This document shows, one piece after another, positions 1 to 52,561 of a DNA stretch of 52,561 nucleotides. Origin of the DNA: an uncultured Oscillospiraceae bacterium (lineage in GTDB: Bacteria; Bacillota; Clostridia; Oscillospirales; Oscillospiraceae); contig CALXDH010000017.1 in the NCBI GenBank assembly GCA_944387015.1, positions 1-52,561 of the forward strand. The letters run 5' to 3'. A model generated the notes under the pieces. It had not been told where the DNA came from and searched no databases. It saw only the letters and a list, made by a program, of their open reading frames with translations. A program made the translations under genes and the position numbers. Within the stretch, counting starts at the first letter, position 1, and every line of letters begins with the position of its first letter.

Positions 1-19
1 TACATTATAATCCGTACAA

Positions 20-121
20 GGGTGTCCATGTTAGCACCCTGGAGGTCAAGAAATCCAGGGCAGGGTGCATCATGAGACCCCCATTTTTCTTTTTTAATGC
101 GGACACAGACTGTCCGCATTA
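20..121. other. Nested inverted repeats, candidate oriT/relaxosome site
   Basis: Three dyads lie just upstream of the first MobC-like gene. GGGTG (20-24) pairs with CACCC (35-39). CACCCTGG (35-42) can pair with CCAGGG (55-60) or, through its CACCC, with GGGTG (63-67). TAATGCGGACA (95-105) is a perfect inverted repeat with TGTCCGCATTA (111-121) around a 5-base loop. Stacked inverted repeats directly upstream of mobC are typical of oriT regions of MOBP-type elements. No nic site can be named from sequence alone, and the 95-121 dyad could instead be an operator for the downstream RHH-like proteins. Confidence 0.45.
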
Positions 122-185
122 TCTGTTAGGATGGGTGCGAGAACCGGGGATGGCCCTGGAGCCGTCTCCCGAGAGGAGGAGCAAC

Positions 186-515
186 ATGAACACACAAACA
201 CACCGCACCTGTATCCGGATGAGCCAGGAGGAATACGACCTGCTGAAAGAGAAAAGCAGGGCTGCCGGACTGTCCGCCAACGCCTGGCTGATGAGAGAGC
301 TGGAGCGAAACCGCCCTATACTCTACCGGGAGAAAGAGACGAGAGCGGCCATCGCCTTTGCGGATGAGGCTGGCCGGGACATCAACGCCGTGGCCAGGGC
401 ATTCAACAGCGGCTGCGGCACCGCCCAGCATTTGGGCTTTTCCGTCCAGCGGCTGGCCCAGGTGGTGGAGCAATTCCGGCAGGTGAGAAAGCTGGGGTAC
501 CCCTATGCGGTATAA
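186..515 (+). CDS. MobC-like plasmid mobilization relaxosome protein (109 aa)
   Basis: Small basic protein expected to bind oriT and help the relaxase form the relaxosome. The N-terminal third (IRMSQEEYDLLKEKSRAAGL) looks like a ribbon-helix-helix DNA-binding segment. The segment GRDINAVARAFNSG at about 62-75 matches the NxNQIARxxN-type core of the MobC family. ATG 186 was chosen because GAGAGGAGGAG lies just before it; a longer in-frame reading from 72 has no such site and would run through the oriT-like repeats. It overlaps the next gene by 11 bases, so the two are probably translationally coupled. The relaxase that would partner it is not in the window. Confidence 0.75.
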   Translation: MNTQTHRTCIRMSQEEYDLLKEKSRAAGLSANAWLMRELERNRPILYREKETRAAIAFADEAGRDINAVARAFNSGCGTAQHLGFSVQRLAQVVEQFRQVRKLGYPYAV

Positions 516-849
516 ACGCAGGCCACGCCCACCTATGCGGGACAACAGCTGTTCTCTGTCCGTCCGCATGACAGAGGAGCAGTACCAGCGGCTGTGCCGC
601 TATCTGGCCATCACCAGACTGCCGGTCACAACTTATTTCCGTAAGCTGATCAAGGAAACCACGATCCACGCCCGAATGCCCAGGCAGAAGATAGACCCGC
701 ATCCCGCCGTGAACCATATCTACTCCAATATCCGGCAGATCGCCCGCTGCCCAAGGGCCAGAGAACTCGCCCCGGAGCAGATCGCGCAGCTGGAGTTTCT
801 GTCGGACACACTTTGTGAGGAGTGCTTCCTCCTCTCTACCCAGCAATAG
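505..849 (+). CDS. Second MobC/RHH-like mobilization protein (114 aa)
   Basis: A second small DNA-binding-like protein encoded directly after the first, overlapping it by 11 bases. The region SLSVRMTEEQYQRLCRYL resembles a ribbon-helix-helix start, and the later YSNIRQIARC echoes the NINQIAR core of MobC proteins, so it looks like a diverged paralogue of its neighbour. The start is uncertain: ATG 505 is used, but ATG 535 would also keep the whole conserved part. Its role is inferred as a relaxosome accessory or an autoregulator of the mobilization genes. The exact family was not confirmed by search. Confidence 0.65.
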   Translation: MRYKRRPRPPMRDNSCSLSVRMTEEQYQRLCRYLAITRLPVTTYFRKLIKETTIHARMPRQKIDPHPAVNHIYSNIRQIARCPRARELAPEQIAQLEFLSDTLCEECFLLSTQQ

Positions 850-963
850 CCCCTGTAAGGCCACAGAAAGCCCCATGTGGCCGCGCAGTCCCCCAGGAAG
901 GGAGGTAGGCCACCGGGGAGAAATGTGGCGTTTCCGGCCAACATTCGGGAGCGTCCCCGAGAA

Positions 964-995
964 AGAAAGGTTTGACAATGTTGTCGAACCTTTCT
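964..995. repeat. Dyad copy 1 (AAGGTTTGRCAA-NN-TTGYCGAACCTT type)
   Basis: Arms AGAAAGGTTTGACAA (964-978) and TTGTCGAACCTTTCT (981-995) pair around a 2-base centre with a single T/G imperfection. A sister copy lies at 1098-1123. The stretch has no T-run after it, so a terminator is unlikely; a protein-binding site is more likely. Confidence 0.7.
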
Positions 996-1062
996 GGACA
1001 TGAAAACGTCAAATGTGCCGCAATCCACAAGAAAGCTTGCATACAATATGAAGCCAGAATAC

Positions 1063-1088
1063 CGCTTTTGATGAAATCACCAAAAGCG
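1063..1088. repeat. Inverted repeat between the two dyads
   Basis: CGCTTTTG (1063-1070) and CAAAAGCG (1081-1088) form a perfect 8-bp stem with a 10-base loop. It sits in the non-coding stretch 850-1149, between the two copies of the related dyad, upstream of the TnpW-like gene. No gene was found in this 300-base stretch; its only visible content is these three inverted repeats. Confidence 0.6.
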
Positions 1089-1097
1089 CTGCCCAGC

Positions 1098-1123
1098 AAG
1101 GTTTGGCAAAGTTGCCGAACCTT
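1098..1123. repeat. Dyad copy 2 (same consensus as 964-995)
   Basis: Arms AAGGTTTGGCAA (1098-1109) and TTGCCGAACCTT (1112-1123). It shares 21 of the 24 arm positions' pattern with copy 1 (differences are a compensating A/G-T/C pair plus flanks) and keeps the same left/right asymmetry (TTTG on the left arm, CGAA on the right). It lies 27 bases upstream of the TnpW-like start codon, a good place for an operator. Confidence 0.7.
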
Positions 1124-1149
1124 CCCGACCAGAGATGGAGGAAACGAAA

Positions 1150-1326
1150 ATGTCAGAAGAAGCGAAAGATGATGTTCAACAGGTAAAAGCGGAACGCCTT
1201 CAGCGCTCCCATGGGCGGCTTATCCGTGTGGTGTCTGTGTTCCCGCAGCAAGGCAGCGCCACCCCGGAGGACAAGCTGAAAGCCCTCATCAACCTGGACG
1301 CGCAGCAGGGAAAGCTGTGTGCCTAA
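1150..1326 (+). CDS. TnpW-like small transposon protein (58 aa)
   Basis: Short hydrophilic protein directly upstream of the large serine recombinase. Its C-terminal half, with a beta-strand-like LIRVVSVFPQ followed by TPEDKLKALINLD, matches the general form of the TnpW-type proteins that accompany serine recombinases in Clostridial elements. The function of that family is not established; a role in regulation or recombination accessory work is inference. ATG 1150 is preceded by GGAGG with 8-base spacing, better than the upstream start at 1135. It lies 82 bases before the recombinase start. Confidence 0.5.
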   Translation: MSEEAKDDVQQVKAERLQRSHGRLIRVVSVFPQQGSATPEDKLKALINLDAQQGKLCA

Positions 1327-1378
1327 AGGACTGGACATTGCCCAGGCTTTGGGGTATTGTGTAGGCGCGATGCGCTGA

Positions 1379-3058
<1,680 letters not shown>

Positions 3059-3071
3059 GACAAAAAGAAGT

Positions 3072-3112
3072 CCCCGGCAGATACTGCCGTAGCAATATCT
3101 GCCGGGGGTTCA
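3072..3112 (+). terminator. Hairpin after the recombinase gene
   Basis: CCCCGGCAGATA (72-83 of this line, 3072-3083) pairs with TATCTGCCGGGG (3096-3107). The T-run is poor, so termination may be weak or the structure may belong to the element end. Confidence 0.5.
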
Positions 3113-3191
3113 GACACCTGCAAAGTTACCCCTGTCAGGGGGCACCAAATGGTCTCCGCTGCTGTTTTATATCAGATGGCATTCTGCATCC

Positions 3192-4031
3192 TTATGCGCC
3201 GTGCCGCCGGGCAGCCGTCAGGAGATTTTGCATCAGCATGGCCCGGGTCATGGGGCCTACGCCGCCGGGCACCGGAGTGATGTAAGAGGCCTTGGGCTCC
3301 ACTGCTGCGTAATCCACATCGCCGCAGAGCTTTCCCTCCGCATTGCGGTTCATGGCCACGTCGATGACCACCGCCCCCTCTTTCACCATGTCGGCGCTCA
3401 CTAGGCCCACACGGCCCACGGCGGAAATCAGGATGTCCGCCTCCCGGGTGTACTTCGCCAGATCCGGTGTCTTAGAATGGCAGGTGATCACCGTACCGTC
3501 CTGCTGGAGCAGCAGCGCCCCCATGGGCTTGCCCACAATATTGCTGCGGCCCAGCACCACGCACTGTTTTCCACGGACAGGGATGTCATACTCTTTGAGC
3601 ATCTCCATCACACCCGCAGGGGTGCAGGGCAGAAATACGGGGCTGCCGATCACCAGTCGGCCCACGTTCACAGGATGGAAACAGTCCACATCCTTCTCCG
3701 GGTCGATAGCGTTGAGCACCGCTTCCTCATCCAGATGCCCGGGCAGGGGCAGCTGGACCAGGATCCCATCCACTGCGTCGTCCCGGTTCAGCCGCCCGAT
3801 CAGCTTCAGCAGCGTCTCCTGGGATGTCTCAGCGGGCAGCTTATGTTCAAAGCTGACAAAGCCGCACTCGGCGCAGTCCTTCTCCTTCCCGGTCACATAT
3901 ACCCGGGAAGCGGGATCGTCTCCCACCAGGATCACCGCAAGACCTGGTCTGCGGGAGAGGGCACGTCCGCCTTCTGCCGCCCGGGCCTTTACTTTGGCGG
4001 CCAGAGCGGTTCCATCAATGCGGATCGCCAT
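3192..4031 (-). CDS. folD: Methylenetetrahydrofolate dehydrogenase / methenyltetrahydrofolate cyclohydrolase (279 aa)
   Basis: Bifunctional cytosolic enzyme interconverting 5,10-methylene-THF, methenyl-THF and 10-formyl-THF. Visible hallmarks are VGDDPASRVYVTGKEK with the catalytic Tyr45 and Lys49 pair, the substrate loop VQLPLPGHL at about 92-100, the NADP-domain motif GRSNIVGKP and a PVPGGVGPMT segment near the end. Length is typical of the family. ATG 4031 was chosen as it begins the conserved domain; the longer reading frame upstream is an overlap with lgt. It overlaps lgt by 17 bases and is the last gene of the yfmF-yfmH-lgt-folD operon. glyA and 5-formyl-THF cyclo-ligase lie nearby. Confidence 0.96.
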   Translation of the reverse strand: MAIRIDGTALAAKVKARAAEGGRALSRRPGLAVILVGDDPASRVYVTGKEKDCAECGFVSFEHKLPAETSQETLLKLIGRLNRDDAVDGILVQLPLPGHLDEEAVLNAIDPEKDVDCFHPVNVGRLVIGSPVFLPCTPAGVMEMLKEYDIPVRGKQCVVLGRSNIVGKPMGALLLQQDGTVITCHSKTPDLAKYTREADILISAVGRVGLVSADMVKEGAVVIDVAMNRNAEGKLCGDVDYAAVEPKASYITPVPGGVGPMTRAMLMQNLLTAARRHGA

Positions 4032-5061
4032 GCTTCTCCTCCCCTCCAGTCTCTTCCGAAAGCTGGGCAGCGGCAGGTGCCGGTACGGAGGGTTCTTCCT
4101 CCTGCGGCACTGTCTCCGTCTGTACGGCCTCCGCCTCCACAGGCGCGCCATCCTGCGCCGGATCCTCCCCGGCGGCAGCCGCCAGGGCAACCTGGTTGAC
4201 CAAAAGGTCCGCTGCATCATGCTTTTTGATTTTGATGTTGTAGAAAAGCAGTGCCGCTGCCGCCACCGCCAGCAAAACGCTCAGGGCCTGGGAGACCCGG
4301 ATGGGCTGTCCCATGAAGGTCCAGTCAAAGAGGTACAGGCTGTCGGTCCGCAGGCCCTCCACCCAGGCGCGTCCCAGGCCGTACCACAGGAAGTAAAAGC
4401 AGGTATTCTCCCCGTCAAAGCGACGGCCTTTAGACACCACGAACAAAATCAGCAAAAGCCCGATAAGGTTCCAAAGGCTCTCGTAGAAGAACGTAGGATG
4501 CACTTCGATATACTGCGTCGCCGAGGTCCAAAGACGCATCCGCCAGGGAAGAGTGGTCTCTGCGCCGAAGGCCTCCCGGTTGATGAAATTGGCCCAGCGG
4601 CCGATGCACTGGCCCAGCAGCAGTCCCATGACGCAAAGGTCCGTCATGGCTCCGAATTTCAGCTTTTTGACCCGGGTGTAAATCAGCGCCACCAGGATGC
4701 CCACAATAACGGTACCGTAAATGGCCAGGCCGCCGTCCCAGATGGCTATGACACGGCTCCAGTCCAAGCTGCCGTCGGCATTTCGGAACAGGTCCAGATA
4801 GAAAATCACATAGTAGATGCGGGAGCCCAGAATGCAGCAGGGCACGGCCCACAGAATCATATCCAGCACATTGTCCTCCGTCAGGCCGAAGCGCTTGGCC
4901 TGCTTCATGCAAAGAAGCAGGCCCGCCAGCATGCCGATGGCCAGAATGATGCCGTACCAGTAGATGCCGTGTCCGATGTGGATGGCAATGGGGTCCGGGT
5001 TGAATTCCCAGTCGCCGAACAGCCCCGGGAAGCTGATGGGCATATCTTTCAAAGCGGTCAA
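4015..5061 (-). CDS. lgt: Prolipoprotein diacylglyceryl transferase (348 aa)
   Basis: Integral membrane enzyme that moves diacylglycerol from phosphatidylglycerol to the lipobox cysteine of prolipoproteins. About seven hydrophobic helices are visible. The Lgt signature region reads LLGQCIGRWANFINREAFG, including the conserved GRWANFxN core, and HPTFFYESLWN follows. The C-terminal roughly 70 residues are a low-complexity, Glu/Ala/Pro-rich tail not needed for catalysis. The start is TTG 5061, with an AAGGAAG-type site 9 bases upstream; ATG 5043 is an alternative. It lies 26 bases after yfmH and overlaps folD. Confidence 0.95.
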   Translation of the reverse strand: MTALKDMPISFPGLFGDWEFNPDPIAIHIGHGIYWYGIILAIGMLAGLLLCMKQAKRFGLTEDNVLDMILWAVPCCILGSRIYYVIFYLDLFRNADGSLDWSRVIAIWDGGLAIYGTVIVGILVALIYTRVKKLKFGAMTDLCVMGLLLGQCIGRWANFINREAFGAETTLPWRMRLWTSATQYIEVHPTFFYESLWNLIGLLLILFVVSKGRRFDGENTCFYFLWYGLGRAWVEGLRTDSLYLFDWTFMGQPIRVSQALSVLLAVAAAALLFYNIKIKKHDAADLLVNQVALAAAAGEDPAQDGAPVEAEAVQTETVPQEEEPSVPAPAAAQLSEETGGEEKHGDPH

Positions 5062-5087
5062 AACAGGTTTCTTCCTTTCTCCTGGGG

Positions 5088-6359
5088 TCAGGCGTTCTTG
5101 GGCACGATCTCACTGAGGACTGCCCGCTCCTCCCGCAGGTTTTCCCGCAGGAAGGCCAGAATGTCATCTTTGGTAATGGAGTCAAAGACTTGGGGGAACC
5201 GGAAGGGATCGTATCCCCGGAAATAGCCCTCCGTCAGGGAGACGGCGATATTTTCAAAGGAATTGAGTCCCCGCAGCTGCTCACCGAAGGTAGCCCGGCG
5301 CACCTGCTGGTAAAAGTCCTCGTCGATGCCCTCCGCCGCCAGGCGCTCCGCCTGGCGGTAGATCTCTCCCGCCACGGCCCGGGCGTCCCGGCTGTCGCCG
5401 CCGGCATAGAGATACGCAACGCCCGGCATCATCTCAAAGGCGCCGCCGAAGCTGGTGTTGATGAGTCCCTGGTCATAGAGCCGCAGGTACAAAGGGCTGG
5501 AATCTCCCAGCAAAATATCGCACGCCATGTCTCCGATGGCGCTCATGCGCAGATAGTCCTCACCCTCCGGGGCGGGCGTGCATTTGAAGCCGGTGAGGAA
5601 CTGGGGCGTGGAGACCTCCATGGCCATGCTGGTCTCCTTCTGCGCAATGTCAGCCGGTTCCGTGCCGTAATCCCGGGGGATCTTCTCGCCGCGCTCCCGG
5701 GGCAGGATGCTCCGGGCCAGGTCCACCACATGGACAGGATCCACGTCACCCACAGCGGTCAGAATCATATTGGAGGGCGTGTAAAACGCCTTGTGGCACT
5801 GATAGAGCGTCTCCGCGGTGATATGGGAAATGCTCTCCACCGTGCCGGCAATGGAGGTGCGGGCGGTGCTGTTCTGATACAATGCCTGCATCATGCGGGT
5901 GTAGATCTGCCAGTCGGGGTTATCTTCGATCATGCGGATCTCCTGACCGATAATGCCCTGCTCCTTGGCAACGCTCTCATCCGTAAAATAGGGCACAGAC
6001 ACGAAGGAGAGAAGGATCTTCAGATTCTCCTCAAAATGCTCCGTGGAATCGAAATAGTAGCCGGTCATGGCGTTGGAGGTGAAGGCGTTGGGCTCGGCGC
6101 CGTTTTTCGCCAGTTCCTGCAGGGCGTTGCCCTCCTTGGTGTCGAACATCTTATGCTCGAGATAGTGGGCAATGCCCGCGGGGGTATCCAGCCACTTGCC
6201 GTCCAGCCGGAACCGGGTGTCCATACCGCCGTAGCGCGTGGCGAAAAAGGCGTACTTCTTGGCGTAGCCCGGCTTAGGCACTACACAGACCTGCAGTCCG
6301 TTGGGCAGGGTCTCCCGGTAAACAGACTCGCCGATCCGCTCGTAAAAGCTCTGATTCAT
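5088..6359 (-). CDS. yfmH: M16 family zinc peptidase, YfmH type (423 aa)
   Basis: Predicted active half of an M16 (insulinase-like) peptidase pair. The inverted zinc motif HxxEH is present as HYLEH at 65-69, followed by the downstream acidic helix FEENLKILLSF that carries a further metal ligand in the family. The partner encoded upstream lacks HxxEH, the usual catalytic/non-catalytic arrangement. In Bacillus the pair is linked in current annotation to modification of elongation factor P, but the true substrate is not settled. The start overlaps the yfmF stop by 4 bases (ATGA), indicating translational coupling. Confidence 0.88.
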   Translation of the reverse strand: MNQSFYERIGESVYRETLPNGLQVCVVPKPGYAKKYAFFATRYGGMDTRFRLDGKWLDTPAGIAHYLEHKMFDTKEGNALQELAKNGAEPNAFTSNAMTGYYFDSTEHFEENLKILLSFVSVPYFTDESVAKEQGIIGQEIRMIEDNPDWQIYTRMMQALYQNSTARTSIAGTVESISHITAETLYQCHKAFYTPSNMILTAVGDVDPVHVVDLARSILPRERGEKIPRDYGTEPADIAQKETSMAMEVSTPQFLTGFKCTPAPEGEDYLRMSAIGDMACDILLGDSSPLYLRLYDQGLINTSFGGAFEMMPGVAYLYAGGDSRDARAVAGEIYRQAERLAAEGIDEDFYQQVRRATFGEQLRGLNSFENIAVSLTEGYFRGYDPFRFPQVFDSITKDDILAFLRENLREERAVLSEIVPKNA

Positions 6360-7624
6360 TCCGCTTGCTCCTTTCCCGTCAGGAAGTAGACGGTGTCCAG
6401 CGTCACCGACTCCATGGCATCCCGGATGCGCTCTTCCGTGACATCCCGGACCTGGGCAGCCAGATCCTCCGGCGTCTCACAGTTGCCGGTGGCCGCCTGC
6501 CCCAGGTAGAAGTTTTCCAGTTTGCCCTGGGAGTCTCCCATCGAGGCGTAGGCGTTGAGCAGCGTGCTGCGGGCACCCTCCAGCTCCCAGTCGTCCAGTT
6601 TGCCCTGCTGGACTGCCTGGAGCTGGAGCAAAATCTCGTCATAGGCCTTCTGGAAGTTTTCAAACTCGATGCCGGAAGAGACGGTGATGAGGCCCTTTTG
6701 CCGGTGGTAGACCGAAGAGGCAAAGTAGCACAGCGACAGCTTTTCCCGCACATTCAAAAAGAGCTTGGAGTTGCTGGACCCACCGAAAAGCGTGTTGCCC
6801 ATCAGCAGCGCAGGGGTGTCCCCGCAGCCGCAGGCAAAGCCCATGCCCAGCTTTCCCTGGGTCACGTCCATCCGCTCCGTCACCCGCAGCGGCTCCGAAC
6901 GGGGCGCATGGGGCAGCGCCAGGGCGATCTCCTGAACGTTCTCCCGGGGCAGCGTTGCAAACGCCTCCAGCAGTGCCTGCTCCACCCGTTCCCGCCGGGC
7001 GCTGCCGCAGTAGATCAGCTCCAGCCGGGAGGAGGCGATCAGATCGCCGTACTGGGCATAGAGCTTTTGGAGGCTCAGCTTTTCCGCGTCCTTCTCGTCA
7101 CCCAGCCGGGGGATCCCGTAGGCCTCGCCGGCACACATCTCCCGCAGGAGACGGCCGTCGGCATACTCCCGCTTGTCGTTGATGATACTGCGGATGGCAT
7201 CGATCAGGTTGGTTTTCTCGCTTTCAAAATAAGACGGCACAAACCGTCCCCGCTCCGTCGCCGGATCGCAGATCAGCTCGCCCAGCAGCGCCGCTACCGG
7301 TTCCAGCAGCTTCTCTCCGCCGGGTGCGTAGCTGTCATCGATCAGGCTGGCCACAAAGCCCACGCACTGGTTTTCGCCCTTTTTGCGGACCGTATAATTG
7401 ATGTGGGCGCCGTACAGCTTGTCCAGCCTGGCACTCAGCGCGCCCATATCCGGGCAGCTGACGGTACCCCGCCGCAGCACCGCCGGGAGCAATGCATAGG
7501 CGGCGGCAGTCTCCCGCCGCAGCGGCGTTACAAACTGAGCGGAGAGCAGGCTGGTTTTAAATTTCTCGGCCGGCAGATAGGTCAAGTACATCCCGTCGGC
7601 CAGTTGGGTTCTGGTGGCTTCCAA
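6356..7624 (-). CDS. yfmF: M16 family peptidase-like protein, YfmF type, non-catalytic (422 aa)
   Basis: M16-fold protein without an HxxEH motif. At the equivalent place it reads ALLPAVLRRGT, so it is probably the structural or substrate-binding partner of YfmH. Features of the M16 fold include the GAHINYTVRKKGE segment and the later FGGSSNSKLFLNVREKLSL, which resembles the R/Y substrate-binding region of the family. It is the first gene of a four-gene operon (yfmF-yfmH-lgt-folD), preceded by a promoter at 7717-7745 on the minus strand. Annotation links these proteins to EF-P modification, but the function is not proven here. Confidence 0.83.
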   Translation of the reverse strand: MEATRTQLADGMYLTYLPAEKFKTSLLSAQFVTPLRRETAAAYALLPAVLRRGTVSCPDMGALSARLDKLYGAHINYTVRKKGENQCVGFVASLIDDSYAPGGEKLLEPVAALLGELICDPATERGRFVPSYFESEKTNLIDAIRSIINDKREYADGRLLREMCAGEAYGIPRLGDEKDAEKLSLQKLYAQYGDLIASSRLELIYCGSARRERVEQALLEAFATLPRENVQEIALALPHAPRSEPLRVTERMDVTQGKLGMGFACGCGDTPALLMGNTLFGGSSNSKLFLNVREKLSLCYFASSVYHRQKGLITVSSGIEFENFQKAYDEILLQLQAVQQGKLDDWELEGARSTLLNAYASMGDSQGKLENFYLGQAATGNCETPEDLAAQVRDVTEERIRDAMESVTLDTVYFLTGKEQAE

Positions 7625-7716
7625 AATCTCAGCTCCTTCAGTGGAAATTTCAGCATTTACGCCCGCAGCCTTCTCTTCAGCGGGCCACTTATTTTCAGAC
7701 GATAGAATTGGGTACT

Positions 7717-7745
7717 ATTATAGTATATCTCGCTCCATAATTCAA
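7717..7745 (-). promoter_or_regulatory. Promoter for the yfmF-yfmH-lgt-folD operon
   Basis: On the minus strand -35 TTGAAT (7740-7745) and -10 TATAAT (7717-7722) are separated by exactly 17 bases. It is divergent from, and 39 bases away from, the ribU promoter. Confidence 0.7.
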
Positions 7746-7783
7746 ATTCTTTCTCAGCGCGGCATTCCCGGCAAAATTGGGGG

Positions 7784-7812
7784 TTGCTTTTTTCTGCGGC
7801 CTGACGTATACT
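7784..7812 (+). promoter_or_regulatory. Promoter of the FMN riboswitch-ribU unit
   Basis: -35 TTGCTT (7784-7789), 17-base spacer, -10 TATACT (7807-7812). Transcription would begin about 20 bases before the riboswitch. Confidence 0.72.
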
Positions 7813-7840
7813 ACTCCGTAGAAAACAACTGAATACTTTG

Positions 7841-7960
7841 TCTTCAGGGCGGGGTGCAAGTCCCCACTGGCGGTACAGTCCGCGACCGCCTGCTGCACGG
7901 CAGGCGCTGATTCGGTGAAACTCCGGAACCAACAGTTACAGTCTGGATGGAAGAAGATGA
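7841..7960 (+). ncRNA. FMN riboswitch (RFN element)
   Basis: The conserved RFN blocks are readable in order: TCTTCAGGGCGGGGTGCAAG with its paired TCCCC, then the GCGGTACAGTCCGCGA arm, a variable CTGCACGGCAG stem, GATTCGGTGAAACTCCGGAA, and the closing AGTCTGGATGGAAGAAGA. These match the aptamer core that binds FMN. The aptamer is followed by a hairpin with a T-rich tail (7974-8000), so control is probably by transcription termination when FMN is abundant. The downstream gene encodes the riboflavin transporter RibU, a classic target. Confidence 0.96.
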
Positions 7961-7973
7961 GTGCGGCAGAGCC

Positions 7974-8000
7974 GCGCATGTTTCATGCGCTTCTTTTGTT
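7974..8000 (+). terminator. Riboswitch expression-platform terminator
   Basis: GCGCATG (7974-7980), loop TTT, CATGCGC (7984-7990), then TTCTTTTGTT. It is placed between the FMN aptamer and ribU, as expected for an FMN-dependent terminator. Confidence 0.75.
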
Positions 8001-8068
8001 GCGTGGTCACCTTGGAGAAGTCAAAGCGTCCAGGGTGTTTTCAAGCGACAAAAAGGAGTGTATTTTTT

Positions 8069-8767
8069 ATGCCCAACCCCAATGTCAACGCCATTCCCGT
8101 CTCCCGCTCCCGCCTGAGCCTGCGTACCTGGGTATCCATGTCCATGCTCACCGCCATCGCCTATGTGGTGATGTACCTGAGCAAGATGCTGCCCCAGGTC
8201 TACGGCTTCCTCCAGTTCGATCTGAAGGACACGGTCATCTGCGTGGGCGGCTTCCTCTTTGGGCCTTTGGCCGCCGCCATTATCTCCATCGTGGTTCCCG
8301 TGCTGGAGATGCTCTTCGCCAGTGACACCGGCCCCATCGGCATGCTCATGAACGTACTGGCTACCGCTTCCTTCTGCTGCACCGCCGCTTTTGTGTATAA
8401 GAAGATGCACACCAAGAAGGGCGCCATCCTGGGACTGAGCCTGGGCGTCGTTACGCTGACCGTGGTGATGCTGGTGTGGAACTACCTGATCACTCCCCTC
8501 TATCAGGGCGTGCCCCGTGAGGCCGTGGCTGCCATGCTGCCCACCATCTTCCTGCCCTTTAACCTGGTCAAGGGCGGTCTGAACATGGCCGTGACCCTGC
8601 TTTTGTACAAGCCCGTGGTCTCCGCGCTGCGCAAAGCCCATTTGGTGCCGGAAAACCAGACCATTCTTCAGAACCAGGGTAAGGTCAACGCCGGATTCCT
8701 GCTTTTCTCCATCGCGCTGCTGGCTACCTTCGTGACCATCGCGCTGGTGCTGATGGGCATTCTGTAA
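8069..8767 (+). CDS. ribU: Riboflavin ECF transporter S component RibU (232 aa)
   Basis: Membrane substrate-binding (S) component of an energy-coupling-factor importer for riboflavin. Five to six hydrophobic helices are visible. The segment FLQFDLKDTVICVGGFLFGP matches the RibU hallmark in the second to third helix, and LPFNLVKGGLNM near 165-175 is the other typical conserved patch. The shared ECF module (EcfA1, EcfA2, EcfT) is not in the window. ATG 8069 follows AAAGGAG; upstream in-frame codons lie inside the riboswitch. Identification is strengthened by the FMN riboswitch directly before it. Confidence 0.93.
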   Translation: MPNPNVNAIPVSRSRLSLRTWVSMSMLTAIAYVVMYLSKMLPQVYGFLQFDLKDTVICVGGFLFGPLAAAIISIVVPVLEMLFASDTGPIGMLMNVLATASFCCTAAFVYKKMHTKKGAILGLSLGVVTLTVVMLVWNYLITPLYQGVPREAVAAMLPTIFLPFNLVKGGLNMAVTLLLYKPVVSALRKAHLVPENQTILQNQGKVNAGFLLFSIALLATFVTIALVLMGIL

Positions 8768-8789
8768 ATCATTTTTTCGTGCATAACCG

Positions 8790-8827
8790 ACCGGGGAGAC
8801 GTGCTGCGTCTCCCCGGTTTTGTTTTT
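8790..8827 (+). terminator. Terminator after ribU
   Basis: ACCGGGGAGACG (8790-8801) pairs with CGTCTCCCCGGT (8807-8818) around a 5-base loop, followed by TTTGTTTTTT. Confidence 0.9.
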
Positions 8828-8935
8828 TGGACCGCGCCGGTTCCCCATGCTGTCCATGCGGTATTCCCTGCCAAGCCCTTCCTCTTTTCAACAGCGAACA
8901 GATGTGCTACGATAGAGAAAGAAAGGAGGCGCGCC

Positions 8936-10150
8936 ATGGACCGTGTGATTCTGCACTGTGATCTCAACTGTTTTTACGCCTCGGTGGAGCTGCTGAGCCA
9001 CCCGGAGCTGCGGACGGTCCCCATGGCCGTCTGCGGGGACCCCGCCTCCCGACACGGCATCATCCTGGCCAAAAACGAACCCGCCAAAAAGTTCGGCGTT
9101 CAGACGGCGGAGACCATCTGGCAAGCCAAGAAAAAGTGCCCGGATCTGGTGCTGCTGCCGCCCCATCACGATCTCTACCGCCAGTACTCCCGGCAGGTCA
9201 ACGCCATCTATGACACCTATACCGACCTGGTGGAGCCCTTCGGCATCGACGAGAGCTGGCTGGACATCACCCATACCCTCCACCTTCTGGGCGGAGATCC
9301 CCGGGCCGTGGCGGATCAGCTGCGGGAGCGGATCAAGCGGGAGCTGGGACTGACGCTCTCCGTGGGAGTCAGTTTCAACAAGGTCTTTGCCAAGCTGGGC
9401 AGCGACTATAAAAAGCCAGACGCCACCACGGTCATCTCCCGGGAGAACTGGCGTCAGCTCCTCTGGCCGCTGCCGGTGGGGGCCATGCTGTACGTCGGCG
9501 GTGCCGCCCAGAAGCTGCTTCACCAATACGGGGTGGACACTCTGGGCCAGCTGGCTGCCTGTAAGCCGGACATGCTGGAGACTCTGATGGGAAAAATGGG
9601 ACCCCAGCTTCTGGCCTGTGCCAATGGGGAAGACCAGGACCCGGTGCGCTCCCGCTACGAGGCAGAGCCGGTGAAATCGGTTGGAAACGGCACCACGTTT
9701 CCCCAAAACCTCACCAAGCCGGACCAGGTCCGGACCGGTATCGCCATGCTCTGCGACTCCGTGGCCACCCGCCTGCGGCACGGAGGACTGTACGCCGGCG
9801 GGATCCAGGTGACAGTCCGGGACCCGGCGTTTCACGACCGCTCCCGGCAGATGCAGCTCTCCTCCCCCACCCATCTCATCCGGGACCTGACTGCCGCCGC
9901 CATGGAGCTGACCAACCAGCTCTGGAAGCCGCCCGCTCCCATCCGGGCGCTGACCGTCACCGCGATCCACCTTCTGCCGGAGGGCAGCGCCTATGAGCAG
10001 GTCGATCTTTTTACCGCCGCGGCGGCGCCGCAGCGGGAAAAGCAGGAAAAACTGGAGGCGGCCATGGCCCGCATCCGGGGAAAATTCGGCTCCGGCGCCA
10101 TTGCCTACGGCGCCATTCAGACAGAAAAAGAGGAGGACCCCTTTTCATGA
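8936..10150 (+). CDS. dinB: DNA polymerase IV, Y-family translesion polymerase (404 aa)
   Basis: Error-prone polymerase that copies past damaged bases. The N-terminal palm shows HCDLNCFYASVE, with metal ligand Asp9 and steric-gate position Tyr14, and GIDESWLDIT, with Asp105 and Glu106. A little-finger domain follows (about 235-350). ATG 8936 follows GAAAGGAGG; the longer reading frame begins inside the ribU terminator. A possible promoter is TTTTCA (8885-8890) with TACGAT (8908-8913) at 17-base spacing. It overlaps the following cyclo-ligase gene by 4 bases. No obvious beta-clamp motif could be pinned at the C terminus. Confidence 0.93.
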   Translation: MDRVILHCDLNCFYASVELLSHPELRTVPMAVCGDPASRHGIILAKNEPAKKFGVQTAETIWQAKKKCPDLVLLPPHHDLYRQYSRQVNAIYDTYTDLVEPFGIDESWLDITHTLHLLGGDPRAVADQLRERIKRELGLTLSVGVSFNKVFAKLGSDYKKPDATTVISRENWRQLLWPLPVGAMLYVGGAAQKLLHQYGVDTLGQLAACKPDMLETLMGKMGPQLLACANGEDQDPVRSRYEAEPVKSVGNGTTFPQNLTKPDQVRTGIAMLCDSVATRLRHGGLYAGGIQVTVRDPAFHDRSRQMQLSSPTHLIRDLTAAAMELTNQLWKPPAPIRALTVTAIHLLPEGSAYEQVDLFTAAAAPQREKQEKLEAAMARIRGKFGSGAIAYGAIQTEKEEDPFS

Positions 10151-10734
10151 ACAAACAAGCGGAAAAACAGCAGCTGCGAAAAACCATGCGGGCACTGGAA
10201 GCCCGCCTCTCCGAGCGGTACCTGGAACAATCAGACCGCCGGATCGCCGCACAGCTGCTGGCCATGCCGGAATATCAGGCGGCGGAGACGGTTTTTTGTT
10301 TTGTCAGCGTAGGCCGTGAAATCAATACCCGCCCCGTTTTGAACGCTGCTCTGGAGAGCGGCAAAACCCTCTGCGTCCCCCGGTGCCTGGGGAGCGGGAT
10401 CATGGAACTGCGCGCCATCCAAAGCCTGGACGACCTCGCTCCCGGTGCTTACGGGATCCCCGAACCGCCGGAAGATGCGCCGCTCATCTCCGTGGACCGG
10501 GTGGATTTCGCCGTCCTCCCCTGCCTGACCTGCAACCATCTGGGCCATCGGCTGGGCCAGGGCGGCGGGTACTACGACCGGTTTCTCGCCTCCTACCGGG
10601 GCGGCACTGTTCTTTTGTGCCGGGAAAAACTGATCCGGGAGGAAATTCCTGTCACACCGCTGGACTATCCCATTCCCTGGGTGCTGACGGAGGCCGGGCT
10701 CTTTGAGGATGGTACCCCTGCCCGTCTGAGCTGA
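10147..10734 (+). CDS. 5-formyltetrahydrofolate cyclo-ligase (195 aa)
   Basis: ATP-dependent enzyme converting 5-formyl-THF to 5,10-methenyl-THF, returning a storage or dead-end folate to the active pool. The family signature [11 protein letters not shown] is at 137-147, and the N terminus has the basic K-x-x-LRKTMR helix that binds phosphate groups. Length is usual. It overlaps dinB by ATGA at 10147-10150, so the two are one transcript. With folD upstream and glyA just downstream it forms a local folate one-carbon group. Confidence 0.93.
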
Positions 10735-10814
10735 AAAAGCAGGATCCCGCCCCGATACCGCTCCTCATTTCGATGACATACGGCCCGTTTTCCGGGGTAA
10801 TACCTTCCCTTCTC

Positions 10815-10843
10815 TTGACAGCTTCTTTCGATTTTGCTACGCT
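10815..10843 (+). promoter_or_regulatory. Promoter of glyA
   Basis: -35 TTGACA (10815-10820), 17-base spacer, -10 TACGCT (10838-10843). No glycine, THF or other riboswitch could be recognised in the roughly 85-base leader. Confidence 0.65.
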
Positions 10844-10930
10844 GAACAGGGAAAACTACGAGTTCCACATTCACCGCTCCCAGGCCAGCCCCCGGTGCCG
10901 GAGCGGATCATGACGAAGGAGGAGTTCTCT

Positions 10931-12178
10931 ATGATCCACGAAACCATGGCATATCTCTCTCAGGTCGATCCTGAGGTAGGCGCCTCCATCCAGGAGGAAT
11001 TTGCCCGGGAGCGGCGCAATATCGAACTGATCGCGTCCGAAAATATCGTCAGCGAAGCCGTGATGCTGGCCATGGGCACCTGCCTGACCAACAAGTACGC
11101 CGAGGGCTATCCCGGCAAGCGGTACTACGGCGGCTGCTATGCCGTGGACGTCACAGAGGAGATCGCCCGGAAGCGGGCCTGTGCGCTCTTTGGCTGCAAC
11201 TACGCCAACGTCCAGCCCCACTCCGGTGCCAACGCCAACCTGGCGGCCTTCTTCGCCCTGGTGCAGCCCGGCGACACTGTCCTGGGCATGAACCTGGCCC
11301 ACGGCGGCCATCTCAGCCACGGCAGCCCTGTGAACATCTCCGGCAAGTATTTCCATGTGGTCTCTTACGGTCTCAACGATGAAACGGAGCGCATCGACTA
11401 TGACCAGCTTCTCACCGTGGCAAAGGAATGCAAGCCCAAACTCATCATCGCCGGTGCCAGCGCCTATCCCCGCACCATTGACTTTGCCAAGTTCCGGGAA
11501 GTGGCTGATGCCGTTGGCGCCTACCTGATGGTGGATATGGCTCACATTGCCGGCCTCGTGGCCGCCGGTGTCCATCCCTCCCCCATCCCCTACGCCGACG
11601 TGGTGACCACTACCACCCACAAGACGCTGCGGGGCCCCCGGGGCGGCATGATCCTCTGCAACGATGAGGAGATCTATAAGAAGATCAACTCCGCCGTGTT
11701 CCCCGGTACCCAGGGCGGCCCCCTGGAGCACATCATCGCCGCCAAGGCGGTATGCTTCGGTGAGGCACTGAAGCCGGAGTTCAAGGAGTATCAGCGCCAG
11801 GTGGTGAAAAACGCCGCTGCACTGGCAGATGCGCTTCAGAAAGAGGGCTTCCGTCTGGTCTCCGGCGGTACGGACAACCATCTGATGCTGGTGGACGTGC
11901 GCAATTTCCACATCACCGGCAAGGAATTTGAGCACCGGCTGGACGAGGTCCAGATCACCGCCAACAAGAACGCCATCCCCAACGATCCGGAGAAGCCCTT
12001 TGTCACCAGCGGCATCCGGGTAGGCACGCCCGCTGTCACCACCCGCGGCTTCAAGGAGCCGGAGATGGAAAAGATCGCCCGCTGGATGGGCATGGTGGCC
12101 CGGGACTTCGACGCCTGCAAGGAGCAGGTCCGTGCCGAGGTCAACGCCCTGTGCGAGCAGTTCCCCATCTATCCGTAA
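10931..12178 (+). CDS. glyA: Serine hydroxymethyltransferase (415 aa)
   Basis: PLP enzyme converting serine and THF to glycine and 5,10-methylene-THF. PLP-binding Lys231 lies in [14 protein letters not shown], cofactor-contacting Asp202 and His205 lie in VDMAHIAG, and the N-terminal [10 protein letters not shown] and [15 protein letters not shown] motifs are intact. ATG 10931 has AAGGAGG at 8-base spacing; upstream starts at 10910 and 10895 would run through that site. It has its own promoter and is followed by a strong terminator. Its methylene-THF product is the FolD substrate. Confidence 0.97.
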
Positions 12179-12198
12179 TCCCTTTGATTTTTACAAAT

Positions 12199-12239
12199 AA
12201 CGGCCCCCGGCACAGGAACTCCTGTGCCGGGGGCCGTTT
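12199..12239. terminator. Bidirectional terminator between glyA and the ZIP transporter gene
   Basis: A near-perfect stem of about 18 bp (AACGGCCCCCGGCACAGGA with its complement) separates the convergent genes. Short T-runs occur on both sides. Confidence 0.85.
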
Positions 12240-12323
12240 GATATGTCTATCCGGTTTCCTCCACTCACAAATCCCGTGGTTTTCCGCCGAAAACCGTTTC
12301 TTCGGGGACTCCATCCCGGCCCC

Positions 12324-13058
12324 TTATAGCGCCGTGATGCATAACCCCGTCAAAATCCCCGCCACCGCCGCCAGTGCCGGTGCCTCAGACTGCCACAGTG
12401 CCGTGGATTCCGGCAGCAGTTCCCCGAACACCACATACAGCATGGCTCCCGCGGCAAAGCTCAGCGCCAGTGCCAGCCACACCGGCCCCAGCATCCCCAG
12501 TCCATACCCCAACGCTGCTCCCAGGATCGTGGGCGCTCCCGCCGCTGCGGCCAGCCCGGCGGCCCGGAACCGGCCCATTCCTCCCGAGACCAGCGGGACC
12601 GTGATGGCCATGCCTTCCGGGATATTGTGCAGGCCGATCACCACCGCCATGGCCAGTCCCCCGGCCCCTGTTCCACGGGCAAAGGAAGCCCCGATCACCA
12701 TTCCCTCCGGCAGGTTGTGCAAGGCAATGGCCGCAGCCATTACCACACCCGCCCAGAAAAGGCCTCTGCGTTGTTCCGGCTGCTCCCGGGCCGTGATGCG
12801 GTTGAGCAGACCGATCAGGCCATATCCCATCAAAACGCCGCCAACGGTCAGGCCCAGGCCAAATACACCGCTCCGCTGGGACAGGGCATCTGTCAAAAGG
12901 TCTCCGCACACCACAGCCAACATCACGCCGGCAGCAAAGCTCAGCAGCAAGCTGATGGTCCGCTCCCCGTCCCGCCGGAGCCCGCAGGTGAGGATCCCCC
13001 CAGCCCCCGTTCCGCCGACCCCCGCCAGCGCCGTCATCCATAAAACCGTTTCCAGCAA
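12324..13058 (-). CDS. ZIP family metal (probably Zn2+) transporter, GufA-like (244 aa)
   Basis: Integral membrane transporter with about eight hydrophobic helices. The two metal-site motifs of the family are clear: HNLPEG at 114-119 and HNIPEG at 144-149. The second motif being HNxPEG rather than HExPHE places it with the bacterial GufA-like group. The long cytosolic His-rich loop found in many ZIPs is nearly absent (ITAREQPEQRRG). Start TTG 13058 is supported by GGAGG at 8-base spacing; ATG 13037 is less well placed. Ion specificity cannot be read from sequence. Confidence 0.9.
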   Translation of the reverse strand: MLETVLWMTALAGVGGTGAGGILTCGLRRDGERTISLLLSFAAGVMLAVVCGDLLTDALSQRSGVFGLGLTVGGVLMGYGLIGLLNRITAREQPEQRRGLFWAGVVMAAAIALHNLPEGMVIGASFARGTGAGGLAMAVVIGLHNIPEGMAITVPLVSGGMGRFRAAGLAAAAGAPTILGAALGYGLGMLGPVWLALALSFAAGAMLYVVFGELLPESTALWQSEAPALAAVAGILTGLCITAL

Positions 13059-13111
13059 GTTCTCCGCCTCCCGTTTTCAGTTTCCCTGTCCCGTCCTCTT
13101 TCCTCCCTGTA

Positions 13112-13154
13112 CAAAGAAAAGGCCAGGAAGTCAACCACCGTTGACTTCCTGGCC
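13112..13154 (-). terminator. Terminator of the Mrp-type operon
   Basis: A perfect 15-bp inverted repeat (13121-13135 with 13140-13154, core GGCCAGGAAGTCAAC) is followed on the minus strand by TTTTCTTT. It separates the ten-gene operon from the ZIP gene. Confidence 0.88.
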
Positions 13155-13178
13155 TTGCAGAAAGCAGTCTCTCGTATA

Positions 13179-15122
13179 TCAAAGCAGCAAATACAGCAGC
13201 AGCAGGATCAGTCCGCCGCCTGCCAGCATCAAGTCGAAGGAGAAGGTATCTCCCACGATGGAGCGTCTGGGCTTGCGGGCATAGATGCCGAAGTTCTCAT
13301 CGTGCTTCGGCACAAAGATGCCCGGCGCACGGGTGAAGAGGATCTTCTCCCCAATCAGAACCATCAGATCTCCCGCAGAGGAGACCACCCGGGCGCAGAA
13401 CGCTCCCACAAAGGCCAGGCCCCGCAGCACCGGCCGATATACCAGATTCTCCAGGTCCAGCCAGGCCGGCCAGCGATCCAGGTATTCCATCTCACTGCCT
13501 GCCCGGCGCATCAGCAGCCGCCGGATCACCAGCAGATAGACTGCAGCGCCGATGGCGAGGGAGATGCAGGCCCCCTTGAGATTGACCCACGTAAAGTAGT
13601 GCACCGCATGACCGTGATCCGCCATCAGAAAGGTCCCTGCACGTTCTGCCAGAGGCTCCATGGTAAACCCAGGCGTCAATCCCATTCCCAGCAGGGCCGC
13701 CGCGCCCAGGCCCAGTGCCACACTGGTCTCCCGGGACATGTATTCCCGCAGGCCAAGGTGCAGACCCGAGGCACGGGGAGAGACAAAAATCGCCACAAAC
13801 AGCTTGGTCATATAGGCCGCCGTCAATCCGCCGGAGATCAAAAACAGCCATTCCACCGCCTGAAAGGCCGTGGCGGACAGACCCTCGTGCTCCAGCAGGT
13901 GGATGTATTCCACAATGCTCTCATGGAGCAGCGTCTTGCTGACATATCCGGAAAAGCCCGGCACACCCGCGATGGAGGCCGCGCCTATGAAAAAGACGCC
14001 CTTGAGCCAGGGTTTGTTCCGGCCCCAGCCCCGCAGATCATTGAGATTCAGAGAATGGGTACTCACATAGATGACGCCCGCCGATACGAACAGCACCAGC
14101 TTGATAAGACTGTGGTTGAGCATGTGCAGCACGGTTCCCCAGGCTGCCAGGGCATTCTCTCCGCTGAGGTAGCCCTGCATGGCGGCCCCCACCAGAATGA
14201 ACCCGATCTGGGACATGGAGGAGCAAGCCAAAGTCCGCTTCAAATCAATGGAAAAGACTGCCAGCACAGCGCCCAGTACCATAGTCACCACGCCCAGGGC
14301 CAGTACCACTGTATTCCAGGGCAGGTCCGCCCAGAACAGATAACGGGAAATGATCAGCACGCCGAAAACGCCGCTTTTGGTCAGAATGCCGCTGAGCAGC
14401 GCCGAAGCCGGAGCCGGAGCCACCGGATGCGCCTTGGGCAGCCAGATGTGCAGCGGAAACATGCCCGCCTTGGCGCCGAAACCCACCAGGCAGCAGCCGC
14501 CTGCCACATACAGCTGTGTCCGCCGCTCCGCAGGCAGCGCTTCCGCCAGCGCCCGGAGCTGGCTGATCTCCAGGGTCCCAAAGAGATCCTGAAGCAGCAG
14601 CAGTCCTACCAGCAGCGTCATGCCGCCGATCACCGCCACCGCAAGATAGGTCCCACCTGCCCGGAGGGCCTCCTCCGTCTCGTTTTGGACCACCCAGACA
14701 TAGGAGGTGAAGGACATCATCTCAAAAAACACAAACAGCGTGAAGAGGTCCGCCGCCAGGAACACGCCCATCAGGGCCCCCTGGGTCAGCAGCCAGAAGC
14801 AGTAATAGCGGTTGCAGCCCTCTGCATGGGCAAAGTACGCCGGGCTGTTGAGACCGGTCATGGCCCACAAGAAGCAGGCCGTCACCACCAGCAGCGTCCG
14901 CAGGCTCCCCGCTGCAAAATGCAGCCCCAGTCCGCAGACGCCCGGCAGCGTCAGCTGCGCATCTGGGAAGAGGATCAGCGCCGCCGCACAGGCCAGCTCG
15001 ATCAGCGGCAGGGTCCGAACGAAATGGTTGCGCCACGCCCGGCTGTGACGGCGCAGCGGATATACCGCCGGGGAGGCCAACATGGGCAGCAGAACGAGAC
15101 AGGCAATCAAGATACCTTCCAT
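13179..15122 (-). CDS. Proton-translocating antiporter-like subunit, NuoL/MrpA-N type (647 aa)
   Basis: Largest of four paralogous NuoL/M/N-like membrane subunits in this operon, with about 14-16 helices. The proton-path residues of the family are present: Glu134 in LFVFFEMMSF, Lys218 in GFGAKAGMFPLHIWLPKAH, Lys249 in ILTKSGVFG, and a Lys in the late helix GYVSKTLLHES. The C-terminal 150 residues form an extension ending in a membrane helix (LAGGGLILLLLYLLL), reminiscent of NuoL or the N-terminal half of MrpA, without the usual MrpA tail; those tail domains are separate genes upstream. It is the last gene of the operon, 12 bases after its neighbour. Confidence 0.86.
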   Translation of the reverse strand: MEGILIACLVLLPMLASPAVYPLRRHSRAWRNHFVRTLPLIELACAAALILFPDAQLTLPGVCGLGLHFAAGSLRTLLVVTACFLWAMTGLNSPAYFAHAEGCNRYYCFWLLTQGALMGVFLAADLFTLFVFFEMMSFTSYVWVVQNETEEALRAGGTYLAVAVIGGMTLLVGLLLLQDLFGTLEISQLRALAEALPAERRTQLYVAGGCCLVGFGAKAGMFPLHIWLPKAHPVAPAPASALLSGILTKSGVFGVLIISRYLFWADLPWNTVVLALGVVTMVLGAVLAVFSIDLKRTLACSSMSQIGFILVGAAMQGYLSGENALAAWGTVLHMLNHSLIKLVLFVSAGVIYVSTHSLNLNDLRGWGRNKPWLKGVFFIGAASIAGVPGFSGYVSKTLLHESIVEYIHLLEHEGLSATAFQAVEWLFLISGGLTAAYMTKLFVAIFVSPRASGLHLGLREYMSRETSVALGLGAAALLGMGLTPGFTMEPLAERAGTFLMADHGHAVHYFTWVNLKGACISLAIGAAVYLLVIRRLLMRRAGSEMEYLDRWPAWLDLENLVYRPVLRGLAFVGAFCARVVSSAGDLMVLIGEKILFTRAPGIFVPKHDENFGIYARKPRRSIVGDTFSFDLMLAGGGLILLLLYLLL

Positions 15123-15134
15123 TCTTCCACCCCC

Positions 15135-16625
15135 TTACAGCACACCCTGGCTCACCAGTGCCAGGAAGCGGATCAAACCATCGGAAACCAGCGCCAGCAG
15201 CACACCTGACGCCGTCAAAAGGATCAGCGGCACCTTCATAGACCAGCCGGGATCCCGGATCCGGTCCAGAGCGGCTGTGTCCAGCTGCCCTACCGGGAAA
15301 TAAGCGCGGGCCACGATGGTGATGAGGTACAGCGTGGTCAGCAGTGTGGAGAGGATCAGCGCCCCGATGCCCACATAGGCCATCGGATTGCCGGAGGCCA
15401 CCGCTCCCTCCGCGATCATCCACTTTCCCGCAAAGCCCCCCAAAGGCGGCAGGCCGATCAGGGCGAAGGAGGAAATGGTAAAGGTTGCAAAGGTCACCGG
15501 CATCACCCGGCCGCAATCCTCCAGTTCATAGACATATTCCCGGCCGCTCTTGTGGATGATCGCGCCGGCACAGCAGAACATGGTGATCTTCACAAAAGCG
15601 TGGTAGACCATGTGGGTCAAGCCGCCCAAGAGGCCCGCCGGGGTCATCAGCGTCAGGGAAAAGAGGATGTAGGAGAGGTTGCTGACGGTGGAAAACGCCA
15701 GCCGCCGCTTGAGATGCGGCGTCCGCAGCGCCCGGGCGGAACCATAGACGATGGTCACGATGGTCGCGGCCATCACCACGTTCTGGGCCCAGGTCCCCCG
15801 CAGGAAGTCCGCGCCGAAGCCGAAGTAGATCAGCCGCACGATGGCGAAGGCGCCTGCCTTCACCACTGCCACTGCATGCAGCAGGGCGGAGACCGGCGTC
15901 GGCGCCACAGAGGCATCCGGCAGCCACTTGTAGAAGGGGAAGATCGCCGCCTTGACGCCAAAGCCGAAAAATGCAGCCACAAATACGATCAGCAGCGTGT
16001 TCTCATGGCCGGCGATCAGGTTGGGATCCAGCACGCCCCCATAGGTGAAGTTCAGGTGTCCCACGCCGTAATTGAGCAAAAAGACCATCCCGATGAACGC
16101 GAACGACGCGCCGGAGAGGGAGTAGACCACGTACTGCCGTCCGGCATAGCGGGCCTTCTCATCCATGCCATGCATCACCAGGGGAAGAGTCGCCAGCGTC
16201 AGCAGCTCGTAGAAGAGGTACAGGGACAAGAAGTCCTCGGAATACGCAATGCCCAGCACCACACCATAGGCCATGAGCCAGAAGGAGAAAAAGCGGTTCT
16301 CATGTCCCTCGTGGGACATATAGTCCAGAGCGTACGCCGTCACCAGGGGCCAGAGCACCGACACGATGCCGCCATATACCATGGACGCCCCGTCGATCCG
16401 CAGGGAAATGGAAAAGCTCTCAGAAAAGCTGACCAGAATGCAGGCCAGGGCCTGTTCCCCCCGCAGCAGTGTCAGCGCGATACAGGACAAGGACAGCACC
16501 GAGGTCACCAGCACCGCCGCCATGATATAACTGCTGCGCACCCTGCGGCTCTTGGGCTGCAGGCACAGCAGGCCGATCCCCAGCAAAATGGGCAGCAGGA
16601 TCGGGAATGTCAAAAAACGGTGCAT
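15135..16625 (-). CDS. Proton-translocating antiporter-like subunit, NuoL/M-like (496 aa)
   Basis: Membrane protein of the proton-conducting transporter family (PF00361 type), about 14 helices. Key residues are Glu140 in LYLFYELLTL, Lys225 in GFGVKAAIFPFYKWLPDA, Lys256 in AVVKAGAF and a Lys in GGFAGKWMIAEG. The HxVAVVKAG segment, with His250 just before it, is closer to NuoL-type subunits than to MrpD. It probably forms one ion or proton channel of the complex. Gaps to its neighbours are short (12 and 43 bases), consistent with one transcript. Confidence 0.86.
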   Translation of the reverse strand: MHRFLTFPILLPILLGIGLLCLQPKSRRVRSSYIMAAVLVTSVLSLSCIALTLLRGEQALACILVSFSESFSISLRIDGASMVYGGIVSVLWPLVTAYALDYMSHEGHENRFFSFWLMAYGVVLGIAYSEDFLSLYLFYELLTLATLPLVMHGMDEKARYAGRQYVVYSLSGASFAFIGMVFLLNYGVGHLNFTYGGVLDPNLIAGHENTLLIVFVAAFFGFGVKAAIFPFYKWLPDASVAPTPVSALLHAVAVVKAGAFAIVRLIYFGFGADFLRGTWAQNVVMAATIVTIVYGSARALRTPHLKRRLAFSTVSNLSYILFSLTLMTPAGLLGGLTHMVYHAFVKITMFCCAGAIIHKSGREYVYELEDCGRVMPVTFATFTISSFALIGLPPLGGFAGKWMIAEGAVASGNPMAYVGIGALILSTLLTTLYLITIVARAYFPVGQLDTAALDRIRDPGWSMKVPLILLTASGVLLALVSDGLIRFLALVSQGVL

Positions 16626-16668
16626 GGGGCACCTCCCTTCTCAAATCGCCGGCTCTTCACAGCGCCGC

Positions 16669-18120
16669 TCACCCGAACAGCTGGCCTGCCAGCTGACTGA
16701 GCCACCGGATCAGGCCGCCCGGAAACAGTCCCAGCAGCAGACAGGCCGCCGCAAAGGCGATCAGCGGCCCCGTCATCTGGGGACCCATCTCCTTGCGTTC
16801 GGCGATGAATTGTTTTCCCGGGAAAAATCCGTTGGTCACGATGGGCAGCAGATACCCGGCCGTCAGCAGTGCCGAGACGATCAGCACCACCAGTCCCGCA
16901 ATGCCGAAGCCCCACAGGGGCGCCGACAGTCCCGCCGACACCAGATACCACTTGCTGACAGCCCCCGCCATGGGCGGAATACCAATGAGGGAAAGCGCCG
17001 CCAGCGTAAAGCACATCATGGTCACCGGCATCCGCTTGCCGATCCCCCGCAGCTGATCCACCCGCAGATAGTTGGTGGAGAAGATGATGGCGCCCGCCCC
17101 CAGGAACAGTGCATCCTTTGCCAGGGCGTGAAAGACCATCTGCAAAAGGGATGCCTGCACGCCCTCCGGCGTCAACAGCAGCAATCCGAAGAGCACATAG
17201 GACACCTGGCTGACGGTGGAATAGGCCAGCCGCCGCTTGAGGAGCTTCTCCCGGTAGGCCAGCATGGATCCCACAAACACCGTGGCCAGAGCCAGCGTCA
17301 GCAGCACATACTGGGGCCAGCTGCCTTGGAGAAAGTCCACGCCGAACATGTAATAGGTCACCCGGATCACCGCCAGCACACCGCCCTTGGTGATGACGCC
17401 GGAGAGCACGGCGGACGCCGGTGCCGGGGCCACAGGGTGGGCCGCAGGCAGCCACGCCTGCATGGGCACCATGCCCGCCTTGGCGCCGAAGCCCACGATC
17501 ATCAAACAGTAGATCACCAGCAGCAGCGGACGGTGCTGGGCAGCCCGCACCGGGTCGATTGCGCCGCCGGCGGCAAAGTCCGGTGCCGCCATGTAGTAGG
17601 CGATGAAGAAATATCCCGCCAGCGCCATGCCGGCGCCGAACACGGAATACCCCAGGTACTTGAATCCTGCCCGCCGGGCAGCAGAAGTGCCATTGTGCAG
17701 CACCATCGGCACCGTGATGAGGGACATCATCTCAAAGAACATGTACATGGTGACGAAGTTGGCAGCCATGGCCAGTCCCGCCAGCACCCCCAGCGTCATG
17801 GTGTAGACGGTCATGAAAGATCGCTCCCCACCGGCGTGACGGATATAGGGGAAGGAGAAAATCAGAACCGGCACCCAGATACAGCACACCAGCACCAAAA
17901 AGAGTTTGGCCAGGCTGTCGTTCCGCAGCGCCAGACGCAGGCCGCTTTGAATGGTCAGCAGATCCAGCCGCTGCTCCGGCAGGAGGCACACCACCAGAGC
18001 CAGCACGGCGGTGCCCAGGATCAGCGCCAGCGCCAGATGCTCCCGCGCCTGTTCACTTTTCTGCCGGAACACGAATACGCCGCCGATCACCGGCAGCAAA
18101 ACAGGCAGCAACAGCAGCAT
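16669..18120 (-). CDS. Proton-translocating antiporter-like subunit, NuoM/MrpD-like (483 aa)
   Basis: Third NuoL/M/N-like subunit. Glu130 in MYMFFEMMSL, Lys214 in GFGAKAGMVPMQAWLPAAH, Lys245 in GVITKGGVLA and a late Lys in GAVSKWYLV keep the full proton-path pattern. The APAPASAVLSG motif is very like the one in the 13179-15122 subunit, suggesting a duplication within the operon. About 14 hydrophobic helices. The gene lies 15 bases after the MrpD-like gene. Role inferred: an additional proton or cation channel in an Mrp-type complex. Confidence 0.86.
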   Translation of the reverse strand: MLLLLPVLLPVIGGVFVFRQKSEQAREHLALALILGTAVLALVVCLLPEQRLDLLTIQSGLRLALRNDSLAKLFLVLVCCIWVPVLIFSFPYIRHAGGERSFMTVYTMTLGVLAGLAMAANFVTMYMFFEMMSLITVPMVLHNGTSAARRAGFKYLGYSVFGAGMALAGYFFIAYYMAAPDFAAGGAIDPVRAAQHRPLLLVIYCLMIVGFGAKAGMVPMQAWLPAAHPVAPAPASAVLSGVITKGGVLAVIRVTYYMFGVDFLQGSWPQYVLLTLALATVFVGSMLAYREKLLKRRLAYSTVSQVSYVLFGLLLLTPEGVQASLLQMVFHALAKDALFLGAGAIIFSTNYLRVDQLRGIGKRMPVTMMCFTLAALSLIGIPPMAGAVSKWYLVSAGLSAPLWGFGIAGLVVLIVSALLTAGYLLPIVTNGFFPGKQFIAERKEMGPQMTGPLIAFAAACLLLGLFPGGLIRWLSQLAGQLFG

Positions 18121-18135
18121 AGGGTCCCTCCCGTT

Positions 18136-19656
18136 TCAAGTTCCCATCAAGGCGATTCCCGCCTCGAGCACATCAGTAATGGGGTGATAGAAAATGCCCA
18201 GCACAAAAATTCCCGCCATCAGCGCAATCGCCGCAGTGGTAAAGGAGCGGTCAAAGGCCAGATCCTCCGGCCTGGTATCCTCCAGAACGTGCTGCTCCGC
18301 TTCTGCCGGCGGCCGCACCCAGATGGCCAGCAGCGCCGGTACATAGTAAAGTGCGTTGAGCACTGTGGACAGCGCCAGGGTCACCAGCGCCAGCACCGTC
18401 CGGTTGGTGGGCAATGCCGCGTTGGCCAAATACAGCTTGGAGACAAATCCGCCGAAGAGCGGGATACCGATCATGGAAAGGGCGCCTACCGTAAAGCCCA
18501 GGCCGGCGCTCACGTCCCGATAGGCACTGCCCCGCAGGTTCTTGAGGCTCTTGTGGTGGCCGCTGACCGCGGACAGACGCCCGGCGCAGCAAAAGAGCAG
18601 CGGCTTGCAGCAGGCGTGGACCAGGATGTGGAAGCAGGACGCCACCACACCTGCGGTCGTCCCCAGGCCCAGGCCCATGAAGATGTAGCCGATCTGGGCA
18701 ACAGAGGAGTAGGCCAGCATCCGCTTGACGTGGTATTCCCGCATGGCCTCCAAAGACCCCAGGATCATGCCCAGAAGTCCAAAGGCCAAAATCACGTTTG
18801 TCACGCCCAGCTCTCCCATCAGCTCCATGGAGAACACCCGCATCATCATAGTGATCATCAGTACGATGTATCCCTTGAGCACCAGGCCCGAGAGCATGGC
18901 TGAAGATGCCGTGGTGGCGCCGCCGTGGGCATCCGGCAGCCAAAGGTGGAAGGGGAACATGGCGCTTTTGATGCCAAGTCCTCCGATGATCAGTCCCACC
19001 GCCACCGTCAGCGGGATCCGGTAATCGCCGCTCTCTGCCAGCTCCGCCACCGCCTGGGCAAGGGAGGGCATCAGGAGGTAGCCGGTGATGCTGTTGAGCA
19101 GCGTCAGTCCGATAAGAAACAGTCCCGAGCCCAGAAGGCTCATAAATAAGTACCGGATGGTGGCGATCAGATTGGGACCGTTGTCCTTGGCCATCACCAG
19201 TGCACAGGCGGCGATGGTGCTGATCTCGATGAACACATATCCGGTAAAGACGTCGTTGGTGTAGACCAGGGCCAGCAGCGATGCCTCCAGCAGGTTCACC
19301 ATGGTGAAGTACAGCCGCAGCTTGCCCGGCAATACATCGTGGAAAAGATCCCGCTTGCCGCCTGCCAGCGCCAACGCAAGCACCACGGAAAACACCATGG
19401 CCAGCAGCGCCTGCAGCGGTCCGCACTGGATCGCGTTTCCATAGGGAGCCGCAAAGCGGCCCATGCTGTATGTAAAGCTGAGATTGCCGCCGTAGGTATA
19501 TTGCAGTACCACAGCGGAGAGCACCGCGATAATGCCCGCCACCGTCACCGTCATCCAGTAGCACACACGGCCCCGGGGGATCACGGCCGAGACGATGCCC
19601 GTCAAAATCGCCAGGAAAATACACAAGAAGGGCAGGTTTTCAACAAAAGGGCGCAT
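18136..19656 (-). CDS. mrpD: Na+/H+ antiporter subunit D-like (MrpD/MnhD), 506 aa
   Basis: The antiporter subunit next to mrpC, the position of mrpD in canonical Mrp operons. Glu144 in YVFIEISTIA, Lys230 in GGLGIKSAMFPFHLWLPDAH, Lys261 in GLVLKGY and a late Lys in GGFVSKLYLANAA are intact. The PDAHGGATTASSAMLSG stretch is typical of MrpD/MbhH proteins. ATG 19656 is chosen because the protein then starts 2 bases after the mrpC stop; the longer reading overlaps mrpC. With MrpA-type domains it would make up the Na+/H+ exchange path. Confidence 0.88.
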   Translation of the reverse strand: MRPFVENLPFLCIFLAILTGIVSAVIPRGRVCYWMTVTVAGIIAVLSAVVLQYTYGGNLSFTYSMGRFAAPYGNAIQCGPLQALLAMVFSVVLALALAGGKRDLFHDVLPGKLRLYFTMVNLLEASLLALVYTNDVFTGYVFIEISTIAACALVMAKDNGPNLIATIRYLFMSLLGSGLFLIGLTLLNSITGYLLMPSLAQAVAELAESGDYRIPLTVAVGLIIGGLGIKSAMFPFHLWLPDAHGGATTASSAMLSGLVLKGYIVLMITMMMRVFSMELMGELGVTNVILAFGLLGMILGSLEAMREYHVKRMLAYSSVAQIGYIFMGLGLGTTAGVVASCFHILVHACCKPLLFCCAGRLSAVSGHHKSLKNLRGSAYRDVSAGLGFTVGALSMIGIPLFGGFVSKLYLANAALPTNRTVLALVTLALSTVLNALYYVPALLAIWVRPPAEAEQHVLEDTRPEDLAFDRSFTTAAIALMAGIFVLGIFYHPITDVLEAGIALMGT

Positions 19657-19658
19657 CT

Positions 19659-20030
19659 TCAGTCGTCCTCCTTCCCTGCCCGCTCCAGCAGTTCCCACAG
19701 TTCGATGGTCCCGTAACGGCGGTAGATCCGCTGGATCAGCGCCAGGGAAAACGCCGTGATGCTCACGGACACCACGATCCCCGTCAGCACGAGGCCGCTG
19801 GGAATGGGGTTGATGTACAGCGGGTCAAAGCCCCGGTCCCCCACGATGGGGGCCACGCCTCCGTCGATGTAGCCCAGGGAGGCCAGCAGCAAAAATACCG
19901 CGGAGTCCATGATGTTGAAGCCCACCACTTTTTTCAGCAGATTCTGCTGCAGCAGCAGGTTCATAAACCCGATCCCGAAGAGGATGACAGCCGTCACCGC
20001 GAACCGGTTTTGAAGGATGGTCTCCAGCAT
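19659..20030 (-). CDS. mrpC: Na+/H+ antiporter subunit C (MrpC/MnhC, NuoK-like), 123 aa
   Basis: Three-helix membrane protein homologous to NuoK. The middle segment LLKKVVGFNIMDSAVFLLL and the later DPLYINPIPSGLVLTGIVVS are characteristic of MrpC/MbhG (the motif before the third helix is normally DPLPQALVLTAIVI). Acidic residues within the second helix that carry protons in NuoK are partly replaced by the NIMDSA segment. Length is usual (about 115-125). It is 39 bases after the MrpB-type gene and 2 bases before mrpD. Confidence 0.9.
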   Translation of the reverse strand: MLETILQNRFAVTAVILFGIGFMNLLLQQNLLKKVVGFNIMDSAVFLLLASLGYIDGGVAPIVGDRGFDPLYINPIPSGLVLTGIVVSVSITAFSLALIQRIYRRYGTIELWELLERAGKEDD

Positions 20031-20069
20031 GGGACGGACTCCTTTCCAGGCGCATGCGCGCCTCTTCTC

Positions 20070-20966
20070 TCAAAATTCGCCTCTGGAAAACAAGACGTAA
20101 AAGCCATAGACCGTGCAGGCCACCACCAGACCCACCGCCAGGTCGATCAAAAGCGTCATCCCGGTGAGGTAGTTCGGCATCTGGTTGGCACCCAGGAAGA
20201 TGTAGATGCCGTACAGCAGCACATACAAAACCAGTCCGAAAGTCCGCACTGCGGCATAGCGCCGCGCGTCCATCAAGACCCGCATCTGCTTGGGACCGTA
20301 AGCCGCGGAATAGAGGATCAGTCCCGCGCCCAGGATCGTACCGCCGGAAAAGCCGCCGCCCGGCGAGACCTCGCCATTGAGCAGCACATAGAGTGCAAAC
20401 AGGAAAACAAAGGGCACCAGTACCCAGGCCGCCCGGCGCAAAATCAGATCCGGATGGGCCGCCAGGATACCGTCCTCCCGCTCCTGCTTTTGCTGGTCAT
20501 GCTCGTCGGTGTTCTTCTCGTCCCGGAGCAGCAGCATCATCACCGCCGCCACCGCCAAAAACAGCACACAGCTTTCGCCCAGCGTATCGAATCCACGGTA
20601 ACTGAGGATCATTGCCGTCACCACGTTGGCCGAGCCGGTCTCCTCCAGGCCGTATTCCAGATAGTGTTCCGCCACCTCGTTGTTGATGGGGTTATCCGCC
20701 TCGCCGAAGGTGGGCATCGTCAGCACCGCCGCCATCAAAATGCCCATCAGCGCCAGGCAGATCAGCACGGCGCACACCGGATACCACCTGCGAAACCGGT
20801 GCAGCCGGTGCTTATCCTGGGTGGCAAATTCCGCGTCCGAACGCTGGACATGACGGGGCGGACGCTGCTCCATGACGAACAGCGTCTGATCCTTGGGCTC
20901 CCGGTCACCGTCCACCCATTCCACCAGCCGGAGCCACCAGCTCTGTTTGCTCGGCGTCTTATTCAT
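20070..20966 (-). CDS. Fused MbhE (MrpA C-terminal) - MrpB subunit (298 aa)
   Basis: Two Mrp domains in one chain. Residues about 61-150 match the last domain of MrpA (MbhE type), with two helices around NVVTAMILSYRGFDTLGE at 114-131. Residues about 175-298 are an MrpB domain with four helices and the hallmark SPGGGFSGG at 201-209. A charged linker (150-170) joins them, and the first 60 residues are hydrophilic. In canonical Mrp operons the first part is the tail of MrpA and MrpB is a separate gene, so this is a rearranged domain layout. It overlaps the preceding gene by 8 bases. Confidence 0.87.
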   Translation of the reverse strand: MNKTPSKQSWWLRLVEWVDGDREPKDQTLFVMEQRPPRHVQRSDAEFATQDKHRLHRFRRWYPVCAVLICLALMGILMAAVLTMPTFGEADNPINNEVAEHYLEYGLEETGSANVVTAMILSYRGFDTLGESCVLFLAVAAVMMLLLRDEKNTDEHDQQKQEREDGILAAHPDLILRRAAWVLVPFVFLFALYVLLNGEVSPGGGFSGGTILGAGLILYSAAYGPKQMRVLMDARRYAAVRTFGLVLYVLLYGIYIFLGANQMPNYLTGMTLLIDLAVGLVVACTVYGFYVLFSRGEF

Positions 20967-21210
20967 CCCGGGTCCCCTTCAGCGCATGGATTTTTTTCAG
21001 TGTCAGGAAGAACAAAATACTGGTGATACCGGCGCCTACCGCCGCCTCCGTGATGGCCAGGTCCGGGGTCTGCAGAAGACTCCACAATACCGCCATCAGC
21101 AGGGAAAAGGCCATGTACACGATCACCGTGGTCAAAAGCCGCTTGCAGAGGGGGGCCGCCACCGCACAGACCACCAGTCCCGCCAGCAAAATGTACTCTA
21201 AAACGATCAC
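20959..21210 (-). CDS. MbhD-like subunit (MrpA C-terminal domain as separate protein), 83 aa
   Basis: Small protein of three helices corresponding to the MbhD/DUF4040 domain that follows the antiporter part of MrpA. The signature TPDLAITEAAVGAGITSILF is close to the TPDVALTEAAVGAG motif of that domain, including the conserved Glu. Start is GTG 21210, overlapping the mrpG stop by 4 bases. A separate MbhD is normal in archaeal Mbh and Mrp clusters but not in the classic bacterial Mrp, where it is fused to MrpA. Confidence 0.87.
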   Translation of the reverse strand: MIVLEYILLAGLVVCAVAAPLCKRLLTTVIVYMAFSLLMAVLWSLLQTPDLAITEAAVGAGITSILFFLTLKKIHALKGTRDE

Positions 21211-21530
21211 CGCTCCTCCACCTCACATTCCTTCCGAATATCAGAGATGGTGAATACTTCCATCTCCGCGATCAGGTGGCTGGCCACCGGACTCGTCAGC
21301 CACAGGAACAAAAACACCAGCAGGGTCTTTGCCGCCGGAAGCGACCAGCCGTGAAGGAAAATCAGCCCCACCAGCACGCAGAAGATGCCCAGCGCATCCC
21401 CCACAGCGGCGGCGTGCATCCGGTTGAGGACGTAATCCAGCCGATAAAGGCCCAGTACAGCCGAGAAGAACACAAACAGTCCGAAGAGCAAAAAGGCCAA
21501 TCCGATCACGGTGAGAATCCCGTCAAACAT
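21207..21530 (-). CDS. mrpG: Na+/H+ antiporter subunit G (MrpG/MnhG), 107 aa
   Basis: Three-helix membrane subunit. The family motif around GLYRLDYVLNRMHAAAVGDALG (normally RLPDxYTRLHAxTKxxTLG) is present, followed by a third helix and a short cytosolic tail. Its role in the Mrp complex is structural; it is needed for assembly and activity in other bacteria. It overlaps mrpF by 8 bases and the MbhD-like gene by 4. Confidence 0.88.
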   Translation of the reverse strand: MFDGILTVIGLAFLLFGLFVFFSAVLGLYRLDYVLNRMHAAAVGDALGIFCVLVGLIFLHGWSLPAAKTLLVFLFLWLTSPVASHLIAEMEVFTISDIRKECEVEER

Positions 21531-21846
21531 GTCTGCTCCCTCCCCGCTGTTTTTTCTGTCCCGGCATGCCCCGGCGCTTGAGCAGCACCAGACGTGCCAC
21601 GATCACCACCGCCAAAAAGCTCAGCAGTGCATAGACCAGCGCCACATCCACCAGGAAATCCTCCCGCAGCAGCACCGAAAGCAGCACGATCTCGGCCACC
21701 ACCAGGGTGTTGATGACGTTCACCGCAATGATCCGGTCCGTAAACCGGGGACCCAGCACGGCCCGCAGCAGCGACGCCAGAATCAGCAGGGCCAGCACAA
21801 CGGCGCTCCCCTGCAAAACCACAGTTTTGATGGTCTCCACGCTCAC
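21523..21846 (-). CDS. mrpF: Na+/H+ antiporter subunit F (MrpF/MnhF), 107 aa
   Basis: Three-helix subunit with the family core RAVLGPRFTDRIIAVNVINT (usually RxxxGPxxxDRVVALD) and a middle segment VLLREDFLVDVALVYALLSF. It ends in a basic tail. Start GTG 21846 overlaps the mrpE stop by 4 bases (GTGA), so translation is coupled. Length is slightly above the usual 90-100 because of the tail. Confidence 0.9.
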   Translation of the reverse strand: MSVETIKTVVLQGSAVVLALLILASLLRAVLGPRFTDRIIAVNVINTLVVAEIVLLSVLLREDFLVDVALVYALLSFLAVVIVARLVLLKRRGMPGQKKQRGGSRHV

Positions 21847-22301
21847 GCCTCCAGCTTCTCCAGCCGACGCTGGAACTCGCAGTCCTCGATCCCTTCTCCC
21901 AGGCTCTTGTCCAGGGTGTGGACCAAAAAGCGGCCGTCCTCCGCCAGAACGGTGATCGTTCCGGCGGTCAGGGTGATGGAATCCGCCAGGATCGCCTGGC
22001 TCAAACCGGTTTTCAGCGTGGTGTCAAACCAGATCAGCTTGGGCTCCATCTTTCTGCCCCGGGTATAGATCAGCCGCATCACCACAAAGCCCGCCCGCAG
22101 CATCTCCGCCACGAGATGCCCCAGGTATTTCAAAAACGACAGGCCCTTGCCCAGGGTCCCCCGTCGTGGTGAGAGCCGGTATCCCAGCACCTGATGGCAA
22201 AAACAGCTCAAAAGCGCCGACGCCACCACGCCCCACAGACACACATGCAGCGTCACTTCCCCGGCCAGCAGCAGCCAGAGTATGAAAAACAGAATCGGCA
22301 T
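21843..22301 (-). CDS. mrpE: Na+/H+ antiporter subunit E (MrpE/MnhE), 152 aa
   Basis: First gene of the operon. MrpE has an N-terminal membrane pair and a soluble cytosolic domain. The family features are visible: LGHLVAEMLRAGFVVMRLIYTRG, then SQAILADSITLTAGTITVLAEDGRFLVHTLD, matching the LANxITLTPGTLTxxLxxxxLxVHxLD pattern. The soluble domain ends GIEDCEFQRRLEKLE. ATG 22301 lies after GGGAGG. A good promoter lies 67-94 bases upstream. Confidence 0.92.
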   Translation of the reverse strand: MPILFFILWLLLAGEVTLHVCLWGVVASALLSCFCHQVLGYRLSPRRGTLGKGLSFLKYLGHLVAEMLRAGFVVMRLIYTRGRKMEPKLIWFDTTLKTGLSQAILADSITLTAGTITVLAEDGRFLVHTLDKSLGEGIEDCEFQRRLEKLEA

Positions 22302-22367
22302 CCGCCCACCTCCCAGACTGCCGCGGTCCGCCTGTCAAAAAACAAACGGATTCTTTACATTACATTT

Positions 22368-22396
22368 ATATTATAGGGTTGGTTTCCTCCTGTCAA
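22368..22396 (-). promoter_or_regulatory. Promoter of the Mrp-type operon
   Basis: On the minus strand -35 TTGACA (22391-22396) and a -10 region reading TATAATAT; TAATAT at 22368-22373 gives 17-base spacing, TATAAT at 22370-22375 gives 15. The strong match suggests substantial basal expression by the main sigma factor. The LysR gene lies immediately upstream. Confidence 0.75.
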
Positions 22397-22434
22397 CAGC
22401 CCCCAGCCCCTCATCTCCACATTCTCTGTAAATT

Positions 22435-23340
22435 TCATCCATTTGGGGCACCGCAGCACTGCCCCGCATCTAATTCCCGGACATAAGCCCGGACATAGGC
22501 CGCAAAATTCCGAACCGCCGGCGACGCGGTGTTCCGGCACGGCATCCCCATGCCCAGCGTCCGGTACTGGGCCGGCTCCAGCGGAAGCGATACAACGCGG
22601 TCCGCGGTGTGTTCCAGCAGCAGCTCCGGCAGGATGGAAATTCCCAATCCCGCTTCCACCATGGAAAGGATGGTATAATCCGAACAGGCGATAAACCGGA
22701 CCGCCGGGTTTCCGGAAAGCCGGTCCAGCATCTGGTGTGCCGCGCGTCCATATCCCTTCAAAGGCAGCAGCAGCCGTTCCTGCTGCAGCGCTTCCAGCGA
22801 TACCGCCCGTTCCCGGGCCAGGCGGTGTCCCTTAGGGAGCACCGCCATCAACTGGTCCCGGCAAAGCGGGAGCCACTCCACAGAGCGTGTCGCACCGCCG
22901 GCATCCAGACAAAGATCTGCCTCATGGGCCTCCATCACCGCGTCGATCGTATCGCCGTCCGCCTCCCGGAGCATTACCTCCACGTGGGGGAAATCCCGCT
23001 GGAAACGGCAGATCACCTCCGGCAGCCAACAGGCCGCCGCGCTGGAAAAGGCGATCACCCGGACCCGGCCGGAATCCGCCCCTTTGATCTGGGCAATGGT
23101 CTGGGCAAGTGCGTCGTTGGTCCGCAGCAGCCGCCGAATGGCGGGCAGCAGCGTCTCCCCCTCCGCGTTGGGCAAAATGCCGGAGGAGGTCCGCACCAGC
23201 AGCGGGAATCCCACTTCCTCCTCCAGTGACTGCATCATGTGACTGATCCCAGACTGGGTGTAGCCCAGCTCTTCGGCCGCCTTGGACAAACTCCCCAGTT
23301 CCACCGCCCGGATAAACGCCTCGTATTTTTTGATATTCAC
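22435..23340 (-). CDS. LysR family transcriptional regulator (301 aa)
   Basis: N-terminal winged helix (about 1-60; SKAAEELGYTQSGISHMMQSLE is the recognition region) and a C-terminal two-lobed effector domain (about 90-295). The start was chosen as GTG 23340, because GAGGAG lies 8 bases before it; the reading from 23349 would put the ribosome site against the start codon. It lies directly upstream of, and on the same strand as, the Mrp-type operon, and is divergent from the SleL-type gene. Either could be a target. A perfect dyad at 23399-23411 in its upstream region is a candidate operator. The ligand is unknown. Confidence 0.9.
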   Translation of the reverse strand: MNIKKYEAFIRAVELGSLSKAAEELGYTQSGISHMMQSLEEEVGFPLLVRTSSGILPNAEGETLLPAIRRLLRTNDALAQTIAQIKGADSGRVRVIAFSSAAACWLPEVICRFQRDFPHVEVMLREADGDTIDAVMEAHEADLCLDAGGATRSVEWLPLCRDQLMAVLPKGHRLARERAVSLEALQQERLLLPLKGYGRAAHQMLDRLSGNPAVRFIACSDYTILSMVEAGLGISILPELLLEHTADRVVSLPLEPAQYRTLGMGMPCRNTASPAVRNFAAYVRAYVRELDAGQCCGAPNG

Positions 23341-23398
23341 GCCATGCACTCCTCACCAACAATCGCTTTTGTTCCATGCTGTTTTTGCATGACTGCCA

Positions 23399-23411
23399 GT
23401 ACAAATTGTAC
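23399..23411. promoter_or_regulatory. Candidate LysR operator dyad
   Basis: GTACAA-A-TTGTAC is a perfect 13-base palindrome about 60 bases upstream of the lysR start, inside the divergent intergenic stretch 23341-23581. LysR proteins commonly bind T-N11-A dyads upstream of their own gene. No clear vegetative promoter for the neighbouring cortex-hydrolase gene was seen in this stretch. Confidence 0.4.
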
Positions 23412-23581
23412 AATCTAACACCATGGTACAGGACCGGTGCCGAAAAGGCAAGGTTTTTTTCTGCGGGCAGTCCATTTTTCGCTCCCGTGCAGATCACCGG
23501 ACGCCTTGTCCGGTTTTGGCATGTCCGGTTCTGCGCAGGCGGCGGTGCGCATAGGGTTTCCATGAGGGGAGTGAATCAAAA

Positions 23582-24856
23582 ATGACCATCCATGTGGTGA
23601 AAGCCGGCGAAACTGTCGGCAGTATTGCAGAATTTTACGGCGTGGACCCAGCCCGTCTGGCCTCGGACAACGGTGTGCCCGCCAGCGGCGCACTGGCAGT
23701 GGGACAGACCCTGGTGGTACGCTTTCCCCGCCTTGTCCATGCCGTGGAACCGGGTGAGACGTTATACGCCATCGCGAACCGCTATGGGACCACAGTCCGG
23801 TCCCTGTGGCAGAACAACTTTTTTTTGAAGGGAAGTCCTACGATCCAGGCCGGTGACACCCTGGTGATCTCTTACTTTGACGATAAACTGGGTACGGCCA
23901 CCTTCAACGGCTACGCCTACCCCTTTATTACCTCGTCTCTTCTGGATGCGGAACTGCCCTATCTGACAGAACTGACGCCGTTTACATATGGGATCAATCC
24001 CGACGGCAGCCTGATCCCCCTGGAGGACGATATGCTGCTCTCCGACGCCCGACAGCGGGGCGTCCGCCCGGTGATGCATCTCTCCTCTCTCACTGAGACC
24101 GGGCAGTTTGACACGGACCGGGGCGCACTGGTCCTGACGGATCCCGCCGTGCAGAAGCGGTTGATTCTGGAAGTGCAGCAGACGGTCCTGCGGCGGGGAT
24201 ACGCCGGGGTAGATGTGGATTTTGAATATCTTCCCGGTGAACTGGCCAGCGCCTATGCCGCCTTTCTGAGCCGTCTGCGGCGGCTGCTGTGGTCCCAGGG
24301 AGTCTTTCTCTGGGCAGCCCTGGCGCCCAAAACCTCCGCCGATCAGCCCGGTCTTTTGTATGAAGGGCACGATTATGCTGCTGTGGGTGCCGCAGTGGAT
24401 GCGGTTTTGCTGATGACCTATGAGTGGGGATATACCTACGGCCCGCCCATGGCAGTGGCACCGCTGCCCAATGTCCGGGCGGTCCTGGATTACGCTGTCA
24501 CCGCCATTCCACCGGAAAAAATTCTGCTGGGAATCCCCAATTACGGCTACAACTGGCCCCTTCCCTTCCTCCAGGGCACCACCCGGGCGCAGTCCATCTC
24601 CAATGAGCAGGCCATCCAGCTGGCCATCACCCACAACATCGCCATCCAATACGATGAGACGGCCCAATCCCCCTATTTCCACTATACGGATGCCGGCGGC
24701 ACCATCCACGAGGTCTGGTTTGAGGATGCCCGGAGCCTTTCCGCCAAGCTGCGGCTGATCGCGGAATACGGATTCCTGGGTGCCGGCTTTTGGAACCTGA
24801 TGCGCCCCTCTCCCCAAACCTGGCAGGTAGCGTCTTCCCTGTATGACATTCCCTGA
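23582..24856 (+). CDS. LysM-GH18 spore cortex glucosaminidase, SleL/YaaH-like (424 aa)
   Basis: Peptidoglycan hydrolase expected in the spore. Two LysM domains bind glycan (about 2-47 and 52-97). A GH18 barrel follows (about 105-420) with the catalytic motif GVDVDFEYL: Asp211, Asp213 and the acid Glu215. There is no signal peptide, which fits SleL-type proteins made in the mother cell. SleL acts as an N-acetylglucosaminidase on cortex fragments during germination. ATG 23582 follows GAGGGGAG. A 20-bp perfect hairpin lies after the gene. Monocistronic. Confidence 0.88.
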   Translation: MTIHVVKAGETVGSIAEFYGVDPARLASDNGVPASGALAVGQTLVVRFPRLVHAVEPGETLYAIANRYGTTVRSLWQNNFFLKGSPTIQAGDTLVISYFDDKLGTATFNGYAYPFITSSLLDAELPYLTELTPFTYGINPDGSLIPLEDDMLLSDARQRGVRPVMHLSSLTETGQFDTDRGALVLTDPAVQKRLILEVQQTVLRRGYAGVDVDFEYLPGELASAYAAFLSRLRRLLWSQGVFLWAALAPKTSADQPGLLYEGHDYAAVGAAVDAVLLMTYEWGYTYGPPMAVAPLPNVRAVLDYAVTAIPPEKILLGIPNYGYNWPLPFLQGTTRAQSISNEQAIQLAITHNIAIQYDETAQSPYFHYTDAGGTIHEVWFEDARSLSAKLRLIAEYGFLGAGFWNLMRPSPQTWQVASSLYDIP

Positions 24857-24878
24857 ATCCGTTCGTCAGTGCCTCTGC

Positions 24879-24920
24879 GCGGCGGACCTGCGCAGCCAAA
24901 TGGCTGCGCAGGTCCGCCGC
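24879..24920 (+). terminator. Long hairpin after the SleL-type gene
   Basis: Perfect 20-bp stem (24879-24898 with 24901-24920; core GCGGCGGACCTGCGCAGCC) with a 2-base loop. The following TCTTTCCCC is only weakly T-rich, so it may be an imperfect terminator. The rest of 24921-25010 shows nothing recognisable. Confidence 0.6.
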
Positions 24921-25013
24921 ATGCGCTCTTTCCCCCTAGCGTCCGTACTTCATGCCGTTGCTTCTTCCGCTTCGTTCCTGGATTCGTTCACACATTTTTA
25001 ACTGGCATCCTTA

Positions 25014-25042
25014 TTTACTTTTCAAAGTTGTCAGTGTATAAT
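25014..25042 (+). promoter_or_regulatory. Promoter of the BusR/Opu operon
   Basis: -35 TTTACT (25014-25019), 17-base spacer, consensus -10 TATAAT (25037-25042). The -10 box overlaps an alternative ATG at 25041, which argues against that start for the regulator gene. Confidence 0.65.
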
Positions 25043-25079
25043 GGAGCTATCATTTCAGATCAGGAAAGAAGGAGTGGTC

Positions 25080-25709
25080 ATGCGGCATGCGGTGATACCC
25101 GCACAATATCTGCAAATCGCACTGGACCTTGCCTCCCGCATTGCCAGCGGAGAACTGCCGGAGGGCACCCGTATTTACGGCAGATCGGTCATGGCATCGG
25201 AGTACAGCGTATCCCCGGAGACCATCCGGCGGGCCCTGCGGCTGCTGGCGGACATGAAGGTGGTAGAGGTCAAGCCCCAGAGCGGTGCAGTTGTTCTCTC
25301 CGCCGACAACGCCCGGCGCTACATCGAAACCTTTGAAGAGGACGCGGACGTTCACGCCCTGCAGATCCAGCTCAAGGAACTTTTGGGAAAGTATACGGAA
25401 CTCAACCGGCGGATGACGGATGTGGTCGCCGCGCTGGTGAAGAGCCGGGATACCTTTTCCGCCGCGGAAGGCCCCCTTCCCAACTATGAAGTCCAGGTAC
25501 CCAAGAACTCTCCCCTGATCGGCAAGAGTATCGGATCCCTGAAATTCTGGCAGTCCACCGGCGGCACCATCATCGCCATCCGCCGGGGACAGACCATGAT
25601 CCTCTCGCCGGGTCCCTACGCAGAACTCTATGACGGAGACGTCATCATCCTTGTGGGCAGCCCCGCCGCTGCGGAAGCCGCCCACCATCTGGTCACAGCA
25701 AAGGAGTGA
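25080..25709 (+). CDS. busR: GntR-type regulator with RCK_C (TrkA-C) domain, BusR-like (209 aa)
   Basis: N-terminal GntR winged helix (about 5-75, YSVSPETIRRALRLLADMKVV), a helical linker (about 85-125) and a C-terminal RCK_C domain (about 135-207, ending DGDVIILVG). This is the architecture of BusR of lactic acid bacteria and streptococci, which binds c-di-AMP through RCK_C and represses an osmoprotectant importer. Its first downstream neighbours are such an importer, 7 bases away. ATG 25080 follows GAAGGAG. The name rests on architecture and context; c-di-AMP binding is inferred. Confidence 0.82.
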   Translation: MRHAVIPAQYLQIALDLASRIASGELPEGTRIYGRSVMASEYSVSPETIRRALRLLADMKVVEVKPQSGAVVLSADNARRYIETFEEDADVHALQIQLKELLGKYTELNRRMTDVVAALVKSRDTFSAAEGPLPNYEVQVPKNSPLIGKSIGSLKFWQSTGGTIIAIRRGQTMILSPGPYAELYDGDVIILVGSPAAAEAAHHLVTAKE

Positions 25710-25716
25710 AGTACCA

Positions 25717-26829
25717 ATGATTCAATTTGAACATGTCTGCAAAAGTTACGGCAAGACCCCCATTTTGAAGGACCTGAACTTCACCATCCCCGACGGGCAG
25801 TTTGTGGTCCTCATCGGCCCCTCCGGCTGCGGCAAAACCACCACCCTCAAGACCATCAACCGGCTCATTGACATCGATTCCGGCACCATCTCCATCGACG
25901 GCAAGGATATTCACGCTCAGGATAAGGTAGAACTGCGCCGCCACATCGGCTACGTCATCCAGCAGATCGGTCTGTTCCCCAACATGACCGTGGCTCAGAA
26001 CATCTGCGTGGTGCCCCGGCTTTTGAAGTACGACAAGCAAAAGCAGGCGGACATCGTCCAGAATCTTTTGAAAATGGTGGGCATGGAGTCCCAGGCCAAT
26101 AAATACCCTTCCGAGCTCTCCGGCGGCCAGCAGCAGCGCATCGGCGTGCTGCGGGCTCTGGCAGCCTCTCCCCCCATCGTGCTGATGGATGAGCCCTTCT
26201 CCGCCCTGGACCCCATGACCCGGGAGACGCTTCAGGACGAAGTGAAGAACATCCAGCAAAAGCTGGGCAAGACCATCGTCTTTGTCAGCCACGACATGGG
26301 CGAGGCATTGAAGCTTGCGGACGTCATCATCTTCATGGAAAGCGGACAGGTGGTCCAGATGGCCTCTCCTGAGGAGATGCTGGAGCACCCGGCCAATGAT
26401 CTGGTTCGCAACTTCCTGGGAAAGCATACCCCGGAGACTTCCGCTCCCTCCAAGGTGGAGCATTTCATGCGCACCAATATTCTCACGGTCAAGCGGGACC
26501 GGGGCGTTCTGGAGTGCGCCGAGCGCATGGCCCGGGGCAGCGTGGATACCCTCCTGGTCACCGACGAGGCAGACCGGTACGTGGGCACCGTCTCCATCGG
26601 CGACATCCGCCACTGGGGCCGGGAGCTGACCAGCATCGAGCCCCTGGTGCGCCAGACCGCCCGGACCGTCCGGGTGGGCGACGAGGCCAAGGAGAGCTTC
26701 GATTACCTGCTGGATTCCGGCGCCAACTACGTGGTGGTCCTCAACGAGGATGACACCATCGCCGGCATCGTCACCAAAACCAGCGTCGCCCGCTCCGTGG
26801 CGGAGAACCTCTGGGGGGATGCCAAATGA
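25717..26829 (+). CDS. Osmoprotectant-type ABC transporter ATPase with tandem CBS domains (370 aa)
   Basis: OpuCA/ProV-like ATPase energising uptake of a quaternary amine such as glycine betaine, carnitine or choline. Walker A GPSGCGKTT at 34-42, signature LSGGQQQR from 134, Walker B with Asp158/Glu159 in LMDEPFSALD, and switch His in VSHDMGEA. From about 245 two CBS domains follow (HFMRTNILTV... and QTARTVRVGD...), as in OpuCA, where they sense ionic strength or nucleotides. ATG 25717 follows AAAGGAG; the longer reading overlaps the regulator. It overlaps the permease gene by 4 bases. Confidence 0.92.
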   Translation: MIQFEHVCKSYGKTPILKDLNFTIPDGQFVVLIGPSGCGKTTTLKTINRLIDIDSGTISIDGKDIHAQDKVELRRHIGYVIQQIGLFPNMTVAQNICVVPRLLKYDKQKQADIVQNLLKMVGMESQANKYPSELSGGQQQRIGVLRALAASPPIVLMDEPFSALDPMTRETLQDEVKNIQQKLGKTIVFVSHDMGEALKLADVIIFMESGQVVQMASPEEMLEHPANDLVRNFLGKHTPETSAPSKVEHFMRTNILTVKRDRGVLECAERMARGSVDTLLVTDEADRYVGTVSIGDIRHWGRELTSIEPLVRQTARTVRVGDEAKESFDYLLDSGANYVVVLNEDDTIAGIVTKTSVARSVAENLWGDAK

Positions 26830-27482
26830 TGGAGACTTTGCGGACCCTCTTCCAGGACTACGGCGCCGAGCTGGTGACCGCCATCGGCCAGCACACCGTG
26901 TATGTGCTGGTGTCCGTGGCCATCGGCTTTGTGGTGGGACTGCTGGCGGGTATTCTGCTCTCCCGGATCCCCCACCGCCTTTCCGGCTTTATCATCCCGA
27001 TCCTCTCTATTTTCCAGACCATTCCCGGCCTGGTATTCATCGGCGTGCTCTTTATCTGGTGGGGCAACATCTATCCCACCGTGATCGTGGCCCTCAGCGT
27101 GTATGCCATGTTCCCGGTGCTGAAAAACACCTATACCGGCATTCTGGGTGTGGAGGGCAAGTACATCGAGGCTGCCAAAGGCTGCGGTATGTCCCCCCTG
27201 CAGGCGCTTGTAAAGGTGGAGCTGCCCCTGGCCATGCCCACCATCATCGCCGGGCTGCGGATGGCCGCCATCTACACCGTCTCCTGGGCGGTGCTGGCCT
27301 CCATGATCGGCCTGGGCGGCCTTGGCAACTTCGTCTACCGCGGCACCTCCTCCAATAACAACACTCTGATCCTTCTGGGCGCCATTCCGGCCGCCATTTT
27401 GGCCATCCTCTTCGGCGCCGTCATCGACGTGCTGCAGAAGAAGGTCACGCCCAGAGGGCTGAAGAAGGAGGTGGGCAGATGA
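26826..27482 (+). CDS. Osmoprotectant-type ABC transporter permease, OpuCB-like (218 aa)
   Basis: Inner-membrane permease with about six helices. The ATPase-coupling EAA-type loop is visible as EAAKGCGMSPLQALVKVELPLAMP, and IPGLVFIGVLFIWWGN is typical of the OpuCB/ProW group. Four-base overlaps with both neighbouring genes show a tightly coupled operon. It probably pairs with the permease half of the next protein to form a heterodimeric channel. Confidence 0.9.
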   Translation: MMETLRTLFQDYGAELVTAIGQHTVYVLVSVAIGFVVGLLAGILLSRIPHRLSGFIIPILSIFQTIPGLVFIGVLFIWWGNIYPTVIVALSVYAMFPVLKNTYTGILGVEGKYIEAAKGCGMSPLQALVKVELPLAMPTIIAGLRMAAIYTVSWAVLASMIGLGGLGNFVYRGTSSNNNTLILLGAIPAAILAILFGAVIDVLQKKVTPRGLKKEVGR

Positions 27483-28981
27483 GCTGGGACGTCATCTTTG
27501 AGCACCTCTTCATCGTACTGGCCGCCAGCATTTTGTCCATCACTGTGGGATTGCCCTTGGGCATCTGGGCTTATGTGTCCCGTCGGGCCCGGCCGGTGAT
27601 CCTCCGGATCGTGGACCTGCTGCAGACCATCCCCTCTCTGGCGCTTTTGGGCATCATCATGGTGGTGCTGGACCCCGGCAAGCTGACCGTTATCATCGGC
27701 ATCACGCTCTATTCCCTGCTGCCCATCGTCCGCAATACCTGTCTGGGCCTTCAGGAAGTGGACCCCGGTGTCAAGGAAGCGGCCCGGGGCATGGGCATGA
27801 GCAAGCCCTACCGTATTTTAATGGTGGAATTTCCCCTGGCCTTCCCCACCGTCTTTACCGGCATCCGCATCGCCGTGGTAAATGCCATCGGCACCGCCGT
27901 GTTCGCAGCCTTCGTGGGCGGCGGCGGCCTGGGCGGCGTCATCACCCAGGCCATCCGCATCTCCGACATGGGCATGATCGCCCTGGCCACCGGGGTGCTC
28001 ATGGTGATCGCCGTGGTACTGGACCTCATTATGAGCTGGTTTGAAGGCCAGATGCGCAAGTCCCGGGGCGGATCCAAGAAGATGTGGATCCCTGTGGCGG
28101 CTATTTTGCTGGCCTTCTGCCTGCTGCTGCCCTATGGCCGCAGCTCCACCGGCGATATTCTGCTCTACGACGGCGACTATTCCGAGACGCAGCTGATGCA
28201 TCACATGGTGAAGATGCTGGTGGAGGATCAGACGGATCTGACCGTCACGATCCAGGACCAGATGTCCCAGGTGAACAACTGGAACGCCCTGAAGGACGAC
28301 AGCCACACCTGCGATCTCATGATCTCCTATGACGGCACGCTGCTGACCACCTTCTTCCATCAGGATACCCCTGACGTGCCGGAGGGCATGACCATCTATG
28401 ACTACGTGAAGGAAAAAGCCCTGGAGGACTATGACCTCCACGTGCTGGGCAAGCTGGGCTTTGAGAACACCTACGCCATCGGTGTTTCGGAGGAGCTGGC
28501 GGAGGAATATGACCTGGAGACCATCAGCGATCTTATTCCCATTGCGGACCAGCTGACTTTCGGCGCGGAGCAGGAGTTCTTCACCCTGGAAGGCAGCATG
28601 AAGTACAACCCCTTCGTGGAGTACTACGGCCTGAACTTCAAGGACTACAGCCCTGTGGACATGGGCCTCAAATACGCCGCCATCGAAAACGGCAGCTTCG
28701 ATGTTTCCGTGGTCTACACCACCGACGGCCTCAACCGCAAGGTGGGGCTCAAGGTCCTGGAGGACGACAAGAGCTTCTTCCCCGATTACTATGGCGTCTT
28801 TGTGGTCCGGGGCGATATTCTGGAGCAGTACCCGGAGCTGGAGGGCATCCTGGAACAGCTCACCGGCACCATCTCCACGGACCAGATGGCAGAGATGACC
28901 TATCAGGTGGACGTGCAGGGCCGCACTGTGGACGACGTGGCCCGGGAGTTCCTGGTAAGTCAGGGATTGCTGAGTGCGTGA
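27479..28981 (+). CDS. Permease fused to substrate-binding protein (OpuC/EgtU-like), 500 aa
   Basis: Residues about 1-205 form a permease with an EAA loop (EAARGMGMSKPYRILMVEFP). A further helix at about 201-222 then leads to an extracytoplasmic binding domain (about 230-500) of the OpuAC/ProX type. Such permease-SBP fusions occur in choline/betaine importers and in EgtU, the ergothioneine importer subunit. The BusR-like regulator favours a compatible solute, but ergothioneine or another trimethylammonium compound cannot be excluded, because the aromatic cage cannot be placed with certainty. A strong terminator follows at 28994. Confidence 0.88.
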   Translation: MSWDVIFEHLFIVLAASILSITVGLPLGIWAYVSRRARPVILRIVDLLQTIPSLALLGIIMVVLDPGKLTVIIGITLYSLLPIVRNTCLGLQEVDPGVKEAARGMGMSKPYRILMVEFPLAFPTVFTGIRIAVVNAIGTAVFAAFVGGGGLGGVITQAIRISDMGMIALATGVLMVIAVVLDLIMSWFEGQMRKSRGGSKKMWIPVAAILLAFCLLLPYGRSSTGDILLYDGDYSETQLMHHMVKMLVEDQTDLTVTIQDQMSQVNNWNALKDDSHTCDLMISYDGTLLTTFFHQDTPDVPEGMTIYDYVKEKALEDYDLHVLGKLGFENTYAIGVSEELAEEYDLETISDLIPIADQLTFGAEQEFFTLEGSMKYNPFVEYYGLNFKDYSPVDMGLKYAAIENGSFDVSVVYTTDGLNRKVGLKVLEDDKSFFPDYYGVFVVRGDILEQYPELEGILEQLTGTISTDQMAEMTYQVDVQGRTVDDVAREFLVSQGLLSA

Positions 28982-28993
28982 GATTCCGAAACC

Positions 28994-29032
28994 AAGGTTT
29001 CCGGGGAAAAATTCCCCGGAAACCTTTTTCTT
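28994..29032 (+). terminator. Terminator after the Opu-type operon
   Basis: Perfect 15-bp stem (AAGGTTTCCGGGGAA with its complement, 28994-29008 and 29012-29026), 3-base loop, then TTCTTTT. Confidence 0.92.
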
Positions 29033-29101
29033 TTGCGAAACCCCCGTCATCTTTTTCCGTCTGATAGTACGAGAAGAATGTGAAGAGAGGAGGCGGTCCC
29101 C

Positions 29102-29662
29102 ATGGAAGACAGTGAAATCATCCAGCTATACTGGGACCGGTCGGAGCAGGCCATTGCGGAAACGTCCGGCAAATACGGGTCCTTTCTCTGCCGCATCGCC
29201 TGGAATATTCTCCGCAGCCATGACGACGCGGAAGAGTGTGTCAATGACACATATCTTCGCACCTGGAACGCCATTCCCCCCGCCCGGCCAGGCGCATTCC
29301 GGACCTGGCTGGGGCGCATCACCCGGAACCTGAGTTTGGATCGTTGGAACCGGGAACGGGCCCAGAAGCGGGGCGGTGACGAGACAGCGCTGCTGCTGGG
29401 AGAGCTGGAATCCTGTGTTCCATCCCCCCACCGGACGGAGCAGCACCTGGAAGACCAGGCCCTGGCAGACCTCATCAGTTCTTTTTTGCGGGCTCTGCCC
29501 AAAGAGAGCCGGGTGATCTTCCTCAGACGCTATTGGTACGGAGAGAGCCTGGAATCCATTGCGGCGTTCCTTGGATGCAGCAGCGGAAAGGTGAAGTCCT
29601 CTCTCTTCCGCACCCGCGGAAAACTCCGGATCTACCTGGAACAGGAGGGAGTATCTCTATGA
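29102..29662 (+). CDS. ECF-type RNA polymerase sigma-70 factor (186 aa)
   Basis: Extracytoplasmic-function sigma factor. Region 2 (about 15-85) contains NILRSHDDAEECVNDTYLRTW, a clear sigma2 signature, and region 4 (about 120-180) contains FLRRYWYGESLESIAAFLGCSSGKVKSSLFRTRGKL. ATG 29102 follows GAGAGGAGGC at 7-base spacing. The stop overlaps the start of the following membrane protein by 4 bases, the usual arrangement with a cognate anti-sigma factor. The regulon and signal are unknown; autoregulation would be expected but no promoter was identified. Confidence 0.93.
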   Translation: MEDSEIIQLYWDRSEQAIAETSGKYGSFLCRIAWNILRSHDDAEECVNDTYLRTWNAIPPARPGAFRTWLGRITRNLSLDRWNRERAQKRGGDETALLLGELESCVPSPHRTEQHLEDQALADLISSFLRALPKESRVIFLRRYWYGESLESIAAFLGCSSGKVKSSLFRTRGKLRIYLEQEGVSL

Positions 29663-31254
29663 AGGCACAGCGTCTTTTTCAGGTATTGGGACTCCTTGAC
29701 GAGGACCTCATCGACGAAGCGTGGACCTATGTTCCCGAGAAGAAGGCCTCCCTTCTGCGGCGGTCTCCCTGGCTGCGGGGCGCGGCAGTGGCCGCCTGCT
29801 GTGCGGTGATGTGTACCTTCGGCTTTTTCTACCTGGTGACCGGGGGCTTCCGGGGCATGGGCTCCGCAGCGCCGGAAACCGCTGCACCGGAAACCGCCGC
29901 AGACAGTGCCGATGCGGGGAATTCCTCTGGAGGCAGCGGCTCAACAGCGGACTTTTTATCCTATGCCGGACCGGTGCTGCCTCTGACCACGCTGGAAAGC
30001 GGCACGGGCCTTACTGCCCAGCGGTCCCTCACCTGGGATTTTGCTCCGGGGAGCTATGATGACGGCTCTCCCCGCCAGTGGGGCGCTTTGGTGACAGATG
30101 ACTACACCCTTACTAATCCCACGGGCAGCGACATCTCCGTTACCGCGCTGTACCCTGTCACAGGCAGCCTTGCAGGCCAGGGCACCATGACCCCCGAAGT
30201 CACCGTAAACGGCAGCGCAGCGGAGGTGACCCTGTACGCCGGCGGTTATGCCGGGACCTTCGGCGATGCAAATGACACCGGCGGATCCACCTGGAATCTG
30301 GCCGGGCCATACAGCTGGGAGGACTACGCCGCGCTGCTGGACGACGAGAGCTTCCTCCAAGACGCCCTGAAAAGCGGGCCGGCGATGGAAATTCCGGTAA
30401 CGGTATACCGCTTTTCTGACTTCTCTGCGCCCCACAAGACATATGACGCCGCCACCCAGGCGGTGGAATTTACCATTGACACAAGTGCCACCACCATTCT
30501 CAGCTACGGCTTCAACGGTCTGACCTCGGATGCGGAAACCGGCTGGCGGCGGTATGACTATTTCGTTCCCGACGGCATTCGAAACGAATCGGAGCAAAAG
30601 ATGCTGATCGTTCTGGGAGAGGACCTCAGCGGCTATACCCTCCAGGGCTATGCCAATGGCGCCTGCGAGGATCCCATCAGCGGAGTTTCCTGCACCGTCA
30701 TCCGGGAGGAGACTACCCTGTCCGCCGTTGTGACGGAACTGTGCCGGGCGGAGCTTTCGCAGCACACGGACGAGTCGCAGTGGCCCGGGCTTTCCCAGCT
30801 GCCATTGCCTCTCTATGAAAAGGCAGCGGCCGAGCTGCTGAGCGAATACGGCCTTCTCTCCGATACTCCTATGGACCGCTACACCGACGGACGGCTGGAA
30901 GATCTGCTGTGGGATGCGCTGGCCATGGACCGGGTTTTGTATCTGGCGGTTCCCGTAACGATTCCCGCCGGGGACAGCACATCGCTTTCCATCACCTTCT
31001 GGAAGGAACCCAGCTATGACTTCGGCGGTTCCGGTACCGGCCGGGAGGGCCTGCAGGGGTTCGAGATACTGACTGCCGCCGGGTCCGACCTGAATTTCAC
31101 CGGACAGACCACCGCCATCGTTCATGCAGATGGCGTAGAGATCCTGGAACAGGATCTGGGATTCTCCCAGGAGGACGACGGGACCTTCGTCCCGCTGGAT
31201 CTGACCCGAGATGTATACACTCTGGTCATCCGCCCAAGAACACGCTCGGAATGA
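29659..31254 (+). CDS. Large single-pass membrane protein, putative anti-sigma factor (531 aa)
   Basis: Coupled by an ATGA overlap to the ECF sigma gene. A short cytosolic N terminus (about 1-39, MKAQRLFQVLGLLDEDLIDEAW) precedes one membrane helix (about 40-61). A Thr/Ala/Ser/Gly-rich linker (about 68-98) and a large extracytoplasmic part follow. No zinc-binding HxxxCxxC motif typical of ZAS anti-sigma factors is visible. The outer part is beta-rich and repetitive in style, with Thr/Ser/Gly abundance, and was not recognised as a known domain. The anti-sigma role is inferred from context and topology. Confidence 0.72.
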   Translation: MKAQRLFQVLGLLDEDLIDEAWTYVPEKKASLLRRSPWLRGAAVAACCAVMCTFGFFYLVTGGFRGMGSAAPETAAPETAADSADAGNSSGGSGSTADFLSYAGPVLPLTTLESGTGLTAQRSLTWDFAPGSYDDGSPRQWGALVTDDYTLTNPTGSDISVTALYPVTGSLAGQGTMTPEVTVNGSAAEVTLYAGGYAGTFGDANDTGGSTWNLAGPYSWEDYAALLDDESFLQDALKSGPAMEIPVTVYRFSDFSAPHKTYDAATQAVEFTIDTSATTILSYGFNGLTSDAETGWRRYDYFVPDGIRNESEQKMLIVLGEDLSGYTLQGYANGACEDPISGVSCTVIREETTLSAVVTELCRAELSQHTDESQWPGLSQLPLPLYEKAAAELLSEYGLLSDTPMDRYTDGRLEDLLWDALAMDRVLYLAVPVTIPAGDSTSLSITFWKEPSYDFGGSGTGREGLQGFEILTAAGSDLNFTGQTTAIVHADGVEILEQDLGFSQEDDGTFVPLDLTRDVYTLVIRPRTRSE

Positions 31255-31271
31255 TCTGATCGCGCCATATT

Positions 31272-31318
31272 GCCGCGTGCCTGTGCAGGGGCTATCCCCT
31301 CCGGCACGCGGCTTTTTT
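31272..31318 (+). terminator. Terminator after the sigma/anti-sigma operon
   Basis: GCCGCGTGCC (31272-31281) pairs with GGCACGCGGC (31303-31312), followed by TTTTTT; the loop has an inner AGGGGCTATCCCCT hairpin. Confidence 0.88.
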
Positions 31319-31369
31319 GTCCTCCCCGCCGCTTTGCAAAACAGATTTGCCGAATTTCACATCTTTTGG

Positions 31370-31398
31370 TAGACAAACGGCGCTTTTTGTCGTATACT
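31370..31398 (+). promoter_or_regulatory. Promoter of the adenine deaminase gene
   Basis: -35 TAGACA (31370-31375), 17-base spacer, -10 TATACT (31393-31398). A palindrome lies just downstream at about the transcription start. Confidence 0.7.
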
Positions 31399-31410
31399 CT
31401 TTCCAACATA

Positions 31411-31430
31411 AAATGATATTATTATCATTT
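31411..31430. promoter_or_regulatory. Candidate operator: AT-rich palindrome at the ade promoter
   Basis: AAATGATA (31411-31418) and TATCATTT (31423-31430) form a perfect 8+8 dyad around TTAT. It starts 12 bases after the -10 box. The core TGATA-N4-TATCA is like, but one base shorter than, the Fur/PerR-family 7-1-7 box. No purine-riboswitch aptamer was recognised in the leader. Confidence 0.45.
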
Positions 31431-31483
31431 ATAATTGTAATAAGCAAATCGAATATCAAAAAACATTACAGGAGGCGCGTTCT

Positions 31484-33208
31484 ATGTCTGAGAGCTATGC
31501 GGGAAAGATCAACCGGAAGCTGCTGAAAAAGCGGCGCATCATCAACGCGGCCGCCGGTCGGGAACCGGCGGATCTGGTTTTGAAAAATGCCACGTACGTG
31601 AATGTGTTCTCCAACGAGCTTTGCACCGCCGACATCGCCGTGGCGGAGGGGCTGATCGTGGGCATGGGCCAGTACAGCGGAACCCGGGAAGTGGACATGA
31701 CCGGAAAGATCGTCCTTCCCGGTTTCCTGGATGCCCATATCCATCTGGAGAGCTCCCTGGTGACTCCCAAGGAGTTTGTCCGGGCCGTGCTGCCCCACGG
31801 CACCACCACTGTGGTGACGGACCCCCACGAGATCGCCAACGTCATGGGCACCGACGGCATTGAGTACATGCTCCAGGCCACCGAGGAGCTGCCGGTGGAT
31901 GTGCGGTTCATGCTGCCCTCCTGTGTGCCAGCCACCCCGCTGGACGAATCCGGCGCCGTGCTGGACTACCGGGCCATTGACTCCTTCTATGACCATCCCC
32001 GGGTCCAGGGCCTGGCGGAGATGATGAACTTTGTAGGCACCATTGCCGGAGACGAGCAATGTGTGGAGAAGATCGTGGCGGCCCAGGCCCATCATAAGAA
32101 GATCGACGGCCACGCCCCCGATCTGGTGGGCAACGACCTCAACGCCTACATCGCCGCCGGCGTCTACTCCGACCATGAGTGCCATGACCTGAACGACGCC
32201 ATCGCCAAGCTGGAGCGGGGCCAGTTCATCATGATCCGGGAGGGCACCGCCGCCCGGAACCTGGATGCGCTGTTCCCCCTGCTGTGCGACAAGTATGCCG
32301 AGCGGTGCATGTTCTGCACCGACGACAAGCACCCCAGCGATCTGCTGGAAAAGGGTCACATCGACTATATCGTCAAGCGGGCCATCGCTCTGGGCGCAGA
32401 CCCCATCACCGCTGTGAAGGTGGCCTGTCACAACGCCGCCCGGTATTTCCTGCTGAACAACCGGGGCGCTATCGCCCCCGGCTATCTGGGTGACTTTGTC
32501 ATCATCGACAACTTCCAGTCCTTCGAGATCCAGCAGGTCTACAAGCGCGGCGAGCTGATGGTGGACCACGGACAGGTCCGGGACTTCCCTGTCCCCGCTA
32601 TCGAGCCCTACCTGACGGAACGGGCCCACAGCACCTTCCATGTGGACCGCCTCACGGCGGAAGACTTCACAGAGACCCGTCCCCGGGGCATCATCGGCAT
32701 GGTCAATGGAGAGATCACCACAGTGGACGCCGGGTATTCCGACCGGATCGACGTGGAGTACGACGTGCTGAAGATCGCCGTGGTGGAGCGCCACAAGAGC
32801 ACGCATCACATCGGCATCGGCTTTTTGCAGGGCTACGGCCTGAAGTCCGGCGCCGTGGCCACCTCCATCTCCCACGACTCCCACAACATCATTGTGGTGG
32901 GCACCAGCGAGGCCGACATGGCCGCGGCAGCCAACCGCGTGGTGGAGCTTGGCGGCGGCATTGTGGTCTGGGACGGCGGCGCCGTCCAGGCCGAGGTCCC
33001 GCTTCCCATTGCCGGCATCATGAGTGAAGAACCTCTGGTCACAGTCAACGAAAAGCTGGAAGCCGCCAAGGAGAAGGCCTTCGCCCTGGGCGTCGGCCGG
33101 GGCATCGATCCCTTCATGACCCTGAGCTTCATGGCGCTGCCGGTGATCCCCTCCCTGCGGATCACCACCCGAGGCGTGTTTGACGTCACCAGCCAGAGCT
33201 ATGTTTAA
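31484..33208 (+). CDS. ade: Adenine deaminase (574 aa)
   Basis: Amidohydrolase converting adenine to hypoxanthine and ammonia for purine salvage. Metal-binding DAHIHLESS is at 83-91, with DPHEIANVMG and GHAPDL following, and a C-terminal domain including the GGGIVVWDGG segment found in the Ade family. Length (about 570-590) and order are normal. ATG 31484 follows ACAGGAGG with 7-8 base spacing. Monocistronic. The enzyme family is known to use Mn or Fe, which makes the Fur-box-like palindrome at its promoter worth noting. Confidence 0.96.
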   Translation: MSESYAGKINRKLLKKRRIINAAAGREPADLVLKNATYVNVFSNELCTADIAVAEGLIVGMGQYSGTREVDMTGKIVLPGFLDAHIHLESSLVTPKEFVRAVLPHGTTTVVTDPHEIANVMGTDGIEYMLQATEELPVDVRFMLPSCVPATPLDESGAVLDYRAIDSFYDHPRVQGLAEMMNFVGTIAGDEQCVEKIVAAQAHHKKIDGHAPDLVGNDLNAYIAAGVYSDHECHDLNDAIAKLERGQFIMIREGTAARNLDALFPLLCDKYAERCMFCTDDKHPSDLLEKGHIDYIVKRAIALGADPITAVKVACHNAARYFLLNNRGAIAPGYLGDFVIIDNFQSFEIQQVYKRGELMVDHGQVRDFPVPAIEPYLTERAHSTFHVDRLTAEDFTETRPRGIIGMVNGEITTVDAGYSDRIDVEYDVLKIAVVERHKSTHHIGIGFLQGYGLKSGAVATSISHDSHNIIVVGTSEADMAAAANRVVELGGGIVVWDGGAVQAEVPLPIAGIMSEEPLVTVNEKLEAAKEKAFALGVGRGIDPFMTLSFMALPVIPSLRITTRGVFDVTSQSYV

Positions 33209-33224
33209 TCGAATTTTTTCAACA

Positions 33225-33251
33225 TTAGCACTCTCGTTTTGAGAGTGCTAA
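33225..33251. promoter_or_regulatory. CIRCE element (HrcA operator)
   Basis: Exact TTAGCACTC-N9-GAGTGCTAA (33225-33233 and 33243-33251), the consensus operator of the heat-shock repressor HrcA. It lies about 180 bases upstream of an hsp20 gene and 17 bases after ade. The 33252-33431 leader shows no other recognisable element. Confidence 0.97.
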
Positions 33252-33431
33252 TGTTTACAATCTGTTCATTTTTTTGTCACACAATCTCCGATTTTGGTCT
33301 CTATCATAATACTTGTAAAAACGAACAGGACCTCTCCAAGCGGTACCTGTTCCCATCCGGCGGCATCCTGATGATCCATAACCGCCGAATCAATTCCGGA
33401 TCATGCGTCACATATTTAGGAGGAATTGATC

Positions 33432-33878
33432 ATGTTTGAACTGAGACCTTATCGCAGAAATTCCATCAACGTCTGGAACCCGTTCTCCGAAATGGAGGAA
33501 ATGGAAAAGCGGCTGTTCAACAACAGCTTCTTCTCCAATGCGGATCTGGCGGAATTCAAGACCGACATTACCGATGAAGGCGATCACTACCTGCTCAAAG
33601 CTGATCTGCCCGGTTTCAAGAAGGAGGACATCCATCTGAATCTGGACGGCGACACCCTGACCATTCAGGCCGAGCGTCACTCCGAGCACGAGGACACCGA
33701 CAAGAAGGGCAAGTACGTCTGCTGCGAGCGCTCCTACGGTTCCTACAGCCGGAGCTTTGATGTTTCCGGCATCCAGGCCGACGGGATCTCCGCCAGCTAC
33801 GAGGGCGGCGTTCTGGAGCTGAAAATGCCCAAGAAGGAAGCCCAGGTTCCCGCCAGCCGCCAGATCTCCATTCAGTAA
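33432..33878 (+). CDS. Small heat shock protein, Hsp20/alpha-crystallin family (148 aa)
   Basis: ATP-independent chaperone that holds unfolding proteins. The alpha-crystallin domain spans about 40-148. It includes YLLKADLPGFKKEDIHLNLDGDTLTIQAE and a late GVLELKMPK, close to the GxLxxxxPK motif, with a short C-terminal extension. ATG 33432 follows AGGAGG at 8-base spacing; the codon at 33426 is not a good start. A perfect CIRCE element upstream indicates HrcA control, which is the rule for groESL/dnaK and less usual for hsp20. Confidence 0.95.
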   Translation: MFELRPYRRNSINVWNPFSEMEEMEKRLFNNSFFSNADLAEFKTDITDEGDHYLLKADLPGFKKEDIHLNLDGDTLTIQAERHSEHEDTDKKGKYVCCERSYGSYSRSFDVSGIQADGISASYEGGVLELKMPKKEAQVPASRQISIQ

Positions 33879-33896
33879 TCCCCATTCCGTAACCCC

Positions 33897-33937
33897 AAAG
33901 AGGCCCCGCAGCCAGTTGGCTGCGGGGCCTCTTTTTA
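33897..33937. terminator. Bidirectional terminator between hsp20 and the cysteine hydrolase gene
   Basis: AAAGAGGCCCCGCAGCC pairs with GGCTGCGGGGCCTCTTT around AGTT, with a T-run on the plus strand and an A-run before the stem giving T's on the minus strand. Confidence 0.92.
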
Positions 33938-34483
33938 CTGTTCGTGTTCCACCGTGATCTGGCAGGCCTTCATGGCCTCCAGCGCCGTACGGTGGCTTTG
34001 GGGCGTCACTCCCGCACAGCAGGACGCATCCACAAAGATCTCCGCCTCCGGCAAAAACGCCTTCACCACCAGTGCATTGGAAAGGACGCAGATGTCGGTG
34101 CATACGCCGATCAGCGTCACCTTCTCCACGCCGGGCTTTCCCTGCCGGCGCTGGTCCTCGTCCCGGGCCTTGAGCAGCGCCCCCAGATCCCGGCTTCCGA
34201 AGGTGGGCTTGTCGATGGGATTGGCCGCGTATTCCTGCAGCTGGGGGATGATGTCCCATCCCTCGCTTCCCCGAATGCAGTGAGGCACCGGCAGCTTCTT
34301 CCCCTCCTGGGTCTCCAGGTAGTCCGGCCCATGGGTATCCCGGGTAAACAGGACCGTCTCTCCCCGGTTCAGGCCGTCCACCACGCGCCCCACCACATAG
34401 GGCACGATGTCCCCTGCCTCCGGCGTTCCCAAGGCTCCTGAGACAAAGTCATTCTGCATATCCACAACCACTAAAATATCCAT
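33935..34483 (-). CDS. Isochorismatase-family cysteine hydrolase, nicotinamidase-like (182 aa)
   Basis: Likely amidase for nicotinamide or a related amide, feeding NAD salvage. The catalytic triad is visible: Asp8 in VDMQNDF, Lys92 in DKPTFGS, and Cys132 in GVCTDICVLSN. Asp49-Thr-His51 followed by HC at 68-69 and GSEGW resembles the metal-binding DxH and the HCxxGTxGW region of nicotinamidases, which other isochorismatase-like proteins lack. Length is in the usual range. ATG 34483 follows GGAGGAGGGG. A promoter is at 34513-34541. Confidence 0.87.
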   Translation of the reverse strand: MDILVVVDMQNDFVSGALGTPEAGDIVPYVVGRVVDGLNRGETVLFTRDTHGPDYLETQEGKKLPVPHCIRGSEGWDIIPQLQEYAANPIDKPTFGSRDLGALLKARDEDQRRQGKPGVEKVTLIGVCTDICVLSNALVVKAFLPEAEIFVDASCCAGVTPQSHRTALEAMKACQITVEHEQ

Positions 34484-34512
34484 AGGATCCCCTCCTCCGA
34501 CACTTTTTCTCC

Positions 34513-34541
34513 ACTATATCAAATCCTTCTCCATGGTACAA
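34513..34541 (-). promoter_or_regulatory. Promoter of the cysteine hydrolase gene
   Basis: Minus strand: -35 TTGTAC (34536-34541), 17-base spacer, -10 TATAGT (34513-34518). Divergent from the NSS promoter 27 bases away. Confidence 0.65.
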
Positions 34542-34567
34542 GCCCTCACAGATCTCGGAAAAAAAAG

Positions 34568-34596
34568 TTGACTTTTCCAGTGTAAACAGCTAACAT
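34568..34596 (+). promoter_or_regulatory. Promoter of the NSS transporter gene
   Basis: -35 TTGACT (34568-34573), 17-base spacer, -10 TAACAT (34591-34596). Confidence 0.65.
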
Positions 34597-34662
34597 AGCC
34601 TTATTGTCGGCAAGCAGGCCCTCTGCTGGCCGGAACTGTGTGAAAAATGAGGAGAGAGAACA

Positions 34663-36042
34663 TTGAAGCGTGAAAACTTCCAATCCCGGCTCGGATTTCT
34701 GCTGGTGAGCGCAGGATGCGCCATCGGCATCGGAAACGTCTGGAAATTCCCGTATGTCACCGGTGAAAACGGCGGCGGCGTGTTCGTGCTGTTCTACCTG
34801 CTGTTTCTGGTGATCATGGGCGTGCCTGTGCTGACCATGGAGCTGGCGGTGGGCCGTGCCAGCCGCAAAAGTGCCGTTCTGGGCTACAAGGCCCTGGAGC
34901 CCAAGGGCAGCAAATGGCACATCCACGGTTGGTTCTGCGTGATCGGCTGCTGCCTTCTGATGATGTACTACACCACCGTCTCCGGCTGGATGCTGGGCTA
35001 CTTTGTGAAATTCGCCACCGGTGCCTTCAACGGCCTGGACACTGCGGGTGTGGACACCGTGTGGACGGATATGCTGGCCAACCCCGGTGAAATGGCCATC
35101 TTTATGGCGATCACCGTACTGGTGGGCTTTGCCGTGTGCAGCTTCGGCCTGCAAAAAGGTCTGGAGCGCATCAGCAAGTGGATGATGCTGGCCCTGCTGG
35201 CTCTGATCGTCGTTTTGGCGGTCCACAGCCTGATGCTGGACAACGCCGGTGAGGGCGTGAAGTTCTATCTGCTGCCGGATTTCCAGCGGGCCGCAGAAGT
35301 GGGCATCGGCAATGTGCTGGTGGCCGCTATGAACCAGTCCTTCTTCACGTTGAGCCTTGGTATCGCCGCCATGGAGATCTTCGGCAGCTACATGTCTGAC
35401 GATCATACCCTGCCCGGCGAGGCCGTGCGGATCTGCTGCCTGGACACCTTTGTGGCCTTCATGTCCGGCATGATCATCTTCCCCGCCTGCTTCAGCTTCA
35501 ACGTGGAGCCCAACCAGGGTCCTGCCCTGATTTTCATGACGCTGCCCAAGGTGTTCGTCAACATGGCCGGCGGCCGCGTGTGGGGCGCCCTGTTCTTCCT
35601 GTTCATGACGTTCGCCAGCTTCACCACCGTGCTGGCGGTGTTTGAGAACATCATGGCCAGCTGCATCGACAACTTCGGCTGGAGCCGCAAAAAGGCCACC
35701 GGGATCTGCTGCGTGTTCATCCTGATCGCCAGCATTCCCTGCGTGCTGGGTTACAACGTGTGGAGTGATCTGCACTTCATTGCCGGCAAAGATGTGCTGG
35801 ACACCGAGGACTTCCTGGTGAGCAACCTGCTGCTGCCCATCGGCTCTTTGATCTACCTGCTGTTCTGCGTCAGCAAATGGGGCTGGGGCTTCGACAACTA
35901 TCTGGCAGAGGCCAATAAGGGCACCGGTCTGAAGATGTCCGCTGCGTTCAAACCCTACTTCCGCTATATCCTGCCGCTGCTGATCCTGGTGATCCTGGCC
36001 CACGGCCTCATCAGCACCTTCTTCCCCCAGCTGTTGGCATAA
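34663..36042 (+). CDS. Neurotransmitter:sodium symporter (NSS) family transporter (459 aa)
   Basis: LeuT-fold secondary transporter that couples amino-acid uptake to Na+. The first helix carries the family hallmark AGCAIGIGNVWKFPYVTGENGGG, with the unwound Gly-rich stretch that binds Na+ and substrate. About 11-12 helices follow; NQSFFTLSLGIAAMEIFGSYM corresponds to the sixth helix. The start is TTG 34663, preceded by GAGGAGAG. The substrate is unknown (tryptophan, tyrosine, leucine and others occur in this family). It has its own promoter and terminator. Confidence 0.94.
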   Translation: MKRENFQSRLGFLLVSAGCAIGIGNVWKFPYVTGENGGGVFVLFYLLFLVIMGVPVLTMELAVGRASRKSAVLGYKALEPKGSKWHIHGWFCVIGCCLLMMYYTTVSGWMLGYFVKFATGAFNGLDTAGVDTVWTDMLANPGEMAIFMAITVLVGFAVCSFGLQKGLERISKWMMLALLALIVVLAVHSLMLDNAGEGVKFYLLPDFQRAAEVGIGNVLVAAMNQSFFTLSLGIAAMEIFGSYMSDDHTLPGEAVRICCLDTFVAFMSGMIIFPACFSFNVEPNQGPALIFMTLPKVFVNMAGGRVWGALFFLFMTFASFTTVLAVFENIMASCIDNFGWSRKKATGICCVFILIASIPCVLGYNVWSDLHFIAGKDVLDTEDFLVSNLLLPIGSLIYLLFCVSKWGWGFDNYLAEANKGTGLKMSAAFKPYFRYILPLLILVILAHGLISTFFPQLLA

Positions 36043-36048
36043 CCATCG

Positions 36049-36082
36049 AAAAAGAGACGGACTGAGTCCGTCTCTTTTTTCA
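36049..36082 (+). terminator. Terminator after the NSS transporter gene
   Basis: AAAAGAGACGGACT pairs with AGTCCGTCTCTTTT around a 1-3 base loop, with a TTTTTT tail. Confidence 0.9.
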
Positions 36083-36259
36083 CATGTTCCCCCTTCCAGG
36101 CCGCTTGCAAGGGCCGGCATTCACCGTTCCCTGCATTGCCTCCTTCAATTTTTCGATTGTAAAATCCGCTCATCATGCAAAAATCATTCAAATTTACGTT
36201 GTTCCCTTGGAGTTTTTCCCAAATTTGCAAGCCAAGGTATCTTTTCTTGCAAAATCTCT

Positions 36260-36287
36260 TTTCAAACCCATTCAGGTATGGTATCAT
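36260..36287 (+). promoter_or_regulatory. Probable promoter of the aconitase-icd operon
   Basis: -35 TTTCAA (36260-36265), 16-base spacer, -10 TATCAT (36282-36287). The AT-rich leader upstream (36120-36255) also holds CCTTGG/CCAAGG arms around 36205-36235 that could be a regulatory dyad; no named box was recognised. Confidence 0.5.
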
Positions 36288-36338
36288 GATTAACAACTTA
36301 TCCCCCGCGGCGAAAACGGCATCCAGGAGGTCAAAACT

Positions 36339-38579
36339 ATGATCACAGTCCACAATGAAGGCGTGTTCCTGCGCGCCGGCGTCCCCTGTTCCAGCGCCCC
36401 GGTCTCCCCGGAGGAGGGACGGCAGGAAACCATGGCCTACCGCATCCTTCAGTCCCACAACACCTCCGGCGACCCCGATCAGCTGAAGATCCGCTTTGAC
36501 GCGCTGATCTCCCACGACATCACCTATGTGGGCATCATCCAGCAGGCCCGGGCCTCCGGTATGAAGGCATTCCCTGTCCCCTACGCTCTGACCAACTGCC
36601 ACAACAGCCTCTGCGCCGTGGGCGGCACCATCAACGAGGACGACCACCAGTTCGGTCTCTCCGCCGCCAAGAAGTATGGCGGCATCTACGTGCCCGCCAA
36701 CCAGTCCGTCATCCACTCCTATGCCCGGGAGCAGATGGCCGGCTGCGGCAAAATGATCCTGGGCTCTGACTCCCACACCCGCTACGGTGCTCTCGGTACC
36801 ATGGCAGTGGGCGAGGGCGGCCCGGAGCTTGCCAAGCAGCTTTTGTGCAACACCTGGGACATCCCCTATCCCAAGGTGGTGCTGGTCTACCTCACCGGTG
36901 CCCCCAAGCGGGGCGTCGGCCCTCATGACGTGGCCATTGCCCTGGTAAAGGCCACCTTTGCCTCCGGATTCGTCAACAACTGCGTGCTGGAATTCGCCGG
37001 CCCCGGCATTGCGTCCCTCCCCATCGATTACCGCAACGGCATCGACGTGATGACCACCGAGACCACCTGCCTCTCCTCCATCTGGGAGACGGACGAGGTG
37101 ACAGAGGGCTTCTACAAGGCCCACCAGCGGCCGGAGGACTACCAGCCCCTCCACCCCGGCGAAAATGCCTGGTACGACAAGTACATCGAGATCGACCTTT
37201 CCACGGTGGAGCCTATGATCGCCCTGCCGTTCCACCCCTCCAACGCCTGGACCATCCACGAGTTTTTGGAAAACGCGGAGGAGATCCTCACCCAGGTGGA
37301 GCAGGATGCCCAGAAGCGCTATCCCAAGGCCCATGTCAAGCTGACCGACAAGATCCACGACGGCGGCGTGTGGGCTGACCAGGGCGTCATCGCCGGATGC
37401 GCCGGCGGCCTTTTTGACAACATCACCGAGGCGGCGGACATCCTTCGGGGCGGCTCCACCGGAAACGGCACCTTCACGCTGGATGTGTACCCCACCAGCG
37501 TTCCCGTCAGCCTGGAGCTGACCAAGATCGGCGCCACGGCGGATCTGCTGGAGACCGGCGCCGTTATCAAGCCCAGCTTCTGCGGCCCCTGCTTCGGCGC
37601 AGGCGACGTCCCCGCCAACAACGGGCTCTCCCTGCGGCACACCACCCGCAACTTCCCCAACCGGGAGGGCTCCAAGCCCGCGGAGGGCCAGTTTGCCGGC
37701 GTTTGTCTGATGGATGCCCGGTCCATCGCCGCCACGGCTCTCAACGGCGGCAAGATCACCGCCGCTACGGACGTGGACTATACGCCCGTTCACCACGATT
37801 ACCACTTTGCCAAGAGCGTCTATGACCGACGCCTTTACTACGGCTTCGGCAAGGCCGATCCCAGTGTGGAACTGGTGATGGGCCCCAACATCACCGACTG
37901 GCCCAAGATGCAGCCTCTGGCAGAAAATCTGCTGGTGGAGCTGGCAGCAGTGCTGCGGGACGAGGTCACCACCACCGATGAGCTGATCCCCTCCGGTGAG
38001 ACCTCCTCCTACCGCTCCAATCCCCTGCGCCTGGCGGAGTTCACCCTCTCCCGCCGGGAACCTGCCTATGTGGGCCGGGCCAAGGCCGCGGCGGCGCTGG
38101 AAGCGCAGCGGCTGGAGGGCCAGGCTCCCGAGACCCTCAAGGCGTTGCTGGATAAGGTGGGCGACGGCGGCGCGCTGCTGAAGACCACCCAGTTCGGTTC
38201 CTGCGTCTTCGCCAACCGCCCCGGTGACGGCTCCGCCCGGGAACAGGCCGCCTCCTGCCAGAAGGTGCTGGGCGGCTCCGCCAACATCTGCTACGAGTTC
38301 GCCACCAAGCGCTACCGGTCCAACTGCATCAACTGGGGCATCCTGCCCTTTACCCTGGACCAGGACACCGACTTCCCCTATGAAAACGGCGACTGCGTCT
38401 TTGTCCCCGGCATCCGGGAAGCCATCGCCTCCGGCCGGGAGGACATTCCCGCCAAGGTGATCCGGAAAAACGGTGATGTGGCGGATCTGCTGCTCCACGT
38501 CCGTGGACTGACGGCGGATGAAAAGGAGATCATCCTGGACGGCTGTTTGATGAATTATTACGCAAAGAGGGCTGAATGA
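36339..38579 (+). CDS. Aconitase-family hydratase (746 aa), probable aconitate hydratase
   Basis: Isomerises citrate to isocitrate if it acts as aconitase. Cys354, Cys415 and Cys418 (in AGCAGG and FCGPCFGAGD) match the cluster-ligand spacing of mitochondrial aconitase (358, 421, 424), and GSDSHTRYGALG with TNCHNS upstream are family motifs. Architecture follows the YbhJ/aconitase-X-like hydratase group rather than AcnA or AcnB. The next gene, 1 base after the stop, is NADP-isocitrate dehydrogenase, strongly suggesting consecutive steps toward 2-oxoglutarate. ATG 36339 follows CCAGGAGG. No citrate synthase gene is in the window. Confidence 0.87.
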   Translation: MITVHNEGVFLRAGVPCSSAPVSPEEGRQETMAYRILQSHNTSGDPDQLKIRFDALISHDITYVGIIQQARASGMKAFPVPYALTNCHNSLCAVGGTINEDDHQFGLSAAKKYGGIYVPANQSVIHSYAREQMAGCGKMILGSDSHTRYGALGTMAVGEGGPELAKQLLCNTWDIPYPKVVLVYLTGAPKRGVGPHDVAIALVKATFASGFVNNCVLEFAGPGIASLPIDYRNGIDVMTTETTCLSSIWETDEVTEGFYKAHQRPEDYQPLHPGENAWYDKYIEIDLSTVEPMIALPFHPSNAWTIHEFLENAEEILTQVEQDAQKRYPKAHVKLTDKIHDGGVWADQGVIAGCAGGLFDNITEAADILRGGSTGNGTFTLDVYPTSVPVSLELTKIGATADLLETGAVIKPSFCGPCFGAGDVPANNGLSLRHTTRNFPNREGSKPAEGQFAGVCLMDARSIAATALNGGKITAATDVDYTPVHHDYHFAKSVYDRRLYYGFGKADPSVELVMGPNITDWPKMQPLAENLLVELAAVLRDEVTTTDELIPSGETSSYRSNPLRLAEFTLSRREPAYVGRAKAAAALEAQRLEGQAPETLKALLDKVGDGGALLKTTQFGSCVFANRPGDGSAREQAASCQKVLGGSANICYEFATKRYRSNCINWGILPFTLDQDTDFPYENGDCVFVPGIREAIASGREDIPAKVIRKNGDVADLLLHVRGLTADEKEIILDGCLMNYYAKRAE

Positions 38580-38580
38580 C

Positions 38581-39798
38581 ATGGAAAAAATCAAAATGAC
38601 CACGCCCATCGTGGAGATGGACGGCGACGAGATGACCCGCATCCTCTGGAGCTGGATCAAGGACACTTTGATCCTCCCCTTCGTGGATCTCAAGACCGAG
38701 TATTATGACCTGGGGCTGCTGCACCGCAATGAGACCAAGGACCAGGTGACGGTGGATGCCGCCAACGCCACCCGGAAATACGGCGTGGCGGTTAAGTGCG
38801 CCACCATCACCCCCAACAAGCAGCGCATGGAGGAGTATCCCCAGCTGACGGAGATGTGGAAGAGCCCCAACGGCACCATCCGCTCCATTCTGGACGGTAC
38901 TGTGTTCCGCACCCCCATCCTGATCGACGCCATCAAGCCCGTGGTAAAGAACTGGAAAAAGCCCATCACCATCGCCCGTCACGCCTACGGCGACGTGTAC
39001 AAGAGCGTGGATTTCCACACTGACGAGCCGGGTGAGTGCACCATGACCTTCCGGAGTGTCTCGGGTAAAGAGCAGACCGTGGTAGTCCAGAAGGTGGACG
39101 GTCCCGCCGTGTGGCAGGGCGCCCACAACAAGGATTCCTCCATCCGTTCCTTCGCCCGGGCCTGTTTCCAGTACGCCATCGACACCAAGCAGGACCTGTG
39201 GTTCTCTACCAAAGATACCATCGCCAAGGTCTACGACGGGGACTTCAAGCAGATCTTTGAAGAGGAGTACGAGGCCCGGTACAAGGCGGAGTTTGAAAAG
39301 CTGGGTCTGACCTATTTCTACACTCTCATCGACGACGCCGTGGCCCGGGTCATCCGCAGCGAGGGCGGCTACATCTGGGCCTGCAAGAACTATGACGGCG
39401 ACGTCATGAGTGACATGGTCTCCACCGCTTTCGGGAGTCTCGCCATGATGACCTCCGTGTTGGTGGCTCCTGACGGCACCATGGAATTCGAGGCCGCTCA
39501 CGGCACTGTCACCCGCCACTACTACAAGTACCTCAAGGGCGAAGAGACCTCCACCAACCCCATGGCCACCATCTTTGCCTGGTCCGGCGCCCTCAAGCGC
39601 CGGGGCGAGCTGGACAAGCTGCCGGAGCTGACCCGCTTTGGAGAAAAGCTGGAAGAGGCCTGCTACGATACCCTGAACGCCGGGATCATGACCAAAGATC
39701 TGGTGAATCTGGTGGAACCCGGTTTTGCCGCCACGGCGGTGACCAGCCGGGAATTCCTGAGCGCTATCGCTGGGAAGTTGTCGGAAAAACTGGCATAA
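38581..39798 (+). CDS. icd: NADP-dependent isocitrate dehydrogenase, eukaryotic-type (405 aa)
   Basis: Oxidises isocitrate to 2-oxoglutarate with NADPH production. N-terminal MTTPIVEMDGDEMTRILW, substrate loop KSPNGTIRSILDGTVFR and the metal/NADP region GSLAMMTSVLVAPDG followed by EAAHGTVTRHYYKYLKGEETSTNPMA are all characteristic of the homodimeric subfamily II enzymes close to mitochondrial IDH2. It is cotranscribed with the aconitase-like gene, so the pair probably serves glutamate synthesis in an anaerobe with an incomplete citric-acid cycle. ATG 38581 is one base after the upstream stop. Confidence 0.96.
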   Translation: MEKIKMTTPIVEMDGDEMTRILWSWIKDTLILPFVDLKTEYYDLGLLHRNETKDQVTVDAANATRKYGVAVKCATITPNKQRMEEYPQLTEMWKSPNGTIRSILDGTVFRTPILIDAIKPVVKNWKKPITIARHAYGDVYKSVDFHTDEPGECTMTFRSVSGKEQTVVVQKVDGPAVWQGAHNKDSSIRSFARACFQYAIDTKQDLWFSTKDTIAKVYDGDFKQIFEEEYEARYKAEFEKLGLTYFYTLIDDAVARVIRSEGGYIWACKNYDGDVMSDMVSTAFGSLAMMTSVLVAPDGTMEFEAAHGTVTRHYYKYLKGEETSTNPMATIFAWSGALKRRGELDKLPELTRFGEKLEEACYDTLNAGIMTKDLVNLVEPGFAATAVTSREFLSAIAGKLSEKLA

Positions 39799-39839
39799 AA
39801 AAAGTGGCTGGGACAATATTGGTCCCAGCCACTTTTTAT
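39797..39839. terminator. Bidirectional terminator between icd and the XRE gene
   Basis: AAAAAGTGGCTGGGAC pairs with GTCCCAGCCACTTTTT around a 7-base loop; runs of A and T flank it on both sides. Confidence 0.92.
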
Positions 39840-40648
39840 GTATTGTCCTCTCCACTGGCAATCTTATCCAATTCTTTCTCCAGAACACTCCAAGCATCCT
39901 GACCATCAATCTCTGCCCGGAAATAAAACAGCGGTTCCTCTCCCTGCAGCCCAGCCGTAAACGCAGGAAATGTAAGCGCAAACGTATAGTCATCCGTATC
40001 AATAAACCGGTCATGTGGTATCCAGCCGGACGCTGTAATCAAAATTGTGTGATCCAAAGAATCGGGCCCCCAGTCCCGATAAGTCCCTTTCACTTCAATC
40101 TGCTCAATGGTATTCAACAAGTGAGCAATATCCTCAGGGGCGGTAAGTATTGCATACCGATTTTCGGAACTAACCTCAATTTGACAGATCCCCCGTTCCG
40201 CCATGTCTTTGCAGTTGTTTTCATAGCCCGCACCAATGGCACGCGGGTTTTCTATGGAGTCGAACCCGTCACCATTGGTGACCATGAATTCATATCCCCT
40301 CCAGAGCAGGACCACTCCCAACACCCCTGCCATGCAGAGTTTTACCACTCGCAAAAGCTTGCGGAATTTCTTTTTTACCTCTTCAGACACAATGCGCAGC
40401 GCATCCCGCACCTGCTGGTCACTCACACCGTCTGCATCCATCCGCTCCCCATGCAGCAGAGAAATAACGGAGAGCCCCAACGCATCCGCCAGCGGCTCCA
40501 ACAAGCTCACGTCGGGAAATCCCGCCCCCCGCTCCCACTTGGAGACGGCCCGGTCGGAGATATGCAGGCGCTCTGCCAGTTCCTTTTGCGTAAGTCCTCG
40601 CTCTTTCCTGGCGGCGGCAATCAGCGCGCCGGTCTTTTCTCTGTCCAT
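39836..40648 (-). CDS. XRE-type HTH protein with membrane anchor and outer domain (270 aa)
   Basis: N-terminal XRE helix-turn-helix (about 8-62, LTQKELAERLHISDRAVSKWERG). A short basic stretch then precedes one membrane helix (about 101-118), and an extracytoplasmic region of about 150 residues follows, without a recognised domain. This DNA-binding-domain/membrane/outer-domain order suggests a one-component membrane sensor. ATG 40648 follows GGGAGGAGGG; the longer reading frame has no comparable site. It stands alone between convergent icd and the ECF gene. Confidence 0.8.
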   Translation of the reverse strand: MDREKTGALIAAARKERGLTQKELAERLHISDRAVSKWERGAGFPDVSLLEPLADALGLSVISLLHGERMDADGVSDQQVRDALRIVSEEVKKKFRKLLRVVKLCMAGVLGVVLLWRGYEFMVTNGDGFDSIENPRAIGAGYENNCKDMAERGICQIEVSSENRYAILTAPEDIAHLLNTIEQIEVKGTYRDWGPDSLDHTILITASGWIPHDRFIDTDDYTFALTFPAFTAGLQGEEPLFYFRAEIDGQDAWSVLEKELDKIASGEDNT

Positions 40649-40738
40649 TGCGTTCCCTCCTCCCAGCCCAGTGTAACAAAACCGGCCCGTTCCCGCAACA
40701 AACGCTGCGTGGAACGGGCCGGTTTTCAACCATTTACG

Positions 40739-41317
40739 TCAGTTGGATGCCTGAACGCCCTGCGTCTTCCGGGCAAACCGGACCATGCCGGTCCGGTACA
40801 GCGCCACCATCAGCGCCGGGATGAACACCAGCTGCAAAATGATGCCGGGAATCGCCGTCAAAAATGCGCCGGAGAGGAACAGCTGCCAGGTAAATGCCTG
40901 ACCGGACACACCGGAGAGCACCACCATCACCGCGCCCCAGACGATGCGGCCGCCCACCATGGCGATAAGCAGGGAGCGGTACAGCGCCACCACGCACTGC
41001 CACTTGGAGTGCTTGTAAAGCGCACCGGCGATCATGCCGTATGCCGCCATCTCAAAGGCCATGGCAAGGCCGGTGGGGAAGATGGGGGGCATGCCGAACA
41101 TCACATACCGCAGCAGCGGCAGTACAAAGCCCACCACGCCGCCATACTGCCAGCCGCAGATTAAACCGCACAGCAGCACGGGCAGGTGCATCGGCAGCAG
41201 CATGCTGCCGATCTGGGGGATCTGTCCGGTAAAAAAGGGCAGGACAAGACCGATTGCCATAAACATGGCAGAGAGCACCAGGTTCCAGATGTAGTTCTTC
41301 ACATTTTTCGCTTTCAT
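40739..41317 (-). CDS. ECF transporter S component, substrate unknown (192 aa)
   Basis: Membrane substrate-binding subunit of an energy-coupling-factor importer, five to six helices. The LLPMHLPVLLCGLICGWQYGGVVGFVLPLLR and GMPPIFPTGLAMAFEMAAYG stretches are typical of one group of S components (PF12822-like). The substrate cannot be read: pantothenate, folate or another vitamin are possible. No riboswitch was recognised upstream. ATG 41317 follows AAGGAG. It lies 113 bases after a P-loop kinase gene on the same strand, so uptake and phosphorylation of one substrate is a possible link. Confidence 0.82.
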   Translation of the reverse strand: MKAKNVKNYIWNLVLSAMFMAIGLVLPFFTGQIPQIGSMLLPMHLPVLLCGLICGWQYGGVVGFVLPLLRYVMFGMPPIFPTGLAMAFEMAAYGMIAGALYKHSKWQCVVALYRSLLIAMVGGRIVWGAVMVVLSGVSGQAFTWQLFLSGAFLTAIPGIILQLVFIPALMVALYRTGMVRFARKTQGVQASN

Positions 41318-41430
41318 GGGGAAACTCCTTCTCAAAAAAGTCTTTGTGCGCGCCTCTTCTGAGGGTGCTTTCGCCTTCATGGCTTTTTTTCGGAGTGCCG
41401 GGGTCATTGTGCCGCCTTCTGGCGGTGGGA

Positions 41431-42486
41431 TCATTCCAGGAAAAACGCGGTGGTATCAAGCCGCAGGACATCGGCATTTTCAATGTCGAAGCTGCGCAGA
41501 TACCGCTCTTCCGCGGGAATCCAGCAGGTCTCAAAGGTCTGATAATACGTTCCCTCCCGTGCCTGCAGGCGGCGGGTCTGCTCCTCCCTGGAGCAGGTCA
41601 GAAACAGCTTCAGATCATATTCACCGGCCAGTTCCGGGTGATGAGAATAACTGCCCTCCACCACCGTCAGCGGACGGCTGGGCAGCGGCTGTGCATCCAG
41701 AAGGGTCTGGCTCCGGCAGTCAAAGGGGCGATAGTAGATCGTCTCGCCCCGCCGGGCCGGCAGCAGCACCTCCTCCCGGAACCGGGAGAGGTCCATATTC
41801 CCGCCGGGGATCTCCGTCCAGTTCTCCGGACGGGCGGCAATGGGCAGATAGAAGTCGTCCATATGCACCACGTTGCAGTCAAAGAGCCGCTCCAGCAATC
41901 TGCCAAAACCGCTCTTGCCGCTGCCGCAGCGCCCATCCACCGCCACTACGATGCGGCCTTTTTCCGCCAGCTGCCGGTGAAGTGCCAACAGCGCCGGAAA
42001 GTAATGGGCGTAATCCGCCGCCAGAACGCGATAGTGGGGATGATAGGCCTTTCGGAACGGCTCACTGTGGTGGACTGCCGGGCAGCCCGCGGCCCTGTAA
42101 TCCGCCAGCCAGTCCCGCATACCGGGGACCGGGCAGCTTTGCAGCAGTTCCAATCGCTCTGCCAGCTCCGCCGCCGTGCCGGAATGCTCCCGGGCCGTCC
42201 GGCAAAACAGATCCCCCAGCAGCTTCCCCGCCGTGGGATCCCAAGACCCCGCCAAGTGCAGCCGGCAAAGCCCGTTTCCGATAGGCTCCGCCCGGAATAC
42301 ACCGTCCGGGTCCGGACGCAGCGTTTCCCACTCCTCCTGCAGCAACCGGTCAACCGCTTGGGCATCTTCCACCAGATGCTCCGGTCCGAACACATGCTGA
42401 TAGGCCAGCTTGCCGTAATCCTGGGGCATCATGGCCGGATAGCGGGCGGCATGTGCCTCCAGAACAGATTCAAAGCGGTCTTGCAT
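41431..42486 (-). CDS. Uridine-kinase-like P-loop kinase with unassigned N-terminal domain (351 aa)
   Basis: Residues about 175-351 form a nucleoside/pantothenate-kinase-like P-loop domain: Walker A GRCGSGKS at 185-192, then VVHMDDFYLP (a uridine-kinase-like substrate loop) and RFREEVLLPARRGE. Residues 1-170 (with KLAYQHVFGPEHLVED and HHSEPFRKAYHPHYRVL) were not recognised as a known domain. ATG 42486 follows AAGGAG with 8-base spacing, and a consensus promoter lies at 42533-42561. The substrate is not known; the downstream ECF S component may deliver it. Confidence 0.8.
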   Translation of the reverse strand: MQDRFESVLEAHAARYPAMMPQDYGKLAYQHVFGPEHLVEDAQAVDRLLQEEWETLRPDPDGVFRAEPIGNGLCRLHLAGSWDPTAGKLLGDLFCRTAREHSGTAAELAERLELLQSCPVPGMRDWLADYRAAGCPAVHHSEPFRKAYHPHYRVLAADYAHYFPALLALHRQLAEKGRIVVAVDGRCGSGKSGFGRLLERLFDCNVVHMDDFYLPIAARPENWTEIPGGNMDLSRFREEVLLPARRGETIYYRPFDCRSQTLLDAQPLPSRPLTVVEGSYSHHPELAGEYDLKLFLTCSREEQTRRLQAREGTYYQTFETCWIPAEERYLRSFDIENADVLRLDTTAFFLE

Positions 42487-42532
42487 GGAAATGCTCCTTC
42501 CGGTTGTGTCCCAAATTTTCATCACAGAGAGC

Positions 42533-42561
42533 ATTATACAGAAAAATGTAATTTTTTGCAA
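42533..42561 (-). promoter_or_regulatory. Promoter of the P-loop kinase gene
   Basis: Minus strand: -35 TTGCAA (42556-42561), 17-base spacer, -10 TATAAT (42533-42538). Confidence 0.8.
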
Positions 42562-42580
42562 CCGCGATCCTTAAAAAACC

Positions 42581-42691
42581 TTACAGCTCCGGCGTGTCTG
42601 CCTGTGCGGTATCCTCATCCAGTTCCCGCAGTGCGGCCAGCGTGCCCAGCGCCGTCATATACACGCCGGCGATCCAGTCAAAGGCGTCCAT
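42581..42691 (-). CDS. Possible small protein (36 aa)
   Basis: A short reading frame beginning MDAFDWIAGVYMTALGTLA, with a hydrophobic first half and an acidic end (LDEDTAQADTPEL). ATG 42691 is preceded by the purine-rich GAGAGGGGGGAGG, which could act as a ribosome site. It resembles nothing I know; it could be a small membrane-associated protein or a chance frame. Its stop lies 20 bases before the kinase promoter. Confidence 0.35.
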   Translation of the reverse strand: MDAFDWIAGVYMTALGTLAALRELDEDTAQADTPEL

Positions 42692-42961
42692 CCGCCTCCC
42701 CCCTCTCCGCCAACAGTCTATGAATCCGGCGGTGATTTTACTCTGCCGTCCGTCTGCAGGACGCTGCATCTGTCCCCGAAAAATGCTTCGTCCTCCGGAT
42801 TGGATCCCTTCCCGGGGCCGCAGCTTCCCGGTTGGAAGCTGCTTCCGGGTTTGACAGGTTTTGTGGGTTGCCGATGCGCCAAAAGTCCCGTATCATGGTC
42901 CCAGGCATGGAATTTCCCGTTTTCGGGTGTTCCAGTCAAAAAAGTGAAAGGACGAGACGAC

Positions 42962-43762
42962 TTGAAACGAAAGCTATTATGCACTCTGCTGGCTGCCGCT
43001 TCCCTGATCTGTGCTGTGCCGGTTCAGGCAGCCGCCGCGTCAGAACGCACGGTACCGGTGCAGGTGGACGGAGAAATCCTCTCCGGCGTCTCCACGCTGC
43101 GGGCCGGGGTTACATATGTCCCCCTGCGGACTCTGCTGGAATCCTTTGGTGATTGGGACGTCTGGTGGGATGCGCAGAGCGAGGCGGCAAAAGCCGCAAC
43201 TGACGGCTTCCACATCACCGCCGATCCTGCCGAAGGCACCATCATGGTCAATGGGATCACCTATCTTGGCATCGTCTTTGTGCAAAACGGGCGGACCTAT
43301 GTGCCGCTGCGGCTGCTGGTGACCCAGCTGGGCGGCGGCGTGGCCTGGGATCCCTACCTGGGCGGAGCCGCAGTCTCCTCACCGGAGGCGGAATACGATG
43401 CCGCCGACTTGTATTGGCTCAGCCGCATCATCAGTGCCGAGAGCCGGGGAGAATCCCTGAAGGGACAGATCGCGGTAGGCAACGTGGTGCTCAACCGGGT
43501 GGAGGAGGATGACTTTCCGGACACGATCCCCGCTGTGATCTTCGACCGGAAAAACGGGACCCAGTTCCAGCCGGTGGATAACGGCACGGTCTATCAAACC
43601 CCCACCGCACTTTCCGTAGAGGCTGCCCGGCAGGTCCTGGACGGCGAGGTGGTTCTGGAGGATGCTCTGTATTTCTACGCGCCGGCCCTGTCCCAGGGGA
43701 CCTGGATCAACTCCAACCGGACCTACCTCACCACCATCGGCTGCCACCGGTTCTACCGCTGA
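42962..43762 (+). CDS. SleB-type cell wall (cortex) hydrolase with copper-amine-oxidase-like N domain (266 aa)
   Basis: Secreted hydrolase. A signal peptide (about 1-26, MKRKLLCTLLAAASLICAVP) is followed by two copper-amine-oxidase-N-type motifs (TYVPLRTLLESFG at about 51-63 and TYVPLRLLVTQLGG at about 112-125), common in Clostridial exported proteins. A SleB/hydrolase_2 domain follows from about 148 with the catalytic Glu160 in RIISAESRGE and the typical GQIAVGNVVLNRV. SleB enzymes are lytic transglycosylases of the spore cortex. Start TTG 42962 follows AAAGGA with 9-base spacing. Confidence 0.87.
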   Translation: MKRKLLCTLLAAASLICAVPVQAAAASERTVPVQVDGEILSGVSTLRAGVTYVPLRTLLESFGDWDVWWDAQSEAAKAATDGFHITADPAEGTIMVNGITYLGIVFVQNGRTYVPLRLLVTQLGGGVAWDPYLGGAAVSSPEAEYDAADLYWLSRIISAESRGESLKGQIAVGNVVLNRVEEDDFPDTIPAVIFDRKNGTQFQPVDNGTVYQTPTALSVEAARQVLDGEVVLEDALYFYAPALSQGTWINSNRTYLTTIGCHRFYR

Positions 43763-43773
43763 GGGACAGCGGA

Positions 43774-43802
43774 TTGACTTTTGCGGAAATGGGGCATACA
43801 AT
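43774..43802 (+). promoter_or_regulatory. Promoter of the TIGR04255 gene
   Basis: -35 TTGACT (43774-43779), 17-base spacer, -10 TACAAT (43797-43802). Confidence 0.7.
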
Positions 43803-43834
43803 AAACATATCTTGACAACAAAGGAGACTGTCAC

Positions 43835-44629
43835 ATGCTGTTTTCCGACCGTTCCCGCAGCAACTATCGCAATGCCCCCATCCACGAGGTCATCTGCCAG
43901 CTGCGGTTCCCCACCATTCTCACCATCAACAGCGTGGAGCCCGCTGACTTTCAGGAGGCGATCCGGGAGGCTTTCCCCCAGTATGCACGCCGGCAGGATA
44001 TTGCCGCGCCGAAGATTTCCGGTCTGGGCGGCCCCAATCCCAAGGTAGAACAGCAACCTCCTGTGACCAATTATAATTTTCTCTCTGCAGACGGCGTTTG
44101 GAAACTGAATCTGACGGAGAATTTCATTGCGCTCTCCACGCTGCGCTATCCCGGCTGGGAGGCCTTTGCCCGTCAGCTGGACAAGCCCCTGGCCTCTTTC
44201 ATCCGCATCTACCACCCCTCTTTCTTCCAGCGGGTGGGGCTGCGGTACGTGAACATTGTCTCCCGGTCCCGTCTGGGGCTGGAGGACGCCGACTGGGCAG
44301 ACCTGTTTGCCCCTGCCTACACCGGTGCCCTTCAGGAGAGCGATGTCCAGGAAGATGCCTGCACGCTCTGCTCCTGCGATTTGCAGATGAAGCTGGATTC
44401 CAGCTGCCAGGCCAAGATCCACGCCGGCCCCGGACGCATCAAAAACAACGCTCCCGGCGCCGCGCAGGATCCGGAAGTGAAATTCATCTTCGATATGGAC
44501 CTCTCCATGGGCGGAAATGTGCCCTGCACGCTGGCCGCCGGTGCGCTGGAGACCCTTCATGCCCACTCCACCCGGCTGTTCGAAGGCGCCATTACCGATC
44601 AGCTGCGGACCGCTATGGATCCGGAGTGA
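43835..44629 (+). CDS. TIGR04255 family protein of unknown function (264 aa)
   Basis: The opening RNAPIHEVICQLRFP and later FFQRVGLRYVNIV match the start and middle of the widespread TIGR04255 family, whose function is unknown. No signal peptide, membrane helix or nucleotide motif is visible. It lies alone, with its own promoter and a terminator shared with the convergent GGDEF gene. ATG 43835 follows AAAGGAG. The family is sometimes found near mobile or defence genes; nothing in this neighbourhood supports such a role directly. Confidence 0.75.
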   Translation: MLFSDRSRSNYRNAPIHEVICQLRFPTILTINSVEPADFQEAIREAFPQYARRQDIAAPKISGLGGPNPKVEQQPPVTNYNFLSADGVWKLNLTENFIALSTLRYPGWEAFARQLDKPLASFIRIYHPSFFQRVGLRYVNIVSRSRLGLEDADWADLFAPAYTGALQESDVQEDACTLCSCDLQMKLDSSCQAKIHAGPGRIKNNAPGAAQDPEVKFIFDMDLSMGGNVPCTLAAGALETLHAHSTRLFEGAITDQLRTAMDPE

Positions 44630-44648
44630 TCCCTTTATCCAAATAGAA

Positions 44649-44690
44649 CGCACCCCCGGATGCTCTCGCATCCGGGGGCACGTTTTTGCT
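44649..44690. terminator. Terminator between the TIGR04255 and GGDEF genes
   Basis: CGCACCCCCGGATGC pairs with GCATCCGGGGGCACG (one mismatch) around TCTC, with TTTTTG on the plus side. Confidence 0.85.
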
Positions 44691-44701
44691 TTGTAACGGC
44701 C

Positions 44702-45832
44702 TTACTTCTCTTCGGAAAAGTAAATGCTTCCTTTTTTCTGCTTGGCCTGGTAGAGCGCCGTATCTGCCCGCTGCAGCAGGTGAGAGGGCTGTTCCCCGGA
44801 TTCAAAGCGGGCAATGCCGATGCTCACGGACACCTGCTCACAGGATGCGTGGACCTCCGCTGCCGCAAACCGCTCCTGAAGGCGGCGGCAAATCTGTTCC
44901 GACTCTTCCCGGGAGCAATCATAAAGCAGCACGCAGAACTCATCCCCGCCGAACCGGAACGCGTTGACCCGATCCGTCCGGGTCTCCCGCAGTACCTGAC
45001 CCAGTGCCTTAAGGTAGCGGTCTCCCTGATAGTGGCCATAGGTATCGTTGAGACGCTTAAAGTCGTCCAAATCCATCATGGCAAGAAAAACCTGACAATC
45101 TGCCGCCCGGGTCTCCAGGCGCCGAAACGCCTCCCGCAGTGCCTGCCGATTCCAGACACCGGTCAGTGCATCGGTAAGGGACTCCATGTGGTAGTGCTGG
45201 CGCTGGCGTTCCAGATCAATGCTGACATTGTTTTTTTCCTGCTCCATGCGGATAAGACATGCGCAGATCCCATAAAACAGCCCCAGCAGCAACAGCGATA
45301 AAACAAAGTCCAAAAAGGTGTTTTCTGACTCCAGCACGCGGCTCCTCTTTGGGTCCCAACAAAGCAGCAGATCTGAGACAGCCTTTTCCACGATGCACAG
45401 TCCGCTGACCATGGCCGTCAATCGCTGATCCGCATAAACCACCGTCACCAGCATGGGAATTGCGAAGGCCAGCATCAGTGAAACCCAGGCAGCGTGGATG
45501 GTATACACGGCAAACGCCATGAGCGTCATCAGCAGGGAGATCCCATAGATCTTCTTTCTGGCGGAAAACCGGCCCCGCATCAGCACAGTCGCAAGGATGC
45601 TCAGTATCAGATTATCGGCAACCGGGACTGCCAGATATTTGATCAGATAATTTTCCGGAGGGATCCCCACAACATCCAGGGTTTGCAGCACCAGAAACAT
45701 CACCGTTTCCGTTACTGTGGTCACCGCCACCAGAACCAGCATGAGCCGATACTGCATATGCAGCCATTTATCATCAATGCGCCGGTAGGCGCTTCGGATC
45801 TGTTCTACATGCTGAGGCTTTTTCCCATCCAC
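44702..45832 (-). CDS. Membrane diguanylate cyclase, GGDEF domain (376 aa)
   Basis: About six hydrophobic helices (about 28-197), a short coiled segment, then a GGDEF domain (about 215-374). The active-site GGDEF is at 295-299 and MDLDDFKRLNDTYGHYQGD carries the metal Asp. The inhibitory I-site RxxD is missing: the positions are Thr286 and Val289. It should make c-di-GMP without the usual product feedback. The membrane part was not assigned to a named sensor family. Start GTG 45832 follows GGGGGG. It lies 83 bases after the ABC-F gene on the same strand. Confidence 0.9.
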   Translation of the reverse strand: MDGKKPQHVEQIRSAYRRIDDKWLHMQYRLMLVLVAVTTVTETVMFLVLQTLDVVGIPPENYLIKYLAVPVADNLILSILATVLMRGRFSARKKIYGISLLMTLMAFAVYTIHAAWVSLMLAFAIPMLVTVVYADQRLTAMVSGLCIVEKAVSDLLLCWDPKRSRVLESENTFLDFVLSLLLLGLFYGICACLIRMEQEKNNVSIDLERQRQHYHMESLTDALTGVWNRQALREAFRRLETRAADCQVFLAMMDLDDFKRLNDTYGHYQGDRYLKALGQVLRETRTDRVNAFRFGGDEFCVLLYDCSREESEQICRRLQERFAAAEVHASCEQVSVSIGIARFESGEQPSHLLQRADTALYQAKQKKGSIYFSEEK

Positions 45833-45915
45833 TCATATCCCCCCTTCCGGGTCAACCGGGCCCATAACGGGCAGGACCAAATGCACCTGATCCACATTGC
45901 CGGTCACACGATTTC

Positions 45916-47697
45916 TCAGGTATCCTGTGCGTCGATCTTCTCTTTGAGCTCGTTGAGATACATCCATCGCTCCGTCTTTTCCTCCAGCAGCTGCTCCAGC
46001 TCCGCCTGATGGGCCTGAAGTTCCTGGAGTTTTACATAGTCGCTGCCGCAGCGCTCCTGAGCCGCCTGACACTCCGCCACCTGCGCTTCCAGCGCCGCCA
46101 GCTCCTCGTCGATGGTCTCAAACTCCCGCTGCTCCTTATAGGAAAATTTCAGTTTTCGCTCCCGGGGCCGTTCTGCCGCAGGCGCTTTCGGCTTCTCCGG
46201 TGCCGCGGCCCGCTCCTCGGCCTGCCGCTTGGCCGCCCAATCGGACCAGTTTCCGGTATAGCGCCGGATGTCTCCTCCGGGGCAGACCTCAAACACCGAC
46301 TCTGCCAGCCGGTCCAGGAAAAAGCGATCGTGGGAGACCGCCAGAATGGGGCCGGGGAAGCCCTGGAGATAGTCCTCCAGAATCGAGAGCGTTGTGATGT
46401 CCAGGTCGTTGGTAGGCTCGTCCAGCAGCAGCACATTGGGTGCCGCCATCAAAATGGAGAGCAGATACAGCCGCCGGCGCTCACCGCCGGAGAGCCGGCC
46501 GATGGGCACGGATTGCAAGTCTCCTGGAAAGAGGAACCGCTCCATCATCTGATTGGCGGAAAAGGTCCCCTCGTCTGTCTTGACTTCGTCTGCGATGTCG
46601 TGGATGAAATCGTAGACCCGCTGGTTCAGATCCAGCTCCCGGCCCTCCTGGGAAAAATGCCCGATCTTCACGGTAGCGCCGATGGACACGCTGCCGCTGT
46701 CCGGCTCCAGTTCCCCGGCGATCAGGTGCAGCAGCGTGGACTTTCCCGCGCCGTTGTGGCCCACGATGCCGATCCGGTCTCCCCGCAGGAGGTTATAAGA
46801 GAAGTGATTGACCACGGTCCTGCCGTCAAAGGCCTTTGTGACATCATCCAGCTCGATGATCTTTTTGCCCAGCCGGCTGGAGGCCGCAGCCAACTGCACC
46901 GTATCGTCCGTCTCCGGCGCATCCTGGTCCCGCAGCGCCTCATACCGGGCGATCCGTTCCTTGGATTTGGTGGACCGGGCACGGCAGCCCCGCATGATCC
47001 ACTCCCGCTCCACCCGAAGGATGGACTGGCGCTTGCGCTCGCTGGCCTCAGCCATCTCCGCCCGCTGTTCCTTCAGCTCCAGGTACTTGGAGTAGTTGGC
47101 CTCATAGTGATACAGCTTTCCCCGGCTCAGTTCCGTGATGTGGTTGACCACCCGCTCCAGGAAATAGCGGTCATGGGTCACCATGATGAGTCCGCCCTTG
47201 AAGCGGCGGAGCCAATCCTCCAGCCAGGCCACCATCTCACTATCCAGGTGGTTGGTGGGCTCATCCAGGATCAGGATGTCCGCCGGAGTCAGCAATGCCG
47301 CAGCCAGTGCCACGCGCTTGCGCTGTCCGCCGGAAAGGGTCCCCACCTTCTGCTCGAAATCCGGCAGCCCCAGCCGGTTGAGCATGGTCTTTGCCTCATA
47401 TTCATTCAGCGCCCGGAACTCCGCCGGGAAATGCAGGAACACCTGCTCCAGCACGGTTGCATCATCCTGCATCACCGGATTTTGGGACAGAAAACTCACC
47501 TGCACGTTGGGATTGCGGGAAATGGTTCCGCCGTCCGGCTCCGTGACTCCGGCGAGGACCTTCATGAAGGTAGATTTTCCGGTGCCGTTGATGCCGATCA
47601 CGCCGGTTTTGTCTCCCTCATTTAAATAAAAATTGACATCGTCCAACAGCTGGCGGCTGCCGAAGTTGATGGAAAGGTGCTCCGCGGATAACAGCAT
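45916..47697 (-). CDS. ABC-F family ATPase, Uup-like (593 aa)
   Basis: Soluble twin-ATPase acting on the ribosome. First domain: GINGTGKS, LSGGQRKR, DEPTNHLD. Second: GHNGAGKS, LSGGERRR, DEPTNDLD. The inter-domain linker (about 200-275) is rich in Arg/Lys/Glu, as in the P-site tRNA interaction motif. A C-terminal coiled coil (about 525-593) marks the Uup subgroup. No membrane helix, so it is not a transporter. ATG 47697 follows CAGGAGG. A promoter is at 47726-47754. Whether it gives antibiotic protection or is housekeeping cannot be said. Confidence 0.94.
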   Translation of the reverse strand: MLLSAEHLSINFGSRQLLDDVNFYLNEGDKTGVIGINGTGKSTFMKVLAGVTEPDGGTISRNPNVQVSFLSQNPVMQDDATVLEQVFLHFPAEFRALNEYEAKTMLNRLGLPDFEQKVGTLSGGQRKRVALAAALLTPADILILDEPTNHLDSEMVAWLEDWLRRFKGGLIMVTHDRYFLERVVNHITELSRGKLYHYEANYSKYLELKEQRAEMAEASERKRQSILRVEREWIMRGCRARSTKSKERIARYEALRDQDAPETDDTVQLAAASSRLGKKIIELDDVTKAFDGRTVVNHFSYNLLRGDRIGIVGHNGAGKSTLLHLIAGELEPDSGSVSIGATVKIGHFSQEGRELDLNQRVYDFIHDIADEVKTDEGTFSANQMMERFLFPGDLQSVPIGRLSGGERRRLYLLSILMAAPNVLLLDEPTNDLDITTLSILEDYLQGFPGPILAVSHDRFFLDRLAESVFEVCPGGDIRRYTGNWSDWAAKRQAEERAAAPEKPKAPAAERPRERKLKFSYKEQREFETIDEELAALEAQVAECQAAQERCGSDYVKLQELQAHQAELEQLLEEKTERWMYLNELKEKIDAQDT

Positions 47698-47725
47698 GAA
47701 AAGCCTCCTGGTTATTGATAAGCTG

Positions 47726-47754
47726 ATTTTACCACAAATCCGACTTCATCGCAA
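47726..47754 (-). promoter_or_regulatory. Promoter of the ABC-F gene
   Basis: Minus strand: -35 TTGCGA (47749-47754), 17-base spacer, -10 TAAAAT (47726-47731). Confidence 0.65.
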
Positions 47755-47851
47755 TGCGGAAGCCTTCAGGAATCTGATATGCCCATCAATGCCGCTTTTT
47801 CTTTTTGTCGTTTTGTGGTATCCTGTTGTCATTTGGAAAGGAGGCTCCGCC

Positions 47852-48772
47852 ATGGAGACCATCACAAGAATCATCTCTCCCCAGGAGGACGGCGCTACCG
47901 TCCGCCACATTTTGAAGGCAGAGCTGCACTTTTCCACCCACGCGGTGGCCCGGCTGACCCGGGCGGAACGGGGCATTCTGGTCAATGGCCGCCGGGCCCG
48001 GACCGTAGACCTGCTCCATACCGGCGACGTTCTAACGGTGGAAACCGGCGATCACCGCCCGCCCCGGGTGCAGCCCGTTCCCGGTGACTGGCCCCTCTCC
48101 GTTATCTGGGAGGACGGCCATCTGCTGGTGGTGGACAAGCCCGCCGGGATGACCGCCCACGCCTCCAACTTCCTGCCGGATACCCCTACCGTGGCGGGGG
48201 CCCTGGCCTTTGTCCGGGGAACGGAGTTCATCTTTCATCCCGTCAACCGGCTGGACAAAGGCACCACCGGGCTGATGGTGATCGCCAAAAGCGGGTATGT
48301 CCATGACCTGCTGCGCCGCAGCCTTCATACGGACCGCTTCCGGCGGGAATATCTGGCGGTATGCGTGGGCACACCGCCCAGCGGCTCCGGCACCATTGAC
48401 GCCCCCATCGGCCGGGACGAGACTTCCACAGTCCGGCGGTGCGTCCGCCCGGACGGTTCCCCGGCAGTCTCCCATTACCGGGTATTGGGAACCCGTGACG
48501 GCCTCACTCTGGTGGCCCTTCTGCCGGAGACCGGCCGGACCCATCAGCTGCGGGTCCATATGGCCTCCATCGGCTGCCCGCTGGCAGGCGACTGGCTCTA
48601 CGGTACCGAGGATCCCACTCTCATTGCCCGTCCTGCCCTGCACTCTCACCGCTTAACTTTGATCCATCCCATCACCGGAGACGCCCTAAACCTGACAGCT
48701 CCTCCGCCGGAGGACCTCATCCGGTTATTTCCCGACCTTGCGTCGCTGCCGGAGGAGAAGCTCCTCGTTTGA
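47852..48772 (+). CDS. RluA-family pseudouridine synthase (306 aa)
   Basis: Isomerises uridine to pseudouridine in rRNA or tRNA. A short S4-like N terminus (about 1-60) is followed by the catalytic domain with HPVNRLDKGTTGL, catalytic Asp135, and ETGRTHQLRVHMASIGCPLAGD. Which RNA site is modified cannot be told from sequence (RluD, RluC and YlyB relatives are similar). ATG 47852 follows GGAAAGGAGG; the longer reading frame starts inside the divergent ABC-F gene. A strong terminator follows. Confidence 0.92.
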   Translation: METITRIISPQEDGATVRHILKAELHFSTHAVARLTRAERGILVNGRRARTVDLLHTGDVLTVETGDHRPPRVQPVPGDWPLSVIWEDGHLLVVDKPAGMTAHASNFLPDTPTVAGALAFVRGTEFIFHPVNRLDKGTTGLMVIAKSGYVHDLLRRSLHTDRFRREYLAVCVGTPPSGSGTIDAPIGRDETSTVRRCVRPDGSPAVSHYRVLGTRDGLTLVALLPETGRTHQLRVHMASIGCPLAGDWLYGTEDPTLIARPALHSHRLTLIHPITGDALNLTAPPPEDLIRLFPDLASLPEEKLLV

Positions 48773-48826
48773 CCCTCTCTCGCCGCCAGAGCCGGCACGG
48801 TGTTCCTTGCTGCCTGCAAGCACAAT

Positions 48827-48879
48827 AAAAATCCCCCTGTTCCAAGCCGGCTGAGCTGCCTGGAACAGGGGGATTTTTG
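48827..48879. terminator. Terminator after the pseudouridine synthase gene
   Basis: AAAAATCCCCCTGTTCCA pairs with TGGAACAGGGGGATTTTT; the 14-base loop holds a small CCGGCTGAGC stem. It also faces the convergent small membrane-protein gene. Confidence 0.9.
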
Positions 48880-48935
48880 CATTGATTCAGCATTGTTGTT
48901 CTGCCGGAGGCTGCCCTGCCCGCATTTCTTTCAGG

Positions 48936-49118
48936 TCACTCGTCGCGGGACTTCTCCTCATCCGGCGGAAGGGGATGCCAGGCAGGCGGGTCCCTGCGGG
49001 AAGTCAGCAGGTGCTTGATCCGCTCCAGCAGGGACTCCACGAAATGAAACCAGAGGTTTCCGATCACAAACACCACGATCAAAACCAGCAAAAATGCCCC
49101 GACCGCTCCCAATGACAC
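48936..49118 (-). CDS. Small single-pass membrane protein, unknown (60 aa)
   Basis: One hydrophobic helix (GAVGAFLLVLIVVFVIGNLW) near the N terminus, then an amphipathic segment FHFVESLLERIKHLL and a charged, Pro-rich tail (PPAWHPLPPDEEKSRDE). GTG 49118 with GAGGTG 6-7 bases before it is the preferred start; an upstream TTG at 49142 would overlap the previous gene more. It follows the 161-aa unknown gene on the same strand, so the two may form an operon. No family was recognised. Confidence 0.55.
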   Translation of the reverse strand: MSLGAVGAFLLVLIVVFVIGNLWFHFVESLLERIKHLLTSRRDPPAWHPLPPDEEKSRDE

Positions 49119-49128
49119 GAGATCCACC

Positions 49129-49614
49129 TCACTTCGTGGCAAATTGGTTCATGAAGAAATCGGTAAAGGCCGCCAGTTCCTCCTCCTGGGACACATAGAC
49201 ATACAAAGACTCATCCTCCAGCCAGTCGTAGGCGTTGATTCCGATGTATCCCTTTTTGTCAGGATAGATGATAAAGGCGTCGGTGGGATACTTGTTCCGG
49301 TAGGCCTTCAAGATTTCAGAGCGGCGGTAATACGTGGGGTCACCACAGCCGGAGAGATCCGGCACCATAGGCACCACCACGATGGTCTGCATAGATTCAT
49401 TCCATCCCACGATCAGATTACCGATTTTTGTCTTGCTTCCGTGGACAAATCCATAGTTGAACCGGGCCACATCCTCCGTATAGCCGAAAATCAGCCGGTA
49501 GCTGTCCCCGTTTTCTACCACCTGATTGAAGAGCAAGCGCATTTTTTTCGCGTTGGCATTGCTCTTCTCCATGTCCACTTCCGGTCCCTTAAAAAACTTG
49601 CTGAAAAATCCCAT
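49129..49614 (-). CDS. Conserved-looking protein of unknown function (161 aa)
   Basis: Soluble protein with a hydrophobic MGFFSKFFKG N terminus that might be amphipathic and membrane-associated. The body has mixed alpha/beta character with many Tyr residues, including YRLIFGYTEDVARFNYGFVHGSK and DAFIIYPDKKGYIGINAY. It was not recognised. The strong ribosome site (CAGGAGGAAACGAGC before ATG 49614) and Firmicute-like codon use support it as a real gene. A small membrane protein follows at once. Confidence 0.72.
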   Translation of the reverse strand: MGFFSKFFKGPEVDMEKSNANAKKMRLLFNQVVENGDSYRLIFGYTEDVARFNYGFVHGSKTKIGNLIVGWNESMQTIVVVPMVPDLSGCGDPTYYRRSEILKAYRNKYPTDAFIIYPDKKGYIGINAYDWLEDESLYVYVSQEEELAAFTDFFMNQFATK

Positions 49615-49663
49615 GCTCGTTTCCTCCTGAAATATAGAAGTTTTATTTATCCCTGACGCCGCT

Positions 49664-49766
49664 TCAGAGCAGAGGCAGCGTCAGCTGATACTCTTTTTCG
49701 GTCCCGTTCAGACCTTCCGGCACGCTGAAACTCCAGGCGTTTTCCCCAGTCAAAAGTTCCGGCCGG
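49664..49766 (-). pseudogene. Start-less coding remnant (C-terminal tail of a lost gene)
   Basis: On the minus strand an open frame ends LLTGENAWSFSVPEGL then NGTEKEYQLTLPLL and stops at 49664. It reads like a real protein tail but has no start codon, and a stop blocks the frame about 40 codons upstream. It lies in a 240-base gap between two genes on the same strand. Probably the remains of a deletion; the parent gene is not recognised. Confidence 0.4.
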
Positions 49767-49810
49767 CAGCAAAATAAAGATGTTTTTGTAGATTTGTATT
49801 TATTTTACCG

Positions 49811-49841
49811 GGACAAAATCCGCCTGAGGTTCAGGCGGATC
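49811..49841 (-). terminator. Terminator after the TetR gene
   Basis: ATCCGCCTGA (minus strand) pairs with TCAGGCGGAT around ACC, followed by TTTGTCC. The stem is perfect over 10 bp (49818-49840). Confidence 0.78.
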
Positions 49842-49854
49842 AAAAAAATCGTGC

Positions 49855-50481
49855 TTACCGGGAACAGCCTTCCGGCTCCCGCAATGTCTCCAGGTATCGG
49901 ACGATGGAATCCATTTGAAATGCCACGGTCTCGTCAGCGACCTCCGGAACAAACAGCGGCAGCGTTTGGGGGATCGCCCGGCGGATAATCATCATCGACA
50001 GGCTCAAATTGGTGAAAAGAGCGATCCGCTCATTTTCAGCCTTGATTCCGAAGCACTCCAGAATGTTCCCGAACAGCCGCACCTGCTTTTTCCGGAAGGT
50101 CTGATAGCTCTCCGGTGACAATCGCCGGAAAATGAGCTGCTGCTCTTCAACAGTCAATACGGCAATTCCGTTTTTCTCTCCGTAGCAGCAGGCGTGCAGG
50201 AAAGTCCGGACTCCCTCCCGCCAGGTAAGCGCAGGGTCCTCCATCAGCTTACGGGCATAGGCCAGAATCCTGGGTTGCTGAAGATAGAGGGTCTCTACAA
50301 CAAGGTCCTCCTTGGTAGGAAAGAAGGTATAAAAGAAGGACCGGGAAATACCGACCTGTTTATAGATCTGTTCCACTGTGGTGTGCTGGATGCCCTGCCG
50401 CGCCATCAGATTCAGGGTTGTCGTGAGCAGTTCCTGCCGGATCCGTTCCCGATCTTCCTCTGAATATGAAACCTTCGGCAT
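49855..50481 (-). CDS. TetR family transcriptional regulator (208 aa)
   Basis: N-terminal TetR helix-turn-helix (about 8-58) with TTVEQIYKQVGISRSFFYTFFPTKEDL, an aromatic-rich variant of the usual TFYxHFxxKE pattern. The C-terminal ligand domain has no recognised subfamily. ATG 50481 follows GGGAGAG. An 11-base palindrome CAAATTATTTG at 50511-50521 upstream could be its own operator. Neighbours are unrelated, so the target is not clear: no transporter or efflux gene adjoins it. Confidence 0.9.
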   Translation of the reverse strand: MPKVSYSEEDRERIRQELLTTTLNLMARQGIQHTTVEQIYKQVGISRSFFYTFFPTKEDLVVETLYLQQPRILAYARKLMEDPALTWREGVRTFLHACCYGEKNGIAVLTVEEQQLIFRRLSPESYQTFRKKQVRLFGNILECFGIKAENERIALFTNLSLSMMIIRRAIPQTLPLFVPEVADETVAFQMDSIVRYLETLREPEGCSR

Positions 50482-50556
50482 CTGGCATCTCTCCCAAAAT
50501 AAACTCAATTCAAATTATTTGTCTGTATTTTACCATATCTCTCGTTCGAATACAAG

Positions 50557-50591
50557 AGGAGGCCCCGAAGCACGATGCTCCGGGGCCTCCT
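50557..50591 (-). terminator. Terminator after the CapA-family gene
   Basis: AGGAGGCCCCG with its complement CGGGGCCTCCT, 13-base loop; on the minus strand it is followed by CTTGTATTC, only moderately T-rich. Confidence 0.7.
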
Positions 50592-50602
50592 GGTTTCTTG
50601 CG

Positions 50603-51904
50603 TTACATTCCGTTTTCGGTGCTCTCCACAGCAGATCCCGCAGTCGCCGCAATTGTCTGCGCAGCGGGCGAATCTGCCTGCTGTACCGGATCGGACGTCG
50701 GCTTGCGGTATGTCCCCGCCAGCTTGCGCTCCACCCGGTCGGCTCCCGCGCTGCCTTCCGGATACGGGGTGGGCTGATAATCATTCCGGTCCGAACGGCT
50801 GCTGACGGAACAGGGAACGGCATCGACTTCCGCCAGACGAACTGTTCCCTCCTCTGTCCGCTCCACCGTCACCTGGATCACAGCGGTATCCTTGTCGGAG
50901 GGATTGCGGTTTCCGCCAAAGCAGAAGTTCCCCAGGCTGTAGAAAATGACGCCGTCATGATAGGACTCCATCGGCTGCAGAACATGGGGATGCGCGTTGT
51001 ACACAATATCCGCCCCGCAGTCAATGGTATAGCGGAACAGGCTCTTCTGATTTTCCGTAGGCGTATAGGAGCCCTCCGTCCCCGAGTGGAAGGCTGCGAT
51101 GACCACCTCAGCTCCCGCCTCCCGCAAGGATGTGATGCCCTTCTGAATCTGTGCACGGCCCAGGTGGTAAGCGGTATAAACGCCCACTTTCAGGCCGCGG
51201 TCCGTGGTATAGAGGAAGGTCTCCCCATCGCCTCCGGCGGCAACTCCCAGTTCCGCAAGCACTTGCCGGGTATCCGTCAGGCCCTCAGCTCCATAATCCA
51301 GACTGTGATTATTGGCCAGGGAGACCCCTTCCACGCTGCCTTCCGTGAGAATCTGCCCATACGCAGGCAAGCCGCGGAAGCGATATGTCTTATCCGCAGG
51401 GGTGTCTGCATCGGTCAGGGCGCATTCCAGATTCACGAAGGTGAAGTCATCTCCGGCAAACAAGTACTTCACACCTGCCAGGGGATAGGCGTAATCATCC
51501 CCCACTACGTCCGGAAAGTTGCCCGAACGGCTCCAGGTATCATGCTCGGCGCCCAATGTGCAATCACCGGCAAAGCTGAGCACAAACCGATCCGCCTGCG
51601 GATCCTGTTTCTCCGCTTCCGGAGACTCTTCATGAGAAGTCCCCTCTTCCTCCTGCACCGGTGCCGACAGGTGAAGCGGATAAAACAGCGAGTCGGAATC
51701 GTCCGGCGCCTGTTGCGCCAAACGAATGGGAAATCCAGCCTGTGCGCACCAGAGCAGTCCGCCCAGGCAACAAGCAATCGCCAGCACACCGGCTACAGGC
51801 GCCAGGCCACCTCTCTTGGAACACAGGCGTTTTCCGCCGCCGGAGAGCCTTTTTCCGCCCTTCTTGCTGCTCAGCCGTCTTCCCTTTCCGCTATACAGCT
51901 GCAT
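50603..51904 (-). CDS. CapA-family metallophosphatase-like protein, membrane anchored (433 aa)
   Basis: Extracytoplasmic protein with a basic N terminus and one helix (about 34-53), an acidic linker (about 66-104), then the CapA/PGA_cap domain. Motifs are FAGDCTLG at 111-118, VNLECALTD, LANNHSLDYG, and HPHVLQPME; these are the calcineurin-like metal-site segments. CapA relatives take part in poly-gamma-glutamate or other envelope polymer export, but most homologues in gut Firmicutes are uncharacterised and no pgs/cap partners are near. ATG 51904 follows GAGGAGG at 8 bases. Confidence 0.9.
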   Translation of the reverse strand: MQLYSGKGRRLSSKKGGKRLSGGGKRLCSKRGGLAPVAGVLAIACCLGGLLWCAQAGFPIRLAQQAPDDSDSLFYPLHLSAPVQEEEGTSHEESPEAEKQDPQADRFVLSFAGDCTLGAEHDTWSRSGNFPDVVGDDYAYPLAGVKYLFAGDDFTFVNLECALTDADTPADKTYRFRGLPAYGQILTEGSVEGVSLANNHSLDYGAEGLTDTRQVLAELGVAAGGDGETFLYTTDRGLKVGVYTAYHLGRAQIQKGITSLREAGAEVVIAAFHSGTEGSYTPTENQKSLFRYTIDCGADIVYNAHPHVLQPMESYHDGVIFYSLGNFCFGGNRNPSDKDTAVIQVTVERTEEGTVRLAEVDAVPCSVSSRSDRNDYQPTPYPEGSAGADRVERKLAGTYRKPTSDPVQQADSPAAQTIAATAGSAVESTENGM

Positions 51905-51943
51905 ACCGTTCACCTCCTCGGCACCACGGTTTCTGTTTAGGCC

Positions 51944-51971
51944 ATTTTATCGGATCTGCCGCAAAGGTCAA
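51944..51971 (-). promoter_or_regulatory. Promoter of the CapA-family gene
   Basis: Minus strand: -35 TTGACC (51966-51971), 16-base spacer, -10 TAAAAT (51944-51949). Confidence 0.65.
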
Positions 51972-52357
51972 CAACAAATAGTTACAATTTTCCCATTTTT
52001 TATTTCAAAATGTACTGGATCAGAGCGGCGGATCTTCCCATCTGCCCAGAATTTCCATCAAAACAGACCGCTTTCCCCGCCTACTCATAATGTCCGGACA
52101 TCCTCAGCTTCTGCAAAATCTTCTTACTGGTAAATATCTTTTGGCAGAAGGAATCTCGCCCCTAAAATCACACCATGTTATAAGAAGCCAAACGACTCCA
52201 TTCCACCGCCAAGAAAAAAGGAGGCGCAAAAAAGTACCGATTTCCGGATCATTCAATCCAAAAATCGGCACTCTCTGGTCCAAGCGGAATGATAGGACTT
52301 GGAAAAACCCAGTCATATCAACGGTTTTATCCAGCAATCAAGAGGTTTTTTATCCGT
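51972..52357. other. AT-rich gap with no convincing gene
   Basis: About 390 bases without a supported gene. Base composition is clearly richer in A and T than the preceding 50 kb. The only visible structure is a hairpin at 52229-52276, read here as the terminator of the partial gene that enters from the right. Short open frames at 52104-52337 (minus) and 52090-52416 (plus) lack ribosome sites. Confidence 0.55.
52224..52276 (-). terminator. Probable terminator of the partial gene at the window edge
   Basis: On the minus strand AGTGCCGATTT pairs with AAATCGGTACT (one mismatch), with an inner GGATT/GATCC pairing, then TTTTTTG. It lies about 80 bases after the stop at 52358. Confidence 0.65.
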
Positions 52358-52561
52358 TCAGATTATATAGTCTGAAATATTTTCAGTTTTTGTTTCTGCT
52401 TCCACTACCACTGTGACTTCTTCATCTCTTTTTTCAAGATCGCGAAAAAGTTCCAGCATGATTTCAACAGCTTCTCTCATTTCAGAAGGAATCTTCTCAA
52501 TGTTTTTTAGGACGATAGTAGTCGGAAATTCAAAGGAGCAGTGGAGCCAATCCCAAAGAGC
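52358..52561 (-). CDS. 3' end of an unidentified gene (at least 67 aa, cut by the window edge)
   Basis: An open frame enters from the right edge and ends at 52358. The visible tail is strongly charged: IPSEMREAVEIMLELFRDLE, followed by KRDEEVTVVVEAETKTENIS. It looks like a soluble helical protein end. Codons are A/T-rich (AAA, GAA, ATT) unlike the G/C-ending codons of the genes to the left, which suggests recent acquisition. There is no start codon in the window, and no family was recognised. Confidence 0.65.
   Translation of the reverse strand, partial: ALWDWLHCSFEFPTTIVLKNIEKIPSEMREAVEIMLELFRDLEKRDEEVTVVVEAETKTENISDYII

Follow-up and report, generated by a model that had tools for sequence, protein, structure and literature searches.

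A probable stand-alone Mrp-type cation/proton antiporter with four channel subunits, encoded by a single operon in gut clostridia

What is the role of an operon that encodes four antiporter-type membrane subunits and has no redox gene beside them? The question is raised by a stretch of 52,561 nucleotides from an uncultured Oscillospiraceae bacterium (contig CALXDH010000017.1; the whole stretch is referred to here as the window), in which ten open reading frames on the minus strand at 13179-22301 form one operon with the order E-F-G-MbhD-(MbhE-MrpB)-C-Da-Db-Dc-Dd and intergenic gaps of -8 to +43 bases. An earlier note on this DNA had listed the ten genes at these places and in this order, and both the open reading frames and the Pfam assignments of the ten proteins (MNHE, MrpF, MnhG, MbhD, MbhE with MnhB, Oxidored_q2, and four of Proton_antipo_M) agree. 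The features of the operon, in the direction of transcription, are as follows.

22368..22396, minus strand: promoter-like site upstream of MrpE, TTGACA-17-TAATAT, no commoner than in shuffled sequence
21843..22301, minus strand: MrpE (MNHE) subunit, first gene of the operon (Pfam PF01899, E=1.1e-25)
21523..21846, minus strand: MrpF subunit (PF04066, E=3.3e-14)
21207..21530, minus strand: MrpG subunit (PF03334, E=1.3e-22)
20959..21210, minus strand: MbhD-like subunit, a portion of the MrpA C-terminal domain (PF13244, E=2.1e-19)
20070..20966, minus strand: MbhE-MrpB fusion (PF20501 and PF04039; PDB alignments)
19659..20030, minus strand: MrpC/NuoK-like subunit (PF00420, E=9.5e-19; alignments)
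18136..19656, minus strand: Da, antiporter-type, closest to MbhH/MrpD/NuoN (PF00361, E=1.5e-51; best PDB match 6cfw_H)
16669..18120, minus strand: Db, extra antiporter-type subunit and sister of Dc, with an MrpD-like helix 8 (PF00361; trees; motifs)
15135..16625, minus strand: Dc, MrpA/NuoL-like antiporter-type subunit with His and Lys in helix 8 (PF00361, PF00662; MrpA alignment)
13179..15122, minus strand: Dd, last antiporter-type subunit, a HyfB/MbhH-like core with a C-terminal extension (PF00361; best NCBIfam model HyfB, under its cut-off)
13119..13156, minus strand: intrinsic-terminator-like hairpin 3' of Dd, strong, with a 17-pair stem

Three promoter-like sites were found against 3.3 expected from shuffled sequence. 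The operon ends are those described earlier, with the terminator-like hairpin and a ZIP gene on one side and a LysR gene on the other; the flanks also hold SHMT and LysM-GH18 genes and, as had been claimed, no catalytic partner was found in them.

Two options had been put forward for this arrangement, a very high-stoichiometry antiporter or the membrane arm of a complex whose redox module lies elsewhere. The former, taken as an antiporter whose channels outnumber the usual two, is the best reading, and we predict that the operon probably encodes a stand-alone Mrp-type (CPA3) monovalent cation/H+ antiporter, of a known kind but in a four-channel form. Homologues of MrpB, C, D, E, F and G are all present within one operon, which is a hallmark of CPA3 systems; a single MrpA, also a hallmark, is absent, being split into MbhD, the MbhE-MrpB fusion and separate NuoL-like subunits. 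Every subunit is represented and the gene order is irregular, as in group 3 of the Mrp operons according to passages of a review (PMC5703873). Counted in favour of the antiporter are the Pfam identities, the fixed gene order, the lack of a redox match, the channel and MbhE residues, the evolutionary constraint, the clade of Db with Dc and the existence of three-subunit relatives; counted against it are the replaced His pair of MrpC, the missing single MrpA, the missing 26-residue insertion and the result of the AU test on a smaller tree.

Each of the four antiporter-type subunits retains the proton-channel residues, a Glu on helix 5 and a Lys on each of helices 7, 8 and 12, and every residue named in the earlier note is correct: E144/K230/K261 and late-helix K407 in Da, E130/K214/K245 and K390 in Db, E140/K225/K256 and K401 in Dc, and E134/K218/K249 and K396 in Dd. 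In family alignments, with the window row counted, these residues are invariant in 89 rows of Da, 80 of Db and 72 of Dd; among 79 rows of Dc, E140, K225 and K401 are invariant and position 256 is Lys in 64 and Asn in 15. The rows were filtered to 0.92-1.25 of the length of the window protein and include some duplicates (L045 is the contig of L116, and L040 is probably L093). The four D genes are under purifying selection, with dN/dS of 0.07-0.37 against three relatives, dS being near saturation in places.

The four subunits differ in type. The top PDB match of each is MbhH (6cfw_H), and Da is placed directly after MrpC, like MrpD. Helix 8 of Dc reads LLHAVAVVK, which is of the MrpA/NuoL type and aligns with MrpA of 7qru and 6z16; the stretch recurs in other clusters, in 12 of the 13 rows of the middle or Dc type, L215 having Tyr in place of Lys. 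Helix 8 of Db reads LSG..TK, as in MrpD and Dd, with Ser at position 240 in 80/80 rows where Dc has His250 in 79/79. An MrpA-like Lys-Glu pair on helix 12 was not found in any of the window's four D proteins. Dd aligns with HyfB across the core only, and its profile alignments to both NuoL and HyfB end ahead of the C-terminal extension. The C-terminal stretch of Dd has a median of 106 residues in four-D clusters versus 102 in three-D clusters, the window's being the shortest at 70, and by this comparison the ~26-residue lateral-helix insertion of fourth-pump complex I was not found. A longer bracing helix in Dd was not seen, the stretch being not consistently longer than in three-D clusters.

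Acidic residues of the putative cation site are conserved. D127 and E131 of the MbhE-MrpB fusion are conserved in 96/96 rows and E55 of MbhD in 95/95. From the match ranges, D127/E131 fall at the expected place of MrpA D792/E796, which are named as the cation exit in the part of the structural study available to us (eLife 59407). In MrpC, S/T43 and F/Y46 face His37/His40 of 6z16, so that the canonical Mrp His pair is absent, and an acidic D42, common to MbhG, adjoins S/T43; the cation site is therefore of the MBH type rather than the canonical Mrp type. The transported ion is probably Na+, although sequence alone does not identify it.

The ten-gene order is conserved within the type. A profile made from the MbhE-MrpB fusion (14 rows) gave at least 488 confirmed relatives in genome_contigs, of which the best 80 were kept. 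Among these top-scoring loci, 62/80 have all ten genes in identical order on one strand, 18/80 are incomplete, with a locus end no more than 400 bases away, and 0/80 show a different order, bearing out the order read from the window; since these are the best-scoring relatives, this measures order conservation within the type. Their titles are mostly Lachnospiraceae, Clostridia MAGs and Oscillibacter, and include Hungatella hathewayi, Schaedlerella arabinosiphila and Butyricicoccus pullicaecorum. Nine of a separate set of 13 order-level loci are complete, three (L041, L042 and L044) are cut by contig ends, with Dd of L042 split over two overlapping frames, and in the remaining one (L043) E, F and G are absent from the 9.7 kb upstream of the rest of the cluster, which is counted against the antiporter reading. 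In a class-wide draw 10/392 genomes match the MbhE-MrpB profile at E <=1e-100; all ten genes are present in five of them (the window, L038, L227, L228 and L230), L229 is cut, and four loci are outside those read. Among gut Lachnospiraceae and Oscillospiraceae, many uncultured members and some cultured ones carry the four-channel form.

In the host genome of the window (2.42 Mb, 72 contigs, 99.58% complete) no complex-I-type redox module was found. NuoB, NuoD and NuoH have no match in it, each of these models having matched in 11/14 control genomes, and its PF00361 matches are exactly four, namely Da, Db, Dc and Dd. NuoD was not found in 20/21 genomes judged to bear the cluster; in 14 of the 21 the cluster itself had been read, seven were judged solely from the long MbhE-MrpB frame, and a further 13 genomes with an MbhE match lay outside the NuoD search set. 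In the one exception (G260) NuoD is on a different contig, where its neighbour is a distinct Mrp-like cluster (L051) that has a single antiporter-type subunit. With these results, the suggestion of a membrane arm served by a distant redox module is unsupported for modules of complex-I or hydrogenase type. Close neighbours point the same way: 97 same-strand neighbours lie within 300 bases in 95 loci, and a scan of 96 of them most often gave a TrmB-type methyltransferase (8/96), with no redox-pump family among the best 25 of 121 families. Rnf is present in 21/23 genomes with the cluster, several of them assigned by profile score only, versus 36/37 without it, and two cluster-bearing genomes lack it. 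Rnf as an obligate partner was rejected because this co-occurrence is no higher than background; with Rnf near universal in this group, its presence is no specific evidence for a link to the cluster. A decarboxylase Na+ pump in the host was also rejected, OAD_beta not being found in the host genome.

Other explanations have to be weighed against the antiporter. A phylum-level genome (G384) carries a Mrp-like cluster with five antiporter subunits amid [FeFe]-hydrogenase-type and molybdopterin-oxidoreductase genes, a link of FDH-Ehr with Mrp-like subunits in other phyla is proposed in passages of PMC6349859, and Rnf operons run divergently ~200 bases from the cluster at three distinct loci of the 95. 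These cases would suit a redox-driven pump whose oxidoreductase, of other than the NuoB/D/H type, is encoded elsewhere; we consider such a pump quite unlikely, given the host genome, the families of the close neighbours, and an Rnf that is as common without the cluster as with it. It is unlikely that the four D subunits are divided among complexes, with Db and Dc (or others) as alternative parts of different Mrp isoforms. Db and Dc are indeed sister paralogues with different helix 8 types (Ser240 versus His250), and the lengthening of the lateral helix is not seen; against this division, the four D genes stand in fixed order in a single operon in 62/80 of the best of at least 488 relatives, and there is one copy of each other subunit, with no doubled or separate E-G sets in the loci.

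The remaining alternative concerns the substrate. A Thermomicrobium Mrp is reported as a Ca2+/H+ antiporter in part of the Mrp review (PMC5703873), DAB bicarbonate transporters work with just one NuoL-like subunit according to an extract of PMC8305020, and the MrpC site is unlike that of canonical Mrp, all of which would be compatible with exchange of something other than Na+ or K+ for H+, such as Ca2+ or inorganic carbon. We regard this as very unlikely, as the full E-F-G-B-C-D set resembles that of cation antiporters and the ZIP, LysR, SHMT and LysM-GH18 flanks hold no DabA-like gene: in DAB/MpsAB carbon transporters a large DabA/MpsB is adjacent, whereas none is among the eight flanking window proteins scanned.

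As a stand-alone antiporter, the operon can be compared with several known systems. It shares with the stand-alone Mrp of CPA3, group 3 (Mnh/Pha/Sha) the B-G homologues in one operon, the lack of a redox module and the intact Glu/Lys residues, but these systems have two antiporter-type subunits and a single MrpA, whereas here there are four and MrpA is split into parts. The Mrp review, in the portions available, covers clusters with two channels and group 3 variants in which mrpD is doubled, and states that the clusters of anaerobes differ markedly; a four-channel form is absent from those portions (PMC5703873). The stand-alone Mrp of Pyrococcus furiosus and the Mrp modules of MBH and MBS have similar Mbh-like small subunits, and the D proteins are nearest to MbhH; those systems contain one or two subunits of the antiporter type, with even fewer channels in the stand-alone P. 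furiosus Mrp than in two-channel Mrp clusters, and MBH and MBS include a redox module that is absent here (PMC8415708, in excerpt). MBH, MBS and group 4 hydrogenases include catalytic NuoD/NuoB-like and NuoH-like subunits, for which the window's host has no match. Four or five antiporter-type subunits are found in the 2M complex I of Nitrospira, which adds a NuoM, in the rhizobial green complex I and in Complex_I_3 of Manganitrophaceae, forms with four and five pumps being listed in sections of a 2022 mBio paper (PMC9040806); these have a full redox arm, absent here, and in 2M complex I and Complex_I_3 a 26-residue helix insertion (PMC9040806, same sections) that was not found in Dd. No description of a stand-alone four-channel Mrp was found in the open-licence papers searched, in line with the earlier view of the cluster as a candidate for something undescribed.

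We infer that all four D subunits act in one complex, that the cation moves outward, and that one more channel increases the ratio of H+ to cation or the driving force. In such a complex the Mbh-like cation module (E, F, G, MrpB, MbhD and MbhE) together with MrpC would export a cation, probably Na+, while protons would come in through the row Da-Db-Dc-Dd; the antiporter may also operate in reverse. In the scheme put forward for Mrp, as far as the accessible part of the study goes, cation movement at the junction of MrpC with the MrpA C-terminus is electrostatically coupled along the row of antiporter-type subunits, and two-subunit Mrp would move about two protons a cycle (eLife 59407). Four subunits in a row might couple up to four protons per cycle, and a weak proton motive force could then expel Na+, or a Na+ gradient expel protons. 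The host genome also has Rnf. Its F-type c subunit presumably is without the Na+ motif, and its V/A-type K subunit is one that we take to resemble the Na+ type; with these three, the Na+ and H+ circuits could plausibly be linked, and the occurrence of the four-channel form in many gut Lachnospiraceae and Oscillospiraceae suggests that it may be a main link of the two circuits in these bacteria. For complex I it is debated whether every antiporter-type subunit conducts a proton of its own or whether the last subunit is the exit for most protons (eLife 59407, in the part available). Exchangers whose main difference is the number of channel subunits, and which are free of a redox reaction, would allow direct comparison of H+ to cation ratios, making this ten-gene transporter useful for asking whether channel number sets the number of protons moved.

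The fourth subunit most likely arose from within a three-subunit cluster. Stand-alone E-F-G-MbhD-MbhE-B-C clusters with three D subunits are common in other clostridia (L168; L213, L214, L217-L221 and L225; and L200, on plasmid EAL2_808p of Peptoclostridium acidaminophilum) and also occur in a haloarchaeon. They share the gene order up to the D genes, and Da, Dc and Dd pair with their three D subunits, as in L200; MbhE and MrpB are separate genes and Db is absent in them, whereas here the two are fused and Db is present. The operon therefore extends known stand-alone Mrp-type clusters, and to call it an undescribed system, as had been proposed, is too strong. In an 87-protein tree (SH-aLRT only) Da groups with the first subunit of the three-D clusters, Dd with the last, and Db and Dc with the middle one, and in a 49-protein tree Db and Dc form one clade (100/100) beside the three-D middle subunits. 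AU tests on the preferred third set disfavour forcing either Dc (p=0.0365) or Db (p=0.0344) to the middle subunits. On a smaller set used before, neither alternative was rejected (p=0.113 and 0.224), and a second test gave very small p-values with grouped rows that do not form a natural group, the third test being the fairer. Because the trees and these tests favour Db and Dc as sisters, the pair most likely originated when the middle subunit of an ancestor with three was duplicated; the lineage in which this would have happened also has MbhE and MrpB fused. Such a duplication parallels complex I with an extra NuoM. More tentatively, and on balance doubtfully, there may be a series of Mrp forms with two, three, four and perhaps five channel subunits and no redox arm, in which tandem duplication of the MrpA/NuoL-like middle subunit, one copy having turned MrpD-like, raised the H+ per cation as a counterpart of the extra NuoM of 2M complex I. 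Four-channel forms probably arose at least twice, since a further four-D cluster (L223, L224) has a fourth subunit that does not group with Db in the tree. Over Db residues 201-240 the identity of Db to Dd is 0.64 versus 0.50 to Dc, a hint of possible gene conversion of Db by Dd, with AU p-values for the segment of 0.387-0.672.

Db (16669-18120), one of the four antiporter-type subunits (Da, Db, Dc and Dd) of the Mrp operon and a sister paralogue of Dc in trees, is closer by identity comparison to Dd (13179-15122) than to Dc solely near helices 7-8; within Db residues 201-240, Db-Dd identity is 0.64 versus 0.50 for Db-Dc. At the sequence level, this local likeness hints that gene conversion or convergence may have acted near these helices.

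The Mrp operon is situated only a few kb from genes recognized by their domains:

25041-28981: GntR-TrkA_C regulator, then an osmoprotectant-type ABC transporter (BPD_transp_1, OpuAC)

The pairing of GntR and TrkA_C domains in this regulator is presumably reminiscent of BusR.

An Rnf operon is divergent from the ten-gene cluster, ~190-225 bases upstream, at loci L045, L047 and L095, and these Rnf-adjacent loci are tallied as three distinct genomes, with L045 and L116 representing one contig. At L043 (genome G069) MbhD to Dd are present, and MrpE, F and G are absent from the 9.7 kb upstream; the contig itself extends further in that direction.

Five antiporter-type subunits (one Da-like, one Db-like and three Dd-like) are present in the Mrp-like cluster of genome G384 (L192 and L193), which has [FeFe]-hydrogenase-type, molybdopterin-oxidoreductase and Cache-domain genes as neighbours. 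The four-D clusters L223 and L224 are probably of independent origin; in the tree, their fourth subunit is unrelated to Db. On Sinorhizobium meliloti pSymA (L202), the rhizobial complex I cluster includes an MrpD-like subunit, which the tree places together with the middle D subunit found in multi-D clusters of haloarchaea and clostridia (support 99/96).
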